Positions 1 through 64,000 of a stretch of 64,000 nt of DNA are shown here, piece by piece. Within the stretch, counting starts at the first letter, position 1. The number at the start of each line of letters is the position of its first letter. Source of the stretch: Sulfurimonas sp. HSL-3221. GTDB lineage: Bacteria > Campylobacterota > Campylobacteria > Campylobacterales > Sulfurimonadaceae. The position numbers were made by a program, and so were the translations under genes. Under the pieces are notes generated by a model. That model did not search any database and was not told where the DNA came from. It was given only the letters and a program-made list of their open reading frames with translations. The DNA is taken from NCBI RefSeq assembly GCF_021044585.1, contig NZ_CP087998.1:1798001-1862000 (forward strand). Reading direction: 5' to 3'.

Positions 1-153
1 GTCGTGATGGAGGGGTACAAGCAGATGCCCGTTCCCCCCATGGACACCCCTATCCGCTTCATTATCCGGTACCGTACCGGTAATATGGAGAACGCCGTCG
101 ACCTCACACCCGAGCCCGAACCGCAGCCGAAGAAGAAAAAACGCGTACGCTGA
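1..153 (+). CDS. 3' end of an unidentified protein
   Basis: An open frame runs from base 1 to a TGA at 151-153, giving about 50 residues of a gene that begins left of the window. The visible part has a PPMDTPIRF stretch, a short beta-like segment, and a Pro/Glu then Lys/Arg-rich tail ending KKKKRVR. The pattern is loosely like the C-terminal end of TonB-type energy transducers, but too little is visible to assign it. Confidence 0.45.
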   Translation, partial: VVMEGYKQMPVPPMDTPIRFIIRYRTGNMENAVDLTPEPEPQPKKKKRVR

Positions 154-188
154 CCCCTTTCCCGGGGCAGCACCACTCACCCACGCCA

Positions 189-872
189 ATGCTACACTAC
201 TGCATCATCGGCGACGTCCACGGCTACTATGACAAACTGATGCGCCTCATCGCCCAACTGCCGAAGGAAGCGCGGCTCGTCTTCGTCGGCGACCTCATCG
301 ACCGCGGGCCGGATTCGGCAAAGGTCATCGCCTTTGTACGCGAAGGCGGACACTTCTGCGTACGGGGGAATCACGAAACGTTCATGCTGTCGCAGCGCCC
401 CGAAAACGGGCGGCGATGGGAAGCGAACGATGCCTATCATCTCTGGATGCAAAACGGTGGCAACGCGACCCTCGCCTCGTACGGACTGCACGACTATCCC
501 TCGTTACGGCAGGAAGGAAGCACCCCTCTGCTCCGCCCTTTTTTCCGCGATATTACGTGGCTGGAGACGCTGCCTTACTACCTTGAGCTCGAGGGGTGCA
601 GCGTGGCCGGCCGCCGGGTCGTCGTCTCCCACGCCTCCGTGTCACGCATCTGGCCAAAGCGCCAAAGCGACCGTGAGGCCTTCAACCGCGACGTCCTCAT
701 TAACCGCGATCCCCCCGCGCCGCTCCCCGGCATCTACAACGTCTTCGGACACACCCCTTTTCGCACGCCTACGCTTTACGATTACGCGGCGCGCATCGAC
801 ACAGGCCCCTATCTCTACGGCACGCTTAGCGCCCTCGAAGTGCCGTCGCTCAAACTGTTTGGCAGCACCTGA
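189..872 (+). CDS. Metallophosphoesterase (PPP-family protein phosphatase)
   Basis: This 227-residue cytoplasmic protein carries the metal-binding signatures of the calcineurin-like PPP family: GDVHG at residues 8-12, GDLIDRG at 34-40 and RGNHE at 59-63, with a later GHTPF histidine motif. The family hydrolyses phosphoserine/threonine or dinucleoside polyphosphates using two metal ions. Length and motif spacing resemble bacterial PrpA/ApaH-like phosphatases; substrate cannot be read from sequence. It starts 35 bases after the preceding partial gene and may share its transcript. Confidence 0.88.
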   Translation: MLHYCIIGDVHGYYDKLMRLIAQLPKEARLVFVGDLIDRGPDSAKVIAFVREGGHFCVRGNHETFMLSQRPENGRRWEANDAYHLWMQNGGNATLASYGLHDYPSLRQEGSTPLLRPFFRDITWLETLPYYLELEGCSVAGRRVVVSHASVSRIWPKRQSDREAFNRDVLINRDPPAPLPGIYNVFGHTPFRTPTLYDYAARIDTGPYLYGTLSALEVPSLKLFGST

Positions 873-944
873 CGCAGACGTTTCAAACCAAAGGTTAACC
901 GCGGAAGCGTTACCATAGCTACATCCCAACCCAAGGCGGCAACA

Positions 945-2237
945 GTGCAAACGTCCCGGAAAAGTATCGGTCTTGTCGGCGCCGTCGCCATCGGCATCGG
1001 CGGCATGGTCGGCGGGGGAATCTTCGCGGTGCTGGGCGAAGCGGTTTCCCTCTCCCGCGGGGCCACCCCGCTGGCCTTCCTCTTCGGCGGCATCGTTGCG
1101 CTGCTGACCGCCCTCTCCTACGCGCGCCTCTCCGTCGCCTATCCCGGGCGCGGGGGAACCGTCACTTACATCGACAATGCCTTCGGCAATACCCTCGCCT
1201 CGGGCAGCGTCAACCTCATGCTCTGGCTCAGCTACCTTGTCACCATCGCCCTCTACGCCGTCGCCTTCGCCGCCTATGCCCACACCTTTTTTCCCGACGG
1301 TCCGCCGCTGCTGCGGCATATCCTGATCTCGGCGGCCATCGTGCTGCCGACGGCCATCAACCTTGTCAGTAGCACCTTCGTCAGCCGTTCGGAGAGCTTC
1401 ATCGTCGGGATAAAGATGCTGCTGCTCGCCGTCATTATCGTTTCCAGTCTCCCCTACCTCCAGGCGGCCCCTTTCGAGCCGCGCCACTGGGGACCCCTCT
1501 TCTCGATCGTCTCCGCCGGAATGATCATTTTCGTCGCCTATGAGGGGTTCGAGCTCATCGCCAACGCCTCCGAGGACATTGCCGACCCCAAGCGCAATCT
1601 TCCCCGCGCCTTCGTACTCAGCGTCCTGATCGTCATCGCCCTCTATGTGCTCATCGCCGCGGTGACGGTCAGCACCGTTCCCGAAGCGGTGCTGGAAAAG
1701 GCCAAAGATTACGCCCTGGCCGTCGCGGCGCAACCGGCACTGGGACACGGAGGGTTCATCCTCGTCGCCGTCGCCGCACTGCTGGCGACCTTCTCGGCCA
1801 TCAACGCCACCATCTACGGCAATGCCCGCCTGGGCTATACCCTCGCCAAAGATGGCCGTCTGCCCGAAGCCTTCGATGCGGAACGGCGAAACGAACCTTT
1901 CATCGGCATTCTCGCCACCATGGCCGCCGCACTGCTGATCGCCAATACCTTCGACCTGACCGAGATCGCCATCATCGGCAGCGCCGGTTTTCTGCTGATC
2001 TTCGCCCTCGTCAACGCCGCGGCGCTGAAACTGGCCGAGGCGACCGGCGGCAACCGTTTTCTGCACCTGTCAGCCCTGCTGCTGAGTGCATGCGCACTGG
2101 CAATACTGCTTTATCATACCTGGGAGGAGAACGGCCGTGCCGTCATAATCTTCGGGGGGTTCATCGCTCTGTCGGTCCTCTTCGAGAGCCTCTACGGACG
2201 GAGGGTTCGGGGGCACTTTCTCGATCGCCCCTATTGA
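945..2237 (+). CDS. APC-superfamily amino acid permease
   Basis: A 430-residue polytopic inner-membrane protein starting at GTG. The N-terminus has the APC signature GIGGMVGGGIFAVLGE (about residues 16-31), and a conserved FVAYEGFELIANASED segment lies mid-protein. About twelve hydrophobic segments can be traced, as in PotE/YfnA-type amino acid transporters that work by proton symport or exchange. The substrate is unknown. It is convergent with the DUF2202 gene downstream. Confidence 0.88.
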   Translation: MQTSRKSIGLVGAVAIGIGGMVGGGIFAVLGEAVSLSRGATPLAFLFGGIVALLTALSYARLSVAYPGRGGTVTYIDNAFGNTLASGSVNLMLWLSYLVTIALYAVAFAAYAHTFFPDGPPLLRHILISAAIVLPTAINLVSSTFVSRSESFIVGIKMLLLAVIIVSSLPYLQAAPFEPRHWGPLFSIVSAGMIIFVAYEGFELIANASEDIADPKRNLPRAFVLSVLIVIALYVLIAAVTVSTVPEAVLEKAKDYALAVAAQPALGHGGFILVAVAALLATFSAINATIYGNARLGYTLAKDGRLPEAFDAERRNEPFIGILATMAAALLIANTFDLTEIAIIGSAGFLLIFALVNAAALKLAEATGGNRFLHLSALLLSACALAILLYHTWEENGRAVIIFGGFIALSVLFESLYGRRVRGHFLDRPY

Positions 2238-2311
2238 GGGAATTTGAAGCACGTTTGCCCCCTCACATGCAAGATGATGTGACGGGACGAGCGTGTTGTA
2301 GGAGGTTTGCT

Positions 2312-2878
2312 TTAGGCCTCGAGACGGGCGATGGCCCGGCGGAAGGCATCGAGGTGGCTTTCGCTCCCCTCTTTGAGGTTTTCAAAGACCGACACCACAT
2401 CCTCGGGCATCCCGGCGGCCGCCGATTCCAGATCGTCCAGGTCCGTCAGCTCGATCAGTTCGCCGACTTTCAGCCCTTCCAAGCGTGAGATATTCCCCTG
2501 CGCGACACAGGCGTCGTAGAGATTTTGCAGCGCCGGAAGCTCGAACACACCGACAGCGTCAAGGTCGACATAGGAGATATCGATCCCATAGCTTACACAC
2601 AGTGCTCCGACGGCTTCGATATGGCTCTGCTCGGAGAGCTGGATCAATGCGAATGTGCTCTCTTCCGGGTAGCGTTCCCCCAGTGTGATGTAGACGTCGC
2701 GCGCCACTTTCTCTTCTTGGTAGATATAAAACAGCGTATCGCGCTGATCATCGCTCAAAACCGGATCGGTATCGCTCTTCGCACTCCCGTTTGCGTGCAG
2801 CACCGTCGCGCCTCCTGCCAAGAGCACTGCCCCCGTTTTTGCCACTTTACCGAGAAACTCGCGCCTCGCATTAATCAT
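2312..2878 (-). CDS. Tat-exported DUF2202 ferritin-like protein
   Basis: The 188-residue product begins with a twin-arginine signal (ARREFLGKVAK, residues 4-14) and a hydrophobic stretch, so export in folded form is likely. The rest matches DUF2202: helices with LFYIYQEEKVARDVY and EQSHIEAVG motifs whose Glu and His residues resemble a ferritin-like di-metal site. The family has no settled function. An AGGAG-type ribosome site precedes the ATG. It is on the same strand as the mod operon but separated from modC by about 210 bases. Confidence 0.85.
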   Translation of the reverse strand: MINARREFLGKVAKTGAVLLAGGATVLHANGSAKSDTDPVLSDDQRDTLFYIYQEEKVARDVYITLGERYPEESTFALIQLSEQSHIEAVGALCVSYGIDISYVDLDAVGVFELPALQNLYDACVAQGNISRLEGLKVGELIELTDLDDLESAAAGMPEDVVSVFENLKEGSESHLDAFRRAIARLEA

Positions 2879-3092
2879 AAAAACTCCTTATATGTGATGG
2901 CGCATTGTAATGGGGAAGTGTGAGTGGAATGTGAGGGCACTTTATCCCTGAATCTTGGGATCGGCACCATAAATGATACGCCGGAAGAAATGCCTATAAT
3001 TCAATCAAACTGTTTAGAAAAAAGGTATAAATTGAAGCAAAAAAATCGGTGCTTTGTCCGGGGGTGTGTTCACGGAGCGATCCGACCCGCCG

Positions 3093-3971
3093 TCAGAGAC
3101 GCTCGCTCCCCTGTCTCGCATGCTGTATCGTCGGGGCAAAGGCCTTGGTGCTCACCTGCACGGTTTGACCGACTTCGAACTGTGCCGCCTCCTCTTTGTC
3201 GCAGACGACTTCGACGATCTGCTGCCCGATGGCCACGACGGCGATGTAGATGACGTCGGCGCGAATAATGTCAAGCAGCTCACCTTCCAGGGTGAACTTC
3301 TGGCTGCCGCTGGTCCGCAGCAGCACCTCGCCTGGGGTCCCGTCATGCACGATACGCCCGTGTTCAAGGACCACGACCCGCTCCGCCAGACGGTAGATCT
3401 CGCTGGGATCGTGGCTGACCATCACCGTCGTCGTGCCGAACGCCTTGTGCAGGGTAAGGATGTCATGCTGCAGCTTCAGCCGCATGGCAGGGTCCAGTGC
3501 GGAGAGCGGCTCGTCCATCAGCAGCAGTTTCGGACGGTTCATCAGGGCGCGGCAGAGCGCAACGCGCTGCTTCTGCCCGCCGCTGAGCGTCCCCGGAAGA
3601 CGCTCTTTGAGCTCGAGCAACCCCGTCATCTCCAGTAAGATGGCGGCATGGGCGCGGTCGTTGTTGACGTAAAGCAGGTTCTGTTCGACGCTCATATTCG
3701 GAAAAAGCGCATAGTCCTGGAAGACGAAGCCGATCCCCCGTTTCTGCGGCGGCAGCATGGTCTTTTTGCCCAGCCACGTCTCGCCGGCGACGCTGATCTC
3801 CCCTTCCGCACGCTCCAGGCCGGCCAGCAGCCGCAGCAGCGTCGTCTTCCCGCTCCCGCTCTGCCCCGCCAGTGCCACAAAACTCTTTTCCCGGATGGAG
3901 AGCGCGATATCCAGCGGCATGTCGCCGCTGCTGCCCTGCAGCATTTTATGGATGTTCAGTTCGATCATCAC
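3093..3971 (-). CDS. modC: Molybdate ABC transporter ATP-binding protein ModC
   Basis: This 292-residue ABC ATPase has Walker A GQSGSGKTT (36-44), the signature LSGGQ (129-133), Walker B LLLMDEP (149-155) and a switch histidine in VSHDPSE. Residues from about 225 form a TOBE/Mop-like domain, typical of ModC. It would power molybdate (or tungstate) import through ModB. The ATG overlaps the modB stop by 4 bases. It is the last gene of the leftward mod operon. Confidence 0.93.
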   Translation of the reverse strand: MMIELNIHKMLQGSSGDMPLDIALSIREKSFVALAGQSGSGKTTLLRLLAGLERAEGEISVAGETWLGKKTMLPPQKRGIGFVFQDYALFPNMSVEQNLLYVNNDRAHAAILLEMTGLLELKERLPGTLSGGQKQRVALCRALMNRPKLLLMDEPLSALDPAMRLKLQHDILTLHKAFGTTTVMVSHDPSEIYRLAERVVVLEHGRIVHDGTPGEVLLRTSGSQKFTLEGELLDIIRADVIYIAVVAIGQQIVEVVCDKEEAAQFEVGQTVQVSTKAFAPTIQHARQGSERL

Positions 3972-4651
3972 GCCACCCCGATCCGGCGGTTCTGGCGCTG
4001 GTTGAAGAGGTAGACCCCCAGCAGCACCACGAAGCTGAGCGCCACCATGATCGCACTGTAGATATGTGCCGTGGTGTAATCCATCACCTCGACCATCTCG
4101 TAGATGGCGACCGAAGCGACCTTGGTTTCGCCGGGGATGGAGCCCCCGACCATCAGGACGACCCCGAACTCGCCGACCGTGTGCGCGAAGGTGACAATAA
4201 GCGCCGTAATCAAGGCCGGCTTGATGTTGGGCAGCGCCACGCGCAGCAGGGTCTCCGCCTTTCCCTTCCCGCTGATGTAGGAGGCTTCGAGCATGTTCTT
4301 GTTCAGCGCCTCGAAGCCGCTTTGCAGCGGCTGCACCATAAACGGAAAAGAGTAAAAAACGCTGGCAATGACAAGCCCCGTAAAATTGAAGACGAGCTTG
4401 ATGCCGAAGGTCTGCTCGAAAAAGGCTCCCAGCGGCGAGTTGTACGAAAGCGCGTAGAGAATGTAAAACCCGAGCACCGACGGCGGCAGGACAATCGGCA
4501 GGGAGGTGACGGCTTCAATAAAGGGCTTGCAGCGGCACGCCGTCTGCGACAGCCACCATGCGACCGGCAGCGCCACGACAAAGAGGATGAACGTCGTCAC
4601 ACCCGCCAGTTTGAACGACAGGATAAAAGGGCCGAAATCAATCGCTTCCAT
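3968..4651 (-). CDS. modB: Molybdate ABC transporter permease ModB
   Basis: The 227-residue inner-membrane permease has about five to six hydrophobic segments and a BPD_transp_1 loop (EASYISGKGKAETLLRVALP) that docks on the ATPase. An LPIVLPPSVLGFY segment is characteristic of ModB. The start lies inside the end of modD (14-base overlap) and the stop overlaps modC, so the three are probably translationally coupled. Molybdate specificity follows from the ModA, ModC and TOBE neighbours. Confidence 0.93.
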   Translation of the reverse strand: MEAIDFGPFILSFKLAGVTTFILFVVALPVAWWLSQTACRCKPFIEAVTSLPIVLPPSVLGFYILYALSYNSPLGAFFEQTFGIKLVFNFTGLVIASVFYSFPFMVQPLQSGFEALNKNMLEASYISGKGKAETLLRVALPNIKPALITALIVTFAHTVGEFGVVLMVGGSIPGETKVASVAIYEMVEVMDYTTAHIYSAIMVALSFVVLLGVYLFNQRQNRRIGVA

Positions 4652-5492
4652 CTGTCTCCCACCGCGCCGTCAGGTCGGCCATGCCCGCCTGGTAGGGGCT
4701 GCTTGTGACGACCCCCTCCACGCCCGATGCGGCGTAATCCGCCACGTTGGCCGGGTTGATTCCCCCCGCGGCCAGGATGGTCGCACCGGGATGGTTTTCG
4801 CGTTTGTAGGCCACAAGCTCCTGCAGCGTTTCGGGACCGCACTTATCCATCTGGATCACGTCCGCGCCCAGGGAGAGCATCCGCTTGGCATCGTCGAGGG
4901 ATTCGGACTCCACCGTCAGTTTCTTCTCGACGCAGCGCTGTTTGAGCTCCCGCAGCGCCGCCTCGAACGCCGCGCTGTCTTCGTAGAGTGCGCGGTGCTG
5001 TTCGAAAACGAGTACCGTCTCCGAGAGGCCGAGCCGGTGCGGCATCGCCCCGCCGCACATCAGGGCGCGGGTGGAAAAGCGCTTGGCGAAGGGGAAACTT
5101 TTGCGGGTAACAAGCAGTTCGCAGTGCGGGTTGACCGCATGCGCCCTTGAGAGCATCGTCCGGGCGCGCGTGGCCATGCCGCAGGCGTATTCGAGCAGGA
5201 TCTGGCAGAGTCGCCACGCGCTGTGCAGCGTCTCATGATCCCCGCGCAGCTCCAGCAGCACGCTGCCGGGCGCCGCGACGCTCCCCGAAGGGAAGCTGCT
5301 TTGCGCCTCGCACCCCAGGAGTTCGCCGATGCGTACCGCCTCTTCGGTGCAGGCCGCGACGACCTCGTCGCGCGTCAACACCTTCAATGTCGCCCGCTGC
5401 GGCGGCAGTGCGAGCAGCTGCGTCGTCAGATCGAAATAGGGAAGATCCCCCCTGATGTACTCCCAGAGCTCCGGGTCCGATAGCCGGTTCAT
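4638..5492 (-). CDS. modD: ModD, quinolinate phosphoribosyltransferase-like protein
   Basis: The 284-residue protein is homologous to NadC (nicotinate-nucleotide pyrophosphorylase), with LLEYACGMATRAR, an HRLGLSETVLVF segment, ADVIQMDKCGPE and a late AAGGINPANV barrel motif. In molybdate operons this branch is called ModD. Its reaction is unproven and it is not expected to be the NAD-synthesis enzyme. Here it sits between a TOBE gene and modB, overlapping both, rather than at the operon end. Confidence 0.85.
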   Translation of the reverse strand: MNRLSDPELWEYIRGDLPYFDLTTQLLALPPQRATLKVLTRDEVVAACTEEAVRIGELLGCEAQSSFPSGSVAAPGSVLLELRGDHETLHSAWRLCQILLEYACGMATRARTMLSRAHAVNPHCELLVTRKSFPFAKRFSTRALMCGGAMPHRLGLSETVLVFEQHRALYEDSAAFEAALRELKQRCVEKKLTVESESLDDAKRMLSLGADVIQMDKCGPETLQELVAYKRENHPGATILAAGGINPANVADYAASGVEGVVTSSPYQAGMADLTARWETDGSD

Positions 5493-5899
5493 GTCTCTCC
5501 TTTTTCAACGATCTCCAGGATGGAGAGATCGCTTGCCTTGATCAGCGCCGTGACGCTGTCGCCCTGATGCAGCGCCATCGTCTCGGCGGAATCGCGGGTG
5601 ATGATGCTCTCCATCCGTGCCGGGCCGACACGGAGCGTTACGCTGCACAGCAGCGCCCCCGTCTCAACCGTTTCGATCACCGCTTCGAGGCGGTTGGAGA
5701 TGGAGAGGTGCCCCTCCAGTTTCTTGGCCAGCGCCACATGGGACGCTTTGGCCCCGAGGATCACCCGCGTCCCGACGGCGATCGGGATCGCAAGCCCCAG
5801 TGCCATCATCCGCATCGGCGCGCCCCCCGCATCAAAGGAGACAATGGTGATGTTATCCCGGCGCTCGATGCTGGTGATGTAGGCCTCGATGCGGTTCAC
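5489..5899 (-). CDS. TOBE-domain molybdopterin/molybdate-binding protein
   Basis: A 136-residue soluble protein made of two TOBE/Mop-like repeats. The second is clearest: SNRLEAVIETVETGAL, then SIITRDSAETMALHQGD and TALIKASDLSI. The first repeat is diverged and lacks the SARN signature of its paralogs at 6654-7073 and 7091-7519. TOBE proteins bind molybdate or related oxyanions and serve as stores or sensor modules. It overlaps modA and modD by 4 bases each. There is no helix-turn-helix, so it is not a complete ModE. Confidence 0.82.
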   Translation of the reverse strand: MNRIEAYITSIERRDNITIVSFDAGGAPMRMMALGLAIPIAVGTRVILGAKASHVALAKKLEGHLSISNRLEAVIETVETGALLCSVTLRVGPARMESIITRDSAETMALHQGDSVTALIKASDLSILEIVEKGET

Positions 5900-6642
5900 T
5901 GTACGATGTATCCGTAACGGCGCAGGATCGCCTTCGCTTCATCGCTGAGCATAAAATCATAGAACGCTTTGTACTCCACACTTTTCCCCGCATTTTTCAG
6001 CAAAACGACCCCCTGTTTGATCGGCGTATAGAGTGCCGGATCGACACTCGCCCAGTTAACATTTTCCTTGTATTGTGCCATTTTCGGGCTGTAAAGGGAA
6101 GATTTCGCGATGAAACCGACGTCCGCCGCCGTCAAGGCATACGTCACCGTCTGCGAGATCGACTCGGCATAGACGAACTTCGTTTCAGCGGCATCATAGA
6201 CGCCCCCTTTTTGCATCGCCTCGACTGCGGCGGTGCCGTAGGGGGCCGTTTTCGGGTTGGCGATGGCGATCTTGCTCACGGAGTTGTCCGCCACCAGGGC
6301 GATCCCCTTGGAGAAATCCATCGGTTTCGCGCTGAGATACGCCAGGGCGCCCTGGGCGTAAACGACCGGCTTGGTCACGGCGATGCCGTCGGCATAGAGC
6401 GATGCGGGGTACTTCATGTTCGCCGCCATGAAAAGCCCGTAGGGGGCGCCGTTCTTGATCTGTGCCGTCAGCTTCCCGCTGCTGCCCAGCGTGACCTGGA
6501 CCTTTGTATCCGGGTAGTGCTTCGCGAAGACCGTCTTGAGTTCATCGATGGCGTAGCTGACGTTTGCCGCCACGGCAATGTTGATCTCGCCGGCAATGGC
6601 GGAGAAGGACAAAAGCAGTAACAAAAATGTCTTTTTCATCAT
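5896..6642 (-). CDS. modA: Molybdate-binding periplasmic protein ModA
   Basis: The 248-residue protein has a signal peptide (MMKKTFLLLLLSFSAIAG) and ModA motifs: AVAANVSYAIDEL near the mature N-terminus, TLGSSGKLTAQIKNGAPY, and a YGTAAVEAMQ segment. It would capture molybdate or tungstate in the periplasm and deliver it to ModBC. It lies 11 bases after one TOBE gene and overlaps the next by 4. Tungstate as the true ligand cannot be excluded. Confidence 0.93.
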   Translation of the reverse strand: MMKKTFLLLLLSFSAIAGEINIAVAANVSYAIDELKTVFAKHYPDTKVQVTLGSSGKLTAQIKNGAPYGLFMAANMKYPASLYADGIAVTKPVVYAQGALAYLSAKPMDFSKGIALVADNSVSKIAIANPKTAPYGTAAVEAMQKGGVYDAAETKFVYAESISQTVTYALTAADVGFIAKSSLYSPKMAQYKENVNWASVDPALYTPIKQGVVLLKNAGKSVEYKAFYDFMLSDEAKAILRRYGYIVQ

Positions 6643-6653
6643 AACAGGTTCCT

Positions 6654-7073
6654 TTATTTCGCGATCATAACGTCGCTGGCTTTGACAATGGCGATCACGT
6701 CACTGCCCAGTCCGATGCCCAGTTCGGCCATGGATTCGTTGGTGATGATGGAGGTCAGCAGATCGCCGCTCTCCAGCTGGATGATGAGCTCCGTATTGAC
6801 CGCCCCCTGGATCACCTTCTCCACGCGGCCCGCCAGCTTGTTGCGGGCGCTGATCTTCGGCATGCCTCCCGTCGCGATCAGAACGTGCGACGCTTTGAAA
6901 AAGGCGCGGACCACATCCCCCACGGCCAAGTCGAGGCTTTCGACACTCTCAATCGTAATGATGGCGCTGAGCGTCGTCCCTTTCGGCGCGCGCAGCGCGA
7001 TCTTGGCGTTGACCGCCCCTTTGTTGACGGAGAGCACCCCCGCCTCGATCTGGTTTCTGGCACTGATTTTCAT
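6654..7073 (-). CDS. Tandem-TOBE (di-Mop) molybdate-binding protein
   Basis: This 139-residue protein has two Mop repeats, each opening with a SARN signature (KISARNQIEAGV at the N-terminus, KISARNKLAGRV mid-protein) and closing with an F/IVKASxV/DV strand. Such di-domain molbindins assemble into rings that hold molybdate. It is a clear paralog of the next gene upstream (7091-7519), pointing to a tandem duplication. It is cytoplasmic with no signal peptide. An AAGAAGGAAC-like ribosome site precedes the start. Confidence 0.85.
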   Translation of the reverse strand: MKISARNQIEAGVLSVNKGAVNAKIALRAPKGTTLSAIITIESVESLDLAVGDVVRAFFKASHVLIATGGMPKISARNKLAGRVEKVIQGAVNTELIIQLESGDLLTSIITNESMAELGIGLGSDVIAIVKASDVMIAK

Positions 7074-7090
7074 TTTTTGTTCCTTCTTTC

Positions 7091-7519
7091 TTATTTGGCA
7101 GGTTTAGCGATCATCATGTCCGAGGCTTTGATGATCGCGACAACGGGCATACCCGATTGCAACTCAAGGTTTGAAACGGCGTCGTCGGTCACGGTCGCGC
7201 TGATGCGGTCCCCGCCGCCAAGCCGGATCCGCACTTCCGCATTGACAACGCCGCGGTGGATGGTTTCGATCGTCCCTTCAAGCCGGTTCCGCGCGCTGAT
7301 GGGAATGGCCCATCCCGTGGCGACCAGCACATGCGAGTCTTTGAAAAATGCGATTACCCTGTCCCCCTCCTTGACGCAGAGCGTATCAGAGGCGTTCCCG
7401 GTGATCGAAGCGAACATCAAGGTCCCCTGCGCCGTTTTGAGCTCCAGCAGCGCACTGACCCCGTCCCGGCGCACCGCGACGATATCGGCATCGATCTGGT
7501 TCCGTGCACTGATCATCAT
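7091..7519 (-). CDS. Tandem-TOBE (di-Mop) molybdate-binding protein
   Basis: The open frame extends upstream to 7702, but that part overlaps the porin gene in another frame. The real start is the ATG-ATG pair near 7519, behind AAAGGACAGAGC, giving about 142 residues. Two Mop repeats are visible: MISARNQIDADIV ... FFKDSHVLVATG and ISARNRLEGTIETI ... IIKASDMMIAK. It is paralogous to the gene at 6654-7073 and is the first TOBE gene after the porin. Confidence 0.83.
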   Translation of the reverse strand: MMISARNQIDADIVAVRRDGVSALLELKTAQGTLMFASITGNASDTLCVKEGDRVIAFFKDSHVLVATGWAIPISARNRLEGTIETIHRGVVNAEVRIRLGGGDRISATVTDDAVSNLELQSGMPVVAIIKASDMMIAKPAK

Positions 7520-7529
7520 GCTCTGTCCT

Positions 7530-9005
7530 TTAGAAGAGGTAGTTGAGCTCGAAGCGGGCATCCAGGCTGTCGGCATCCGGTTTTTCGGTGTCGTTGTACC
7601 CCAGGCGCAGCCGCCACTGCAGGTCGGCCAGCATGGGCAGGTTCTGCACGAATCCGAGGTAGTAGTAGTTCTCGTCATAGTACCCCTTCGACTCGTCCGC
7701 ATCGGTATGAAGAATAGAAGCCTGCACGAACAGGTCGGTAAAGACCCCGGTTTTGTTGGCGGCGCGCTGCAGCTCGACGCGGTAGCTCTTCGTATTGGCC
7801 ATCCAGTTGTAGCGGGCCATCGAGCGGGTATACCCCGCCGTCGGGAAGCCCCGCCACGGGGTGATCAGGTCCGCTTCGTCGAAGACCTGGGTATAGCCGA
7901 AGTTGAGCTTGTACTTGCCCAGCTGCGCCACGAGCCGTGCGGCCACCATCTGGGCATCGAGAGAATCGGCCTCTTCATAGCCGCCGGCCGCGCCGCTCTG
8001 GCCCGCCAGTTTGCCGCTGTACGCTGCGCCGCCGACCTTGCCGGCGCCGTTGTCGAACTGCTTGATGTAGCGCACACCGGGCGTCAGCGATATGCTGCCG
8101 AGGCTGATCTTGTAGTTCGCCTCCGCCATCACTTCGCTCACGAGCTCCGGGACGATATAGAATGACGCGTCGAGTTTAAGATTGGCAATCGCCGTATTGT
8201 GCAGGTCCCCCGTGATCAGCGGCGCGTCGGTCGGCTTGCCCGCCGCTTTGAGCCGCGTATAAGTAAGCCCCTTATGCATCGCGGAGTCGTCATTCTCACT
8301 CCACTCCGGACGCTCGGAGCTGCTGCTGTTCGCGTCGCCGTACATCAGAACCGAGTGCGCCTGCGTATGGTCGCGCAGCTTCTGTTCGGCGAGGTAGGCC
8401 ACGCGAAGCGCCGTCGCCGGGACCGCTTTCGTATCGATGACGATGCCGTCAAAGGTGTTGGGGATCATTTTCGTGTCGTTGGACTTGGTATAGAAAGTCT
8501 CCACCAGCTGCCGGCCGACGGCAATGCGGGTTTTGGGGATGCCGCTGTAGGCGATGTACGCCTGGCCGAGTGCGCCCATCCCCTTGTTGCCCGTATTGAC
8601 GTAATCGTAACGGCTCAGGACATCTTTGCCCGGTTTCAGCGTACTGACCGGATCTTTTCCGTCATCGAAAAAGGCCTGGGAGTAGTAAAGCCCCATGCCG
8701 AAATCGAAGCCGCCGTAGCGCGCACTGCGGTAGACCAGCGAACCGCCGAGGGCACTGATAAGATGGCTGTTCTGCTTGGCCGTCTCTGTCTGCCACTTGT
8801 AGTAAAACGTATTCGAACGCAGGCGGGCGTAAAACTCCCCCTCGCTGAACATCCCTGTAAAACTCTCCGCCGCTCCCGGAACAGCGTTATATACCAGTGT
8901 ATAGTTCGAATTCAGCGCCTGTTTCGGGGCATCTGTATCCGCCGCGTGGAGTGAAACCCCAAGAACCCCCGTCAATACGGCACTTATCCAGCCTGTCGTT
9001 TTCAA
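7530..9005 (-). CDS. Outer-membrane porin (OprD-like) of the molybdate operon
   Basis: This is an approximately 491-residue exported beta-barrel protein. I prefer the TTG near 9005, because AAAGGAG sits just before it and the product then begins MKTTGWISAVLTGVLGVSLHA, a clean signal peptide; a GTG at 9023 would add six residues. Alternating hydrophobic strands and a C-terminal LNYLF ending in Phe mark an outer-membrane barrel, similar to Campylobacterota OprD-family porins. It is the promoter-proximal gene of the mod operon, 10-15 bases before the first TOBE gene, which suggests a role in oxyanion entry. Confidence 0.82.
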   Translation of the reverse strand: MKTTGWISAVLTGVLGVSLHAADTDAPKQALNSNYTLVYNAVPGAAESFTGMFSEGEFYARLRSNTFYYKWQTETAKQNSHLISALGGSLVYRSARYGGFDFGMGLYYSQAFFDDGKDPVSTLKPGKDVLSRYDYVNTGNKGMGALGQAYIAYSGIPKTRIAVGRQLVETFYTKSNDTKMIPNTFDGIVIDTKAVPATALRVAYLAEQKLRDHTQAHSVLMYGDANSSSSERPEWSENDDSAMHKGLTYTRLKAAGKPTDAPLITGDLHNTAIANLKLDASFYIVPELVSEVMAEANYKISLGSISLTPGVRYIKQFDNGAGKVGGAAYSGKLAGQSGAAGGYEEADSLDAQMVAARLVAQLGKYKLNFGYTQVFDEADLITPWRGFPTAGYTRSMARYNWMANTKSYRVELQRAANKTGVFTDLFVQASILHTDADESKGYYDENYYYLGFVQNLPMLADLQWRLRLGYNDTEKPDADSLDARFELNYLF

Positions 9006-9036
9006 TGACTCTCCTTTTGTCACGCTGTTTTCGTAG

Positions 9037-9060
9037 CGTTATTTTCTATAAAACATAACG
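9037..9060. promoter_or_regulatory. ModE-like palindrome 1
   Basis: A 24-base imperfect palindrome with outer arms CGTTAT and ATAACG, inner TT/AA, and an AT-rich centre. It lies 32 bases upstream of the preferred porin start. Arms, spacing and overall length closely resemble the E. coli modA operator bound by ModE as I recall it. The position, over the likely promoter, suits molybdate-dependent repression. No modE gene is in the window. Confidence 0.6.
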
Positions 9061-9139
9061 ATGTCTGCAAGGTCTATTCTCTAAAAATTGGCTCAGAAGC
9101 ACGAATAAAGCGGAAAAATGCGACAAAACATGACAAAAG

Positions 9140-9163
9140 TGTTATATTCTTAAAAATATAACG
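9140..9163. promoter_or_regulatory. ModE-like palindrome 2
   Basis: A second site of the same length contains perfect 8-base arms, GTTATATT and AATATAAC, around a 6-base centre, with a trailing G. It lies 135 bases upstream of the porin and about 120 bases upstream of the divergent MATE gene. It could cooperate with the site at 9037-9060 or act on the divergent promoter. Confidence 0.58.
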
Positions 9164-9281
9164 GTATCGTAGATGAAGTTGCCTTGCCCCCTGCTTAAGG
9201 AAGTGTACGCCCCCACACACATCGTCTTAGGACGAAGGGAGAGCGTTTATACTATAGCTAAAACCATCCGGACGGTAGCGT

Positions 9282-10622
9282 ATGCAGCTAGATCTCACCC
9301 GCGGCAGTATCCGAAGCCATATCAGGACCCTGGCGGTGCCTGCATGCATCGGCTTTTTTTTCCACACCCTCTTCAACATCACCGACACCTACTTTGCCGG
9401 GACAATCTCGACCCAGGCGCTGGCGGCCCTCTCCCTCTCCTTTCCGATCTTCTTCATCATCATCTCTCTTGCCGAAGGGATGAGCGAAGCGGTGACGGCC
9501 CTCGTCGGCAATGCCCTGGGAGCGGGTGAAACGGCGCAGGCGCACCACCTTGCGCGCAACGCACTGCTCTTCGGGGGCCTGCTGGCCATTGCACTGACCG
9601 CCGCGGGGTTTGCCGCCGCTCCGGCACTGATGGTCTCGCTCGGGGCCCGGGACGCCTACCTCGCCGAAGCGCTGGCCTACATCAATGTTATCATCGCCGG
9701 TACGGGTCTCTTCGTCTTCACCTTCTTTCTCAACGCCCTGCTCAACGCCGTCGGGGACACCGTCTCCTTCCGCAACGTGCTCATCGTCGCCGCTGTGATC
9801 AACGTCGCGCTCGACGCGTGGTTCGTGCGCGGCGGGTTCGGCGTCGCGCCGATGGGCGTCACGGGCATCGCCCTGGCCACGGTCATCATCGAATCCATGA
9901 GCGCCGCCTACCTCTATTACCGCCTCAAGACCAAACCCGTCTACCGCGGCAGCGCGCCGTTTCGTTTCGACCCCGCTGCCCTCGGCGAGCTGATACGGCA
10001 GGGGATCCCCCCCAGTGCCAACCTGGCGCTGATGGCCGCGGGCATCTACATCATTACCTATTTCGCCGCACCCTACGGCCAGGAGGTCGTTGCGGCCTAC
10101 GGCGTGGGCATGCGTATCGAACAGATCATTCTGATGCCCGCCGTCGGGCTCAACGTCGCGGTCCTCGCCATCGTCGCCCAGAACAGCGGCGCCCGCCGTT
10201 TCGAACGTATCGGAGAGACCGTCGGCCGCTCCCTCTTCTACGGTGCCGTCGTCGCCCTGATCGGCGGTATCGTGCTCTTCGCGGGCGCCGGAACGGTGAT
10301 GGGCGTCTTCAGCGACATCCCGGACGTCATTGACGAAGGCGTGCTCTACCTGCGCGTCGAAGCCTTCCTGATCTACCCCTTCGTCGTCATCTTCACCTAC
10401 GTCGCGATGCTCCAGGGGGTCAAACGGCCCGCGTTTATCTTCTACATCAGTCTCGCCCGGCAGGTCGTCGCCCCGCTGATCGTCCTCTGGGTCCTCGCCC
10501 GTATTGCGCCTGCGGCCCTCTCCGTATGGCTCGGCGTCGGGGGCGTCGTCATCACCGCCGCCGTCGTGACATACTGGTATGCGCGCCGCATCCTCACCGA
10601 CCTCTCCCGCGTCCCGCTCTGA
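9282..10622 (+). CDS. MATE-family efflux transporter
   Basis: A 446-residue membrane protein with about twelve hydrophobic segments in two homologous halves, as in NorM/DinF-type exporters. It opens with an N-terminal MATE region (SIRSHIRTLAVPACIGFFF, then NITDTYFAG) and contains NALLNAVGDTVSFRNVLI. These proteins export cationic compounds or drugs in exchange for sodium or protons. It is divergent from the mod operon. A TATACT -10-like element is at about 9248-9253. Confidence 0.9.
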   Translation: MQLDLTRGSIRSHIRTLAVPACIGFFFHTLFNITDTYFAGTISTQALAALSLSFPIFFIIISLAEGMSEAVTALVGNALGAGETAQAHHLARNALLFGGLLAIALTAAGFAAAPALMVSLGARDAYLAEALAYINVIIAGTGLFVFTFFLNALLNAVGDTVSFRNVLIVAAVINVALDAWFVRGGFGVAPMGVTGIALATVIIESMSAAYLYYRLKTKPVYRGSAPFRFDPAALGELIRQGIPPSANLALMAAGIYIITYFAAPYGQEVVAAYGVGMRIEQIILMPAVGLNVAVLAIVAQNSGARRFERIGETVGRSLFYGAVVALIGGIVLFAGAGTVMGVFSDIPDVIDEGVLYLRVEAFLIYPFVVIFTYVAMLQGVKRPAFIFYISLARQVVAPLIVLWVLARIAPAALSVWLGVGGVVITAAVVTYWYARRILTDLSRVPL

Positions 10623-10637
10623 TACCCTTTTATCCAC

Positions 10638-10666
10638 CCAGAATGATGAAAAATTCATCATTCTGG
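10638..10666. repeat. Perfect 13-bp inverted repeat
   Basis: Arms CCAGAATGATGAA and TTCATCATTCTGG flank an AAA loop. No T-run follows, so it is a poor intrinsic terminator for the MATE gene, although the hairpin could still slow transcription. Its right arm overlaps the -24 element of the sigma-54-like promoter at 10664-10679, so an operator role is equally possible. Confidence 0.75.
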
Positions 10667-10679
10667 CATAGACTTTGCA
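10664..10679 (+). promoter_or_regulatory. Sigma-54 (RpoN) -24/-12 promoter
   Basis: TGGCATAGACTTTGCA has TGGCA and TTTGCA blocks with the invariant GG and GC at the correct 12-base phase, matching the RpoN consensus closely. Transcription would start near 10691, leaving a leader of about 115 bases before the gene at 10807. RpoN promoters need an AAA+ activator, and none is encoded nearby. Confidence 0.68.
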
Positions 10680-10806
10680 CTAAAACTCATCTACAATGCC
10701 CGGCGTGAATACGATTTGACCACAGACATTTTATTTTCTCCTTATCCCTCTCCACGGTGCGGTTGCGCCGGAGCGGAGAACTTGGCAATTTTACGAAGGA
10801 GTTTCC

Positions 10807-11679
10807 ATGCAGAATCTTGTTTCCATATATGAAGAGAATGCCGACCTGATCCAGAAATTCATCCTTGCGTCCATCCAGCGGATCGGACTCATTCATCTGA
10901 CGGAAAAGAACGTCAAGCACATTTTTAACGTCTTCCCGAGCCTGGAATTGGCCTATGAAACCGACGAAGGGTTCGCCCAGACTTCGGCCAACTACAGCCG
11001 CCACAAAAGCGATACGGCGGCCGTCGGCGCGGACCGGAGCTATCTCATCGACGAGAGCAAGCTCGTCGGCGACTACTATTTTCATGAGCCCTACCTCTCC
11101 ACAACGACGGGGCATCTGTGCATCACCATCGTTTACAAAACGGCCAAAGGGGGGTATATCCTGCTGGATTTCCAGCTGCGCAACCTCCTCGAGCGCTTCA
11201 TGCTGATCGAGAACAACGGTGGGCTCAAAATGACCCACCGTACCCTCTACGGCATTATCGGAGGGGGGCTGCTGCTGTTGGGGATCTTTGTCGTTCTCTA
11301 CGGACTCTTCAGCTTCGGCCACTACCTTATCGTCGAGGATGTCCTCTCGCTGGAGATGTTCTTCAAACCCGTCATTGCCCTCACCCTGGGACTGGCCGTG
11401 TACGACCTTGGCAAAACGATCGTCGACCAGGAGGTGATGCCCAAAACCCAGAAAGTCGACGAGGGGATCAAGGTGAAGACCCTGCTCAACTTCTCCGTCT
11501 CCATCCTCATCGCCCTGATGATCGAGGCGCTGCTGGTCGTTTTCAAGATCTCCATCTCCAACTACCACGACCTCCCCTACGCCGCCTCGCTGATCGGTGC
11601 GCTCGCCCTGCTCTTCTTTGTTTTCTCCTACTTCATCTACATCGTCAGAAAGAGCGGGGCCGCCCCCGAGATCGAATAG
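10807..11679 (+). CDS. PDC/Cache-like sensor membrane protein
   Basis: The 290-residue product starts after AAGGAG. Residues 1-140 form a soluble module with a YxxDESKLVGDYYFHEPY segment and a VYKTAKGGYILLDFQ strand, similar to PDC/Cache sensor folds. Four hydrophobic segments follow, at about 150-175, 190-205, 220-245 and 255-280. There is no kinase, GGDEF or methyl-accepting output domain, so signalling must go through a partner. Without a leading signal anchor the sensor part is probably cytoplasmic. The gene lies behind a sigma-54-like promoter. Confidence 0.65.
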   Translation: MQNLVSIYEENADLIQKFILASIQRIGLIHLTEKNVKHIFNVFPSLELAYETDEGFAQTSANYSRHKSDTAAVGADRSYLIDESKLVGDYYFHEPYLSTTTGHLCITIVYKTAKGGYILLDFQLRNLLERFMLIENNGGLKMTHRTLYGIIGGGLLLLGIFVVLYGLFSFGHYLIVEDVLSLEMFFKPVIALTLGLAVYDLGKTIVDQEVMPKTQKVDEGIKVKTLLNFSVSILIALMIEALLVVFKISISNYHDLPYAASLIGALALLFFVFSYFIYIVRKSGAAPEIE

Positions 11680-11682
11680 GCA

Positions 11683-12525
11683 TCAGTAGGCGTCAAAGAG
11701 CGTCTGGATGTGCGCGGCATCGTGGGTCGCGAGCGAGAGCGGCCGCCGCTGGCCGCGGCGGACCCGTTCGTCGAACGTATCGCTCTCCCGGCGGTAGAAG
11801 ACGCCAAGCGGAAACGGGCCCTCCTCCATCGCCCGGGCCATCGCCGCGCCGAGATCGGCCGTGTCGTGGGAAGCGTCCAGTTCGTAGGTATGCCCCTCGA
11901 ACCAGCCGAAGGTGTTGATCTTGTTGAAGGTCACGCAGGGCTGGAAAATGTCGACCAGGGCGTAGCCGCGGTGCAGAAAAGCGGCTTTGAGGACCGATTT
12001 GGCATGCTCGGGATTCCCGATATTGACCCGGGAGACGAACCCCGCCCGCAGCGCCAGTGCCACGGCGAGGGGGTTGAAGGGCTCGTTACCGACCCCGTCG
12101 ACCTGCACCTTCGTTTCCATCCCTTTTTGGCTCGTCGGCGACGCCTGCCCCTTGGTCAGCCCGTAGATCATATTGTTGTGGACGATATGGACGATGTCGA
12201 CGTTGCGCCGGACGGCATGCAGGAAGTGGTTGCCCCCCTCCCCGTACATATCGCCGTCGCCCCCCTCGGCCACAACGGTCAGTTCGGGGTTGGCCGCCTT
12301 GACCGCCGTCGCGACGGGAACGGCGCGCCCGTGCAGTACCCCGAACATATTGACGTCGACGTAATAGGGTGTCTTCGCCGCCTGGCCGATGCCCGAAACG
12401 ATGACGACGCTGCGCCCGTCGGCATTCAACGCATCGAGTACCTCGCGGATCAGCGTCAGAATGCCGAAGTTCCCGCACCCCGGGCACCAGCCGATATCTG
12501 TATTTTCACGTTCAAACGGTTTCAT
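11683..12525 (-). CDS. 2-oxoacid:ferredoxin oxidoreductase, beta subunit
   Basis: This 280-residue subunit binds thiamine diphosphate and the proximal [4Fe-4S] cluster. It shows WCPGCG (Cys14, Cys17), the TPP motif GGDGD (88-92) with a downstream Asn, and a third cysteine in QPCVTFN (about 197). It matches the PorB/KorB family and would oxidatively decarboxylate a 2-oxoacid with CoA. Its ATG overlaps the stop of the alpha-gamma fusion by 4 bases. No ferredoxin-like delta subunit is present, as in two-subunit enzymes. The substrate (2-oxoglutarate, pyruvate or broad) is not determined. Confidence 0.88.
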   Translation of the reverse strand: MKPFERENTDIGWCPGCGNFGILTLIREVLDALNADGRSVVIVSGIGQAAKTPYYVDVNMFGVLHGRAVPVATAVKAANPELTVVAEGGDGDMYGEGGNHFLHAVRRNVDIVHIVHNNMIYGLTKGQASPTSQKGMETKVQVDGVGNEPFNPLAVALALRAGFVSRVNIGNPEHAKSVLKAAFLHRGYALVDIFQPCVTFNKINTFGWFEGHTYELDASHDTADLGAAMARAMEEGPFPLGVFYRRESDTFDERVRRGQRRPLSLATHDAAHIQTLFDAY

Positions 12526-15095
12526 GAGAGCTCCTTTAATTGGGCACCGAGTTCCTGCGCCAGCTGGTCGGCAAAGAAGGCGAAACCGTTGCTCTGCAGG
12601 ATGCGCCGGTCGACCCCGACGCCGTGCAGCGCCAATTGCTCCGCGAAGGCGCCGTCGGCGTTGTTCTCGACGACGATGCGATAGTCGTACGTCTCCAGGA
12701 AGGCGAGCTGTTCTGGGTTAAGCGGATGTACCCAGGCAAAGTGGACCTGGCAGGTACGCTCGTCTCCCAGACGCGCCAGGGCCTCGGCAACGGCGCCGCG
12801 GCTCGAGCCCCAGCCGATCACCGCGATGCTCCCCGCACCGCGCACTTCCGGCGCCCACGCCTCGGCCACGATCCCTTCGGCCTTTCGGGCCCGCTTGGCG
12901 ACCATCGCCTCTCGGACGCGGAAGTCCTCGGTGATCTGCCCCCTTGCGTCGTGTTCGTGCCCGTCGCTGCAGACCAGCCCCTCGCCGCCGCCCGGGACGG
13001 CCCGGGGGCTAACGCCCGAGGGGGTGTCGGCGTAACGGTTGTACGTTTCGGATGCCGGTGCAATGTAGCGGCGCTGTTCGAAGGCAGCGAAATCGATGTC
13101 GCCGGTCATCGCCATCGTATCGGCGAGGTACTGGTCACTGAGCATGATGACGGGCACCTGCCACCGGTCGGCCAGTTCAAAGGCGAGATGGCCCAGTTCA
13201 ACGCATTCGTGCAGCGAACCCGGGGCGAGAATGATCCGCGGGAAGGGGCCGTGGCCCGAGTGCAGCGCGAGGTTCAGGTCGCCCTGTTCGCTGCGGGTCG
13301 GCAGCCCCGTCGCCGGGCCGGGCCGCTGGGCCAGGTAGACGACGGCGGGGGTCTCCGTCATTCCCGAGAGGCTTATGCCCTCTCCCATCAGCGCGAACCC
13401 GCCCCCCGACGTCGTCGTCAGCGCCCGTGCACCGGCGTACCACGCCCCCATCACGAGGTGGATCGAGGCAATCTCGTCCTCGCTCTGTTCCACGGCGATC
13501 TCGAAGCGTTTGGACATCCCCGCCATAAAGTTCAGCACCCCCGTGGAGGGGGACATCGGATAGGAAGCGACGAAGTTGCACCCCCCGGCGAGGAAGCCGA
13601 AGCCGCAGGCGGTCGTGCCGTCCATCAGGTGCAGGGCGGCGGCCCCTTCGGGATGGGAGTGCGGCAGCGGCGGCAGCGGGGGATGCTGAAGAGTACGGCC
13701 CACATCGGCCCCGGCCTCCGCCGCGTGAACATTCCCCTCGTCCCGCGCGAAACGCGCCTGCACGCTGGCGTTCAATGCCTCCGTTTCAAGGCCCAGCATC
13801 CCGTAGACCAGCCCGGCGGCATAGGTGTTGGCGTAGCGCGGGTCGCCCAGCCGCTGCGCCTCGCGCTGCATCGCAACGGCAATCGCGCCGGGCGCCTCCG
13901 ACGCAAAACGCTCGTCGGTCAGTACGACCGTCTGCGCGCTAAGGCGCGGCGCCGCGTGGGTCAGGGCCAGGGCGTCAAGCGCGATAAAGAGGTCCACCTC
14001 CCAGCAGGGTGCTTCCAGCGGGGCGTCGGCGATACGGATAAGCGTCGTATTGCTCCCCCCGCGTACCCGGGACATGAACTCCTTGCTCGAATAGACGTAG
14101 TAGCCGCTGCGGACAAAGGCGTCGCTGAGCACCTTCTCCAGGGTGTCGATCCCCATGCCCGCCGCCCCGCCGATCAGGATGGAGAGGCTCTGCCCGGTTT
14201 CGGGCGGGGTTGGGGACGCCGGCACATGCCGCTGCAGCGGCGGCATGGAAGGGTCGGCGGCGAAAGGGACCTCATACCGCCCGGCCGAGGGCAGCTTCGC
14301 GTTCATCTCCGGCAAAGGCGTTGGCACGGATGCCTTCACGGCGGCGGGCACGGGGGCCTCTTTCGCCTGGGGATAGGGCATGCTCTCGCCCCAGGTGATC
14401 TTGCCGCCGTAGTAGCCCAGCACGATCACCCCCGCGCCCGTCAACAGGACGATCGCATGGTAGGTAATGCCTTCGGCCGACATCGTGTAGACGATGCCAG
14501 GGGCTTCGAGATAGAGCATGATCGCGACGACCCCCGCCAGCAGCATCGCCACGGAGAGCACGATTTTGACGGCAAAGGGACGGCGCCACGTACCGCCGTA
14601 ATTGATCCGCCAACTGATCAGCCCCGGTACCATTGCAACCACCCCCATAACCGTCGCCGCCAGGAAAGTATAAAAGACGGCAGCGGCATAGAGCGCGGTC
14701 GGTACGGCGAAAAAGAGCAGGTCCATCAACGCTGAAAAGAGGTGCAGCGCTATGGGGAAGTGGACGGTCATCGGGTGGGGGTGGTAGCGGCGGTAGAGCG
14801 CCTGCCAACGCCGGCGGCGCTCTTTGTTCGCGTCCGGCGGCGGCGAATCGGCCCGGGCCTTCTGTTCCGGCTCCGCCTCCAGCGTGCCGACGACGCTGTA
14901 GCGTTCAAATACCTCATCTCCGTGCGGCGCGCCTTCAAGCATCGGCGTGAGGTCGCGCCCCGCCTGATGCATCCCCTGGTGGTTCCCCTCCGCCCACATC
15001 GGGCTCTCCGACACGTCGTAGATCTTCCCTTTGTAGGCGACATAGGCGGGTCTTCCGTCGCGGCCGTCGTAGGCCGCAAGTTCACGCGGTGTCAT
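12522..15095 (-). CDS. Fusion: cytochrome b5-like + DUF2231 membrane + 2-oxoacid oxidoreductase gamma-alpha
   Basis: A continuous 857-residue protein with three parts. Residues 1-75 are a cytochrome b5-like domain (AYKGKIYDVS, then GNHQGMHQAGRDLT, and His58 in APHGD); His43 and His58 are candidate heme ligands. Residues 104-238 are a DUF2231-type membrane domain opening HPHPMTVHFPIALH, with four hydrophobic segments and a closing GGKITWG. After a Pro/Ala-rich linker (about 240-302) comes a 2-oxoacid:acceptor oxidoreductase gamma domain (303-490) joined to an alpha domain (505-857) with ASYPMSPST, RPGPATGLPTRSEQGDL and SGHGPFPR motifs. Four segments leave both soluble ends in the cytoplasm. 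Ordinary gamma-alpha subunits are soluble and near 560-600 residues. AAAGGAGG supports the start. Confidence 0.85.
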   Translation of the reverse strand: MTPRELAAYDGRDGRPAYVAYKGKIYDVSESPMWAEGNHQGMHQAGRDLTPMLEGAPHGDEVFERYSVVGTLEAEPEQKARADSPPPDANKERRRRWQALYRRYHPHPMTVHFPIALHLFSALMDLLFFAVPTALYAAAVFYTFLAATVMGVVAMVPGLISWRINYGGTWRRPFAVKIVLSVAMLLAGVVAIMLYLEAPGIVYTMSAEGITYHAIVLLTGAGVIVLGYYGGKITWGESMPYPQAKEAPVPAAVKASVPTPLPEMNAKLPSAGRYEVPFAADPSMPPLQRHVPASPTPPETGQSLSILIGGAAGMGIDTLEKVLSDAFVRSGYYVYSSKEFMSRVRGGSNTTLIRIADAPLEAPCWEVDLFIALDALALTHAAPRLSAQTVVLTDERFASEAPGAIAVAMQREAQRLGDPRYANTYAAGLVYGMLGLETEALNASVQARFARDEGNVHAAEAGADVGRTLQHPPLPPLPHSHPEGAAALHLMDGTTACGFGFLAGGCNFVASYPMSPSTGVLNFMAGMSKRFEIAVEQSEDEIASIHLVMGAWYAGARALTTTSGGGFALMGEGISLSGMTETPAVVYLAQRPGPATGLPTRSEQGDLNLALHSGHGPFPRIILAPGSLHECVELGHLAFELADRWQVPVIMLSDQYLADTMAMTGDIDFAAFEQRRYIAPASETYNRYADTPSGVSPRAVPGGGEGLVCSDGHEHDARGQITEDFRVREAMVAKRARKAEGIVAEAWAPEVRGAGSIAVIGWGSSRGAVAEALARLGDERTCQVHFAWVHPLNPEQLAFLETYDYRIVVENNADGAFAEQLALHGVGVDRRILQSNGFAFFADQLAQELGAQLKELS

Positions 15096-15130
15096 GGCCT
15101 CCTCCTTTCGCTTCGCTTTTCGCGGAGGCC
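15096..15130 (-). promoter_or_regulatory. Hairpin that can cover the ribosome site of the fusion gene
   Basis: Just upstream of the fusion ATG, GGCCTCC and GGAGGCC (7-base arms, 15124-15130 and 15096-15102) can pair across a 21-base loop. The proximal arm takes in the end of the GGAGGAGG ribosome site. Such a hairpin could tune translation between sod and the fusion gene. The pairing is seen in sequence; regulation is inferred. Confidence 0.4.
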
Positions 15131-15141
15131 GTCACGCCTGC

Positions 15142-15822
15142 TTACGTGGCGGTCGTTTCGTTTGCCTGCATCGTATCGACATAGTCGCAGACTTCGCTGT
15201 CCTCATTGCACGGCTGGCTGTAGCCGGCGATGGGGTCGTTCTCCTCCGCGGCAAGGTTGTCGGAAACGAAGCGCCAGTTGATCAATGTCCACCAGTTCTC
15301 CAGGTACTCCGGCCGGGCGTTGCGGCGGTCAATGTAGTAGGCGTGTTCCCAGACATCACAGACCAGCAGCGGCCGACGCCCGTAACGTACGGGCGTATCC
15401 GCGTTGGAGGTCGTTTCAATCACGAGGGTATTGTCATTTCTGAGAACGAGCCAGGTCCACCCGGACCCGAACAGCCCCGCCGCCGCAGCAAGGAAGGCAC
15501 CTTTGAACCCTTCCATGGAGCCGAAGTCGCGCTCGATCATCTCGGAGAGCTCCACCGACGGTGCCGTGGTCTCGGCGGAGAGGCCCAGCCAGTAGAAGTC
15601 GTGGTTGAAGACCTGCGCGGCGTTGTTGAAGACACCGTTCTGTGCTTCGCGGATGATCTTGAGCAGCGGCGCGTCTTCGAGGGGGGTCCCCTCGATCAGG
15701 CCGTTGAGCTTGTTGACGTAGCCGGCATGGTGTTTTCCGTAATGGAATGACACCGTTTCGGCAGAGATATAGGGTTCCAGCGCCGTCTCTTCGTACGGCA
15801 GCTTCATCAATTCAAATGCCAT
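15142..15822 (-). CDS. sodB: Superoxide dismutase, Fe/Mn family
   Basis: The 226-residue enzyme has the Fe/Mn SOD metal ligands in FHYGKHHAGYV (His27), NHDFYWLGL, and DVWEHAYYIDRRN. GLFGSGWTWLV is also typical. It converts superoxide to peroxide and oxygen in the cytoplasm; Fe is more likely than Mn by overall similarity to SodB. A roughly 25-residue acidic C-terminal extension with two Cys (QPCNEDSEVCDY) goes beyond the usual length. It ends 46 bases before the oxidoreductase fusion on the same strand. Confidence 0.92.
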   Translation of the reverse strand: MAFELMKLPYEETALEPYISAETVSFHYGKHHAGYVNKLNGLIEGTPLEDAPLLKIIREAQNGVFNNAAQVFNHDFYWLGLSAETTAPSVELSEMIERDFGSMEGFKGAFLAAAAGLFGSGWTWLVLRNDNTLVIETTSNADTPVRYGRRPLLVCDVWEHAYYIDRRNARPEYLENWWTLINWRFVSDNLAAEENDPIAGYSQPCNEDSEVCDYVDTMQANETTAT

Positions 15823-15990
15823 ATTATGCTCCTTTGATTGGGCTCGCTTGTATTATCATAACTTATCGAGGTAAAGGGATGGGAAGGAAATTGTTTTAGC
15901 GTCCGGATAAAGCCTGCCTTCAGAATAAGCAGACCGCCCGGGCGCGGGGGAACCAAAGAGTGTATACTTCCGTCAAAAAAGACCCGTCCA

Positions 15991-16884
15991 GTGAAGCAGT
16001 TCCTCTCCCAGACCGACCGCGGCGTGCTCTTCATGCTGCTCAGCGCCCTCATCTCCGCCCTCAACGGGGCCGTCGCCAAGCTGCTCGGCGACGACCTGAG
16101 TGCCCTGGAGATCGTCTTTTTCCGGAACCTCATCGGGGTGCTTATTATTCTCGCGATGCTGCGTCACACTCCCCCGACCCTGCCCGGCGGCAAACTCCAC
16201 CTGCTTTTGCTGCGCGGCTTTTTCGGCTTCAGCGCGATGATCCTCTTCTTCTATACCATCACCGTCATCCCGCTGGGCGAGGCGATCACGCTCAACAAGA
16301 CCTCGCCGCTCTTCGTCTCCGTACTCGCCTTTTTCCTGATGAAGGAGCATCTGAACCGTTACGCCCTTGCGGCGCTTCTCATCGGATTTGCCGGTGTCCT
16401 CTTCATCTCCAAGCCGACGGGGATGCTGATGGGGTACGAGCACTTTCTCGGGCTGCTCGGCGGTTTCTTCGCCGCCTCGGCCTACGCCACCATCAAAACG
16501 ATCCGCCACGTCTACGACACCCGCGTCATCGTCCTCTCGTTCATGGGGGTGGGTACCCTCGTCCCCCTGCTGCTCTTCGCCCTCGCCCCCTTCGTCAGCG
16601 CGCCGGATGCCCTGGCCTTTCTCTTTCCCGCGTTCTTCTGGCCGACATCGCCGAAGGTGTGGGGGCTGATCGCCTTCATGGCCCTCATCTCCACCCTCTC
16701 GCAGTGGCTGCTCACCAAAGCGTACAGTTTCAGCAAAGCGGGCATCATCGGGGCGGTGAGCTACACGAACATCCCCTTCGCCGTCGGGTTCGGCATCATG
16801 CTCGGCGACGGTTTCCCCGACGCCGCCGTCTGGCTCGGCATCGCCATGATCATCGCCGCCGGACTTCTGGTCAAAAAAGGATAA
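15991..16884 (+). CDS. EamA/DMT-family transporter
   Basis: A 297-residue membrane protein beginning with GTG. Ten hydrophobic segments form two EamA repeats, with NGAVAKLLGDDLSALEIVFFRN near the N-terminus and ISTLSQWLLTKAYSFSKAGIIG in the second half. DMT-family members export amino acids, nucleosides or other metabolites; the substrate is unknown. It ends 3 bases before the NDH-2-like gene, suggesting co-transcription. Confidence 0.87.
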   Translation: MKQFLSQTDRGVLFMLLSALISALNGAVAKLLGDDLSALEIVFFRNLIGVLIILAMLRHTPPTLPGGKLHLLLLRGFFGFSAMILFFYTITVIPLGEAITLNKTSPLFVSVLAFFLMKEHLNRYALAALLIGFAGVLFISKPTGMLMGYEHFLGLLGGFFAASAYATIKTIRHVYDTRVIVLSFMGVGTLVPLLLFALAPFVSAPDALAFLFPAFFWPTSPKVWGLIAFMALISTLSQWLLTKAYSFSKAGIIGAVSYTNIPFAVGFGIMLGDGFPDAAVWLGIAMIIAAGLLVKKG

Positions 16885-16887
16885 GAA

Positions 16888-18093
16888 ATGCACCAAGAGC
16901 ACATTGTCATTCTCGGCGGCGGTTACGGCGGCCTGCGGGCCGTCGAACATCTCGCCGGCGACCCGCGTTTTCGCATCACGCTGATCGACCGCCACCCCTA
17001 CCACTACCTGCAGACCGAAGCCTACGGCTACATCGCCGGGCGCTTCGACATCCACGACATCACGATAGACCTTGCGAACTGGTGCCGGGGCTTCGGCAGG
17101 CATGTCACGTTCAAGCAGGCGGAAATCACCGGCGTCGACCCGGAGGCAAAGGAAGTCGTCTTGGAACATGAACGCATCTCCTATGACAGCCTCATCGTCG
17201 CCACCGGGGCACGCACGAACTTCTTCGCGTTTATCAAGGGCCTGCGCGAAAACAGCTACGGGGTTAAAAACCTCCAGCGCGCCTTCGCCTTCCGCCAGAC
17301 CTTCGAACAGCTCGTCTACACCAAGGTCGAAGAGACCCGCGAGCCGGAGCCGGCCGAGCTGCAGATCGCCATCGGCGGGGCGGGGCTCAGCGGCGTCGAG
17401 ATCGCCGCGGAGATGGCCGACGTCATCGAAAAACACCACAAGACCCTCGGTACCAATGCAAAGAAGATCAGGATTACCCTTATCGACGCGGCGGACACGA
17501 TCCTGCCGGGGATGAGCAGCTATATCGTCAACCGCACGGCAAAGCGCCTGGAATCGCTGGGAATCCGGATCCTGACCAACGCCTTTATCGACCGGGTCGA
17601 AGACGGTGCCATCCATCTCAAAGACGGCACGGCTCTCCCCTACCGTTTCATGATCTTTACCGGAGGGATCATCGCCAATACACTGCAAAGCGACGCGCCC
17701 CTTGAAACGAACCGGCTGGGACAGATCGTTCCCGATGCCTATTTGCGCCTCTCCCCCCATATGGACGTTTACGCGGTCGGCGACTGCGTCGAACTCAAAG
17801 ACGCGAAAGGCACCCTGCTGCCGCCAACGGCCCAGACGGCGGAGAAGAGCGCCGAGTACGTCGCCGCCTCCATCCGCAAACGCCTGAACGGCGATCCCGT
17901 TGCCCCTTTTCATGCCAAGGTCGACGGCGTCTTTGTCGCCCTGGGCGGCCACTACGCGGTCGGCGAGCTCTTCGGCATCATCCGCGTCAGCGGCTACACG
18001 GCCTACCTGCTGAAAAAACTGATCACCAAGGGCTACTACCTTGGCCTCAAACTGCGCATCAACACTGGCTTCAAAAAACGTACAGAGGCCTGA
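16888..18093 (+). CDS. NAD(P)/FAD-dependent oxidoreductase, NDH-2-like
   Basis: This 401-residue flavoprotein has an N-terminal FAD dinucleotide fold (GGGYGG, residues 9-14), a second NAD(P)-binding fold at GGAGLSGVEIAAE, and the late FAD motif VYAVGDCVE. Overall it matches type II NADH:quinone dehydrogenases and related sulfide:quinone reductases. The redox-active cysteines expected of sulfide:quinone reductases are not evident. The C-terminal amphipathic stretch could attach it to the membrane. It probably passes electrons from NAD(P)H to quinone without proton pumping. Confidence 0.85.
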   Translation: MHQEHIVILGGGYGGLRAVEHLAGDPRFRITLIDRHPYHYLQTEAYGYIAGRFDIHDITIDLANWCRGFGRHVTFKQAEITGVDPEAKEVVLEHERISYDSLIVATGARTNFFAFIKGLRENSYGVKNLQRAFAFRQTFEQLVYTKVEETREPEPAELQIAIGGAGLSGVEIAAEMADVIEKHHKTLGTNAKKIRITLIDAADTILPGMSSYIVNRTAKRLESLGIRILTNAFIDRVEDGAIHLKDGTALPYRFMIFTGGIIANTLQSDAPLETNRLGQIVPDAYLRLSPHMDVYAVGDCVELKDAKGTLLPPTAQTAEKSAEYVAASIRKRLNGDPVAPFHAKVDGVFVALGGHYAVGELFGIIRVSGYTAYLLKKLITKGYYLGLKLRINTGFKKRTEA

Positions 18094-18094
18094 A

Positions 18095-18116
18095 CCCGTC
18101 AGATGACGCTGACGGG
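18095..18116. terminator. Possible shared terminator hairpin
   Basis: CCCGTCA and TGACGGG arms (7 base pairs, 8-base loop) lie between the convergent NDH-2-like gene and the AraC regulator, overlapping the regulator stop codon. No T-run follows on either side, so efficiency is uncertain. Confidence 0.4.
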
Positions 18117-18974
18117 CAGGTAGAAATCGAGGTCGAAACGCTCGTCGGCTTCGAGAAAATGGTTCCGGCGGTAGACGACGTAGGGCGGCAGGGTCTTCGC
18201 TTCGAAGCCGCTCTCAGGCAGCCAGGTATGGTAGATGTAGCGGATCAGGTTCGGCACCTCGCCGTAGCGCCCCTGCATCGTAAAGCGCGCGCACAGCGAC
18301 GAGGGGATAACGAAGCTGGAGACGGAGCCCGACACCTCGAAACCGTCGGGGATCTCGATGGCGGCCACGTAGGCGCACTCCTCCAGCGGTACGATCGAAG
18401 GGTTGTCGTGGTGCAGCCCTATCTGCCGGGCCTGCTCCAGGCCGTGTTCGACCGCGTAGGCGTAGAGCCGCTGCCAGACGCCGGCAATGGAATGGTTGTA
18501 GCCGCGGTGGCGGATGTAGGCGACGCGGATGGCGGGCATTTTGACGATGGCAGGCTTGAGCCCCGTAAAGTCCGACGCGATCCGCGGCACCTTGTCGGAG
18601 TAGCGGATGTTCTCCTTTGAAAAGTTAAGGTAGCCCCCTTCGCGCCACTGCGTCGGCGTCAGCGCGTAACGCTGCCTAAAGGCCCGGATAAAGGCCGAGT
18701 GCGTACTGTAGCCGCACTGCTGCGCGATCATTGAGACTTTCTCTTTCTTGTTGACAATGAGCAGGTTCGCCGCCTTCTGCAGCCGGATGGACTGCAGCGT
18801 GTCGTAGAAGTTGCGCCCCGTCACCTCCTTGAAGATCCGGTGGAAATGGTAGACGCTCGTGCGGTTGCGCTCTGCGAGCACCTCCAAGGTGATCGGTGAA
18901 TCGATATGACGGTAGATGTAATACAGCGCGTCGTTAACGACGTGGGCGTGGTGGCGCAGCGTCTCTTTCTTCAT
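18099..18974 (-). CDS. AraC-family regulator with GyrI-like effector domain
   Basis: The 291-residue protein has an N-terminal AraC/XylS double helix-turn-helix (residues 10-110; YHFHRIFKEVTGRNFYD and AQQCGYSTHSAFIRAFRQRY) and a C-terminal GyrI-like ligand-binding domain from about 130 (VAYIRHRGYNHSI, FTMQGRYGEVPN). This layout is that of Rob/SoxS-related regulators sensing small molecules. It diverges from the aminotransferase gene, with a small palindrome between them. Confidence 0.9.
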   Translation of the reverse strand: MKKETLRHHAHVVNDALYYIYRHIDSPITLEVLAERNRTSVYHFHRIFKEVTGRNFYDTLQSIRLQKAANLLIVNKKEKVSMIAQQCGYSTHSAFIRAFRQRYALTPTQWREGGYLNFSKENIRYSDKVPRIASDFTGLKPAIVKMPAIRVAYIRHRGYNHSIAGVWQRLYAYAVEHGLEQARQIGLHHDNPSIVPLEECAYVAAIEIPDGFEVSGSVSSFVIPSSLCARFTMQGRYGEVPNLIRYIYHTWLPESGFEAKTLPPYVVYRRNHFLEADERFDLDFYLPVSVI

Positions 18975-18994
18975 ACGATAATTTTAGCAAGATC

Positions 18995-19010
18995 TGCATA
19001 GTTTTATGCA
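18995..19010. promoter_or_regulatory. Palindromic operator candidate
   Basis: TGCATA and TATGCA arms flank GTTT in the short divergent gap between the AraC regulator (start 18974) and the aminotransferase (start 19075). The position suits an autoregulatory or shared operator. AraC proteins usually bind direct repeats, so another regulator could be involved. Confidence 0.4.
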
Positions 19011-19074
19011 AGAAATATTGAAGATTAATCTCCGGAATCGGCGTATCATCGCGTTCATACAAAAGGATAAGAAC

Positions 19075-20223
19075 ATGAAACGCCAATTTATCCGGGAGAT
19101 CCTGGATGTTATCACCGCGGACACCATCTCCTTCGCCGGAGGGCTTCCCGACGCCGACCTCTTCCCCCTAGACGCCTTCAAAACGGCGGCCGACCGCGTC
19201 CTCTCCGAGCCGGCCAGCCTGCAGTATTCGCGTTCGCAGGGATACGCCCCCCTGCGCGAAAAGATCGCCCGGCGCTACTGCGCCGCGGGCTTTGAGACCC
19301 GCGCGGAGGAGATCCTCATCACCACAGGTTCGCAGCAGGCCATCAACCTCATCGCCTTGAGCATGCTTCCCTACGGGGTCACCGTCGAACTGCCCGCCTA
19401 CCTCGGGGCCCTCAGCGCCTTCCGGCTGGCAAAAGTAAAGACGGAGGGGGTCGCGCTGGAACACGACGGCATCGCAATGACACCGTTCAGACGCAGCATC
19501 GCCAGGACGGGGGCCGCCTACCTGATCCCGGACTTCCAGAACCCGACGGGGCTGCGCTACAGTGCCGCCAAACGCCAGGCCGTCGCCAAGGCGGTGCTGG
19601 ACGCAGACGCGCTGCTGATCGAAGACGCACCCTACAGCGAACTCTATTTCGACCATGCCTCCCTGCCCATCAGCGCAAGCATGCCCGAACGCAGCTTCCA
19701 CCTGGGCTCCTTTTCGAAGATCCTGGCCCCCGGCCTGCGGGTCGGGTGGGTCCGGGCCAGCGAGGCGAACCTGCGGCGGCTGCTCGTCGTCAAAGAGGCG
19801 ATCGACCTGCATACGTCGACACTGGACCAGCGCCTGATCGACGCGTTTTGGGAGACCGAGGGGCTTGACCGCCACCTCTCATCGCTGCGCATCCATTACC
19901 GGGCTAAGAAAAACGCACTTTCCAACGCACTGCGCACCCAGCTGCCCGACTTCGTTTTTGACGAACCCCGCGGCGGCATGTTCCTTTACGGGAGGCTGCC
20001 CGGCCACGATACGAAATCATTGGTCAACCGCTGCCTGGAGCGCGGGGTCGCCTTCGTCCCCGGCAGCGAGTTCTACCCCGGCACGCCTGCGCTCGACGAG
20101 CTCCGGCTCAATTTCACCCACACCGACCCGGCGCAGATGCACCGCGGCGTCGGACTGATGGCCGATGCCTACCGCGAACAGATCGTTTCGAAAATCACGG
20201 GAGTGGCCAGGGCCACGGCATGA
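19075..20223 (+). CDS. PLP-dependent aminotransferase, class I/II (2-aminoadipate-type)
   Basis: The reading frame opens at 19006, but AAAAGGATAAG just upstream supports ATG at 19075, giving 382 residues starting MKRQFIREIL. Family motifs are TISFAGGLPDADLF, TTGSQQAINLIA, PDFQNPTGLRYS, and the PLP lysine in LGSFSKILAPGLRVGW. It matches the MocR/LysN-like group (2-aminoadipate or valine-pyruvate transaminases) without the GntR DNA-binding domain. Divergence from the AraC gene suggests regulation by it. It overlaps the PsiE-like gene by 4 bases. Confidence 0.88.
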   Translation: MKRQFIREILDVITADTISFAGGLPDADLFPLDAFKTAADRVLSEPASLQYSRSQGYAPLREKIARRYCAAGFETRAEEILITTGSQQAINLIALSMLPYGVTVELPAYLGALSAFRLAKVKTEGVALEHDGIAMTPFRRSIARTGAAYLIPDFQNPTGLRYSAAKRQAVAKAVLDADALLIEDAPYSELYFDHASLPISASMPERSFHLGSFSKILAPGLRVGWVRASEANLRRLLVVKEAIDLHTSTLDQRLIDAFWETEGLDRHLSSLRIHYRAKKNALSNALRTQLPDFVFDEPRGGMFLYGRLPGHDTKSLVNRCLERGVAFVPGSEFYPGTPALDELRLNFTHTDPAQMHRGVGLMADAYREQIVSKITGVARATA

Positions 20224-20717
20224 GAACCGCTTCGCACGCCTTTACGGAGAGAATGGCCGCGCGCTTCGAGGCCTTCGACCGAACCATCGAAGCCCGTCTC
20301 GACCTTGTCTTTTCCAAACTGATCACCGGGCTCAAATACGCCTTTATCGCCGTGATGGTACTCTACCTGGCCGTCTGCATCCTGAGCCTGTCGCACAAAA
20401 TCGTCTCCTTCACCCTGGACCAGGGGGCGCTCGATTTCCGCTCCATAAAGATGATCCTGACCGACGGCCTCTTCGTACTCATCGTCATCGCCATTACGAG
20501 GACCTTCCTGATCCGCAGCGCATTCGATTATGCCCTTACCCTGCTCGAGATCGGTTTCGTCGTCATCATCCGCAAACTCATCCTGCTCGACACCGTCCCG
20601 GAGGAGACGGGACTGATGCTCGTTCTCAGCCTCACGTCGACGCTCTTTTTCCTGCTCATCGTCTATATCCACAATCTCAGACGCCGCTGGAACAGGGAGG
20701 ACGGCACGGGAGGTTAA
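20220..20717 (+). CDS. PsiE-like membrane protein
   Basis: A 165-residue protein with a short N-terminal amphipathic region and four hydrophobic segments (about 35-58, 78-98, 100-120, 130-150). The segment order and the ALTLLEIGFVVIIRKLILLD stretch fit the phosphate-starvation-inducible PsiE family, whose function is unknown. It overlaps the aminotransferase by 4 bases. No Pho-box was recognised. Confidence 0.7.
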   Translation: MRTASHAFTERMAARFEAFDRTIEARLDLVFSKLITGLKYAFIAVMVLYLAVCILSLSHKIVSFTLDQGALDFRSIKMILTDGLFVLIVIAITRTFLIRSAFDYALTLLEIGFVVIIRKLILLDTVPEETGLMLVLSLTSTLFFLLIVYIHNLRRRWNREDGTGG

Positions 20718-20779
20718 CGGTAAATTAATGCCTTTGCTCTACAATGGTTTTTATTCAACCACTTACAGGAGTTCTTCGG

Positions 20780-21358
20780 ATGAAACCTTTCGCAAAAATT
20801 GCCGTTATCGCGGCAGCAACCCTCGCCATCAGCGTCCCATCGGCCTTCGCGTGCAGCGCGCAGAGCAGCATGCAGGGCATGCACGGCGGCAGCGACAACA
20901 AAATGCACCTTGCCCGCAAAGTCGTCGATGCCGTCAGCCAGACGGGGCTGAGCACCGCGCAGACCCAGGCCGTCACCGATGCCATCAACACCTTTAAGGC
21001 AAAAATGATGACGCGCAAAGCCTCCAAAACCTTCCCCATCGACGCCTTCGGTGACACTGCCTTCGATGCCAAGCAGTTTAAAGCGGCCCAGCAGAAACAG
21101 TTTGATGCCAAGATGGCTGCGATGACCGAACTCTTCAGTACCATCTACACCGTGCTGACGCCGGAACAGCGTCCCCTCTTCAAGCGCGCCTTCACCGCAC
21201 CGATGGTCAAGATGATGATCAAGCGGAACATGATCAAAGGTGGTATGAAAAGCGGCGGCATGGGCGGCGGCATGCAAAAGAGCGGTATGAAAGGAAGCGG
21301 TATGCAGCAGGGCGGTATGAAATGCGGAGGGATGAAGTGCGGCGGCATGTCCCGCTGA
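20780..21358 (+). CDS. Spy/CpxP-like periplasmic protein with Met/Gly-rich tail
   Basis: Start at 20780 (MKPFAKIAVIAAA) behind CAGGAG gives 192 residues with a signal peptide cleaved near SAFA|CSA. The central helical region contains a TVLTPEQRPLFKRA motif, the LTxxQ hallmark of Spy/CpxP proteins. The last 40 residues are Met/Gly/Lys repeats (GGMKxGGM type) with two MKCGGM units, which could bind Cu(I) or another soft metal. It precedes the cytochrome cluster by about 210 bases. Confidence 0.72.
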   Translation: MKPFAKIAVIAAATLAISVPSAFACSAQSSMQGMHGGSDNKMHLARKVVDAVSQTGLSTAQTQAVTDAINTFKAKMMTRKASKTFPIDAFGDTAFDAKQFKAAQQKQFDAKMAAMTELFSTIYTVLTPEQRPLFKRAFTAPMVKMMIKRNMIKGGMKSGGMGGGMQKSGMKGSGMQQGGMKCGGMKCGGMSR

Positions 21359-21495
21359 GAAGCGAGACCGCCACGCGCTGCTGAACCATACCTTACTCCA
21401 ACCCGCCGGGCGGGAAGCGCTCGGGCGTACGCGCTGTCACCCCGCCATTCCGGCACGGATTCCTCCCCCCTTATCACGTTACTTTGTAAAGAGAG

Positions 21496-21541
21496 TGTCA
21501 AGAAACGCCCCTTGGCGTCTTGACATCATGGTACTACCATG
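21496..21541. promoter_or_regulatory. Two adjacent inverted repeats upstream of the SHP-like gene
   Basis: The first, 21496-21525, has TGTCAAG...CTTGACA outer arms and ACGCC/GGCGT inner arms around CCTT with an AA bulge; its right arm contains a perfect TTGACA. The second, 21527-21541, is CATGGTA-C-TACCATG. Together they occupy the region just upstream of the cytochrome operon start. They may be a terminator for the previous gene, a promoter operator, or both. Confidence 0.45.
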
Positions 21542-21567
21542 TGAACATCCGAACACAAGGAGTACCT

Positions 21568-21960
21568 ATGAAATCCATTCTGATCGCCCTCTTCTGCAGC
21601 GCCGCCCTTATGGCGGCGAGCCCGGAAGTCGACAACTACCTGCAGCAGCTACAGACGGAAGCCCCGGCCCCGTTTGATGCCGCGCGCGGCGAAGCGATCT
21701 TCACCGCCGAACAGATCGGCAAAAAAGGGACAAAGATCGCCTGCACCAGCTGCCACGGCAACGACCTGACCCGCCCCGGCAAAAACGTCAATACCGGCAA
21801 AGTCATCGACCCGCTCTCACCGGATGCCAACCCCGATCGCCTCACGTCGCTCAAAGAGGTCACAAAATGGCTGCGCCGGAACTTCAAGGATGTCTATAAC
21901 CGCGAGGGAACGGCCCAGGAAAAAGGTGATGTTCTCACCTATATCATGCAATACCGCTAA
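21568..21960 (+). CDS. SHP-like monoheme cytochrome c (DUF1924)
   Basis: Start at 21568 after CAAGGAG gives 130 residues: a signal peptide (MKSILIALFCSAALMA) and one heme motif, CTSCHG, at about 64-69. The remainder, with RPGKNVNTGKVIDPLSP and WLRRNFKDVYNREG, fits DUF1924, the family that, as I recall, includes the sphaeroides heme protein SHP. SHP is a high-spin cytochrome able to bind small ligands such as O2 or NO, using an Asn ligand; an Asn is present in the RRNFKD segment. It starts the SHP/DHC/cytochrome b set. Confidence 0.8.
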   Translation: MKSILIALFCSAALMAASPEVDNYLQQLQTEAPAPFDAARGEAIFTAEQIGKKGTKIACTSCHGNDLTRPGKNVNTGKVIDPLSPDANPDRLTSLKEVTKWLRRNFKDVYNREGTAQEKGDVLTYIMQYR

Positions 21961-21970
21961 GGAGTCTACG

Positions 21971-22567
21971 ATGAAAAAGCATCTTTTTGTTATTACTTGC
22001 GCGCTGCTGGCAGCCGGTTCGGTCTACCTCGCGGCAGATGACCATCACGAAAAACACAGTGAGCAGAGGCATGAAAAAGCCGTTGCACAGGATGCCGTCA
22101 CGACCGACGGCCAAAAACGAAGTGCAGCAGGGGTCGAAACGACCGCCGCGCGTCTCTATAAAAACGAGTGCGGGGCGTGCCATATGGCCTACCAGCCCGG
22201 CCTGCTTCCCCGTGCTTCCTGGACACGTATGATGGTGTCGCTTGGGGACCATTTCGGAACCGATGCGACCCTTGAGCCGGCTGATGCGGCAGAGCTTGCC
22301 ACCTATCTCGACGCGAACGCCTACGGAAGCGCACCTTCATCGAAACATATGGCGCGGATCGCCAAATCCGTCTCCGCCGATGCGCCGATGCAGATCAGCC
22401 GGTCCGTCTACTTCGTCAAAGAACACCGAAGAATTCCGCAGCGTTTCATCGACCAGGCGGATGTGAAGAGTCTTGCGAACTGCAACGCCTGCCACGCGAA
22501 GGCCGAAAACGGCAGCTACCGCGAACGGGAGATCTTCATCCCGAACTACGGGCGCTGGGACGACTGA
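21971..22567 (+). CDS. Diheme cytochrome c (DHC-like)
   Basis: The frame continues upstream to 21824, but AAGGAG and a signal peptide (MKKHLFVITCALLAAGSVYLA) fix the start at 21971, giving 198 residues. Two heme motifs are seen, CGACH near residue 59 and CNACH near 174. A His/Glu-rich segment follows the signal peptide. It matches the diheme cytochrome that reduces SHP in related clusters. The gene lies 10 bases after the SHP-like gene, and its core is duplicated in the next gene. Confidence 0.85.
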   Translation: MKKHLFVITCALLAAGSVYLAADDHHEKHSEQRHEKAVAQDAVTTDGQKRSAAGVETTAARLYKNECGACHMAYQPGLLPRASWTRMMVSLGDHFGTDATLEPADAAELATYLDANAYGSAPSSKHMARIAKSVSADAPMQISRSVYFVKEHRRIPQRFIDQADVKSLANCNACHAKAENGSYREREIFIPNYGRWDD

Positions 22568-22597
22568 CGCTTCTGCGCGTCAACCCGGAGGTGAACC

Positions 22598-23713
22598 ATG
22601 AACAATAGCTATATCTGGAGTCTGCCGACACGCCTCTTCCACGGGCTGCTCGTGCTCTTTATCCTCGGCGCCTATCTGAGCGCCGAAGAGGAGCGCTGGC
22701 TGCTCTGGCACGCGGCGTTCGGTTTCGCCGTCGGGGCCCTGCTGCTTTTCCGCATCGTCTGGGGCTTTTGGGGGCCGGAGCATTCGCGCTTCGCCGATTT
22801 CGACCTGAAACTCTCTTCGTTGAAGACCTACATGCTGACGCTGCTGAGCTCAAAAGCAACGTACGCAGGCCATAACCCCGCCGCCAGTTTCGCCGTGATC
22901 GGTATTATCGCTGTGACGCTGCTGCTCGTGCTGACGGGCATGCTCACCTATGGTGTCCAGGAGAACCGCGGGCTCTTCGCTTTTCTGAACGGCACGTTTT
23001 TCAAGAAGATGGAACTGTTCGAGGAACTCCATGAATTCCTCGGGACCCTGCTCTATCTCCTGATAGGGGCCCATATCGCGGGCGTCCTGCTCGACCGCCT
23101 TCTGCACCCCTCCCACGGCACGCTGCGCTCCATCGTCAGCGGATACAAACCCGTTGAAGGCCGCAGCGTCAGGCTGACCTTTGTCCAAAAGACCATCGCC
23201 GTCCTGGGCATCGGGCTCGCCCTCGCGACCCCCATCTACCTGTTGACAGCAAGCGACACCCCCCTGACCGCCGCGCATACGGCAGCCGTCGATTTCGAAA
23301 AAGTGCATCCGCTCTTCGCCAACGAATGCGCGGCGTGCCATACCCTCTATCCCCCCGCGCTGCTGCCCGGCCGCTCCTGGCGGCGCCTGATGGCGGATCT
23401 GGAGAACCATTTCGGCGATGATGCCTCGCTGGAGGCAGCCGATACCCAGAGCATCCTGGCCTACCTTGTCGCCAATGCCGCGGAACACGCCACCTCCGAG
23501 GCTGCGTTCAAGCTATCGGCCTCTATGACAAATATGGATATCATAGCAGTGACGCAGACGCCGTTCTGGAAAAAGACCCACCGCAGGATCACTGCGGACG
23601 TTTTCGCGCGCGACGCGGTCAAAAGCAGGGCCAACTGCAAAGCCTGCCACAGCGATGTTGAACGCGGCCTGCTCGAGGATACGAACATCACGATACCCGG
23701 AGAAAGGAGCTGA
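22598..23713 (+). CDS. Cytochrome b561-type membrane protein fused to a DHC domain
   Basis: The 371-residue protein starts with a cytochrome b561-like domain (residues 1-185; four membrane segments, His in PTRLFHG, LLWHAAFG, LHEFLG and GAHIAG as heme b ligands). A fifth segment (about 203-222) leads to a periplasmic diheme domain with CAACH (about 246-250) and CKACH (about 349-353). This tail aligns with the separate DHC gene (NECxACHxxY, LxNHFGDDASLE, SRANCKACH). It would carry electrons from quinol to periplasmic cytochromes. Confidence 0.87.
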   Translation: MNNSYIWSLPTRLFHGLLVLFILGAYLSAEEERWLLWHAAFGFAVGALLLFRIVWGFWGPEHSRFADFDLKLSSLKTYMLTLLSSKATYAGHNPAASFAVIGIIAVTLLLVLTGMLTYGVQENRGLFAFLNGTFFKKMELFEELHEFLGTLLYLLIGAHIAGVLLDRLLHPSHGTLRSIVSGYKPVEGRSVRLTFVQKTIAVLGIGLALATPIYLLTASDTPLTAAHTAAVDFEKVHPLFANECAACHTLYPPALLPGRSWRRLMADLENHFGDDASLEAADTQSILAYLVANAAEHATSEAAFKLSASMTNMDIIAVTQTPFWKKTHRRITADVFARDAVKSRANCKACHSDVERGLLEDTNITIPGERS

Positions 23714-23714
23714 G

Positions 23715-24095
23715 ATGCGTTTCATCGTTCTGATTGCCCTGCTTTTCACCCTGCTGGCAGCGGACCACGACGACCACCGCGAGCACCATATGCCGATGGA
23801 CATCAGCTACCTCGACCTCACCCCGCAGCAGCATGAGCGCGTCGAGAAGATCGCCCGCGACTACCGCAAGGCCCATCACCGTCTCAACCGCCTCGAAGCG
23901 CAGACCCGTGACGCCGTCAGGGCCCTCTTCGAAGCCGAACGTTTCGACCGGGCGAAATTTCTCGAACTGACCACCGCGCTGCAGACCGAAAACGACAGGG
24001 TGCAGGCGGATTTTTTCGAAGCGCTCCACGCCGTTCTGACCCCGCAGCAGCGACAACGCTTCACCCCCTACCTGGAGGAGTGGGAACGTGACTAA
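23715..24095 (+). CDS. CpxP/Spy-like periplasmic protein
   Basis: Start at 23715 (MRFIVLIALLFTLLAA) follows GAAAGGAG one base after the cytochrome b stop; 126 residues. After the signal peptide come a His/Asp cluster (DHDDHREHHMPM) and helices carrying two LTPQQ motifs, near residues 35 and 107, as in CpxP/Spy/ZraP proteins that sense metal or misfolding and restrain a sensor kinase. The response-regulator GTG start overlaps its end by 8 bases. Confidence 0.78.
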   Translation: MRFIVLIALLFTLLAADHDDHREHHMPMDISYLDLTPQQHERVEKIARDYRKAHHRLNRLEAQTRDAVRALFEAERFDRAKFLELTTALQTENDRVQADFFEALHAVLTPQQRQRFTPYLEEWERD

Positions 24096-24759
24096 GCGGG
24101 TGATGCTGATCGAAGACGACCGGGCCATGCAGGCGCTTATCGGCGGCTACCTTACCGATTACGGCTACAGCGTCCGCAGTTTTAACGACCCCCGCAGCGC
24201 CATCGAAGCATTGAAACAGCACAAAGAGGGATTCGATATCGTCATCCTCGACCTGATGCTGCCCGGCATGGACGGCTTTGACGCCGCCAAAACAATCAAG
24301 GCCGTCAGCGACATCCCCATCATCATCTCCTCCGCCCGTGGCGACATCGGCAACAAGATCCACGGCTTTGAGCTCGGCGTCGACGACTATCTTGCCAAAC
24401 CCTACGAACCGCGGGAGCTCATCCTGCGTATCGAGGCGGTGCTCCGCCGCTACGGCAACGCTCCGCAGCTGCAGGTCTCGGACTTCACCGTCGACGAACA
24501 GAGCAGAACGGTCAGTATGGAGGGGTACCCCGTCGACCTCACCCCCGTGGAGTTCGAAATCTTCCTTTTCCTGCTGAAAAACCGCGGCAACAACGTCTCG
24601 CGGGAGCAGATCGTCCATGCTACTTCGCTGGAACCCGAGACCAAGGGACGCACCGTCGACATGCACATCAGCAACATCCGCCTCAAAATAGGCGACAGCG
24701 CCAAATCCCCCCGCTACATCAAGTCGGTCTGGGGGATCGGCTACCGGTTCATAGGCTGA
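24088..24759 (+). CDS. OmpR-family response regulator
   Basis: A 223-residue regulator starting at GTG inside the CpxP-like gene. The receiver domain has the acidic pair ED at 9-10, phosphoacceptor Asp55 in VILDLMLPG and a switch Lys in LAKPYEPREL. The C-terminal winged helix includes LTPVEFEIFLFLLKN and RLKIGDSAKSPRYIKSVWGIGYRF. It pairs with the kinase that follows 4 bases later and probably controls the cytochrome cluster. Confidence 0.92.
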   Translation: MTKRVMLIEDDRAMQALIGGYLTDYGYSVRSFNDPRSAIEALKQHKEGFDIVILDLMLPGMDGFDAAKTIKAVSDIPIIISSARGDIGNKIHGFELGVDDYLAKPYEPRELILRIEAVLRRYGNAPQLQVSDFTVDEQSRTVSMEGYPVDLTPVEFEIFLFLLKNRGNNVSREQIVHATSLEPETKGRTVDMHISNIRLKIGDSAKSPRYIKSVWGIGYRFIG

Positions 24760-24763
24760 TCCG

Positions 24764-26005
24764 ATGTCCATTTTCCGAAAAATCATCCTGCTTTTTTCCG
24801 CCAGCCTGCTGCTGATGCTGGCCATCGGCTATCAGGTAGACGCCATGTACACGCAGCGTACGGAAGCCCTCGTCACGCAGCAGTACCTCGATGATGCCCG
24901 GAAGCTCTACGGGCTGCTGGCGACGACTGAAACCGAAGCCCTTGCATCTGCCCTCCCCTCCATGGGCCTTGAAGCGGTTGAAGCCACACGGGCAACCGGG
25001 GCCGAGCCCCTGCTTGAACGCCCCCACTCCTTCGGGGATATGCGGATCCTGAAGACGCGCGACGGCGCTTATCTGCTTTCCATCCGCTACATGGAGAGCG
25101 CGTTGCTGCTGCGGGACAGCGCCCTCGACGGGAGCCTTCAGGGACGGTGGCTGCCCCATCTGCTCGTCGGGCTCGATATTGTCCTTCTGGTCATGATCTT
25201 TCTTGTCATCATCACTATGCTGGCCCCCCTGGGTCACCTTGCCGCCAAGATGCGGGCCTTTGCCGAAGGGGATTACGACAGCCGCGCCGATGTTCCGGGG
25301 CGTGACGAGATCGGGGCCGTCGCCGAGACCTACAACCACCTCGCCCAGCGCCTGCAGGATACGATCGTGGCGCGCGAAGCGCTCCTGCGTGATATCGGCC
25401 ACGAACTCCGCACCCCCATTGCCCGCGGCATGTTCGCCGCGGAGAAGCTCCCCGATTCCGACGAAAAAGTGCTGCTCCAGCGCTGCTTTGCGGAACTGGA
25501 GTCCATGACAAGCGAGCTGCTCGAGGTGGAAAAGCTCTCCGTGACCGGGGAGCTGCATGTCGAGACGATCCGCGCGGAAACGCTCATACTGCAGGCGCTG
25601 TCGAAAATGATGATTGATGACGAGGAGAAGGTTTCCATTGCACTTGACGAGGCATTTAACCTCGAAGGTGATCCCCTCTACCTCTCCATCGCCCTCAAGA
25701 ACCTTATAGACAATGCGCTGAAATACGCCACCGCGTACCCGGTGACGGTCACGGCCGAGGCCGGAATGATCTGCGTCTGCAACCGGGGCAGGCCATTAAG
25801 AGCACCGGTCGCAGACGCGCTGGCTCCTTTCCGGCGCGGGGTACACTCCCGACAGCGAGGAGGGTTCGGCCTGGGGCTCTCCATCGTGGCCAAGGTCCTG
25901 GAGCGGCATGCCTATCCGCTTTCGTACCGTTACGAAAACGGATGGCACCGTTTCTGTATCGATTTTACTCCCGCAAAACTCCAACAGGGTACTGAACCCG
26001 CCTAA
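24764..26005 (+). CDS. Sensor histidine kinase (CpxA/ArsS-like)
   Basis: The 413-residue kinase has a first membrane segment (5-23), a periplasmic region of about 105 residues, a second segment (about 135-157), a HAMP linker, the phosphoacceptor His213 in DIGHELRTPIARG, and an ATP-binding domain with an N-box (NLIDNALKYA) and a GFGLGLSIV G-box. Small periplasmic loop and neighbours suggest control by the CpxP-like protein next door. Confidence 0.9.
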   Translation: MSIFRKIILLFSASLLLMLAIGYQVDAMYTQRTEALVTQQYLDDARKLYGLLATTETEALASALPSMGLEAVEATRATGAEPLLERPHSFGDMRILKTRDGAYLLSIRYMESALLLRDSALDGSLQGRWLPHLLVGLDIVLLVMIFLVIITMLAPLGHLAAKMRAFAEGDYDSRADVPGRDEIGAVAETYNHLAQRLQDTIVAREALLRDIGHELRTPIARGMFAAEKLPDSDEKVLLQRCFAELESMTSELLEVEKLSVTGELHVETIRAETLILQALSKMMIDDEEKVSIALDEAFNLEGDPLYLSIALKNLIDNALKYATAYPVTVTAEAGMICVCNRGRPLRAPVADALAPFRRGVHSRQRGGFGLGLSIVAKVLERHAYPLSYRYENGWHRFCIDFTPAKLQQGTEPA

Positions 26006-26009
26006 TCGC

Positions 26010-26777
26010 CTAGGCACCCAGCCGCTGCATATAGTGCAGGTAGAACTGCTGCGCCGTCCGCCCGCTGCGTGACGCCCGTTCGGCCGAGAAGCGCAGCGCT
26101 TCGCGCATCAGCAGCTCCCGGTCGGCGTCGACCCCTTTGAAATAGTGCTCGACCATACGCAGATAATCGTCCTGCGTCCCCTGGTAAAAAGAGAGCCAAA
26201 GCCCGAAACGGTCCGCCAGGGAGATCTTCTCCTCGACGCTGTCGCCGTAATGCAGCTCCCCGTCCTTGACCGTCGTACCTTCGTTGTCGCTCATGTATTC
26301 GGGGACGAGGTGGCGGCGGTTGGAGGTGGCATAGACCCGGACGTTTTCCGGCGCACTCTCGATGGAGCCCTCCATCGCGCTTTTGAGATAGGTATAGGAG
26401 AGGTCCGTTTCGCCGAAGGTAAGGTCGTCCAGGAAGAGGATAAAGCGGTAGGGTTCGTCGCGCAGCTCGTCGATCACCTCGGGCAGATAGCGCAGATCCT
26501 CTTTGAAAAACTCCACGATCCGCAGCCCCTCCTCGGCGTAGGCCTGCAGCAGTGCCTTCACCAGTGACGATTTGCCCGTCCCGCGGCTGCCCCAGAGCAG
26601 CACGTTGTTCGCAAAACGTCCGGCCAGGAAGTTCTCCGTATTCTCGACAAGCGCCGCCTTCTGGCGGTCGATATTGATCAGCGCCTCCAGCGGCATCGCT
26701 TCGATCCGGGCGATGGGTTTAAGCGTCTCCGTCCGCCGTCTGAAAACGGCGGCCAGGGTTGTGTTCCATGCGATCAT
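26010..26777 (-). CDS. AAA-type ATP-binding protein (DUF815)
   Basis: A 255-residue cytoplasmic protein with a P-loop GSRGTGKSS (about 63-71), a Walker B-like FILFLDDLTF, and an ATSNRRHLVPE sensor segment. This is the DUF815 family of stand-alone AAA ATPases, of unknown function. It is convergent with the kinase, 4 bases apart. Confidence 0.87.
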   Translation of the reverse strand: MIAWNTTLAAVFRRRTETLKPIARIEAMPLEALINIDRQKAALVENTENFLAGRFANNVLLWGSRGTGKSSLVKALLQAYAEEGLRIVEFFKEDLRYLPEVIDELRDEPYRFILFLDDLTFGETDLSYTYLKSAMEGSIESAPENVRVYATSNRRHLVPEYMSDNEGTTVKDGELHYGDSVEEKISLADRFGLWLSFYQGTQDDYLRMVEHYFKGVDADRELLMREALRFSAERASRSGRTAQQFYLHYMQRLGA

Positions 26778-26878
26778 GGCATCTCCTCTCCGGCAAAGTA
26801 TTCCCCGCCATTATACCCCTGTGCAAATTTCGGGCACCTTCGCTACAATGATAATATAATTTCACAACGGAGGGCGGA

Positions 26879-27745
26879 ATGAGAATTGCCATGGGCGGTG
26901 CGACGGGGTTCGTCGGGAGACACCTGCGGAAACGATTTGAAGCGGAAGGATGGGCGGTCATTCCGCTCAGCCGCAGCGACCTCGCGCTTCCGGCCGAAGC
27001 GCTGGCCGAGAAGCTCATCGGCGCCGATGTCATCATCAATATCGCCGGCGCACCCGTCGACCGCCGCTGGAGCCGCCGCTACAAGGCGCTGCTCGTCTCG
27101 AGCCGCGTCGGCACGACGAAGCGCCTCGCCGAGGCGATCGGCCTGCTGGACGTCAAACCCTCCCTTTATATCGGCGGCTCCGCCGTCGGCATCTACCCCT
27201 CGAAAAAATGGCATGACGAACTGAGCGAAGAGTACGCCTACACCTTCCTCGGCGACCTCTGCCAGCAGTGGGAAGCCGCGGCAACGGAGGTCAAAGCGCA
27301 CGGCGTCCGAACGGTTATCTTCCGCCTGGGCATCGTTCTGGGCAACGGGGGGATGCTCGCACGGATGCTCCCGGCCTTCCGGCTCGGCCTCGGCGGCGTC
27401 GTCGGCGACGGGAAGCAGTACCTCTCCTGGATCCACATCGGCGATCTTTGCGAGGCCTTCGCCCGCGCGGTCACCGATGCCAAGATGCGGGGAATCTACA
27501 ACCTCGCGGCGCCCCGGGTCTCGACCAACAAGGAGCTCACCGAAGCGCTGGGAACGAAGCTGCACCGCCCCATCTTCATGCGCCTGCCCTACTGGTTTCT
27601 GCGCCTCGTTTTCGGCGAGGGCGCAGAGGTGATCGCCGGCGGCCAGTGGGCCGTGCCGCGGCGCCTGCTTGACGCCGGTTTCACCTTCCGATTCGAGCAT
27701 CTAGGCGATGCCCTGGACAATCTGCTCACAAAACGGAAAGATTAA
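26879..27745 (+). CDS. TIGR01777-family NAD-dependent epimerase-like protein
   Basis: The 288-residue protein has an N-terminal Rossmann motif (GGATGFVGRHL, residues 6-16) and the family marks NIAGAPVDRRW, SGRV-like LLVSSRVGTTK and SWIHIGDLCEAF. TIGR01777 proteins (YfcH-like) are extended short-chain dehydrogenase/reductase homologs with unproven function. A TATAAT -10 element at about 26853-26858 and a GGAGGGCGG ribosome site precede the ATG. Confidence 0.9.
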   Translation: MRIAMGGATGFVGRHLRKRFEAEGWAVIPLSRSDLALPAEALAEKLIGADVIINIAGAPVDRRWSRRYKALLVSSRVGTTKRLAEAIGLLDVKPSLYIGGSAVGIYPSKKWHDELSEEYAYTFLGDLCQQWEAAATEVKAHGVRTVIFRLGIVLGNGGMLARMLPAFRLGLGGVVGDGKQYLSWIHIGDLCEAFARAVTDAKMRGIYNLAAPRVSTNKELTEALGTKLHRPIFMRLPYWFLRLVFGEGAEVIAGGQWAVPRRLLDAGFTFRFEHLGDALDNLLTKRKD

Positions 27746-27778
27746 AACGCCTCCTGCTCCGTCCGAGTGAAAAAACGC

Positions 27779-27784
27779 TATAAT
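27779..27784 (+). promoter_or_regulatory. -10 element of the helicase-C-like gene
   Basis: TATAAT sits 70 bases upstream of the ATG at 27855, in the 109-base gap after the epimerase gene. No good -35 hexamer is evident at 16-18 bases. Confidence 0.5.
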
Positions 27785-27854
27785 TCGACCATCATTCGCA
27801 GCGGCGGAGCGTACCAAGAATCCGTCTCTTTCCCTGCACTACCAAGGACACATC

Positions 27855-28685
27855 ATGGCCATCCCATCCGTAGCGTTCAAACGCCAGAATCACCGCCTTC
27901 TGCTCTGCGAAGAGAGCCGTAAAAACGAGCTCCTTGCCCAACTGCTCGAGGAGAACGCCGACAAAAAGATCAGCGTCGTCACCGCCGGCGATGCCGGAGC
28001 CATCAGCGTCCCCGACACCGTCACCGTCCTTGGCGACGATGCTGTAGAGGGCGCTGAAGCGTGCGACCTGCTCATCAGCTACGACCTGCCCGAAGTGCCG
28101 CAGCGCTATCTCGATCGTATGGCGCTCGCCCGCGAAGGGGCCCTCGTCCTGCTGGGCGAGGCGGACCGTCCCCGCCTGATGGGCATCGAGATGCTGCTGG
28201 GCCGGGCCATCTCCCAGGAGCGTCCGGAGGGCTTCGCCCCCGAAGAGGCCCCCAAGCCGGTGCAGCGCCCGAAACGCTACAAGAAGCCCTCCGCCCGTCT
28301 CTACGAAGAAGACGCACCGAAAAAAGCCCCCGCCAAACCGAAAGGCAAAGGCGCCCCGCGCAAACCCAAAGCCAGCGGCGTCTCCCGCTACATCGGCACG
28401 GATGAGAACGGCAAGCCGATGTTCTCGGGCAAGACGGGCGAGCGCAACCACCGCTATGACGGCAAGCCCCACGACGAGGAGAGCCTTGCCGCCAAAAAAG
28501 AGTGGGAAGCGAAACGCAAAAAAAGCGGCGGCAAAAAGCCCTATGATACGAAGAAAAAACCACCGTACAAAGGTGAGAAGAAACCCTATGAGGCCAAGAA
28601 GACGGAGACCCCTAAGGACAAGCCGAAACGCCCGATGATCCGTATCAAGGCAGAAAAACTCAAAAAGAGTGAACCTAAAAAGTAA
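27855..28685 (+). CDS. Degenerate helicase-C-like protein with long basic tail
   Basis: This 276-residue protein is unlike a normal enzyme. Residues 10-125 resemble the second RecA domain of DEAD-box helicases: ACDLLISYDLPEVPQRYLDRM aligns with the region leading to motif VI, and ALVLLGEADRPRLMGIEMLLGR with the end of that domain. The HRIGRTGR arginine finger is missing and there is no ATP-binding first domain. From about 130 onward it is Lys/Pro/Ala-rich and probably disordered, with many KKP repeats, suggesting nucleic-acid binding. The helicase ancestry is an inference from the pattern. Confidence 0.6.
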   Translation: MAIPSVAFKRQNHRLLLCEESRKNELLAQLLEENADKKISVVTAGDAGAISVPDTVTVLGDDAVEGAEACDLLISYDLPEVPQRYLDRMALAREGALVLLGEADRPRLMGIEMLLGRAISQERPEGFAPEEAPKPVQRPKRYKKPSARLYEEDAPKKAPAKPKGKGAPRKPKASGVSRYIGTDENGKPMFSGKTGERNHRYDGKPHDEESLAAKKEWEAKRKKSGGKKPYDTKKKPPYKGEKKPYEAKKTETPKDKPKRPMIRIKAEKLKKSEPKK

Positions 28686-28691
28686 GCGCCG

Positions 28692-29417
28692 CTATTTCCC
28701 CAGCGTATAGAGGTTGTTGCTGCCGTGGCACGCCGCCTTGAAACGCTCTTTGAGCTCCCGGTCGTAGGTCATGATGAAAACGTCCGCCTGCCGGAGCTTT
28801 AAACGCTCGAACTCCCCCAGCAGAAAATCGTCCGCCACGTTCTTGCCGTGATCTACAACGGTAAAGTTGAACGACTCCAGCCGCTTGCCGTAATCGTACA
28901 GCTCCGCCTCCCACTCCCGCCGCTTGAGGTAGAGCGAGTCGGGGTTCGCCGCCAGGTAGATGCGGTCGTCGGGGACGTGGAACTTCTCGATGACATGGGT
29001 GAACATGGGCCCGATCGGGCCGAAGTTCTCGATATCCCAGAAGAGGTAGGTACCGCGCGTACGCGTGCGCCGCTGTTTGTTGAGCAATTTCAGGCGCTTG
29101 GAGATGTTGAGGTGGACATGGGCGTTGTCGTTGGTGAGCTCGATCTGCAGCTTCAGCGCCTCCGCCTCCGCCGTCTTGAACCCCAGCACCTTTCCCATAT
29201 CGATAAAGAGCTGCAGTTCGGCCTGCTCGGCCTGCGCCCCGCCCTTCTGGTAACGCCCCAGCGCCTTGATCTTCTCCGGCGGGAAAAGCAGTGACAGCGT
29301 CGGAGGCCGCTTTTGCTCATAGGCTTTTTTGACGGCATGAAAGATGGTGTAGGCGTTTGGAGTCTCGGGCATTTCAACGCTCCCCTTGACCTCATCGCCG
29401 ATAATGATTTGCTTCAT
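28692..29417 (-). CDS. NYN-domain protein (PIN-like putative RNase)
   Basis: A 241-residue cytoplasmic protein. The C-terminal half (about 122-241) is a NYN/PIN-like fold with acidic positions in YLFWDIENFGPIG, ANPDSLY, DDFLLGE and TYDRELKERF. The N-terminal half is helical and unassigned, with an EAEALKLQIELTNDNAHVHLNISK region. NYN domains often cut or bind RNA. It is convergent with the helicase-C-like gene, 6 bases apart. Confidence 0.8.
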   Translation of the reverse strand: MKQIIIGDEVKGSVEMPETPNAYTIFHAVKKAYEQKRPPTLSLLFPPEKIKALGRYQKGGAQAEQAELQLFIDMGKVLGFKTAEAEALKLQIELTNDNAHVHLNISKRLKLLNKQRRTRTRGTYLFWDIENFGPIGPMFTHVIEKFHVPDDRIYLAANPDSLYLKRREWEAELYDYGKRLESFNFTVVDHGKNVADDFLLGEFERLKLRQADVFIMTYDRELKERFKAACHGSNNLYTLGK

Positions 29418-29468
29418 GGCCTGGATTATAGAGGGAATGGATAAAAGCGGGCTGATGATTTTACGGAG

Positions 29469-29489
29469 CGGCCGGCGCCATGCCGGCCG
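29469..29489 (-). terminator. GC-rich hairpin after the large lipoprotein gene
   Basis: CGGCCGGC and GCCGGCCG (8 base pairs) flank a GCCAT loop, 40 bases beyond the stop of the lipoprotein gene at 29529. The downstream T content is low, so it may be Rho-assisted or only stabilise the mRNA end. Confidence 0.45.
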
Positions 29490-29528
29490 TTCAGGAGAAA
29501 TGGATTTAAACGTGCCCGAGTGACAGGT

Positions 29529-32500
29529 TTACTGGAAGATCGTCGGTCCGCCGGGTACGACCCGGGTGAACACCATGCTGCCGTCGACTGTCATGTAGTT
29601 GTTGGTCGGATCGAAACTGACCGTCATGTTGACCGGGACCTGCGACCCGAGCGTATCGTCGACCGTCAGGCCGAACTCCATGTTCGTGTCGCCGGCGATA
29701 GTATCGCATCCGGAGGTAATCGTATCGGTACAGACCGCGCTCTCGTCCGTCGGGGCAGCCGGCGTCATCGTTACCGTGCCGTTCGTTTCGACCACATAGG
29801 TACCGAACTCGGTCATGTTAAAGCGCCCGACGGTCCCCGGTTCTGAACCGACCGGATCGGAGCTCTGGCTGTCGTCAATGTCGGCAACCATATAGTTGCC
29901 GGCGCCGTCCAGGACCATGATGACAAATTTGATGTTGCCGGTCGTCGACTGGTTGACGATCCATGCCCCCGCTTCCGGACTGATTGCACTGCTCAGACGG
30001 TTTAATACCACCGTACCGTCAATGCTGGTCAACGTTGCCGTATCATCGCCGTTATCGCTCACCGTCGCTCCCACGGCAGTATCGCCGGCATTGGTGTTGA
30101 TCACCGGGGCGGCCGAGGTGAAGCTGCCGGAGGCGTCGAGCGTGTACTGACCGACTTCCACGCCGCCGATGACACCGTTCGTGCCCAGGACCTGCTGAAC
30201 CCCCATGTACTTGTCGTTATCGGCGATGATCAGGAGGGCGTCCATCGTCGTGATGCCGCCCAACGCCCAGGCACCGACCAGCGTCGAATCGTTGGCGGTC
30301 GTAGGCGTGGTGCTGCTGCCCCCTCCACTCATAAAGTAATTGATCAGCGCATCGCGGGCGATGATATTGAACTTGATCTCGATATCGCCCGTAAACGCCG
30401 GTTGCATTTCGCCCTCGGCGACATAATCGCCGCCCCCGTCGTTCATCACCGTCGCGGCGAACGGCCAATTCATACTCGGCAGCTCGACGATGATGACATC
30501 GCCGTTGCCGTCATTCTGGACATGCCAGCTGCCGCTTTCCACGACCTGCGGGTTCTGCATATCGCTGAAATCGATCAGCACGACCGTCCCGTTGCTGTTG
30601 ATATCCGTATAAGCATCGCCGGTATTGAACTGGATACCGGTAGTGCCGTTGACGTTGAAGACGTAACCGCCCGTGCCGCCTTGGTTGGCCGCGACGAAGT
30701 CCGCCAGCGTCGTGAACGTCATGGAGGAGTAGTTCACATCATAAGATGTCAGCATCCCCCAGAAATCGTATTCGTCGCTCAAGCGCAGGTGCGCCGTTTT
30801 GTATCCGACGGAGCCCGCAGGCATGGTGATGCCGAACATCGCTTCGAGTGCCGCCTGGTCATAGACATCTCCCAGGTTTGCAAAGAGATGGCCGCTCGGC
30901 GGAATAGAGACATTGAGCTCCGTACCGGCAGGATTGATCGTGAAAGCAAAACTATCCGTCACCGTGCCGTTGATATCCTTGAACATGACCGTACCGTTCG
31001 AGTCGGCATAGAGCCCGTCGGAATTGACCGCATAGACCGCCGTACCGTTGCTGTCGGGCCAGACGCCCCACAGGTCCATATCGGCAAGGAGGGAGACCTG
31101 GGCCTTGGCAAGGGCATCCCACTCCGCCTGACTGATGGGGATCTCGGTCAACGCGTAGAACTCATCCACCGTTACCGGCGGTACCGGCGGTGTGTAGTTT
31201 TCGAGTGCCGTTGTAATCGCACCCATTGCGATATCATTCCCCATCAGACTGCTGTCACTGTCAAGCACATAGCCAGCCGTCGGTGCATTGTGCGCCCCCA
31301 GCCAGACCTCGCCGTTGTACAGCGTCACGAAGATATCGCCGTCTCGCATCAATGCATCGTAATTCGGGATACTGGCATTGAGTTCGGTGAAGATCGTCAG
31401 CTCTGCCTGATTCGGAAGATTGCCGACCGTCCAGGTACCAACGATTTGAGTGTTATCGCTGTCACTGACCAGGTAGCCGCTCATTCCCAGGCTGAGCGTT
31501 ATGACGTCAGCACCCGTATCATCCACCGCTGCAGTAAAGGAGGCATTCATCTGCGGCCGTGCCCCTGTCGAGCTGTTATCGTCCCAGTAGATCATGTTCC
31601 CGTAGTTGTTGTTCATGAAATCTTCCATGAAAGCGTATGGCACGCTGACATTCATCGGGCGCCAGTCAAGGATGTATGTATCGACAAGATACTTGCTCTG
31701 CATCGTATAGTGCAGAGCGCCTGAGGGGAAGGTCACCGGCAGCGTCATACCGCCGCCGATGTCGATATCAACCGTCTGGCCGTCCAGCACTTCCGCCTGA
31801 GCGATCTGGTACGCCGCAAAGGGAGAAGAGAGTGTCGTACCGTCAGCGCTGATCGTATAGGTAGACGACACGGCTGCCTCCGTCGTCCATGTACCGTCGG
31901 CAGTATTGAGCATAAAGTTTGTACCGAACGATGCAGAAACCCAGGCGCTACTGTTTATGTCAAACAGGTATCCGTTCGTACTCATCGTACCGCCGCTCAT
32001 CGTATAGGTTTCGTATGCCGGTGTACCGTTATCTTCGACCCAGTAGCTGTAGAGCGTCATGCCCTCATAGAACGTCGTATCGGTTACCACCGGATCGGCA
32101 ACGACCGTTACGGTAAAGGTCTCCTGTGCACTAAGAACACCGTCGTCGACGGTGACCGTCACGGTCGCCGTACCGACACCGGTCGGGTCGACTGCCACCG
32201 TCGTACCGTTCGCCGAAACCGCGGCAACCCCCGAATCGGACGATACCGCGCTCAGCGTCAGTGCATCGCCGTCAACATCGGCAATGGAGACCTGCACTTC
32301 AAAAATCGGCGAACTGACCGCCGCGGCAGGCGGATTGCCGATGGGATCGATCGTCGGGGCGTCATTAACAGGCGCTACCGTAACCGTGACCGTCCCCGGA
32401 AGCGAGGTCGCGCCCTGGTTGTCCTGAATCGTGTAGGTAAAGCTGTCTGTACCGTTAAAGTTTGCATTCGGCATATAGGTCACAACGCCCGTCACCGGGT

Positions 32501-34967
32501 CAACGCTCAGGTTACCGTCCGTCGCGGCGGAGACCGTCACCGTCGTGGCATCTACCGAACCGTCGCTGTCGCTGGTGTGTGCCACCACGTCGATCAGCAC
32601 CGCCGTATCTTCATCGGTACTGGCCGCAAAGTCGCCTGCGACGGGCGACAGGTTGGCCACGACATTGATGGTGACCGTTGCCGCAGCGCTTGTGAGGCTG
32701 CCGTCGGAGACCTGATAATCAAAGGTAAAGTTGCCTTCGGACGCACTGCTGAAGCTGAAGGTACCGTCACTGTTGAGTGTCAGCCCGGCAAGCGTCCCGA
32801 CCTGTGTGAAGGTCAGCGTATCGCCGACATCGATATCCGACGCATACGCATTCAGATCGCCGTCGAGCTGGGTATTCGTCTGCACCTGGAACGTTGCAGC
32901 CGACGCCGTTGGGGCGTCATTGACGTTGATCACCTCCAGATCGAACGGTGCCAACGCTGCCGTCAGTACCGAGTCGGAGACGGAGATAACGATCCCCGTA
33001 GTGATGCCGACATCGGCATTGCCCGGGGTGCCCGAAAGCGTACCCGTCGCAGTGTCGAACGTTGCCCAGGCGGGCTTGTTGGCAATGCCGAAGGTCAGCG
33101 TGTCGCCGTCGATATCACCCGAAGACGGCGTAAAGGTGTAGAGCGCGTCCTGGTTCACCGACGTCGCCGGCGTACCGCCGATCGTCGGCGCATCGTTCAC
33201 GTTGACGACCGTCACGGAGAAGAGCGGCAGGGCGACCGTCACCGTACCGTCACTGACCGAGATATTGATATCGGCGGTCGTACCGACGTCACCGTTGCCC
33301 GGCGTACCCGTCAGCGCCCCCGTTGCCGGGTCGAACGCCGCCCACGTCGGCTTGTTGACGATACTGAAGGTCAGCGTGTCGCCGTCGATATCACCGGACG
33401 ACGGCGTGAAGCTGTACGGTGCATCCTGGTCGACCGACGTTGCCGGCGTCCCGCCGATCGTCGGCGCATCGTTCACAGAAATGACGGTCACGCTGACGTT
33501 GCCGTCGGCACTGCGTCCCGTGCCGTCGCTGACCGTATAGGTGAAGCTGTCCGGGCCGTTGTAGTTCGCGGCCGGGGTGTAGGTCACCGTCCCGTCAGGA
33601 TTGATCGCCGTCACACCGTGGCCTGCGGTTGAAACTGCCGAGACGAAGAGCATGTCGCCGTTTTGGTCCGTATCGTTCGCCAGGACATTGAGCGACGCAT
33701 TGGTATCCTCGTCGAGGGTCAGAATGTCGGCCACCGCTACCGGGGCAAACTCGTTGCGCTTGACGACAAGGTCAAATACACGGTTATTCGTGACCAGGCT
33801 GTTCGCGACCGTCGCTTTGAGCGTCACGGCCACGTCCGCCGTAGCACTGCGTGTCACGGCGCCGGTCGCGACATCGATGACGCCCACAGGGGTCGCCGAC
33901 CATGTCAGGTTAAGATCCGGCGTATCATAGGGTGCCGCGGCGGGACTGCTCAGGACGAGATCGGCCGTAATGCTGTCATTGGCCGTATTCGTCCCGAGGT
34001 AGGTGATGTTGTTTGTAAGGGCATCCTCAACCTCTGCCAGCGCGGCGATCATCGGGTCGACATAGGTTCCCGTTTCGATCTCATCGGCGACCTGGGTCGT
34101 GTTCATGTCGTTCAACGTCGTCGTCAGCTCCGTGACGGCGGCCGTATCGCCGTTTTCGATCGCTCCTTCCGCGGCTTCGGCGTAGGTGTTGATCGTCTCG
34201 CCGAAACCGTCCAGTTCGTTGACGGTCGTGACGTTTGCCGCGAGCGCATCGATCGTCCCGGCGAGCGTTTCAACAAAAGTCGCGATCGACGGATCGAGCG
34301 TCACCCCCGTATCGGCACTGACCTGGCCGGCCAGCTCGGTCGCGTTAAAGTCGCTGCTGAACGTCGTGGCTGCCAGCGATTCAAACACTTTCGCATAGGC
34401 AGCGTCAAACGATTCGCCGTCGCTTTTTGTCGCGGCGGTCAGTACTTCGGCGACCTTCTGCACTTTCTGCGCCGCCATAAAGCTGTCGCTGTCGAGCATC
34501 GGGTCGTTTTTGACCTGATCGGCAGTCACCCCGAGGTTGGCCGCGACCGTATCGGCCGCAGCATCGAACGTGATCGACGGGTCCGATGCCATGATCGCCG
34601 CGACATAGGTTGTCAAAGGGGAAAGGACGATATCCGGACGCGTCGCGTCATAGACGGTTGAGAGCCTCCCTTCAAAGGGGTAGCCCGTACTGATATCGGT
34701 ACCGCCGTAGGCATAGATCCTCGTTCCGTCGATTATGGTCGCCTCAAAGGCGAAGTCGCCGTTCGCGTCGGTCACCGTCGACAGCTCCGTATCGTTATGC
34801 TCCCCTTCGCCGGTGCTGTCGACAAAGACGGTCGCTCCCGATACATATCCGTCCACCACACCGCCGCCGCTGGCGCTGCTCGTATTATTACTGCTGCCGC
34901 CACCGCCGCAACCGCCAATCGCGATTACGGCAGCCACAGACAGCATGACCTGGCTTATCTTGATCAT
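29529..34967 (-). CDS. 1812-residue multi-domain lipoprotein (Ig/cadherin-like repeats)
   Basis: The start has a lipoprotein signal (VAAVIAIGGC, lipid Cys20) followed by a Gly/Ser linker. A carboxypeptidase-regulatory-like domain (about 36-110) and a helical region (to about 310) lead to an Ig-like domain, then a tandem-95 module (LDEDTNASLNVLANDTD, about 412-500), two near-identical He_PIG-type Ig modules (500-665), and further VCBS/cadherin-like modules (to about 955). The remaining 850 residues are Asp/Asn/Gly/Thr-rich beta structure with no family I recognise. Calcium-binding surface adhesion is a reasonable inference. The strand matches the upstream two-component operon. Confidence 0.85.
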   Translation of the reverse strand: MIKISQVMLSVAAVIAIGGCGGGGSSNNTSSASGGGVVDGYVSGATVFVDSTGEGEHNDTELSTVTDANGDFAFEATIIDGTRIYAYGGTDISTGYPFEGRLSTVYDATRPDIVLSPLTTYVAAIMASDPSITFDAAADTVAANLGVTADQVKNDPMLDSDSFMAAQKVQKVAEVLTAATKSDGESFDAAYAKVFESLAATTFSSDFNATELAGQVSADTGVTLDPSIATFVETLAGTIDALAANVTTVNELDGFGETINTYAEAAEGAIENGDTAAVTELTTTLNDMNTTQVADEIETGTYVDPMIAALAEVEDALTNNITYLGTNTANDSITADLVLSSPAAAPYDTPDLNLTWSATPVGVIDVATGAVTRSATADVAVTLKATVANSLVTNNRVFDLVVKRNEFAPVAVADILTLDEDTNASLNVLANDTDQNGDMLFVSAVSTAGHGVTAINPDGTVTYTPAANYNGPDSFTYTVSDGTGRSADGNVSVTVISVNDAPTIGGTPATSVDQDAPYSFTPSSGDIDGDTLTFSIVNKPTWAAFDPATGALTGTPGNGDVGTTADINISVSDGTVTVALPLFSVTVVNVNDAPTIGGTPATSVNQDALYTFTPSSGDIDGDTLTFGIANKPAWATFDTATGTLSGTPGNADVGITTGIVISVSDSVLTAALAPFDLEVINVNDAPTASAATFQVQTNTQLDGDLNAYASDIDVGDTLTFTQVGTLAGLTLNSDGTFSFSSASEGNFTFDYQVSDGSLTSAAATVTINVVANLSPVAGDFAASTDEDTAVLIDVVAHTSDSDGSVDATTVTVSAATDGNLSVDPVTGVVTYMPNANFNGTDSFTYTIQDNQGATSLPGTVTVTVAPVNDAPTIDPIGNPPAAAVSSPIFEVQVSIADVDGDALTLSAVSSDSGVAAVSANGTTVAVDPTGVGTATVTVTVDDGVLSAQETFTVTVVADPVVTDTTFYEGMTLYSYWVEDNGTPAYETYTMSGGTMSTNGYLFDINSSAWVSASFGTNFMLNTADGTWTTEAAVSSTYTISADGTTLSSPFAAYQIAQAEVLDGQTVDIDIGGGMTLPVTFPSGALHYTMQSKYLVDTYILDWRPMNVSVPYAFMEDFMNNNYGNMIYWDDNSSTGARPQMNASFTAAVDDTGADVITLSLGMSGYLVSDSDNTQIVGTWTVGNLPNQAELTIFTELNASIPNYDALMRDGDIFVTLYNGEVWLGAHNAPTAGYVLDSDSSLMGNDIAMGAITTALENYTPPVPPVTVDEFYALTEIPISQAEWDALAKAQVSLLADMDLWGVWPDSNGTAVYAVNSDGLYADSNGTVMFKDINGTVTDSFAFTINPAGTELNVSIPPSGHLFANLGDVYDQAALEAMFGITMPAGSVGYKTAHLRLSDEYDFWGMLTSYDVNYSSMTFTTLADFVAANQGGTGGYVFNVNGTTGIQFNTGDAYTDINSNGTVVLIDFSDMQNPQVVESGSWHVQNDGNGDVIIVELPSMNWPFAATVMNDGGGDYVAEGEMQPAFTGDIEIKFNIIARDALINYFMSGGGSSTTPTTANDSTLVGAWALGGITTMDALLIIADNDKYMGVQQVLGTNGVIGGVEVGQYTLDASGSFTSAAPVINTNAGDTAVGATVSDNGDDTATLTSIDGTVVLNRLSSAISPEAGAWIVNQSTTGNIKFVIMVLDGAGNYMVADIDDSQSSDPVGSEPGTVGRFNMTEFGTYVVETNGTVTMTPAAPTDESAVCTDTITSGCDTIAGDTNMEFGLTVDDTLGSQVPVNMTVSFDPTNNYMTVDGSMVFTRVVPGGPTIFQ
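32990..33480. repeat. Tandem Ig-module repeat within the lipoprotein gene
   Basis: Two consecutive modules (about 33250-33480 and 32990-33210) encode almost the same sequence: VNDAPTIGGTPATSV.QDA, then FTPSSGDIDGDTLTF and a TGTPGN.DVG ending. Codons are conserved as well as residues, so this is a recent internal duplication. Confidence 0.8.
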
Positions 34968-35006
34968 TATGAACTCCTAAAATTTTTCCTACTACAAAGC
35001 TACAGG

Positions 35007-35032
35007 AAAAAAGTCAAAAAAAGTCAAAAAAA
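35007..35032. repeat. Three phased A-tracts upstream of the lipoprotein gene
   Basis: A-runs of 6, 7 and 7 bases at 35007-35012, 35016-35022 and 35026-35032 are separated by GTC and centred 10 bases apart, one helical turn. This is the classic pattern of intrinsically bent DNA. It lies 40-65 bases upstream of the lipoprotein start and may form an UP-type promoter element. Confidence 0.65.
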
Positions 35033-35054
35033 GTGTTTGGGGGTGAAGCAGATT

Positions 35055-35741
35055 TTACGAAAGGATGTAACCCTGTTTGCTGAGGCTCTTGATCCGAAGC
35101 TCCGGAACGCGTTTTCGCAGGGAGTAGACGACCGTTTTCAGCGAGGATGATGACACCTCCTCGTCGGCCCAGATGGCAAATTCAAGGTCGTGGTAGCTGA
35201 CGACCTGGTGGCGGTGCCGCACCAGATGCTCCAGCAGAATGTTCTGTTTGGCCGTCAGCGCCACATCCTCCCCGTCGGCATAGAGGGTTGCGGTGACGAG
35301 GTCGTAGGTATGGATGGGCGAGAGGACGATACCCTCGCCCTTTTCCGCATCGTGCTCCTCCAACCGTTCGCTTTGGTGGCGGCGGTAAGCGCTCCGCAGG
35401 ACGGTTTCGAGCTCCTCCGGGCCGAAAGGTTTCATCACGTAACCGTATGCCAGAGGGCGGAAAGCCTTTTGCAGCGTCTCGTTATCGCAGTACGCCGTGA
35501 TGTAGACGATGGGGACCGTGTGCTGCTCCCAGATCATATCGCTCAGCGCGAAACCGTCGACCTTGCCTCTGATATTCACGTCCATCAGGACCATCCCCGG
35601 GATCTCCTCTTCAAACGCGGCGATAACGGCCATGGCGTTATCGAACACACCGATGACGCGGATCCCCCACCCGTTGAGAATACTGGTGATATAGCGGGCC
35701 GTCAGCACTTCATCTTCCACCACCATCACGGAGTCGATCAT
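35055..35741 (-). CDS. Response regulator with winged-helix output
   Basis: A 228-residue protein: receiver domain with ED at 10-11, phosphoacceptor Asp54 in VLMDVNIRG, and the switch region YVMKPFGPEEL. The C-terminal part (about 143-228) is a Trans_reg_C-like winged helix (LTAKQNILLEHLVRHR, SSSLKTVVYSLRKRVPE). Its ATG overlaps the kinase stop by 4 bases, so the two are a pair. Receiver sequence resembles regulators paired with HisKA_2 kinases. Confidence 0.9.
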   Translation of the reverse strand: MIDSVMVVEDEVLTARYITSILNGWGIRVIGVFDNAMAVIAAFEEEIPGMVLMDVNIRGKVDGFALSDMIWEQHTVPIVYITAYCDNETLQKAFRPLAYGYVMKPFGPEELETVLRSAYRRHQSERLEEHDAEKGEGIVLSPIHTYDLVTATLYADGEDVALTAKQNILLEHLVRHRHQVVSYHDLEFAIWADEEVSSSSLKTVVYSLRKRVPELRIKSLSKQGYILS

Positions 35742-36982
35742 GCCTGCCCATCCTTTGCGTCAAATGTTATGGTAATGGTCACGCCCCCGTCAGAAGCGAT
35801 ATCGCAGGTACCGTTATCCAGCCCTTTGACAAGGTCGGTGATCAGCATCATACCGATACCTTCGGACGTTTCCGAACGCTCCGGAAGCCCCTTGCCGTAA
35901 TCCCGCACGATCAGATCGTAGCTTCCACGACCGCGCTGAACGAGTTTGATCAAGACCTCTCCGTGCTCCGTGCCGTCATAGGCATACTTGATGGCGTTGG
36001 TTACGCCTTCGTTGACGATCAGTCCGATCGACAATGCATTTCGGATTCCCAGCCTGATGGATTTCTCGCATTCGCAATGAATCTTTACCGCCGAGATTTT
36101 CTGGAGGTTCAGCGTCAGCATCTGCAGGTAGTGATGCATATCAATGTCTTCAAAATCCTCTGCGCTGTAAAGGTTTTCATGGACCATCGCCATCGCCCTC
36201 AGGCGGCCGATGTTTTCGGTGAAGTATTTGCGGTATTTCGGCTCTTCGATCTTCTCCGACTGCAGCCACAGCAGGCTCATGATGACCTGCATATTGTTTT
36301 TGACGCGGTGGTGAAGCTCCCGGAGCATGACTTCACGTTCCCGTGCCGTTTTCGCCAGGCGCACTTCATAATCCACGCGCATATGTTCGAAATAGTAGAC
36401 GACGAACGAGATGGCGACATAGCCGATAAACATCTGGATCATGAGTCCCGCGGGAAAGATCGGATCGCCGATATTGAACGCGCTCAGCAGCAGCACGGCG
36501 CCGATACCGGATATATTCAGGATACTCCATCGGATCCCCCGCTTCAATCCGTGCTGGGCAAAAACGTAAATCGGCAGGGAGGCGGTCCAGAAGAGCGCGG
36601 AGTCCTTTTCAAACCCATCGATGTGCAGCGAGAGGATGGCGAGCCCCGAAATCACCCCGACCAGTATGCTGGAGGTCGTTTCCAATCTGACCCTGCGGGC
36701 ACGGAACAGTATATTGTTTATCAGAATGGTTACGATCCCGAACAGCTCCAGGACGGCAAGCGTATTAAAACCGTGGGTCAGGTTGTTATAGATGTCCAGG
36801 GAGAGGACCAGGACCGCGAAGACCGTAATGAGGTTTGCAATGACGGAGCGTTTATACTCGATTGAATCTTCAGGATAGTCGATATTGTCACGGACAAAAC
36901 TTTTACACCAGTGCGAGCAGAACATGCAGCCATCATAGCATGTTTTCTCTTGCGCCTGCCGCGATCGCCCTTTCCGGCTCAC
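35738..36982 (-). CDS. Membrane histidine kinase (HisKA_2 type) with N-terminal Cys cluster
   Basis: The GTG start at 36982 overlaps the preceding stop (GTGA), giving 414 residues; an ATG at 36925 is an alternative. The N-terminus has Cys15, 19, 22 and 26, spaced C-x3-C-x2-C-x3-C. Six hydrophobic segments follow (about 47-210), then a HisKA_2 domain with LRELHHRVKNNMQVIMSLL and an ATPase domain (LIVNEGVTNAIKYAYDG, DYGKGLPE). The cluster could bind a metal or Fe-S centre if the long start is right. Confidence 0.88.
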   Translation of the reverse strand: MSRKGRSRQAQEKTCYDGCMFCSHWCKSFVRDNIDYPEDSIEYKRSVIANLITVFAVLVLSLDIYNNLTHGFNTLAVLELFGIVTILINNILFRARRVRLETTSSILVGVISGLAILSLHIDGFEKDSALFWTASLPIYVFAQHGLKRGIRWSILNISGIGAVLLLSAFNIGDPIFPAGLMIQMFIGYVAISFVVYYFEHMRVDYEVRLAKTAREREVMLRELHHRVKNNMQVIMSLLWLQSEKIEEPKYRKYFTENIGRLRAMAMVHENLYSAEDFEDIDMHHYLQMLTLNLQKISAVKIHCECEKSIRLGIRNALSIGLIVNEGVTNAIKYAYDGTEHGEVLIKLVQRGRGSYDLIVRDYGKGLPERSETSEGIGMMLITDLVKGLDNGTCDIASDGGVTITITFDAKDGQA

Positions 36983-37650
36983 TTCCCGGGCTTATTCCCT
37001 CTGTCACGATCCTTCGCCTCTTCCACGCACGCGATCAGTTCCGTCTGCATATAGGCTCCCTGCAGCTTTGCGACCTGCTCGTCATGCCGCTCCTGCTGCT
37101 GCACATCCAGTCCAGTGTCGTTATCCGCTACTTTGTCGTAGATGCTCTGCATCGCCGACCCCGCAAGCGTTTCGGCGGAATCCGTATGGATCATCTCCCA
37201 CAGTCCGTCGAGCCCGTTGGCGGGCACGGGGAGATTGCAGTAATAATACTTCGCCGGCGTCAAGCCCCAGAAACAGAAGCCGAGCGAGAGGTAAAACTCC
37301 AGTGCCTGGGGGACGCAGCTCGCCTTGAAACGCCGGACATGGTGGTGCACCGCCAGTTCGAACACCCAGTGCAACAGCATCAGCGCGTAGCCGTGGCGCC
37401 GGTGGCACTGTGGGGTGAGGATATTGTGGATGGTCAGGTAATCGTGATAGCGGTCGATCTTGTAGAAGAGGTAGCAAAGATGCTCCCCCGCATCATCCGT
37501 GAGGATAACGCTCCCCTCGGCATTCCAGCTGTAGTGGCGGTCCCACCACCGCATCGCCTGGTCGGCGAAGCCCCGGCTCTTCGCATCGTCGATCTGCGTG
37601 ATGGAATCAAGATACTCTTTTCGGTTGACGTCAATGACACGGTACGGCAT
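36979..37650 (-). CDS. GNAT-family acetyltransferase-like protein
   Basis: The frame opens at 37671, but AAAGGGG just before the internal ATG at 37650 supports a 223-residue product starting MPYRVIDV. Residues 60-140 have the GNAT layout: a strand with YLTIHNILT, a CoA-binding-like QCHRRHGYALMLLHWV, and FYLSLGFCFWG. The C-terminal 70 residues are charged and helical, with no match. It is first in the GNAT, kinase, response regulator operon. The substrate is unknown. Confidence 0.72.
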   Translation of the reverse strand: MPYRVIDVNRKEYLDSITQIDDAKSRGFADQAMRWWDRHYSWNAEGSVILTDDAGEHLCYLFYKIDRYHDYLTIHNILTPQCHRRHGYALMLLHWVFELAVHHHVRRFKASCVPQALEFYLSLGFCFWGLTPAKYYYCNLPVPANGLDGLWEMIHTDSAETLAGSAMQSIYDKVADNDTGLDVQQQERHDEQVAKLQGAYMQTELIACVEEAKDRDRGNKPGK

Positions 37651-37774
37651 AAGTGCCCCTTTGCAAGCCAATAGTAATGCTTGAAAAGGGAAAACTTCAC
37701 AGAGGTATTAAAAGTGACAAATAAGTGATGCGTTCAGTATAACACCCCGGCTGTATCTGCGGTTCACACGGGTG

Positions 37775-38001
37775 TATAATATGTAACCATTTCCAGTTTT
37801 CTCTCCACTAGTCCATATATGCATCACTTTGGCTTGCGTACGAAACCGTTTTTCAGGTATCATTCAGCAATTGAAAGATGATTTAGAGTTTCATCTTGGT
37901 TAGTTAATTGATTGGGGACCCGGTGCTCCCCGGTCATTTCAATACCTTGCAGAGTGCTCCACATTAAATTTCGACGACTACATTAACAACAAGGACTTGC
38001 T
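37775..38001 (+). promoter_or_regulatory. Promoter and long leader of the cold-shock gene
   Basis: The 351-base gap before the cold-shock gene contains TATAAT at 37775-37780 and a predicted leader of about 215 bases. Stems visible within it are AAGATGA/TCATCTT (37875-37881, 37891-37897) and GGGGA/TCCCC (37914-37918, 37927-37931). Long structured leaders are known for cspA-type genes, where they act as RNA thermosensors. No other gene was seen here. Confidence 0.5.
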
Positions 38002-38220
38002 TTGGCAGATCTTAAAAAGGGAACCGTTAAATGGTTCAACAGTGAAAAAGGCTATGGGTTTATCTCCCCTGAAGACGGCGGCAAAGACGTATTTGTACAC
38101 TTTCGCCAGGTCAACAGATCAGGCTACGGCCGCGTTGAGCTCCAGGAAGGTCAGGAAGTGACTTTCGAGATCGGCGAGGGACAAAAAGGCCCGCAGGCGG
38201 AGAACGTCACTCCCCTGTAA
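38002..38220 (+). CDS. Cold-shock protein (CspA family)
   Basis: A 72-residue single OB-fold domain starting at TTG behind AAGGA. RNA-binding motifs RNP1 (KGYGFISP, about 16-23) and RNP2 (VFVHF, about 30-34) are intact, and the KGTVKWFN opening is typical. These proteins bind single-stranded RNA/DNA and melt secondary structures at low temperature or during growth transitions. A long leader precedes it and an RhlE helicase is encoded nearby. Confidence 0.95.
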
Positions 38221-38230
38221 TGCCTTCAAC

Positions 38231-38246
38231 GGCGGAACCTTCCGCC
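38231..38246 (+). terminator. Hairpin after the cold-shock gene
   Basis: GGCGGAA and TTCCGCC arms with a CC loop lie 10 bases after the cold-shock stop codon. There is no T-run, so termination may be partial. Confidence 0.4.
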
Positions 38247-38362
38247 GGCATCACGATTTGTCCCCGGGACACCTCTGAAAACCCTTCGATCTCCGGAGGT
38301 TTTTCAAAGATGCCCACAAAAGAGGATCGCTCTTTTACGCTATGGCTTCGGAGGACAATACG

Positions 38363-38548
38363 ATGCAGAGCAAGGAAGCAGCACTCAAAGCGCTGGACGA
38401 TGGAAAAGAGCTGACCAGTGCGGTCACGGGCATAAAATACAAACAGATGGATGGCGCGCTCTATTCGAAAAGCAGCGAACGCAGCGAATGGATCGTGTGC
38501 GGGCTGATGTTCTACACCCCCGGTTCCTGGCTGAACCTCTTCGAATAA
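38363..38548 (+). CDS. Small hypothetical protein
   Basis: A 61-residue frame starting at 38363 behind GGAGG (the frame extends to 38342, less well placed). Sequence begins MQSKEAALKALDDGKELTS and has a hydrophobic C-terminal stretch (WIVCGLMFYTPGSWLNLF). No family recognised. The good ribosome site and position next to the cold-shock gene support it as real. Confidence 0.5.
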   Translation: MQSKEAALKALDDGKELTSAVTGIKYKQMDGALYSKSSERSEWIVCGLMFYTPGSWLNLFE

Positions 38549-38582
38549 GACGCGCTGCGCCGCCCCGATGCGGCACCCTCTC

Positions 38583-39929
38583 TTAACGCACGCCCGCTTT
38601 CATCTGCGCGAGATATGCCGCAACCTCTTCCGCTTTCATCGGCTGCTCTTTGCGGCGGTCGCCCTGCGCATTGCGCTTTTTGTTCTGCTGCCCCTGGCGC
38701 GGCTTAGCATCGGTACGCTCGTTGCCGTTGCGTGCCGGCCGTTTGCCGGAGGCGTTCGCTTTCGGCTTGGCGGCAGCTTTCGTCTTTTCGGGCAGCCGGG
38801 TCTCAAACCCTTCGACACTCTTTTGCGGGATCGCTGCCTTGATCAGCTTCTCGATATTGCGCAGGTAGTCAGCCTCTTCGGCGCAGACCAGTGAAACGGC
38901 CTCCCCTTCGTTGCCAGCGCGGCCGGTCCGGCCGATGCGGTGCACGTAGTCTTCAGGCACATTCGGCAGCTCGAAGTTGACGACATGCGGCAGCTGGTCG
39001 ATGTCGATCCCGCGCGCCGCGATGTCCGTCGCGACCAGGACGCGGACGCGCTTCGCTTTGAAAGCGGCCAGCGCCTTGGTGCGCGCGTTCTGGGTCTTGT
39101 TGCCGTGGATCGCTTCGGAAGGGATGCCGTCACTTGTCAGCTGCTTGCAAAGCCGGTTTGCCCCGTGCTTGGTCCGTGTGAAGACCAGGACCTGCTCCCA
39201 GCCGTTGGTATTGATCAGCGTGGAGAGCAGTGCGCGCTTGCGGTCCTGCTTGACCGGGTAGACGACCTGCGCGACGCGTTCGGACGCCGTGTTGCGGCGG
39301 GCGACCTCGATCAGCTCAGGGGTGTGCAGCAGGCCGTCGGCCAGTGTCTTGATCTCGTCGGAGAAGGTTGCGGAGAAGAGGAGCTTCTGCGCTTTTTTCG
39401 GCACGAGCTTGAGCACCTTTTTGATGTCGTGGATAAAGCCCATGTCGAGCATGCGGTCCGCTTCGTCGAGAATAAGCAGCTCGATGCGCGAAAGGTCAAT
39501 GTTCTTCTGGTTCGCATGGTCAAGCAGGCGTCCCGGTGTCGCGACGACGATGTCGACGCCGCGGCGCAGTTGACCGATCTGCGGGTTGATGTTGACCCCG
39601 CCGAAGATCACCGCCGAGTTCAGCGGCAGGTATTTGCCGTAGGTCTCGACGCTCTCTCCCACCTGCGCGGCCAGTTCGCGCGTCGGTGTGAGTACCAGTG
39701 CGCGGACGGGGCGTTTGCCCTTGGCAGGCGCCGCGCTGCTGAGCAGCTGGAGCATCGGCAGGGTAAAGCCCGCCGTCTTTCCCGTGCCCGTCTGGGCACC
39801 GGCAAGGAGGTCTTTTCCGCCGAGCACGACGGGAATCGCCTGCGCCTGGATGGGTGTGGGTTCGCTGTAGCCCGTTTCGGCGACAGCACGCAAGATGGGC
39901 TCTGACAGCCCGAGGTTAGAAAATGACAT
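38583..39929 (-). CDS. rhlE: DEAD-box RNA helicase, RhlE-type
   Basis: Start at 39929 ([11 protein letters not shown]) after CAGGA gives 448 residues. Helicase motifs are Q motif ([10 protein letters not shown]), Walker [13 protein letters not shown] in [16 protein letters not shown] in FSATFSDE, and [11 protein letters not shown] Lys/Arg/Ala-rich tail (about 385-448) would add RNA affinity. Such helicases remodel RNA in ribosome assembly and cold adaptation, fitting the nearby cold-shock gene. Confidence 0.93.
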
Positions 39930-40244
39930 ATGTTTTCCTGTCAAAATGGCCTACCTGCGTCCGAAAACGCCGCCGGTCCAGGCTCATCTATGAGTTGTAA
40001 AATTGTTAAGGTAATCAAAGGATGGCTATGCGCAATCGAAGGATGCCGAAAACGGAGTCAGACGCAGACCGTGGTGCGCTGAAAGTGGTGACATTATAGC
40101 GTATTTTGCAGCTGCCGTGCGACGTATGCGTCCAAATAATCGGCAATGCTTGCCTGACATAAAGGATAAACAGATTTTCTTACCGGATCACCAAGTAAAA
40201 AAGCTTATCATAGGTAAAAATGTACCTCATTCGGAGCGTGTTCC
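39930..40244. promoter_or_regulatory. Leader region of rhlE and gap to the flavin reductase
   Basis: This 315-base stretch has no supportable gene. On the minus strand, TATAAT at 40093-40098 would start a leader of about 155 bases upstream of rhlE, a length common for cold-shock helicases. The right end is AT-rich and probably contains the promoter of the flavin reductase gene. Confidence 0.45.
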
Positions 40245-40790
40245 ATGATGGAAAAGATGCCGATCGCTAAAGCCTTTACGCTGATGGAATCCGGCCCGGT
40301 CGTCCTTGTAACGACAAAAGACGGAGAAAAAAACAACGTCATGACCATCTCATGGACAATGGTGATGGATTTCACGCCGGTCTTTGCCATGACGACGGGT
40401 CCGTGGAACTACTCTTATGCCGCGCTGCAGCAAATGCGCGAATGCGTCATTGCGATCCCGACGGTGGACCTCATCGACACGGTCGTCGGCATCGGTACCT
40501 GCAGCGGCTCGGATACGGACAAATTCGGGAAATTCGATCTTACACCGGCTGGCGGTGAATTTGTCGGCGCACCGCTTATCAAAGAGTGCCTGGCGAACAT
40601 AGAGTGCACGGTCGTCGATATCATCGAGCAGCACAACATCATCGTGCTCGAAGGCGTGTGCGCATGGTTTGATCATGCGCGGAAGGAACAGCGGACCCTC
40701 CACGCCGTCGGCGACGGTACGTTTATTGTCGACGGCGAACGGCTGGACCGTAAGCGGATGATGCGGTCGAAGCTGCCGGAGGGCGTCTGA
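40245..40790 (+). CDS. Flavin reductase-like (FMN-binding) protein
   Basis: The 181-residue protein has the flavin reductase/HpcC-like split barrel: PVVLVTTKDGEKNNVMTISWTM, FAMTTGPWNYSY, CVIAIPTVDLIDTVVGIGT, and later PLIKECLANIECTVVD. It likely binds FMN and reduces it or acts in a redox reaction; partner unknown. The two adjacent ATG codons at 40245 and 40248 are both possible starts. Confidence 0.85.
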   Translation: MMEKMPIAKAFTLMESGPVVLVTTKDGEKNNVMTISWTMVMDFTPVFAMTTGPWNYSYAALQQMRECVIAIPTVDLIDTVVGIGTCSGSDTDKFGKFDLTPAGGEFVGAPLIKECLANIECTVVDIIEQHNIIVLEGVCAWFDHARKEQRTLHAVGDGTFIVDGERLDRKRMMRSKLPEGV

Positions 40791-40918
40791 CGTGCGGGCG
40801 TCGGGAAAATATTGTAATTTTCATCCAAATGGACTAAGATTCATTAAATACTGTTTTTATTAAATTATGAATAGTGAAACAGAGCGGACGTCCTCCGTCT
40901 GTACCAAAGGAGAATCTT

Positions 40919-41272
40919 ATGGCATATTGGAGCAAAAACAATCGCGCCTGCACAACAACCTGGTCCACGTTAATGCTTCTGGAGCAGCTCGACACGGTCT
41001 TTCGTGAAGCCGGAGAGCTCAAGATCAAAGAGCTTACCTTTTTCAATCAGACCAGCAGCGGTGATCAGCGCAAAGCCGCGGCCCGAACGCTCGCGATCCA
41101 GATGGACAATGTTTTCCGCGAAGTACGCGGCGCGACGTACGAGGAGGATATCACGGGAGAGCAGGCGATCGACTCGATGCTCAAAGTTCTGACGACACCC
41201 GAGGCAACCGTTTCGGACCTGGCGGAGAAGTGTGATATCAGTTACAACTTCTACGGCGAGGAGGACGAATGA
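40919..41272 (+). CDS. Hypothetical protein, first of an unknown pair
   Basis: AAAGGAG precedes the ATG at 40919, giving 117 residues (an upstream in-frame ATG at 40874 is less likely). The soluble, mostly helical sequence has no signal peptide, one Cys in NNRACTTTW and one in AEKCDISYN, and a charged C-terminus (FYGEEDE). I recognise no family. Its stop overlaps the next start as ATGA, so the two products probably work together. Confidence 0.65.
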   Translation: MAYWSKNNRACTTTWSTLMLLEQLDTVFREAGELKIKELTFFNQTSSGDQRKAAARTLAIQMDNVFREVRGATYEEDITGEQAIDSMLKVLTTPEATVSDLAEKCDISYNFYGEEDE

Positions 41273-42423
41273 AAAGAGGCAGTTCCCTGTGCGCACTCGT
41301 CGCGGGCATCATGAGCGCATTTTTTCTCGTATTGAACCCGTCCCGGGCCCATGCAGAGATCAATACGGCAACCATCGTCAACGCATCCAAATCCGGCGTC
41401 AGCCGCCTGCTGGACGAACGGCAGCCCCTCGCCGATGCGGCGCAGCGCTCCATTCTGGAAACAGTGCTCAAAGGCGCGGATATTAAGCTCAAAGTGTTTG
41501 AAAGCGACGACAACGCCTCCACATCGCTCGGCTTCGAGTATGAATATTCCAGGGACATCGCCCAGTACGCTTTCCGTTCGGAGAAGGCAACGCACACCGG
41601 CCTGGCACTGAACTTCAGCGCTTCGGGCAACGTCGCGTTTGAGCAAAGTGCCAACCCGCGCAATCTGACGGACACGCGCTTTTCGTTCGGATACTACTTT
41701 TCGACCGGAGGCGTTCTGCCCGGGACACCGGATTTCGCCCTCCTGAACAGGCTCGAAGACGCCGCCGCCGAAGCCAACACGACCGATGAACTCCTTCAGT
41801 TGTCCGCATGGAAAGAGCTCGCCAAAGCGGTGCGGAATCAGCTCTCGGATCAGTACTACTTCGACCTCTCCGTCAAAGGGGGCCTTGAAGCGGATCAATC
41901 CTTTAAAGCGAAGCAGTATTACTACGGGCTTTATGCCAATATGATTGCGAAGGGTTGGAATGCCGAAACGTCGGTGCTGGCCCAGTTCAATATCCTCGAC
42001 TACCCGGCGGCGCTGCTGCGTCTGCTCAGCGGCGTCGATGACACCTGGCAACCAAGAGGCTCCTCTTTTCCGGAGTTTTTGATCGGCATCGACCAGGTAG
42101 ACCCGGATTCAGACACCCCGCGCCAGATCATCGCCGGGGATGAATCCTCTTTTACGCGGATGCGGTTCGAAGCCAGTTTTCGGACCCTCGCCGCGACCTA
42201 CAATGACGCCGACGCTTTTATAGAGGCGAACTACCGCTACTACCAGGAGATCAATCCCTCCAGTGCGGTCAAAGCCGCGGGGCTGGACACCTACAGCTTT
42301 TTTACGGTGGCGCTCGTCATGCCTGAGGCCGAGGGCCTTTATGTCAGTTATTCCGACGGGAAACTTCCCCTGGACAGACAAAACGACCAGGTATACGAAC
42401 TGGGCTTCAAGTACAAGTTTTAA
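41269..42423 (+). CDS. Exported outer-membrane protein of unknown family
   Basis: A 384-residue protein with a signal peptide (residues 1-29, cleavage near SRAHA|EIN). The N-terminal third has alternating strands (SLGFEYEY, ALNFSASGNVAF); the rest includes YYFDLSVKGGLEAD, AATYNDADAFIEANYRYY and ends LGFKYKF. A terminal aromatic residue after alternating strands is typical of outer-membrane beta-barrels. Coupled to the 117-residue gene upstream. Function unknown. Confidence 0.68.
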   Translation: MKRGSSLCALVAGIMSAFFLVLNPSRAHAEINTATIVNASKSGVSRLLDERQPLADAAQRSILETVLKGADIKLKVFESDDNASTSLGFEYEYSRDIAQYAFRSEKATHTGLALNFSASGNVAFEQSANPRNLTDTRFSFGYYFSTGGVLPGTPDFALLNRLEDAAAEANTTDELLQLSAWKELAKAVRNQLSDQYYFDLSVKGGLEADQSFKAKQYYYGLYANMIAKGWNAETSVLAQFNILDYPAALLRLLSGVDDTWQPRGSSFPEFLIGIDQVDPDSDTPRQIIAGDESSFTRMRFEASFRTLAATYNDADAFIEANYRYYQEINPSSAVKAAGLDTYSFFTVALVMPEAEGLYVSYSDGKLPLDRQNDQVYELGFKYKF

Positions 42424-42443
42424 CGCGGGCTGCGGAGCAACGG

Positions 42444-43352
42444 CTACTCTGTTGCGGCCGCGGGTTTCGATAGAAAGAGCGACGTATAGATCCCCGCCCC
42501 GATCAACACCGCCCCGACGACGTGATAGAACTGCAGCGTTTCGCCGAGAAAGATATAGGCCAGTACGGCGCCGAAAAGCGGCATAAGGTGGGCAAACTGT
42601 CCCGTTTTCGCCGCGCCGAGCACGTCGATTCCCCTGTTCCAGAAGATATACGAGAGGATCGAGGCGAAGAGCGAGACGTAGATGAAGTAGGTCCAGTAAT
42701 TTTCAAACAGCAGCAGTTCGGCATGAAACGTGTAGCCCTGCACCAGGTAGATCGGCAGCAGGTAGACGAACCCCAGGTACATATTGGCCATGAAGAGCTC
42801 CGCGCTGCTGAAGCCCGCGGGCTTCAGTTTGAACAGGACCGAATAGAGCGCCCATACCAGCGAGCTGACAAGCATCCAGAAGTCGCCGTGGCTGAGATTG
42901 AGCGCGGCGATGTTGCCGATCTCCCCTTTGAGGATCAGAAAGAGAACCCCCGTGGTCGAGAGGGCGATGCCGGCGACCTGCCGCTTCGTCACGTCATGCT
43001 TGAGCATGAGCGCCGAAAGAATCAGGATCATGATGGGCACGCTGGAGTTGATCAGCAGCGCGTTGGTCGCCGTCGTCGTCTGCAGCGCCGTGTAAAGGAT
43101 CGTGTTGAAGAAGGTCACGCTCAAAATGGCCAGGACGGAAGTGACGACGAAGTGCGAGCGGATCAGCCGGATGATATTGCGGAGGCTGACATAGTACAGC
43201 GCCGGCAGCAGCATGACGCAGACCAGCAGCCAGCGGAAAAAGACCAGTTCCAGCGGCTGCACATCATCCCGGACGAACCGCCCCAGCACGAAGTTGCCCG
43301 ACCAGAAAAGCACGCAGAGGCCGACAAAAATATAGACGCTGTACTTTTTCAA
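42444..43352 (-). CDS. EamA/DMT-family transporter
   Basis: About 302 residues from a TTG at 43352 behind GGGGGGAC; the frame also opens at a GTG at 43418 with a less natural N-terminus. Ten membrane segments in two EamA repeats, including LFWSGNFVLGRFVRDDVQPLELVFFRW and a second half with ILSYIFWNRGIDVLGAAKTGQF. Exports unknown small metabolites. It is convergent with the outer-membrane gene, 20 bases apart. Confidence 0.85.
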   Translation of the reverse strand: MKKYSVYIFVGLCVLFWSGNFVLGRFVRDDVQPLELVFFRWLLVCVMLLPALYYVSLRNIIRLIRSHFVVTSVLAILSVTFFNTILYTALQTTTATNALLINSSVPIMILILSALMLKHDVTKRQVAGIALSTTGVLFLILKGEIGNIAALNLSHGDFWMLVSSLVWALYSVLFKLKPAGFSSAELFMANMYLGFVYLLPIYLVQGYTFHAELLLFENYWTYFIYVSLFASILSYIFWNRGIDVLGAAKTGQFAHLMPLFGAVLAYIFLGETLQFYHVVGAVLIGAGIYTSLFLSKPAAATE

Positions 43353-43598
43353 AAAGTCCCCCCGTGCCGTTATGAAGCGGCATTGTAACAATTTTTTGCC
43401 CCGCAGCGTTTTCTCCACGTTTTGAACAAAAGATAATCAACGCACTTTACAGGAGGCGCTAACGGTCTGGTAGGCTTGGGACAGGCTTCCATAGAGGGAG
43501 CACGTTCGATGCAACAAATGTTTTTTTACTTGCATATCGCCACGATTTCAGTCCCAGCTGCTGCTACTCGCAACGTATAGATTACGGAGGAATTCATC

Positions 43599-43940
43599 GT
43601 GAAAAAATTCATCTGGTCACTTCTGGCCCTCGGCCTGTTGTTATCACCAAACGTCTTTGCACAGGATGCCAAATTCTGCGTCAACCTCGACGACCGATGG
43701 GGTAACAACTGCGGTTCTTCAGACTCTTTGTCGATCAAAGTCACCAACCAGTGCAACCAGCGCGTCTACGTCAAGATGTGCCTTGAAAAGAAAAACGGGA
43801 ACTGGTCCTGCGGGTCGGACTCCACCCTTGACCCGGGCGAAACCAACAACGGGTTCTATACCTGCCACGCGACGGGCGACTACCGGTGGTCCGCCTGTAC
43901 GGGCGGCTACAACGAGTGCGGATTCAAAAACCCGCGCTGA
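43599..43940 (+). CDS. Small cysteine-rich secreted protein
   Basis: The 113-residue protein starts at GTG behind GGAGGAATTC. A signal peptide (MKKFIWSLLALGLLLSPNVFA) is followed by a mature chain of about 92 residues with eight cysteines, suggesting disulfide bonds in the periplasm or outside. Motifs: KFCVNLDDRWGNNCG, NQCNQRVYVKMCLEKK, WSCGSDSTLDPGE. The spacing suggests a compact beta domain. No family recognised. Confidence 0.7.
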   Translation: MKKFIWSLLALGLLLSPNVFAQDAKFCVNLDDRWGNNCGSSDSLSIKVTNQCNQRVYVKMCLEKKNGNWSCGSDSTLDPGETNNGFYTCHATGDYRWSACTGGYNECGFKNPR

Positions 43941-44063
43941 CCTTCAATTCTATGTCATGGAGCGCGGCAGATCGTTTTGATCTGGGCGAAACGGTGCCGC
44001 CCTCCTCCTGTAGTCACTCCCTACTTCTCTCTCGACCGCCTCTGACCGAAGCCTCATCATGAA

Positions 44064-44948
44064 TTGGCTATGATAGGCATTATGCTACAACGGCACGGGA
44101 TACCTTTCATGACCCTTCTCACCCTGCTCCTCGGCATCCTGTCCGTACTGCTCATCTTCCTTCTGCTGCTGCGCTACTTTGACCACGGTGCGGAAGTCCG
44201 GGAGTGGCAGCGGCTCCTCTCGAAACAGCCCGAGCACCCCGCACGTTTCGACCCGGCGATGACGGCGGAGCTTCCTGAGGCGGCGCGGCGTTACTTCGCC
44301 TATACCATTGCCCCCGGCACGCCGCTGCTGCGCGTCGCCGAGATCGATATGAAAGGGCTCTTCAGCCTCAAACCGCCCGAGTACCTTCCCATGGAGGCCC
44401 GGCAGATCCTCGCCCTGCCCCACGGCTTTGTCTGGAAGATGCGGCTCGTCGGCGGCCTGCCCGTCTCCGGTTCCGATACGGGCAGCTGGACGCGGTTCAG
44501 GATACTGGGCCTCTTTCCCGTCGCCCGGGCGGGCGGCGATACCGACCACACCCGCTCCGCCTTCGGCCGCTACGTCATCGAAGCGGTGTTCTGGACCCCG
44601 GCGGCCCTCCTGCCCGGCGAAGGCATAGCCTGGGAAGCGGTGAGCGCGAGCGTCGCCCGCGTCACCGTGACCAGAGGGGAGCTTTCACAGTCGGTGGATA
44701 TCACCCTGGGTCATGACGGGCAGCCCATCGAAGTTTCTATGATGCGCTGGAGCAACGCGAACCCGCAGAAACAGTACCGGCTGCAGCCCTTCGGCGGGAC
44801 GCTGTCTGATTTCCGCGACGTCTCGGGCTACCGCCTCCCCTTCAGGGTCGAAGGGGGCAATCTGTTCGGTACCGGGGGGTATTTCCCCTTTTACAAGGCG
44901 GAAATCACGGCGATCCGCTTTCCCCTGCACACTACGCTTAAAAACTGA
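44064..44948 (+). CDS. Membrane-anchored hypothetical protein (DUF6544-like)
   Basis: The frame opens at a TTG (44064); ATG codons at 44070, 44082 and 44109 are all possible. One N-terminal membrane segment is followed by a soluble domain of about 250 residues with DMKGLFSLKPPEYLPMEARQ, GSWTRFRILGLFPVARAGG, EAVFWTPAALLPG and LPFRVEGGNLFG. This pattern matches a conserved family I know as DUF6544/DUF6920, of unknown function. It probably faces the periplasm. Confidence 0.68.
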   Translation: MAMIGIMLQRHGIPFMTLLTLLLGILSVLLIFLLLLRYFDHGAEVREWQRLLSKQPEHPARFDPAMTAELPEAARRYFAYTIAPGTPLLRVAEIDMKGLFSLKPPEYLPMEARQILALPHGFVWKMRLVGGLPVSGSDTGSWTRFRILGLFPVARAGGDTDHTRSAFGRYVIEAVFWTPAALLPGEGIAWEAVSASVARVTVTRGELSQSVDITLGHDGQPIEVSMMRWSNANPQKQYRLQPFGGTLSDFRDVSGYRLPFRVEGGNLFGTGGYFPFYKAEITAIRFPLHTTLKN

Positions 44949-45033
44949 TGGCCGCGCATATTTTTTAAAAATTATTAGGAAATATGATAAGCTTGACGTC
45001 AGCAATGTTTTTTTACCGGCAGGAGGGGGTCAG

Positions 45034-45915
45034 ATGTATCGTATCAACCGGGAGAAGCTTCTGTCTGTTATCCGTGAAGTGGATCAGGCCATCTACAACC
45101 ATAACCAGTGGTACCAGAACATCATCCGTTCCATCGTCTGCCACCTCCCCTTCGACCAACGGGACATGGCGGATGACGCCCACCATCACTGCACCTTCGG
45201 GCAGTGGTACTACCACTGTTCCGAAAAAGAGATACAACAAAACAAGACCTTTCAGTCTATCCGCGGCGAGCATAAGCAGGTGCACGTCCTTGCGAAGCTG
45301 CTGCTTGAGACCTCCTCACAGGGCGAGGCCATCTCCTACATTGATTACGACAACTTCGCCAACGCCGTCGAACGCCTGCGCCTGAACCTGCAGACGCTCA
45401 AATACGAACTCGAGGAGACCCTGTACAACCGCGACCCCTTGACCGGGGTACGCAACCGCATCAGCATGCTCAGCGACCTGCGCAAGCAGATGGACCTGAT
45501 CGATCGCCATGTGGAGACGACCGTGATCGCCATCATTGACGTCGACCACTTCAAAAAGGTCAACGACACCCATGGCCACCCGGTGGGCGACCTCGTACTC
45601 TCCAACATCGCCGCCTTTATCCTGCAGCATCTTCGCCCCTATGACAATGTCTACCGCTACGGCGGGGAGGAGTTCTTGATCATGATGCCCCATACGGATG
45701 TCGAGACCGCCGCCGCCGTCATCGAACGTATCCGCGAAGGGGTCGCACAGTTACGGACGTATATGCATAACGGCGACACTATCAGCGTCACGATCTCTGC
45801 CGGTGTGACCAAGCTCCGGGACCACCACAACATTGAAACAGCCATCGAAGAGGCCGACAAAGCCCTCTACGAAGCCAAACTGGGCGGGCGGAACAAGAGT
45901 GTCGTTTCCGCCTGA
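45034..45915 (+). CDS. Diguanylate cyclase with CZB zinc-sensing domain (DgcZ-like)
   Basis: The 293-residue protein has an N-terminal CZB domain (1-115) with the zinc-ligand motif HHHCTFGQWYY and a second His-bearing helix, and a C-terminal GGDEF domain (about 130-293) with the active site GGEEF. An RxxD inhibitory site (RPYD) lies five residues before it, indicating product inhibition by c-di-GMP. This matches E. coli DgcZ, where zinc represses the enzyme. Cytoplasmic. Confidence 0.92.
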   Translation: MYRINREKLLSVIREVDQAIYNHNQWYQNIIRSIVCHLPFDQRDMADDAHHHCTFGQWYYHCSEKEIQQNKTFQSIRGEHKQVHVLAKLLLETSSQGEAISYIDYDNFANAVERLRLNLQTLKYELEETLYNRDPLTGVRNRISMLSDLRKQMDLIDRHVETTVIAIIDVDHFKKVNDTHGHPVGDLVLSNIAAFILQHLRPYDNVYRYGGEEFLIMMPHTDVETAAAVIERIREGVAQLRTYMHNGDTISVTISAGVTKLRDHHNIETAIEEADKALYEAKLGGRNKSVVSA

Positions 45916-46060
45916 TTTGCGCCTCTCCCGCTTCGCTATACGCGCTCACGTCTGCAAATCTTCAAACAATATTAAAATATAAAATAAGAAAAATTTTTAT
46001 CATCATCTGTTTTTTTTATAGTAACATAACCGCCGTAACTAAAAACAAGGAAAAATCACA

Positions 46061-46621
46061 ATGCGTATTCTTGCCGCCCTCACCCTCTCCGCTACGCTGG
46101 CATTCGCCCAAAGCGTCACCTTCCAGGGCAGCCCCGTCGCCCTGGAAGGCACCATGCCCGCCGTCGGCGAAAAAGCCCCGACATTCACCGCTGTCAAGAA
46201 CGACCTCTCGGTCGTCACCATCGGCGGCGCACATCCGAAGACGCAGATCATCGCGTTCGTGCCTTCGATTGACACCCCGGTCTGTTCCCTTGAATCCAAG
46301 GCCTTCGACGACAAAGTCAAACAGATGAAGGGCGTCGACCTCTACATCGTTTCCATGGACCTTCCCTTCGCCCAGAAACGTTTCTGCGGCTTTGAATCCA
46401 TCGGCAACATTACGCTGGCATCGGCCTACAAACGCGCCGATCATGCGGGGGCGTCGCAGTACGGCATTAACATCGGCGAACCGCTCCTCAAAGACCTCTT
46501 TACCCGTGCCGTCTTCGTCGTCAACAAAGAGGGCGTCATCACCTACAGACAGCTCGTGCCCGAAATCGCCAGCGAGCCCGACTATAACGCGGTCATCAAA
46601 GCGGTCAACAAACTGAACTGA
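46061..46621 (+). CDS. tpx: Exported thiol peroxidase Tpx
   Basis: This 186-residue peroxiredoxin has the Tpx signatures SIDTPVCSLES (peroxidatic Cys75) and RFCGFESI (resolving Cys109), 34 residues apart as in known Tpx. Unusually it has an N-terminal hydrophobic leader (MRILAALTLSATLAFAQ) that reads as a signal peptide, so it may act in the periplasm against H2O2 or organic peroxides. An AT-rich region of about 100 bases precedes it. Confidence 0.9.
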   Translation: MRILAALTLSATLAFAQSVTFQGSPVALEGTMPAVGEKAPTFTAVKNDLSVVTIGGAHPKTQIIAFVPSIDTPVCSLESKAFDDKVKQMKGVDLYIVSMDLPFAQKRFCGFESIGNITLASAYKRADHAGASQYGINIGEPLLKDLFTRAVFVVNKEGVITYRQLVPEIASEPDYNAVIKAVNKLN

Positions 46622-46779
46622 CGTTTTTCAGGCGCAGCTGCGCCGGCCGGGAGCGCTGCTCCCATCCCCCTGATCTTTCCAATATGAATCATCTACAAAC
46701 TATCCATCCGTGCAGAGGTACAGACGGCGTGAAAAGCGCGGGGATCGGTAAAAAGTATAGGGAGGAGTAAAGAGAGAAG

Positions 46780-46803
46780 CAGCCGCACGCCGAAGCGCGG
46801 CTG
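46780..46803 (-). terminator. Terminator candidate for the acetate operon
   Basis: On the minus strand, CAGCCGC and GCGGCTG arms surround a 10-base loop, followed by a CTTCTCTCTTTAC pyrimidine run, 19-42 bases after the acs stop. Two more stems, GGCGCAG/CTGCGCC (46631-46644) and GGGAGC/GCTCCC (46649-46663), follow tpx on the other strand. Confidence 0.45.
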
Positions 46804-46821
46804 TTCAGATGCAGTGGATGC

Positions 46822-48795
46822 TTAGACGCGGCAGGCGTTGACGACTTCCTGGATCTTTTCGACGACACTGGGGTCTTCGAGCGTCGACGTATCCTGCGTG
46901 ATTGCCTCGCCTTTGGCGATGGAGCGCAGGATGCGGCGCATGATCTTGCCCGAACGGGTCTTCGGCAGCCCCGGGACGAAGGCGATGTCGTCGCAGACGG
47001 CGATGTTGCCGATCTCCTGCTTGATGACATTGTTGATCTCCTTGGACATCTCGACGTCTTCAGCCATGCTCTCTTCGCCCTTGAGGACGACATAGGCGAA
47101 GATCCCCTCACCTTTGAGCTCATGCGGCTTGCCGACGACGGCGACTTCCGCAACGTTCGGGTGCTTCTTGCACGCCGCTTCGACCTCGGCCGTCCCCATA
47201 CGGTGGCCGGAGACGTTGATGACGTCGTCGGTACGGCCCGTAATGGTGATGTAACCGTCGTCGTCATAGTTCGCGCCGTCGCCGGTGAAGTAGACCGGCT
47301 GACCCTCTTTTTTGACGTCGCCGAAGTAGGACTTCACGAAACGTTCCGGATCGCCCCAGACGCCGCGGATCATGGACGGCCACGGCTTGGTGACACACAT
47401 ATAGCCGCTCTCGCCCGCACCGACTTTCTTGCCCGTTTCCGGGTCGAGGATCTCGCCCATGATGCCCGGCAGCGGGAAGGTGGCACAGGCCGGTTTGATC
47501 GGGGTCGCCCCCGGAAGCGGCGTGACCATGTGGCCGCCCGTCTCCGTCTGCCAGTAGGTATCGACGATCGCGCATTTGCCGCCGCCGATCTCCTCGTAGT
47601 ACCATTTCCAGGCCGGCGGGTCGATCGGCTCGCCGACGGTACCGAGGACCTTGAGGCTGGAAAGGTCGTACTTCGCAGGCTCCTCCGCCCCCGTTTTGTG
47701 CAGCACGCGGATCGCTGTCGGCGCCGTGTAGAACTGGTTGATCTTGTACTCTTCGACCATCTTCCACGGGCGTCCCGCGTCCGGATAGGTCGGGACCCCT
47801 TCGAACATCAGCGTCGTCGCGCCCATCGCGAGCGGACCGTAGACGATGTAGGTGTGGCCGGTGATCCAGCCGATATCGGCCGTACACCAGTAGGTGTCGT
47901 TCTCCTTGACGTCGAAGACCCACTCCATCGTCATCTGTGCCCAGAGGATGTAGCCCGCCGTGTTGTGCTGAACCCCCTTCGGTTTGCCGGTGGAACCGGA
48001 GGTGTAGAGCAGGAACATCGGGTCTTCGGACTCCATCGGTTCGCTTTCGCAGACGGCGGACTGCTGCTCGATCATCTCGTTGTAGGAGTAGTCGCGGCCC
48101 GCTTTCCAGTCGACGTCCTCGCCGTTGCGCTGGACGACGAGGACCTTGTTAACGCACTCGCATCCCTCTTCGAGGGCTTTGTCGACGACCGGCTTGAGCA
48201 TGTACGGTTTGTCCTTGCGGAAGGCACCGTCGGCGGTGATGACGAGTTTCGCTTCCGCGTCGATGATGCGGTCGCGCAGCGCTTCGGCAGAGAAGCCGCC
48301 GAAGACGATGGAGTGGATCGCACCGATACGCGTACACGCGAGCATGGCGTAGGCCGCTTCGAGGATCATCGGCATATAGATGACAACGCGGTCGCCCTTT
48401 TTGATGCCGAACTCGTTCTTGAGGAGGTTCGCCATCTTGTTGACGTTGTAGTAGAGCTCCAGGTAGGTGACGATCTTCTTGTCGCCGCGGTCCCCTTCGA
48501 AGATGATCGCCGCCTTGTTCTTGCGGGAGTCGAGGTGGCGGTCGATACACTGGTGCGCCACGTTCAGCTTACCGCCTTCGAACCATTTCGCAAACGGCAT
48601 GTTGCTCTCGTCGAGTACCTTGCCATAGGGCTCGAACCAGTCAATTTTCTCCTTTGCGAAGTGGTCCCAGAACCCTTCGTAATCTTCCTCGGCCCATGTT
48701 GCCAGTTCCTTGTATTCACACATGTTCTTGATGCGTGCCGTTTTGGCGAATTCGCGGTTGGGCTGGAAAACCGGTTTGACTGTTGTATCACTCAT
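46822..48795 (-). CDS. acs: Acetyl-CoA synthetase
   Basis: A 657-residue AMP-forming enzyme with the P-loop [41 protein letters not shown], and the C-terminal TRSGKIMRR motif carrying the catalytic, acetylation-regulated lysine. It converts acetate, ATP and CoA to acetyl-CoA. Full length. Its ATG overlaps the exonuclease stop by 4 bases. Last gene of the acetate locus. Confidence 0.96.
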
Positions 48796-49424
48796 GTTCT
48801 CTCTCCTGTTTTGAGTTTAATCGTATTGTTCAATTTGATAAAGATCATTGCCGTCATGATCGCGTCGTTGACGGCGTTGTGCCGCCCCATAGGGGGCACT
48901 CCCAGGTTGGCAAGGATTGTATCGAAGCGTAAATCAATGTTTCCTTGCGGTATTCCGAAATTTTTTTTGTCAAAGTAAAGGCCCGAGACCTCTGTTTTCG
49001 GGTTGGGAAGTTCCACCCCGAGCCAGGGTTTGACGTAGCGGTTTATCATCGCCACGTCAAACTCCAGGTAGTACCCTGCCAGCGGCCGCGGGCCGATGAA
49101 ATGCAGGAATTTCTCAATCCCCTCCGGCGGGGAGAGCGCATGCTCGAGGTCGCAGGGACGAATGCCGTGCACCTCGATGCTCTCCGCCGGGATGGGCCTG
49201 GACGTTTTCAGGTAGACCTCGAAGGTCTCCGAGGTGAGGATCCGGTTGCCTTTCACCTTCACCGCACCGATGGAGATCACCTCATCTTTTTTGGGATCGA
49301 GCCCCGTCGTCTCCGTATCGAAAACGACAACCTCGTCGCCGTCATAGGGGTCAAACAAAAAGGCGTACGCCTCCTCCTTCAGCCGCCTGCGGTTCCGCCG
49401 CTTTCGCCATGCGTCAAACATCAC
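48792..49424 (-). CDS. DnaQ-like 3'-5' exonuclease
   Basis: A 210-residue DEDDh exonuclease domain: [25 protein letters not shown] (Exo I acids), a middle [14 protein letters not shown] segment (Exo II), and the ending [14 protein letters not shown] (Exo III). It overlaps the CBS/DUF294 and acs genes by 4 bases each. Such an exonuclease often sits beside DUF294 proteins in acetate loci, where its role is not understood. Confidence 0.88.
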
Positions 49425-51238
49425 ATCACCATGTTCAGGTGGAAGTGGTAGGTCAGCAGCTTTTTAAGGGCGTTGACGACCTTGAAACTGTCCTTGAGCA
49501 GGTCCCGCTCCAGCTTGTCCAGCCCGCCCGGGGCGACCTCGTTAAGCATCCACCCCTCTGCGGCGTGTCCCAGGCGGGCCCGCAGCCTTATCGAGAGCAG
49601 CGTGTCGTAAGCCTCCATCAGTTCCGTCGAGAAGGTCTTGTCGAAGACCCCCGCATTGTTGAGCTGTTTGATCCGCTCAAAAGTGTTCGTCTCCCGGATC
49701 TTCTTCTGCAGCGCCAGGACGCGTATGCCGTGCACGATGGGGAAGATACCGCCCTTTTTCAGGTTCAGCGTGTTGCCGTGGCTGCGTTCGACCACCAGCC
49801 CCGAAAAGAGGCTCAGCGGCGTCTCGAAACTCAGCGCCGCCTTCGCCATGTGCGCCAGGACGTCGTCGCGTCCTTCAAAACGGCCGTAGAGGTACTCCTC
49901 CGCCTGTTCCAGAAGCTCGGCGTTCCCGGCGACGCAGCGGGCATCCAGGAAGATGTCGAGGTTCTGCAGCGCCGCCTCGTCCATCGAGCCGACCCAGCCG
50001 TCGATTTGCGCCTGGTAATCACCGAGCGGACGGCGCCACTGCGGATTGGTCACCATCACGTTGCCGGGGCAGTCGGGGAACCCGAGCTGCCGCAGGGCGG
50101 CGTTCATCGCCGCCATCTCGTCGGCAAAATCCTTCCCGCAGCCGTCGCGGATGATCAGGCCGTTGTCCTGGTCGGTCCGCAAAATCTGCTCGCCGCGCCC
50201 CTCGCTTCCCATCACGATCAGGGCGCAGTCGTCACGGTGTTCCGGCGCGACACAGAACTCGAACACCTTGCGGTAGATCTTCGCATTGAGGGCGTTGACC
50301 AGTTTGGTGATGTAGCGGACCTTGACCCCCTTGGTGTGCAGGGAACGGATCAGGTTGACCATCTCCCCGCCGGTGCGGTGAAGCGCCTCGATGCTGTCGG
50401 CCTTTTCGACCTGCATCGCCACCAGGTAGGAGTGGCTGGCGAAGAAACTCAGCAGGTCGAGCTGCTCAAGTATCCCGACGACGCGCCCGCCGTCCGTGAC
50501 GGCGACGCGCTTGATATGGTGCGCAGTAAACAGTAGCAGCGCGTTGAAGAGGAAATCCTGTTTCTCAATCGTCACCAGGGGACGGGAAGCGATGGTGCCG
50601 ATGGCGCCGGAAGCCTCGACCGCCCCCATCAGGACGCTGCGGCGCAGGTCCGAATCGGTCACGATGCCGTAGTCCTCCTCCCTCTCGACGAGGATCGCCG
50701 GGCTCTTCATCGCCTCCATCTGCCGCACCGCCTCCGCAATCGGGGTCTCCGCCGCGACGATGCAGGGCGTATGCAGGTAGATATCGCCGATGCGCGCCAC
50801 CATAAACGGCGTCAGGTCGTTCTGCTGCTTGAGCATTTTGAGCTGTTCGTGTTTGGTGACAAAGTCTTCGAGGTAGAAGTGTTTGAAGGCGTCGTGGTCC
50901 TGGATCAGGTCGAGGAAAATCTGTTTGGGGAGTTCGTAGCAGATGAGTTCTTCGTCCACGACGAAGCGTTTGTCCGTTTGGCCGTAGATGAGGGCGTCGG
51001 CATCGAAACTGTCCATCGCCCCGTAGGCGTCGGTCAGCTCTTCGCCGAGCCACTCGTGCACACTGCCTTTGATGATGATGTAGAGGCACTCCGCGGGGAC
51101 GTTGGGCGAGACCAGTACCGTCTCCCGGGGGTAGTAGGCGATGTCCATCTGCGCCATGACGTTGTCCAGCGCCCGCGATGACAACAGGTCAAAGGGGTGC
51201 ATCGACGCCAAAAGCTGCTTCTGGTCGAATATGCTCAT
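49421..51238 (-). CDS. cNMP-binding/CBS/DUF294 nucleotidyltransferase-like protein
   Basis: I use the ATG at 51238 (605 residues); the frame opens at 51340. Order: cyclic-nucleotide-binding-like domain (about 15-130), a CBS pair (about 155-290), then DUF294-type nucleotidyltransferase with GSEGRGEQILRTDQDNGLI, and a helical C-terminal domain. CBS domains suggest adenylate sensing. Position between actP and acs suggests signalling linked to acetate activation. Confidence 0.88.
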   Translation of the reverse strand: MSIFDQKQLLASMHPFDLLSSRALDNVMAQMDIAYYPRETVLVSPNVPAECLYIIIKGSVHEWLGEELTDAYGAMDSFDADALIYGQTDKRFVVDEELICYELPKQIFLDLIQDHDAFKHFYLEDFVTKHEQLKMLKQQNDLTPFMVARIGDIYLHTPCIVAAETPIAEAVRQMEAMKSPAILVEREEDYGIVTDSDLRRSVLMGAVEASGAIGTIASRPLVTIEKQDFLFNALLLFTAHHIKRVAVTDGGRVVGILEQLDLLSFFASHSYLVAMQVEKADSIEALHRTGGEMVNLIRSLHTKGVKVRYITKLVNALNAKIYRKVFEFCVAPEHRDDCALIVMGSEGRGEQILRTDQDNGLIIRDGCGKDFADEMAAMNAALRQLGFPDCPGNVMVTNPQWRRPLGDYQAQIDGWVGSMDEAALQNLDIFLDARCVAGNAELLEQAEEYLYGRFEGRDDVLAHMAKAALSFETPLSLFSGLVVERSHGNTLNLKKGGIFPIVHGIRVLALQKKIRETNTFERIKQLNNAGVFDKTFSTELMEAYDTLLSIRLRARLGHAAEGWMLNEVAPGGLDKLERDLLKDSFKVVNALKKLLTYHFHLNMVM

Positions 51239-51266
51239 TGATGTCTCTGCTTTACACGCCATCCGG

Positions 51267-51286
51267 GCAAAGCCCAGAGAGCTGCG
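51267..51286. repeat. Intergenic repeat copy 1
   Basis: A 20-base core, GCAAAGCCCAGAGAGCTGCG, matches 59692-59711 at 18 of 20 positions. It lies in the 179-base gap between actP and the CBS/DUF294 gene. Nearby is a GC-rich, hairpin-prone stretch (to about 51340). Confidence 0.5.
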
Positions 51287-51417
51287 CTCGCCGCTGAGGT
51301 ACATGCAGTGCAGCGGAATTGCACAGCACTGCGAGCACAAAAGCTTGCCCCTGACGGGTCAGATAAATTCGTTCCGGATTTGGCCGGAATCAACTCATGT
51401 TCCAACGATTTTGCTCC

Positions 51418-53067
51418 TTAGTGGCTGACGGCGCCTTCGGCACCGATACCAGTCTGTGAACGGATGTTCTGGGCCTCGAAGGCTTCGCGTTCGTTCTCGC
51501 CGTCCGCACTTTTGTCGGTGATGGAGAAGAACCAGATCCCAGCAAAGGCGACCGTGACGGAGAAGAGCGCCGGGTACTTGTACGGGAAGACCGCTTCGGC
51601 ATTGCCGAGGATCTGGACCCAGACGATCGGCCCCAGGATCACCAGCAGTACCGCCGTCGCCAGACCGAGCGAACCGCCGATGACGGCACCGCGCGTCGTC
51701 AGTCTTTTCCAGAACATGGAGAGGAAGAGCACCGGGAAGTTCGCGGATGCGGCGATGGCAAAGGCCAGACCGACCATGAACGCGATGTTCTGCTTCTCAA
51801 ACGCAATCCCCAGCAGGATCGCAACGATCCCCATGACGACGACGGCGATCTTGGAGATGCGCATCTCCTGCATCTCATCAACTTCTCCGCGGCGGAAGAC
51901 GTTGGCGTAGAGGTCGTGGCTGATCGCCGAAGCGCCCGCCAGGGTCAGACCGGAGACGACCGCGAGGATCGTCGCGAAGGCCACCGCCGAGATGAAGCCG
52001 AGGAAGAAGTTCCCGCCGACCGCGTGGCTGAGGTGGATCGCCGCCATGTTGTTACCGCCGAGCAGTGTGCCCGCCGCATCAAGGTAGTGCGGGTTGGTCG
52101 CCACCATGACAATCGCCCCGAACCCGATGATGAAGGTCAGGATATAGAAATAGCCGATGAAACCGGTCGCATAGAAGACCGACTTGCGTGCCTCTTTCGC
52201 GTCGGAGACGGTAAAGAAGCGCATCAGGATATGCGGCAAACCCGCCGTACCGAACATCAGCGCGATACCGAGGCTGATCGCGGAGACCGGGTCGCTGACC
52301 AGGCCGCCCGGGCTCATGATGGCGTCATGGGTGCTGTGGACCTCGACCGCCTTCGCGAAGAGCGCTTCAAAGCTGAAACCGAAATGCGCCATAACGGCGA
52401 TCGCCATAAAGGTCGCACCGGAGAGCAGCAGCCCCGCCTTGATGATCTGGACCCACGTCGTCGCCAGCATCCCGCCAAAGGTGACGTAGAGAATCATCAG
52501 GACACCGACCAGGATGACCGCGACCTCGTACGGCAGACCGAAGAGGATCTGGATCAGTTTGCCCGAACCGACCATCTGCGCGATCAGGTAGAGCGTGACG
52601 GTCGCAATGGAGCCGAAAGCCGCCAGGGTACGGATCGGTGTCTGTCTCAGACGGAAAGAGGCGACGTCGGCGAAGGTGTACTTGCCGAGGTTGCGCAGGC
52701 GCTCCGCGACGAGGAAAAGGATCAGCGGCCAGCCGACCAGGAAACCGATGGAGTAGATCAGCCCGTCATACCCTTTGAGGAAGACGAGGCCGGAGATCCC
52801 CAGGAACGATGCGGCGGACATGTAGTCGCCGGCAATCGCCATCCCGTTCTGGAAGCCCGTAATGCCGCCGCCGGCGGTGTAGAAGTCCTTGGCCGTTTTC
52901 GTGCGTTTTGCCGCCCAGTAGGTGATCCCCAGCGTCGCACCGACGAAGACGAGGAACATCACGATCGCGGAGACGTTCAGCGGCTGTTTTTCCACCGCAC
53001 CCTCAATGGCGCCCGATGCCATCAGCGTAGACGCTGCGGCCGTCAGAAGAAGGAGAAGACGTTTCAT
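51418..53067 (-). CDS. actP: Cation/acetate symporter ActP
   Basis: A 549-residue sodium:solute symporter family protein with about 13 membrane segments and an N-terminal leader. Characteristic pieces are [34 protein letters not shown], and [27 protein letters not shown]. ActP imports acetate and related short acids. It is preceded by a DUF485 gene overlapping by 4 bases, as in the yjcH-actP pair. Confidence 0.94.
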
Positions 53068-53396
53068 TCCGCCCCCTTTGCCATGTCGCGCTCGAGTTCG
53101 GCGCGCACCTCGCGGTTAAGATCGTCGAACTCGCCGTTGGCGCGCTTGACGTAAATCCCCGTCAGGACGAAGGCGATGAAAATAATCGCGACACCGACCG
53201 GGATGCCGACCGTCGTGACCCCCGTCTCGCTCAGCGGCGTGCCGAGCAGCGACGGGTCAAAGGCGATGGTGAGGATAAAGGTGAAATAGACCACCAGCAT
53301 CACGATCGAAAGCTTCCAGGCAAAGGCGCTGCGCGTCTTCACCAACTCCTGGTACTTCGGATTGTTCTTAATATGTTCAACCATTTCGTTCGTCAT
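53064..53396 (-). CDS. DUF485 membrane protein (YjcH-like)
   Basis: A 110-residue protein with two membrane segments (about 28-48 and 63-85) and a charged C-terminal tail ([16 protein letters not shown]). DUF485 proteins accompany acetate symporters. It overlaps actP by 4 bases and follows the porin by 13. Confidence 0.9.
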
Positions 53397-53409
53397 GATC
53401 GTCCTTTAA

Positions 53410-54813
53410 TTAAAAGTTATAGTTTACAATAAACCGGTATTCGTCCCAATTGACGGTTTTCGCCGCGCTGTCGTAGAACTTGTCGGGGAAGTTCCCGCGC
53501 AGTCTCAGCTGCAGGTTCTTCACCGCCTCAGGGTAGTACTGGATGTCAAAGCCCGGTTCCGCCGCCGTCCAGGCATATCCTCCGGTCACGGTGCCGTTCA
53601 CGTCTTTGACAACGGAGTAACCGTTGTTTTTGTCCATGTCGAATGCGACGTAGTAGGCCGCCACGCTCAGGTTGACGCCCTGCTCTTTAAAGGAGTAGGC
53701 CACCGCCCCTTTATAGGCTTTGGTCCCCGCCATGAACTGGTGGCGCGTCACCATCCCCTGCGTATATGCCGGCATCCCGCCCCAGGGCGTGATCACAGCA
53801 TTGGCATAGGACTGGGTGCCGGTGATATCGGCATCGCTGTTCGCGGTTGTCTGCGAGTAGGCGGCATAGGCGCTGAAACCATGGTACTTCGCCCCGAGCT
53901 TCACCGCACCGTAGAGGCTGTCTATTTTGCCGTCGCCGCCGAGGTTCTGAAGCAGGTTGTCACCGACGTTATTCTCTTTGATCAGCTGGGCGCTCACAAA
54001 GGGTTGCACCTCCGGGTTGAGCAGACATTTCCAGCTCAGACTCCCCTCGGCATAGAAGGCGTTGAGAATGTCCCAGGCGTAGTAGTCCCACACCTGGAGG
54101 CTCAGATGCTCATCCTTATAGACCGCCGCAAGCGTCGTGATGCCCGGCGTCGTCTCGCCGACGGCCCAGCTCCCCACATTGGCGAAGTCGCCGCCGTATT
54201 TGGGGTAGTTGGCCGCAATCGGCGAATACCCCGACGTGGCGCCGAGAATCCCGCCGCCCGTGTAGATGTTCGAGAAGCTGCCCGGGGCGAACTTCGTGAT
54301 GTGCGCCGCGACGAAACTCGTGTTCGCGAGGCTGCTGTTCGTATAGACATACGCCTCGAAGAAACTCGGAAGCATCCGTGCATCGTCGGCGGCGGCCATC
54401 GGCGTATTGAGAGACTGGCGTCCCAGTTTCAGGTTGCTCGCGCCCATCTTCAGGTTGACATAGGCCTCGCCGAAGATGCTGTAGCTCTTGTAGCCGTTGC
54501 CGAACAGGGAGGGATCGACCTTCCCTTCGGAAGCGGAACCGTATTCGAGCCCCTGAAAGATCCGGTTCGTCGTATAGGCCGATGCCCCGAGGCTCACGCC
54601 TGCGAGCGCGTCCGTCTCATAACCCAGGTGCCCGCCCAGCGCCGTTGCGTTACGATGCGGTGCCCCGTCGTAGCCGGAGTAGTCCCGGTCGACATAGAAG
54701 GCGCGGATTTGCCCGCTTGTTTTGCCGTTTGCAAACATCGCGGCGATATCGTCGGCCGCGTTGGCGGTAACGAGCGCAGCGGCGATGCCGGACAAAAGTA
54801 ACGTTTTTCTCAT
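53410..54813 (-). CDS. OprD-like porin of the acetate locus
   Basis: Start at 54813 (MRKTLLLSGIAAALVTANA) after AAGGAG gives 467 residues; the frame opens earlier at 54927. Signal peptide, then alternating beta strands and a C-terminal WDEYRFIVNYNF with terminal Phe, as in outer-membrane porins of the Campylobacterota OprD type. It is the promoter-proximal gene of the acetate uptake operon, likely aiding entry of acetate or other small acids. Confidence 0.82.
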   Translation of the reverse strand: MRKTLLLSGIAAALVTANAADDIAAMFANGKTSGQIRAFYVDRDYSGYDGAPHRNATALGGHLGYETDALAGVSLGASAYTTNRIFQGLEYGSASEGKVDPSLFGNGYKSYSIFGEAYVNLKMGASNLKLGRQSLNTPMAAADDARMLPSFFEAYVYTNSSLANTSFVAAHITKFAPGSFSNIYTGGGILGATSGYSPIAANYPKYGGDFANVGSWAVGETTPGITTLAAVYKDEHLSLQVWDYYAWDILNAFYAEGSLSWKCLLNPEVQPFVSAQLIKENNVGDNLLQNLGGDGKIDSLYGAVKLGAKYHGFSAYAAYSQTTANSDADITGTQSYANAVITPWGGMPAYTQGMVTRHQFMAGTKAYKGAVAYSFKEQGVNLSVAAYYVAFDMDKNNGYSVVKDVNGTVTGGYAWTAAEPGFDIQYYPEAVKNLQLRLRGNFPDKFYDSAAKTVNWDEYRFIVNYNF

Positions 54814-54951
54814 AGTCTCTCCTTGTACTCCCAGCACATTAAGAGAGGAACGTAGCGCGAACATAGCAATAGGAATCTGGCGGAAAAAAATACGGATTTT
54901 CAGCAAAATGTGGAAAAAAAGTAACACTTTTCCGGCCGTGGCGGCCGGGGG

Positions 54952-55611
54952 TCAGCGTGAGGTGATCATATAACCCATGGCCCGGATATTCTGGATGAAA
55001 TCCTCTTTGAGCCCCTTCTTCAGGCGGTTTACCTCGGCACGGATCGTAGCATTGTCGATGATCGCCTCGTCCCAGACGTAGATGCGGAATGTTTCGAAAT
55101 CGACCACCCGGTTCATATTGCGGGCGAGCAGGTCGATGATCTGGTGCTGGCGCCGGGTGAGCGTCTGCGGTTCGTTGTCGAACAGCAGGGTCTCGTTGAG
55201 CATATCGTAGCTGTAGCGTTTGGAGAGACGCAGGTGTTTGCGCTGGTCCGGCGGGACGTCGCGCATGACCCGGTTGATGTGCAAGAGAAGCTCCTGCAGG
55301 TGGAAGGGCTTTTTGAGGTAGTCGAAACAGCCCAGCTCGTACGCCTTCGAGATCTCGGCGATGTCGGTCTGCGCACTCGTAAAGATCGCGGGCACGGCGA
55401 TCTTCGCCGCATTGAGACGTTCAAGCAGGCTCAGGCCGTCGATGGAGGGGACGTTGATATCGAGGATCAGCAGGTCGTACCCCCCCTTCATAATGGCCTC
55501 CAGGGCCTCCGCCCCGTCGACGAAGGCGTCGACCCTGTGGTTATGCATCTGCAGGTACTCGCTCACGGCGCCTTGCAGCATCACCTCATCTTCAAGCAGC
55601 AGAATTCTCAT
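54952..55611 (-). CDS. OmpR-family response regulator of the acetate locus
   Basis: AAAGGGGGG before the ATG at 55611 gives 219 residues. Receiver with ED at 8-9, phosphoacceptor Asp51 in LLILDINVPSIDG, switch region YLKKPFHLQEL; the C-terminal winged helix includes LTRRQHQIIDLLARN and EVNRLKKGLKED. Its start lies 20 bases inside the kinase gene. Likely controls the porin-actP operon downstream. Confidence 0.9.
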   Translation of the reverse strand: MRILLLEDEVMLQGAVSEYLQMHNHRVDAFVDGAEALEAIMKGGYDLLILDINVPSIDGLSLLERLNAAKIAVPAIFTSAQTDIAEISKAYELGCFDYLKKPFHLQELLLHINRVMRDVPPDQRKHLRLSKRYSYDMLNETLLFDNEPQTLTRRQHQIIDLLARNMNRVVDFETFRIYVWDEAIIDNATIRAEVNRLKKGLKEDFIQNIRAMGYMITSR

Positions 55612-57220
55612 CGCACCCCCCTTTCGCAATAATATAGGTAAAGGCCGTCACCCCCGCCTCGGAACTGATCTCCGTCTCGATGCCGTACTTGTTGCAGATA
55701 GACTTGACAAGGTGCAGCCCCAGCCCGAAGCCGCTCAGCTCGTCCGCTTCCCGGTAGAAGGCTTCGAAGACCTTCTCCGGGCGGTCGATGGGGTTCGAGC
55801 GCGTCGTAAACCGCATCCGGGCCGTCTGCGCCACCACCTCCAGCTCGACGTCGACGGTGCTGTCGGGATAGGCGTACTTGATGGCGTTGGAGAGGTTGTT
55901 GTCGACGAGGCGCCGCAGCTCCTCTTCGTTGATGCAGACCGGGACCACCTCCGCGATCCTTGCCGCCACTTTCAGGCGGTTTGCCGCCATGACGCTCTCG
56001 AAGAATGCCAGCCGCCTCTGCAAAAAAGCCCCCAGGTCGATCGTGTCGGAGGGGTAGTCGATCCGCTCTTTTTTGACCATGTAGCGCAGGTCGTCGAAGA
56101 TCGTATGCAGCATTTTTGCCGCCGCTTCGATATGGCCGAGGTAGCGGTCCTCGCCGTGCATGTGGCGGTAGAGGTCGATCTGCGTCATGATCACCGCCAG
56201 CGGGGTGTTAACCTCGTGGATAGACTGCTTGATAAAAGCGTCCTGCGACTGCACGAGCTGGTCGCTGAACGCCTTCTCCTTCTGCAGTTTGGCCGTTTTG
56301 TCCCGCACTTTCTGCTCCAGAGAGGCGTTGAGTTCGGAAAGCTCGAGGTTGCGGCTGTGGATCGTGTCGACCATCGCGTTGACGTGAACGACCAGGGTCT
56401 GGAACTCCGCGATCCGGATCTGCTCACGTTCGATGACGACGTAGCGCGACGCGGCAAGGGAGAAGAAGTCGCTGAAGGTGCGGATCTCGTCGCGCAGTAC
56501 CTTGTTGATCAGTTTGATCCCGCTCAGCGCCAGGGCGAAGAGGATGGCACTGAGGGTGAGGATCTCCATCACGTACTTGATAAGCTGGTCGCGCTTTTGC
56601 AGCTTCTTCTCCGCGATCAGGGCATCGATATCGTCTAGGTAGACCCCCGTACCGATCAGCCACTGCCATGGTCCAAAGGCCACCGCCGTCGCAATCTTCG
56701 GGGAGAGCTTGCCCGTCGTCGGTTTCTCCCAGACGTAGTGGACGAATCCCCCGGAGCCTGCCGCCGCGATCAGTTCGCGCAGGATCTTCACTCCGTTCAC
56801 ATCCTCGATGTCCAGCATATCCTTGCCGTAGTTTTCCGGCTTGTTCGGGTCGTTGATGTTGATGCCCTCAAGGGTATAGACAAAGATGTACTTGCTGCCG
56901 TCGCCGCGGTCGTAGAGGGCGTTGATCGCGTCGATGATGTTGCGCTGGAGCACCGCCTCATCGAGCCGCCCGTGCCAACGTGCGTACTCGTGCTCGACGA
57001 AACTGAGCGCGCGCTGCGTCTCCTCGCGGATCAGCTCTTTCTGCTGCTGTAGGTAGGTTGCGCGCATCTGGGCCGCATCCCGGTCGAAATCACGGTACTC
57101 TTCGAAAATGACCAGCAGCGTAAAAAGCATCGCAAAGCAGAAGAGCGCCACAATGGCAAGGAAGTTGATCTTCTCCAGGCTGATCGTATGCCACAGGCCG
57201 TGCGATGCTTTTCTTTTCAC
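55592..57220 (-). CDS. Cache-domain sensor histidine kinase
   Basis: Start uncertain: GTG at 57220 (about 542 residues) or ATG at 57274; the longer frame to 57619 is not natural. Membrane segment 1 (about 17-37), a periplasmic Cache_2-like domain (YIFVYTLEGININDPNKPE, GPWQWLIGTGVYLDD), segment 2, a coiled region, then a phosphoacceptor HEVNTPLAVI and an ATPase domain (NNLSNAIKYAYPD, GFGLGLHLV). Cache_2 domains often bind small carboxylates, consistent with acetate sensing. Confidence 0.88.
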   Translation of the reverse strand: MKRKASHGLWHTISLEKINFLAIVALFCFAMLFTLLVIFEEYRDFDRDAAQMRATYLQQQKELIREETQRALSFVEHEYARWHGRLDEAVLQRNIIDAINALYDRGDGSKYIFVYTLEGININDPNKPENYGKDMLDIEDVNGVKILRELIAAAGSGGFVHYVWEKPTTGKLSPKIATAVAFGPWQWLIGTGVYLDDIDALIAEKKLQKRDQLIKYVMEILTLSAILFALALSGIKLINKVLRDEIRTFSDFFSLAASRYVVIEREQIRIAEFQTLVVHVNAMVDTIHSRNLELSELNASLEQKVRDKTAKLQKEKAFSDQLVQSQDAFIKQSIHEVNTPLAVIMTQIDLYRHMHGEDRYLGHIEAAAKMLHTIFDDLRYMVKKERIDYPSDTIDLGAFLQRRLAFFESVMAANRLKVAARIAEVVPVCINEEELRRLVDNNLSNAIKYAYPDSTVDVELEVVAQTARMRFTTRSNPIDRPEKVFEAFYREADELSGFGLGLHLVKSICNKYGIETEISSEAGVTAFTYIIAKGGCDENSAA

Positions 57221-57351
57221 TGTCTCATATTCCGTTTCCCCATTAACTGAAATGAAGTTTATCCTAAATCTCATGCGGAACAAATCACGGCAGAAAACAT
57301 ATTGGCAGGATTCTTTAGGGACGCTACAGCATCCTGCGACGCTCCCGGTGT

Positions 57352-57357
57352 TATAAT
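57352..57357 (+). promoter_or_regulatory. -10 element in the divergent gap
   Basis: TATAAT at 57352-57357 precedes the outer-membrane gene at 57472 by about 115 bases; the divergent kinase promoter must lie in the same 250-base region. No clear -35 was found. Confidence 0.5.
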
Positions 57358-57471
57358 GTGAAGTCAAACACGCCGGCCAGAAGCATCTCTTCCGTCTACG
57401 GTCATGGACGGAACAGCCTTCATTGCGACGGAAGCACACTCGCCGGCACCCAAATTTATCCAGAGGAAGAG

Positions 57472-59064
57472 ATGCGCCCTTTGCCACTGCCTGCCGCTTC
57501 CCAGACATTAAAAAGCGTCCGAACCATGCTGTTGGCGCTTCTCGCATCGCAAGCAGTGCTGCTTGCATCTGATCTTCCGCAGCAGCCGCTTTCCAACGCG
57601 GACGACACCCTCGTTGCACAGCACGAACCGTATACCGAGCACGGATTGATCGTGGCCGACTACCAGGTGATCCCCCTCACGGGCAGCGGCACGATCGACC
57701 TGTTCGGGATGCGCTACCTCCAGCAGCTCAACAGCTGGCTCTCTTTCGGGGTCGGCTTCCATGCCCCCCTGGTCGAGGGGGATTACGGCGGCTTTATGAC
57801 CCTCGATGCCACGCTCCACGCCCAGTACACCCTCTATGAAGGGCTCTTCATCGACGCGGGGGCGACCGTCGGCGGCGGGGGCGGCGGTTCCAGCATTGAG
57901 CAAAGCAAAGAGCTCTCCGGTACGGGGGGATTCGGCATCGGCTATATCGGGTTGGGGTACGCCTTTGACAACGGCTTCTCGGCAGGAATAAACTACGCCC
58001 GCATCAAATTCAAAGCGTCGCAGATCGACAGCTCGCAGGTCAATTTCTTTATCGAGAAATCCGTCGATTACACCGCCGGTTCCTATGCCGATGCCGGCAA
58101 GATCGTTCCGGCCTTTTACGATCTGTTCTCTTCGCATGAGAAGATCCTGACCTTCGAAATGAACAACATCTTTCAGATCGACCCGCAAGGCACGAACCAG
58201 AAAACTATCAACACCCTCGCGCTGCAGTACTCCCATTTCCTCGATGACGCCAACTACCTCTTTATAGAAGCGGAAGTCGGTTACAGGGGGCGCCCGCTCT
58301 ACAACCAGATCCTTCCCGGTGCCGGCCACCGTTTCGCGCTCACCCCGCACCTGCACCTCTACGGCCAGATCGGCGTCGGGTCCGGGGGCTACTCGCCCGA
58401 ACTCATCGATACCGGCTCCGGGCTGCTGGTCTATCCCAAAGCCGCGTTGGAGTACCGGCTGAACGACGGCATCGGCCTGGCCATCACCGGGGGCTACCTG
58501 GCCGCGCCGACGGGCAGCTCTAGAAACTATACGGTCGGGGCCGCCCTCGACTACCACCTCTCGGCCGGACGGAAAAACACCCAGGAGTATGATTCGGCTA
58601 CGGCCCCGCGTTACAAGGGCTTCCGCCTCAGTATCTTTCCCCAGAGCGACCTCAACGTCAAGGTCGCCCACGCGGACCACCACGACATCCATATGCTCTC
58701 GGGACAGCTCGACGTGCTCTTGCATCAGAACTGGTACTTCGCGACCCAGGCCAGCATCGCCTACAACGACTTCAGGGAGTACCCGGGATACGGGGAGATA
58801 CTGGCGGGAATCGGGGTACAGAACCGCTACACCTCTTCCACGCGGTTTCAGAGTTTCTTCCAGTTGCTGCTCGGTACCAACGTCGACGGCGTCGTCTTCA
58901 AACCCTCCGTCGGGACAAGCTACACCCTCAGCGACAGGGCTGCGTTCTATGCTCAGGTGGGCCAGATCATCTCCGTGGACAGTGCGGGCCTCTACCGTGA
59001 GGAGAGGCCGTTCAGCGCGACATCCGTCGGTGCGGGTCTCAGCTACCGCTTTTCGCTTCCGTAA
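57472..59064 (+). CDS. Exported outer-membrane beta-barrel protein
   Basis: Start at 57472 behind GAGGAAGAG gives 530 residues; the frame opens at 57358. A leader ending LLASQAVLLAS is followed by two barrel-like halves: the first with GFGIGYIGLGYAFDNGFSAG and the second with GLSYRFSLP at the end. The layout suggests two tandem domains of similar barrel type. No family named. It is divergent from the acetate sensor kinase. Confidence 0.7.
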   Translation: MRPLPLPAASQTLKSVRTMLLALLASQAVLLASDLPQQPLSNADDTLVAQHEPYTEHGLIVADYQVIPLTGSGTIDLFGMRYLQQLNSWLSFGVGFHAPLVEGDYGGFMTLDATLHAQYTLYEGLFIDAGATVGGGGGGSSIEQSKELSGTGGFGIGYIGLGYAFDNGFSAGINYARIKFKASQIDSSQVNFFIEKSVDYTAGSYADAGKIVPAFYDLFSSHEKILTFEMNNIFQIDPQGTNQKTINTLALQYSHFLDDANYLFIEAEVGYRGRPLYNQILPGAGHRFALTPHLHLYGQIGVGSGGYSPELIDTGSGLLVYPKAALEYRLNDGIGLAITGGYLAAPTGSSRNYTVGAALDYHLSAGRKNTQEYDSATAPRYKGFRLSIFPQSDLNVKVAHADHHDIHMLSGQLDVLLHQNWYFATQASIAYNDFREYPGYGEILAGIGVQNRYTSSTRFQSFFQLLLGTNVDGVVFKPSVGTSYTLSDRAAFYAQVGQIISVDSAGLYREERPFSATSVGAGLSYRFSLP

Positions 59065-59141
59065 GCGCGGGCCTTCCCTTGGCCTACGCCCTTATCCGTG
59101 AGTAACCCGCTTTAGAAACCGCCCGTTAAGTTTTTCCCAAA

Positions 59142-59147
59142 TATAAT
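59142..59147 (+). promoter_or_regulatory. -10 element of the cyclophilin gene
   Basis: TATAAT lies 31 bases upstream of the cyclophilin ATG. No clear -35 hexamer is evident at the usual distance. Confidence 0.55.
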
Positions 59148-59177
59148 GCGGATTACATTACACAGGGAGCACTACAT

Positions 59178-59687
59178 ATGTTCGGTTTCGGAAAACAAGA
59201 ACTCAAGACCTACGACTACAGCGCCGAGGAGATGGCATCGTTCCAATGGGTAAAAATGACCACCAGCAAGGGTGTCATGTGGCTCAAACTCTACAACGAA
59301 GAGACGCCGAACACCGTCGCGAACTTCGCTTTCCTCGCCAAAGACGGCTACTACGACGGCCTCAACTTCCACCGCGTCATCCCGGGCTTCATGGCCCAGG
59401 GCGGCTGTCCTCACGGTACCGGTACCGGCGGTCCGGGCTGGAGCATCGCGTGTGAAACAGCCAACAACGTTCACAAGCACGTCAAAGGCACCCTCTCCAT
59501 GGCCCACGCAGGTCCGAACACCGGCGGCAGCCAGTTCTTCATCTGTTTCGTCCCCTGCCCGCACCTCGACGGCGTCCACACCGTCTTTGGCGGCATCGAA
59601 GCCGGTGACGCAGACTCCATGGCCGTGCTCGACAGCATTGCCGGCCAGGACAAGATCGAGAAAGTCGAGATTTTAGCGGAACGCTAA
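59178..59687 (+). CDS. Peptidyl-prolyl cis-trans isomerase (cyclophilin)
   Basis: The 169-residue protein has the cyclophilin core: [29 protein letters not shown], and [12 protein letters not shown] with the conserved catalytic Arg and aromatic positions. No signal peptide, so it is cytoplasmic. It assists protein folding by proline isomerisation. Single gene with its own promoter. Confidence 0.95.
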
Positions 59688-59691
59688 CCGA

Positions 59692-59711
59692 GCAAAGCCC
59701 GGATAGCTGCG
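59692..59711. repeat. Intergenic repeat copy 2
   Basis: GCAAAGCCCGGATAGCTGCG, 18 of 20 identical to 51267-51286, begins 5 bases after the cyclophilin stop. The rest of the 161-base gap before queH is GC-rich and ends in TTGGCG/CGCCAA arms. Confidence 0.5.
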
Positions 59712-59848
59712 TTAACACTGGGTTGCGCTGCCCTCACTGCGTTGCGAAATTCCGCTCCGCTACATCGGCAGCAGGCGCACTGGAAGAAGTGCCCTCGGGG
59801 TGCCCGCGCGCCCTTGGCGCTTTCCGCCAACCGAGAAAGGAATGATTT

Positions 59849-60931
59849 ATGTTAGTGCATATTTGCTGTTCTGTTGACAGTCATTTCTTTCTTGAGAAAC
59901 TGCAGCACGACTACCCCGACGAGAAGCTGACCGGCTTCTTCTACGACCCCAACATCCACCCCTATTCCGAATACCGCCTGCGCTACCTTGACGTCCAGCG
60001 TTCGTGCAAGAAGCTCGGTATCGATCTGCTTGAAGGCGAATACGACTTCGAGACGTGGATGGATGCTGTCAGAGGATTGGAAAAAGAGCCGGAAAAAGGG
60101 GCGCGCTGCGAGGTCTGTTTCGACCGCCGTTTCGAGGTGAGCGCGAACAAAGCGCTGGAGCTGGGCGAAAAGCGGATGACGACGACCCTTTTGGTAAGCC
60201 CCCTCAAATCCCAGGAGCAGCTCAAACGCGTCGGCGACGCCTTCCACAAAGAGCACGGCGTCGAGTTCATCGCCGTCGACTACCGCGCCGCCGGCGGCAC
60301 TCAGGACCAGAGCCGGGTCACCAAGGAGCAGCAGCTCTACCGCCAGGACTACTGCGGCTGTCTCTTCGGACTGAGCATGCAGCGCGAGCACCAGGATCGC
60401 CTGATGGACGAGATGTTCTCCCCCGTAGACGGCCGCATCCTGCCCGCCTCCATCGAGGAGCGCCTCACCATGTACGAACAGCGGATGGCCCTGGAGGATG
60501 CGGGAAAGACCTACCGCATCGTCAAGCAGAAGTTCCTCAACTACCGCCAGTTCACCTGCCGCCTCACCCGGGGCAAAAGCGAATCCGTGCCAGCGTATGC
60601 CCTGCACTACTCGACCCTGCCGCGCAAACGCGCCAATGGAAAAATCGAGTATGAGCAGCACGGCATCCACTACTTCAACCGCGACGATATCCGATTCATC
60701 TCGATAGATGAGTTCAATAAAAGAGTGGCAACGTCGTACGCAAGCGTGACTGAACTGATCTTCAACCCGCCCGCGTTCGAAGACGAACTGGCATTGCGCC
60801 GGCAGCTTTGCGAAACGCCGTTCGACCTCACCCCGGTTATCGTTACGGACGAAAAACCCGAAGGCAAATACACCCTTTTCCTAGACGCCAAGGTCTACGA
60901 GGACACCAAAGAGCGGTTGATCATCGACTAA
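59849..60931 (+). CDS. queH: Epoxyqueuosine reductase QueH with C-terminal extension
   Basis: The 360-residue protein opens with the QueH core (about 1-200), including HICCSVDS (Cys6-Cys7), CEVCFDRRFE and DYCGCLFG, whose cysteines bind an Fe-S centre and metal. It catalyses the last step of queuosine synthesis on tRNA. The core family is about 200 residues; this protein has 160 more, with TYRIVKQKFLNYRQFTCRLTR and a LFLDAKVYED ending that I do not recognise. Confidence 0.9.
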   Translation: MLVHICCSVDSHFFLEKLQHDYPDEKLTGFFYDPNIHPYSEYRLRYLDVQRSCKKLGIDLLEGEYDFETWMDAVRGLEKEPEKGARCEVCFDRRFEVSANKALELGEKRMTTTLLVSPLKSQEQLKRVGDAFHKEHGVEFIAVDYRAAGGTQDQSRVTKEQQLYRQDYCGCLFGLSMQREHQDRLMDEMFSPVDGRILPASIEERLTMYEQRMALEDAGKTYRIVKQKFLNYRQFTCRLTRGKSESVPAYALHYSTLPRKRANGKIEYEQHGIHYFNRDDIRFISIDEFNKRVATSYASVTELIFNPPAFEDELALRRQLCETPFDLTPVIVTDEKPEGKYTLFLDAKVYEDTKERLIID

Positions 60932-60943
60932 AGCCGCTATCGA

Positions 60944-60966
60944 CGGTTCACTTTTACATTGAACCG
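60944..60966. terminator. Hairpin after queH
   Basis: CGGTTCA and TGAACCG arms with a 9-base loop lie 13 bases after the queH stop. No T-run follows; the 254-base gap to the YfiR-like gene is otherwise AT-rich in its right half. Confidence 0.4.
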
Positions 60967-61150
60967 CACAGTTACCGCAAATCACATCACACATGTCTGA
61001 GAGCTTTCTTACGCTAATCCGCCGAACCAGCCAAAAGTTTTTTTATCAACTCCGGATCTTGTGAAGCCGCACACGCTCTTCCCCCTAGATCCTTTGACAA
61101 CACACTTTTTGTCTTTTAAACACAAATTAACTTTAATTTCTAAACTCTTG

Positions 61151-61159
61151 TGTGATAAT
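61151..61159 (+). promoter_or_regulatory. Extended -10 of the YfiR-TonB receptor pair
   Basis: TGTGATAAT fits an extended -10 (TGn plus GATAAT), 27 bases upstream of the YfiR-like start. No Fur box or other operator was recognised in the AT-rich region. Confidence 0.5.
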
Positions 61160-61185
61160 GGCGCGACAAAAGGGGTGGGGGCTGC

Positions 61186-61695
61186 ATGCAGATCGTTAGA
61201 ATCGCGTTTTTTATTCTTCTCGTTCTAAACGCGCATGCCTATGAATCAGAGGCGAAACTCCAAAGTGCCATCATCGGGAAAATCGCAGAGTATATCACCT
61301 GGCCAAATGATCGGCGGAACTCCTTTACGATCACCATCCTCAAAAACCAGATGGGGACACATTTTGAAGATTTCTACAAGCACAATACCATCAAGGGAAA
61401 ACCGGTCAGGATTGTTCTACGAGATGACGTTGCACGCGCAAAAACCCCAGAGGTACTTTATGTATCCGGGAAAAACGCGAGACAACTGCCGACCATCCTC
61501 AACACCCTAAAAAACCAGCCCGTACTGACTGTCAGCGACATGCGGGGATTCGCCGAAAAAGGCGGGATGGTGCAAATCTATTTCACCGGCCAGCGCATGC
61601 GGCTGAAAGTCAACCTCGATGCGCTCGAAGCTCATGGACTCAAAGCCTCACCCCATCTGCTTCGCTTCGTCGATATCGTCAAGGAGCACAACTGA
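61186..61695 (+). CDS. YfiR-like periplasmic protein (DUF4154)
   Basis: The 169-residue protein has a signal peptide (MQIVRIAFFILLVLNAHA) and the YfiR/DUF4154 pattern: EAKLQSAIIGKIAEYITWP, a middle VLYVSGK segment, and VLTVSDMRGFAEKGGMVQIYF. In Pseudomonas YfiR is a redox-sensitive repressor of the diguanylate cyclase YfiN. Here no cyclase is in view. Its stop overlaps the next start by one base (TGATG). Confidence 0.85.
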   Translation: MQIVRIAFFILLVLNAHAYESEAKLQSAIIGKIAEYITWPNDRRNSFTITILKNQMGTHFEDFYKHNTIKGKPVRIVLRDDVARAKTPEVLYVSGKNARQLPTILNTLKNQPVLTVSDMRGFAEKGGMVQIYFTGQRMRLKVNLDALEAHGLKASPHLLRFVDIVKEHN

Positions 61696-63998
61696 TGACA
61701 AAACTCGGAATCCTCCTCACCTGCAGCCTATTAAGTCTTCCCATTCTGTCGGCGGAGGACAATCTTTATACCAAAAGCATGGAGGGGATTCTTTCCACAG
61801 AGTCCGAGCTGAAGGCCCAGGTCGGCTCGCGCACGAATGCCGTCAACTACCTGGAATCCAATATCCCGATCGATGTCATCACCCAAGAACAGATCGCCCG
61901 AAGCGGCATGACATCGCTCCCGGATATACTGCGCTATTTCGTCGCAGGGTTCAATGCACCTGAAACCTCAATCGCCGACGGCAGCGATCATGTTCGCACC
62001 ATCACGCTTCGGGGGATGAGTCCCGATCAGATCCTCGTGCTCATCAACGGCAAACGCCTGCACACCTCTTCGCTGCTGCATGTCAACGGGACGATTGGAC
62101 GCGGATCGAGCCATGCCGACCTTGATACGATCCCGCTGGCCATGATCGAGAAGATCGAAATCATGCGCGACGGTGCATCGGCACAATACGGCTCGGACGC
62201 GATCTCCGCCGTAATCAATATCATCTTCAAAGGGATTGGAAACGACACAAAAGCCGGAGTCTTATATGGAGGACGGAAGGCGGGTGACGGTCACCAGGCC
62301 GCTGGAAACGCGTTTGCCACCATTGCGCTTCCATATGATGGGTTTGTCAACCTTTCCATCGACGCCAAAGGGCAGGAACAGACACAGCGCGCGGGCCTGG
62401 ACCGCCGTGTCTCACCTCCTGCGCTCACCACCCATGTCGGCATACCCGACAGCGACAGCCTCACCATCGGACTGAATGCGGAATTGGCAGGCGAAGAGAC
62501 GACATCGCTCTACCTTGACGGATTCCTGCACCACCGCAATAGCCGGGCGGGGGCATTTTACCGCCCTGAACTAACCGCTGAAGGTTTCCCGGGCTTTCTG
62601 CCGATCATCAACGCGGACATTCTGGACTATGCTGTGACCGCCGGCATCAAGGGGGTCAACGACTCCGACATCACCTGGGATCTGAGCAATACGTACGGTC
62701 TCAACCGTATACACTACACGGTTGAAGACAGCCTCAACTATACCCAGGGCGATCCGCAGCTTCGCAGTTTCGACAACGGGAGCCTGCAGTTCACGCAAAA
62801 TACGGTCAACTTCGATATCACCCAGCGCCGATCGAACTATAAGTTCTCCGCCGGAGCCGAGTACCGTTACGAAAACTACAAGATTCTTGCGGGTGAACAG
62901 GCATCCTACGCAGACTACGGCGTTGTCAGCGGTGTCACTGCCGGAACACAGGGCTTCGCCGGATACTCTCCCTACAATGCGGTTGATGAGTGCCGCAGCA
63001 GCTATGCACTGTACGCAGACAGCGTCTTCGATCTGAATGAACGGTTCAATGTGGAGATCCTCGTGCGTTATGAAGAGTACTCTGATTTCGGCGAAAGCAC
63101 CAATGCGAAAGTGGCCTTGACGTATCAGGTTTCGCCGTCGCTGATGCTGCGCAGCTCCGGCAGCACCGGGTTCAGGGCCCCGTCGCTGTCCCAGTCTTAC
63201 TATGCTCAGACCTCATCGTTTGCCGGCGCAAACGGCATCGACACCCAGGGAACCTTCCGCGTTGACGACCCGATCGCGGAGGCACTGGGAGCCAAACCGC
63301 TTAAATCCGAGCGCTCCAAGAATGTCACCCTGGGCGGTGTCTATCAGTACGACGGCGAAACGGCACTCACCGTCGACTTCTTTTACGTGGAAGTCAACGA
63401 CCGCATCATGCTCAGTGACGACATCAACAATACCTCCGACCTTTGGCCGAACGTTTCCAAGGTCCGTTTTTTCATCAACGCGGCCCATACCTCCACCCAC
63501 GGCGTCGATATCAAGTTCAATAAGAGCTACCCTATTGAGCGCTTCGGCATGTTCAGAACCGGTCTCTGGTACAACTACAATATCAACAAAATTTCCGGGA
63601 ACGGATCGGACAACTCAAGCGCCGATGATGCGACACAGAAGATCCGAATCGAAAAAGGTCAGCCAAGGCACGCTCTGCGTTGGCTGAACAACTACAGTTA
63701 CCGCGGCCTGGATGCCACGGCGAACATCAGCTACTTCGGCACGTACTCCCAGATGGTCGATGCCAAAGAGTACGTTTTTGACCCGATGTGGACACTCGAT
63801 GCCGACATCGCCTACCGATTCGACTCCGGATTGACGATCGCTGTCGGAGGGCATAATCTTTTTGATGCCGTCCCGAACAAATGGGACGGCCTTTCGGGGA
63901 CCCTCTACGGCTACGACGGCATCAAGCCGTATTCGCGTTACTCCCCCAACGGCTACAGCGGCACTTTTTACTATCTCCGTGCCGAAATGACGTTCTAA
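61695..63998 (+). CDS. TonB-dependent outer-membrane receptor
   Basis: A 767-residue receptor, complete in the window. Signal peptide at 1-20, plug domain (about 50-175) with SIPIDVITQEQIARSGMTSLPDIL-type TonB-box and plug features, QILVLINGKRL and IEKIEIMRDGASAQYGSDAI, then a 22-strand barrel ending YYLRAEMTF. It could import ferric siderophores, vitamins or organic ligands; plug motifs do not decide. Co-transcribed with the YfiR-like gene. A GGDEF or kinase partner is expected beyond 64 kb. Confidence 0.9.
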   Translation: MTKLGILLTCSLLSLPILSAEDNLYTKSMEGILSTESELKAQVGSRTNAVNYLESNIPIDVITQEQIARSGMTSLPDILRYFVAGFNAPETSIADGSDHVRTITLRGMSPDQILVLINGKRLHTSSLLHVNGTIGRGSSHADLDTIPLAMIEKIEIMRDGASAQYGSDAISAVINIIFKGIGNDTKAGVLYGGRKAGDGHQAAGNAFATIALPYDGFVNLSIDAKGQEQTQRAGLDRRVSPPALTTHVGIPDSDSLTIGLNAELAGEETTSLYLDGFLHHRNSRAGAFYRPELTAEGFPGFLPIINADILDYAVTAGIKGVNDSDITWDLSNTYGLNRIHYTVEDSLNYTQGDPQLRSFDNGSLQFTQNTVNFDITQRRSNYKFSAGAEYRYENYKILAGEQASYADYGVVSGVTAGTQGFAGYSPYNAVDECRSSYALYADSVFDLNERFNVEILVRYEEYSDFGESTNAKVALTYQVSPSLMLRSSGSTGFRAPSLSQSYYAQTSSFAGANGIDTQGTFRVDDPIAEALGAKPLKSERSKNVTLGGVYQYDGETALTVDFFYVEVNDRIMLSDDINNTSDLWPNVSKVRFFINAAHTSTHGVDIKFNKSYPIERFGMFRTGLWYNYNINKISGNGSDNSSADDATQKIRIEKGQPRHALRWLNNYSYRGLDATANISYFGTYSQMVDAKEYVFDPMWTLDADIAYRFDSGLTIAVGGHNLFDAVPNKWDGLSGTLYGYDGIKPYSRYSPNGYSGTFYYLRAEMTF

Positions 63999-64000
63999 AG

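Follow-up and report, generated by a model that had tools for sequence, protein, structure and literature searches.

Two-subunit 2-oxoacid oxidoreductases that consist of a gamma-alpha chain and a beta chain, with no ferredoxin domain, are represented by the structures of Sulfolobus tokodaii OFOR (5b46/5b48) and Magnetococcus OGOR (6n2n). Small single-domain cytochrome b5 chains are likewise known, from Methanococcoides (6vz6) and the Hadesarchaea (6nzx). Flavocytochrome b2 couples the oxidation of a 2-hydroxyacid to a b5 domain and PoxB couples the oxidation of pyruvate to membrane quinone, but both resemble the fusion described here in working principle only: their catalytic folds are unrelated, their cofactors are flavins and no CoA is involved.

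For the genus Thiomicrolovo (Sulfurimonadaceae, a family of sulfur-oxidizing bacteria), to which HSL-3221 and three congeners probably belong, two papers (PMC12403661, from 2025, and PMC12943458) describe four-subunit Oor and Por enzymes plus an additional two-subunit Oor. It is counted in Thiomicrolovo, Sulfonitrofixus and Hydrocurvibacter, with OorA and OorB as extra copies, and is reported to be expressed in sediments. This published "two-subunit Oor" is very probably the gene pair analysed here. In the accessible text both papers treat the enzyme as an ordinary two-subunit Oor, whereas the gene studied here also encodes a cytochrome b5-type domain and a DUF2231 domain; a search of that part of PMC12403661 returned no mention of cytochrome b5, and the N-terminal domains are not described in it. 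The annotation can be corrected to a probably membrane-attached enzyme with an altered cluster site, which makes its equation with the anaerobic Hydrogenobacter enzyme doubtful. No published description of a b5-oxidoreductase fusion was found in the literature searched, and for DUF2231 the search gave essentially nothing, the sole mention being in an unrelated context. The earlier note on this DNA knew of no described enzyme of this kind, and the literature found indeed holds no membrane-anchored or heme-linked member of the family. The enzyme core and the small domains are known; their combination with an altered cluster site is undescribed.

The window analysed (64,000 nucleotides of the Sulfurimonas sp. 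HSL-3221 genome, G+C 59%) contains the fused gene at 12522..15095 on the minus strand, a single frame of 857 codons with an ATG start that is conserved in congeners and in other genera. The encoded chain begins with a cytochrome b5-type domain (residues 2-72, 14880..15092; PF00173, 26.8 bits against a gathering score of 23.7), followed by a DUF2231 membrane domain with four predicted transmembrane helices (residues 107-235, 14391..14777; PF09990, 35 bits against 26.4) and a flexible linker of 66 residues (about 236-301, 14193..14390), of which 39% are Pro or Ala and where the AlphaFold2 model falls below a pLDDT of 50 (residues 235-299). The gamma-alpha core comes next, with a gamma domain (POR, residues 313-463, 13707..14159, 87 bits; Z 21.3 to the gamma subunit of 3on3) and an alpha pyrimidine/TPP domain (POR_N, residues 502-733, 12897..13592, 165 bits), both above their gathering scores and all on the minus strand. 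The beta subunit (TPP_enzyme_C and PFO_beta_C, 11683..12525, minus strand) overlaps the stop of the fused gene by 4 bases (ATGA), and on the other side sodB, encoding an Fe/Mn superoxide dismutase and a recurrent neighbour in many of the genomes, lies 46 bases upstream, likewise on the minus strand (15142..15822). The domain profiles agree with the earlier reading of b5, DUF2231, linker and gamma-alpha in one frame with an overlapping beta. Residues 304-848 score 547.5 bits with TIGR03710 (cut-off 482.75) and beta 329 bits with TIGR02177 (cut-off 261.9), so by sequence the pair is a two-subunit 2-oxoacid:acceptor oxidoreductase, filed as a variant because the fourth cluster cysteine is replaced by Gln48 of beta. 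Whereas two-subunit oxidoreductases are normally soluble, this one carries the four predicted transmembrane helices of DUF2231 in the same chain.

An artefact or sequencing frameshift can be excluded. The assembly consists of one contig of 2.52 Mb with 100% completeness, three congeneric single-contig genomes share the same fused frame at 89-95% identity, and other genera of the family have the fusion at 48-64% identity. Domain by domain, dN/dS against the congeners is 0.03-0.06 for b5, the most constrained part within the genus, 0.06-0.13 for DUF2231 and 0.06-0.22 for the oxidoreductase, as against 0.45-0.68 for the linker. Each folded part is under purifying selection and the linker hardly at all, which, with the frame shared by four complete congeneric genomes, upholds the earlier view that the fusion is genuine.

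In the b5-type domain H39, H43 (in HxAG, at the position of the HPGG motif of cytochrome b5) and H58 are invariant in 20/20 sequences. H43 and H58 align with the axial histidines of b5 and would, by that alignment, serve as axial ligands. The fold matches 6vz6 and 6nzx at Z 14, and the identity to these stand-alone chains is 49-58% (57% to 6vz6), with the histidine positions alike. In the fused gene, by contrast, the b5 domain shares one chain with a membrane domain and an oxidoreductase. Profile, fold and both axial positions thus place it in the cytochrome b5 family, and heme binding is predicted.

The helices of DUF2231 are predicted at residues 108-130, 134-166, 172-197 and 207-235 in the AlphaFold2 model, which was built from 28 sequences and is good for b5, DUF2231 and gamma, whereas alpha and beta are poorly modelled (mean pLDDT 68.6 and 66.9). 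The stretch before TM1 is net positive (nine K+R, four D+E), as is the TM2-TM3 loop (three K+R, no D+E), and both chain termini are therefore predicted to be cytoplasmic. The placing of b5 and enzyme on one cytoplasmic side, proposed earlier from the even number of helices, agrees with the positive-inside rule. Within the domain H107, H112, H118, W162, N165, Y166, K177, H213, Y228 and Y229 are invariant, and so is H105 just ahead of it. Five histidines together with Lys, Trp, Asn and Tyr are kept even in copies without b5, and this persistence of polar residues where b5 has been lost makes DUF2231 look like more than a bare anchor. From the helix positions a heme site with two His ligands (H118/H213 or H112) was considered for the domain, but the depths do not obviously match and no such site is claimed. 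Its fold was searched as part of the full-length model, for which the Foldseek and VIA lists were filled by oxidoreductase structures; the highest-scoring helical match (8hcr_S, Z 9.8) is within chance for helical bundles.

Residue roles and numbering of the Sulfolobus OFOR active site were taken from PMC5020499. The active-site residues are kept (Ser342, Thr596, beta Lys51, beta Leu123 and Arg591, the last being equivalent to Arg344), as they are conserved in the Sulfolobus and Magnetococcus enzymes, and Arg591, at the position of the substrate carboxylate-binding Arg344, is invariant. Apart from the added N-terminal domains, the fused enzyme differs from those two in having YPMSP (residues 512-516, invariant) instead of the YPITP motif of alpha, Thr257 being replaced by Ser, and Gln48 instead of Cys in beta. 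The substrate would be pyruvate and/or 2-oxoglutarate; the residue pattern, in which position 468 is Asp in most sequences and His in 8/22 including the genus of HSL-3221, does not settle the specificity. A PEP synthase gene beside the split version of the enzyme hints at pyruvate. The genome carries two other OFORs, one KorA/OorA-like and one PorA-like.

A single [4Fe-4S] cluster of beta would have four cysteine ligands, whereas here Cys14, Cys17 and Cys197 are invariant and the position of Sulfolobus Cys46 is occupied by Gln48 (codon 12382..12384, minus strand) in 22/22 aligned betas, a substitution that the earlier note had missed. Four homologous solved chains have a cysteine at this position, as do two plasmid-borne homologues and the organism's own OorB. 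Every other beta of the clade that was read also has Gln48, including the partners of alphas without b5-DUF2231, and because the residue is invariant where the membrane part has been lost it is a feature of the clade, not a consequence of the fusion. The site may hold a [4Fe-4S] cluster in which the fourth position is vacant or filled by a ligand other than cysteine, it may hold a [3Fe-4S] cluster, or it may be empty. Bacterial betas of the NF008821 type outside this clade may have Gln at the cluster position too, which we take as a lead only.

Among 228 genomes of the family, b5-DUF2231 is present in 40, this type of beta in 42 and both in 36 (hypergeometric P ~4e-31). In the sister (Sulfuricurvum-like) clade the halves are two overlapping genes without a linker, and where enough flank is available the operon begins with the PEP synthase gene upstream. 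Such separate genes, which the earlier note had regarded as counting against the fusion, do occur in about a dozen genomes of this clade, yet the fusion is still no artefact; they show that the two parts can do without the linker and belong together as dedicated partners. Three genomes (G370, G375, G392) have DUF2231 without b5, all retaining the DUF2231 histidines. Three others (G070, G326, G376) have the oxidoreductase without b5 and DUF2231, two of them by in-frame deletion: G326 retains 16 residues from the start of b5, which continue straight into the linker region, and in G376 a 22-residue remnant connects the b5 start to the DUF2231 end. Two (G408, G451) have b5-DUF2231 without the oxidoreductase. 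Because draft MAGs are among these genomes in several instances, an individual case may reflect misassembly, yet the pattern recurs. Since variants exist without b5, without both membrane-side domains and without the oxidoreductase, the membrane part is a dedicated but dispensable partner. With the series of fused, split, b5-less, membrane-less and oxidoreductase-less forms, what each part contributes can be tested directly.

We tentatively prefer, with somewhat less than even confidence, a membrane-held oxidoreductase in which b5-DUF2231 provides an optional electron outlet to the quinone pool in the oxidative direction. Beta would bind gamma-alpha as in Sulfolobus OFOR, so that the whole enzyme would hang by the flexible linker at the cytoplasmic face of the inner membrane. 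Thiamine diphosphate chemistry, for which the residues are conserved, would send electrons to the cluster site of beta; the tethered b5 could dock at the place of ferredoxin and pass single electrons to DUF2231 and the menaquinone pool. As 2-oxoacid oxidation lies near -0.5 V and menaquinone at about -0.07 V, the path over the b5 heme would be downhill. Soluble ferredoxin would remain a partner, and with the outlet optional this would explain the variants without b5 or without the whole membrane part. The frequent neighbour sodB, which adjoins or lies near the enzyme genes at about half of the 32 loci that were compared, suggests that the enzyme is used when conditions are microoxic. Arguing for the outlet are, besides this neighbour, the fusion and operon overlap, the co-occurrence of b5-DUF2231 with beta, the strong constraint on b5 with its invariant axial-aligned histidines, the kept active-site residues, the same-side topology and the invariant polar residues of DUF2231. 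If it works, 2-oxoacid oxidation would feed quinones directly, which would alter the way in which such autotrophs keep the reductive TCA cycle in balance once oxygen is present.

Because some genomes have the oxidoreductase but lack b5, alone or together with DUF2231, the relay cannot be obligatory. Of the route from cluster over heme to quinone proposed in the earlier note, a possible outlet stands and an obligatory path does not. The opposite flow, which the note had offered for CO2 fixation, is thermodynamically unlikely if driven through the heme: by textbook potentials it would be uphill by about 0.4 V and would need an input of energy, for which the anatomy has no coupling module. Gln48 also makes the presence and potential of the cluster uncertain, and quinone or heme sites in DUF2231 are hypothetical only. 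A bolder version, which we consider doubtful, is a ferredoxin-independent 2-oxoacid:quinone oxidoreductase in which electrons would run one at a time from a cluster with three Cys and Gln to the tethered b5 heme, DUF2231 and menaquinone. If true, oxidation of pyruvate or 2-oxoglutarate would enter the respiratory chain directly, and DUF2231 would have its first function.

The computational evidence does not decisively separate the oxidative outlet from three rivals. An oxidative need is not obvious in the organisms concerned, which PMC12403661 reports as obligate autotrophs (chemolithoautotrophs) with a reductive TCA cycle and a group IV hydrogenase. This fits a second reading, to which we give about one chance in four, in which the membrane part would serve the reductive direction as a tether, holding a CO2-fixing oxidoreductase close to membrane complexes that produce reduced ferredoxin (Nuo-type complex I or group IV hydrogenase): electrons would pass from such a complex to ferredoxin and on to the oxidoreductase, with b5 outside the path. 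The PEP synthase gene at the start of the split-clade operon, encoding the step after pyruvate synthesis, and the persistence of membrane-free variants point the same way. A plain anchor would be expected to drift, however, and a tether leaves the most constrained domain, b5 with both histidines, and the polar residues of DUF2231 unexplained; moreover, the organisms possess four-subunit Oor and Por in any case (PMC12403661).

The genomes that have b5-DUF2231 but no oxidoreductase count against the outlet, as this part may serve a separate function. In G408 it occurs beside sodB, G451 has b5-DUF2231 by itself, and split and fused states both persist, as expected if b5-DUF2231 were an independent membrane redox protein (e.g. 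for oxygen or superoxide handling with sodB) that has an operon in common with the oxidoreductase and was joined to it by loss of a stop codon in a mechanistically neutral event. We consider this improbable, at roughly one chance in five: the co-occurrence is very strong, 36/40 carriers of b5-DUF2231 having the oxidoreductase, and the fused state is maintained across several genera. Least probable is a safety valve, in which b5-DUF2231 under oxygen would drain electrons of the radical intermediate to the quinone pool, preventing superoxide formation and complementing SodB; sodB adjoins in many loci, relative oxygen tolerance is reported for two-subunit OFORs that lack a ferredoxin domain (PMC5020499) and PMC12943458 has Thiomicrolovo strain ZZH C-3 growing at 10% oxygen, but many carriers have no sodB in the immediate locus.

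In two scans of viral contigs no relatives were found, and the plasmid matches were confined to b5-only sequences and ordinary betas. A scan of genome contigs with one sequence and six peptide patterns matched only two MAGs, both of Campylobacterota. Decayed remnants were seen in G003 and G454. In the beta tree, where support for deep branches is moderate, the split and fused clades are separate and the membrane-less cases are scattered. One further case lies beyond the family but within the phylum (G300): it is split, with a linker-like N-terminus on alpha, and its beta falls inside the fused clade.

In the Sulfuricurvum-like clade, where the b5-DUF2231 protein and the oxidoreductase are encoded by separate overlapping genes, these split genes are located immediately downstream of a PEP synthase (pyruvate, water dikinase) gene, identified by eye from the sequence (L052 4960-7455, L053 5076-7481 and L127 1680-4148). 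In Sulfurimonas sp. HSL-3221, a gene on the plus strand for a predicted membrane protein of 290 amino acids (window 10807-11679) is convergent with the gene of the oxidoreductase beta subunit. This protein has no Pfam or NCBIfam matches. It may be a conserved neighbour of beta, because a protein with a similar start and length is found at the equivalent site after beta (L050 3672-4538) in G300, a genome from outside the family in which the genes are split. G300 also has a Cas9-like gene (1017 amino acids) adjoining its sodB-b5-oxidoreductase locus; behind this gene come cas1- and cas2-like genes as well as repeats (L050 10333-14624).

Genomes G003 and G454 retain remnants of the locus (L065 1827-2313 and L119 5502-6194, respectively), in which a C-terminal piece of beta is fused onto b5 or onto b5 and a partial DUF2231 domain; these are large deletions through the locus. 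In G516, the stretch between sodB and the fused gene (L123 5691-5963) encodes, as read by eye only, a small cysteine protein of twin-arginine type that resembles high-potential iron-sulfur proteins.

The genome of Sulfurimonas sp. HSL-3221 encodes two further DUF2231 proteins, both without b5 (L128 1444-2190 and L130 1465-2079). In contrast to the oxidoreductase-linked type with its invariant Lys177, both have a histidine in TM3 at this position, as compared by eye.
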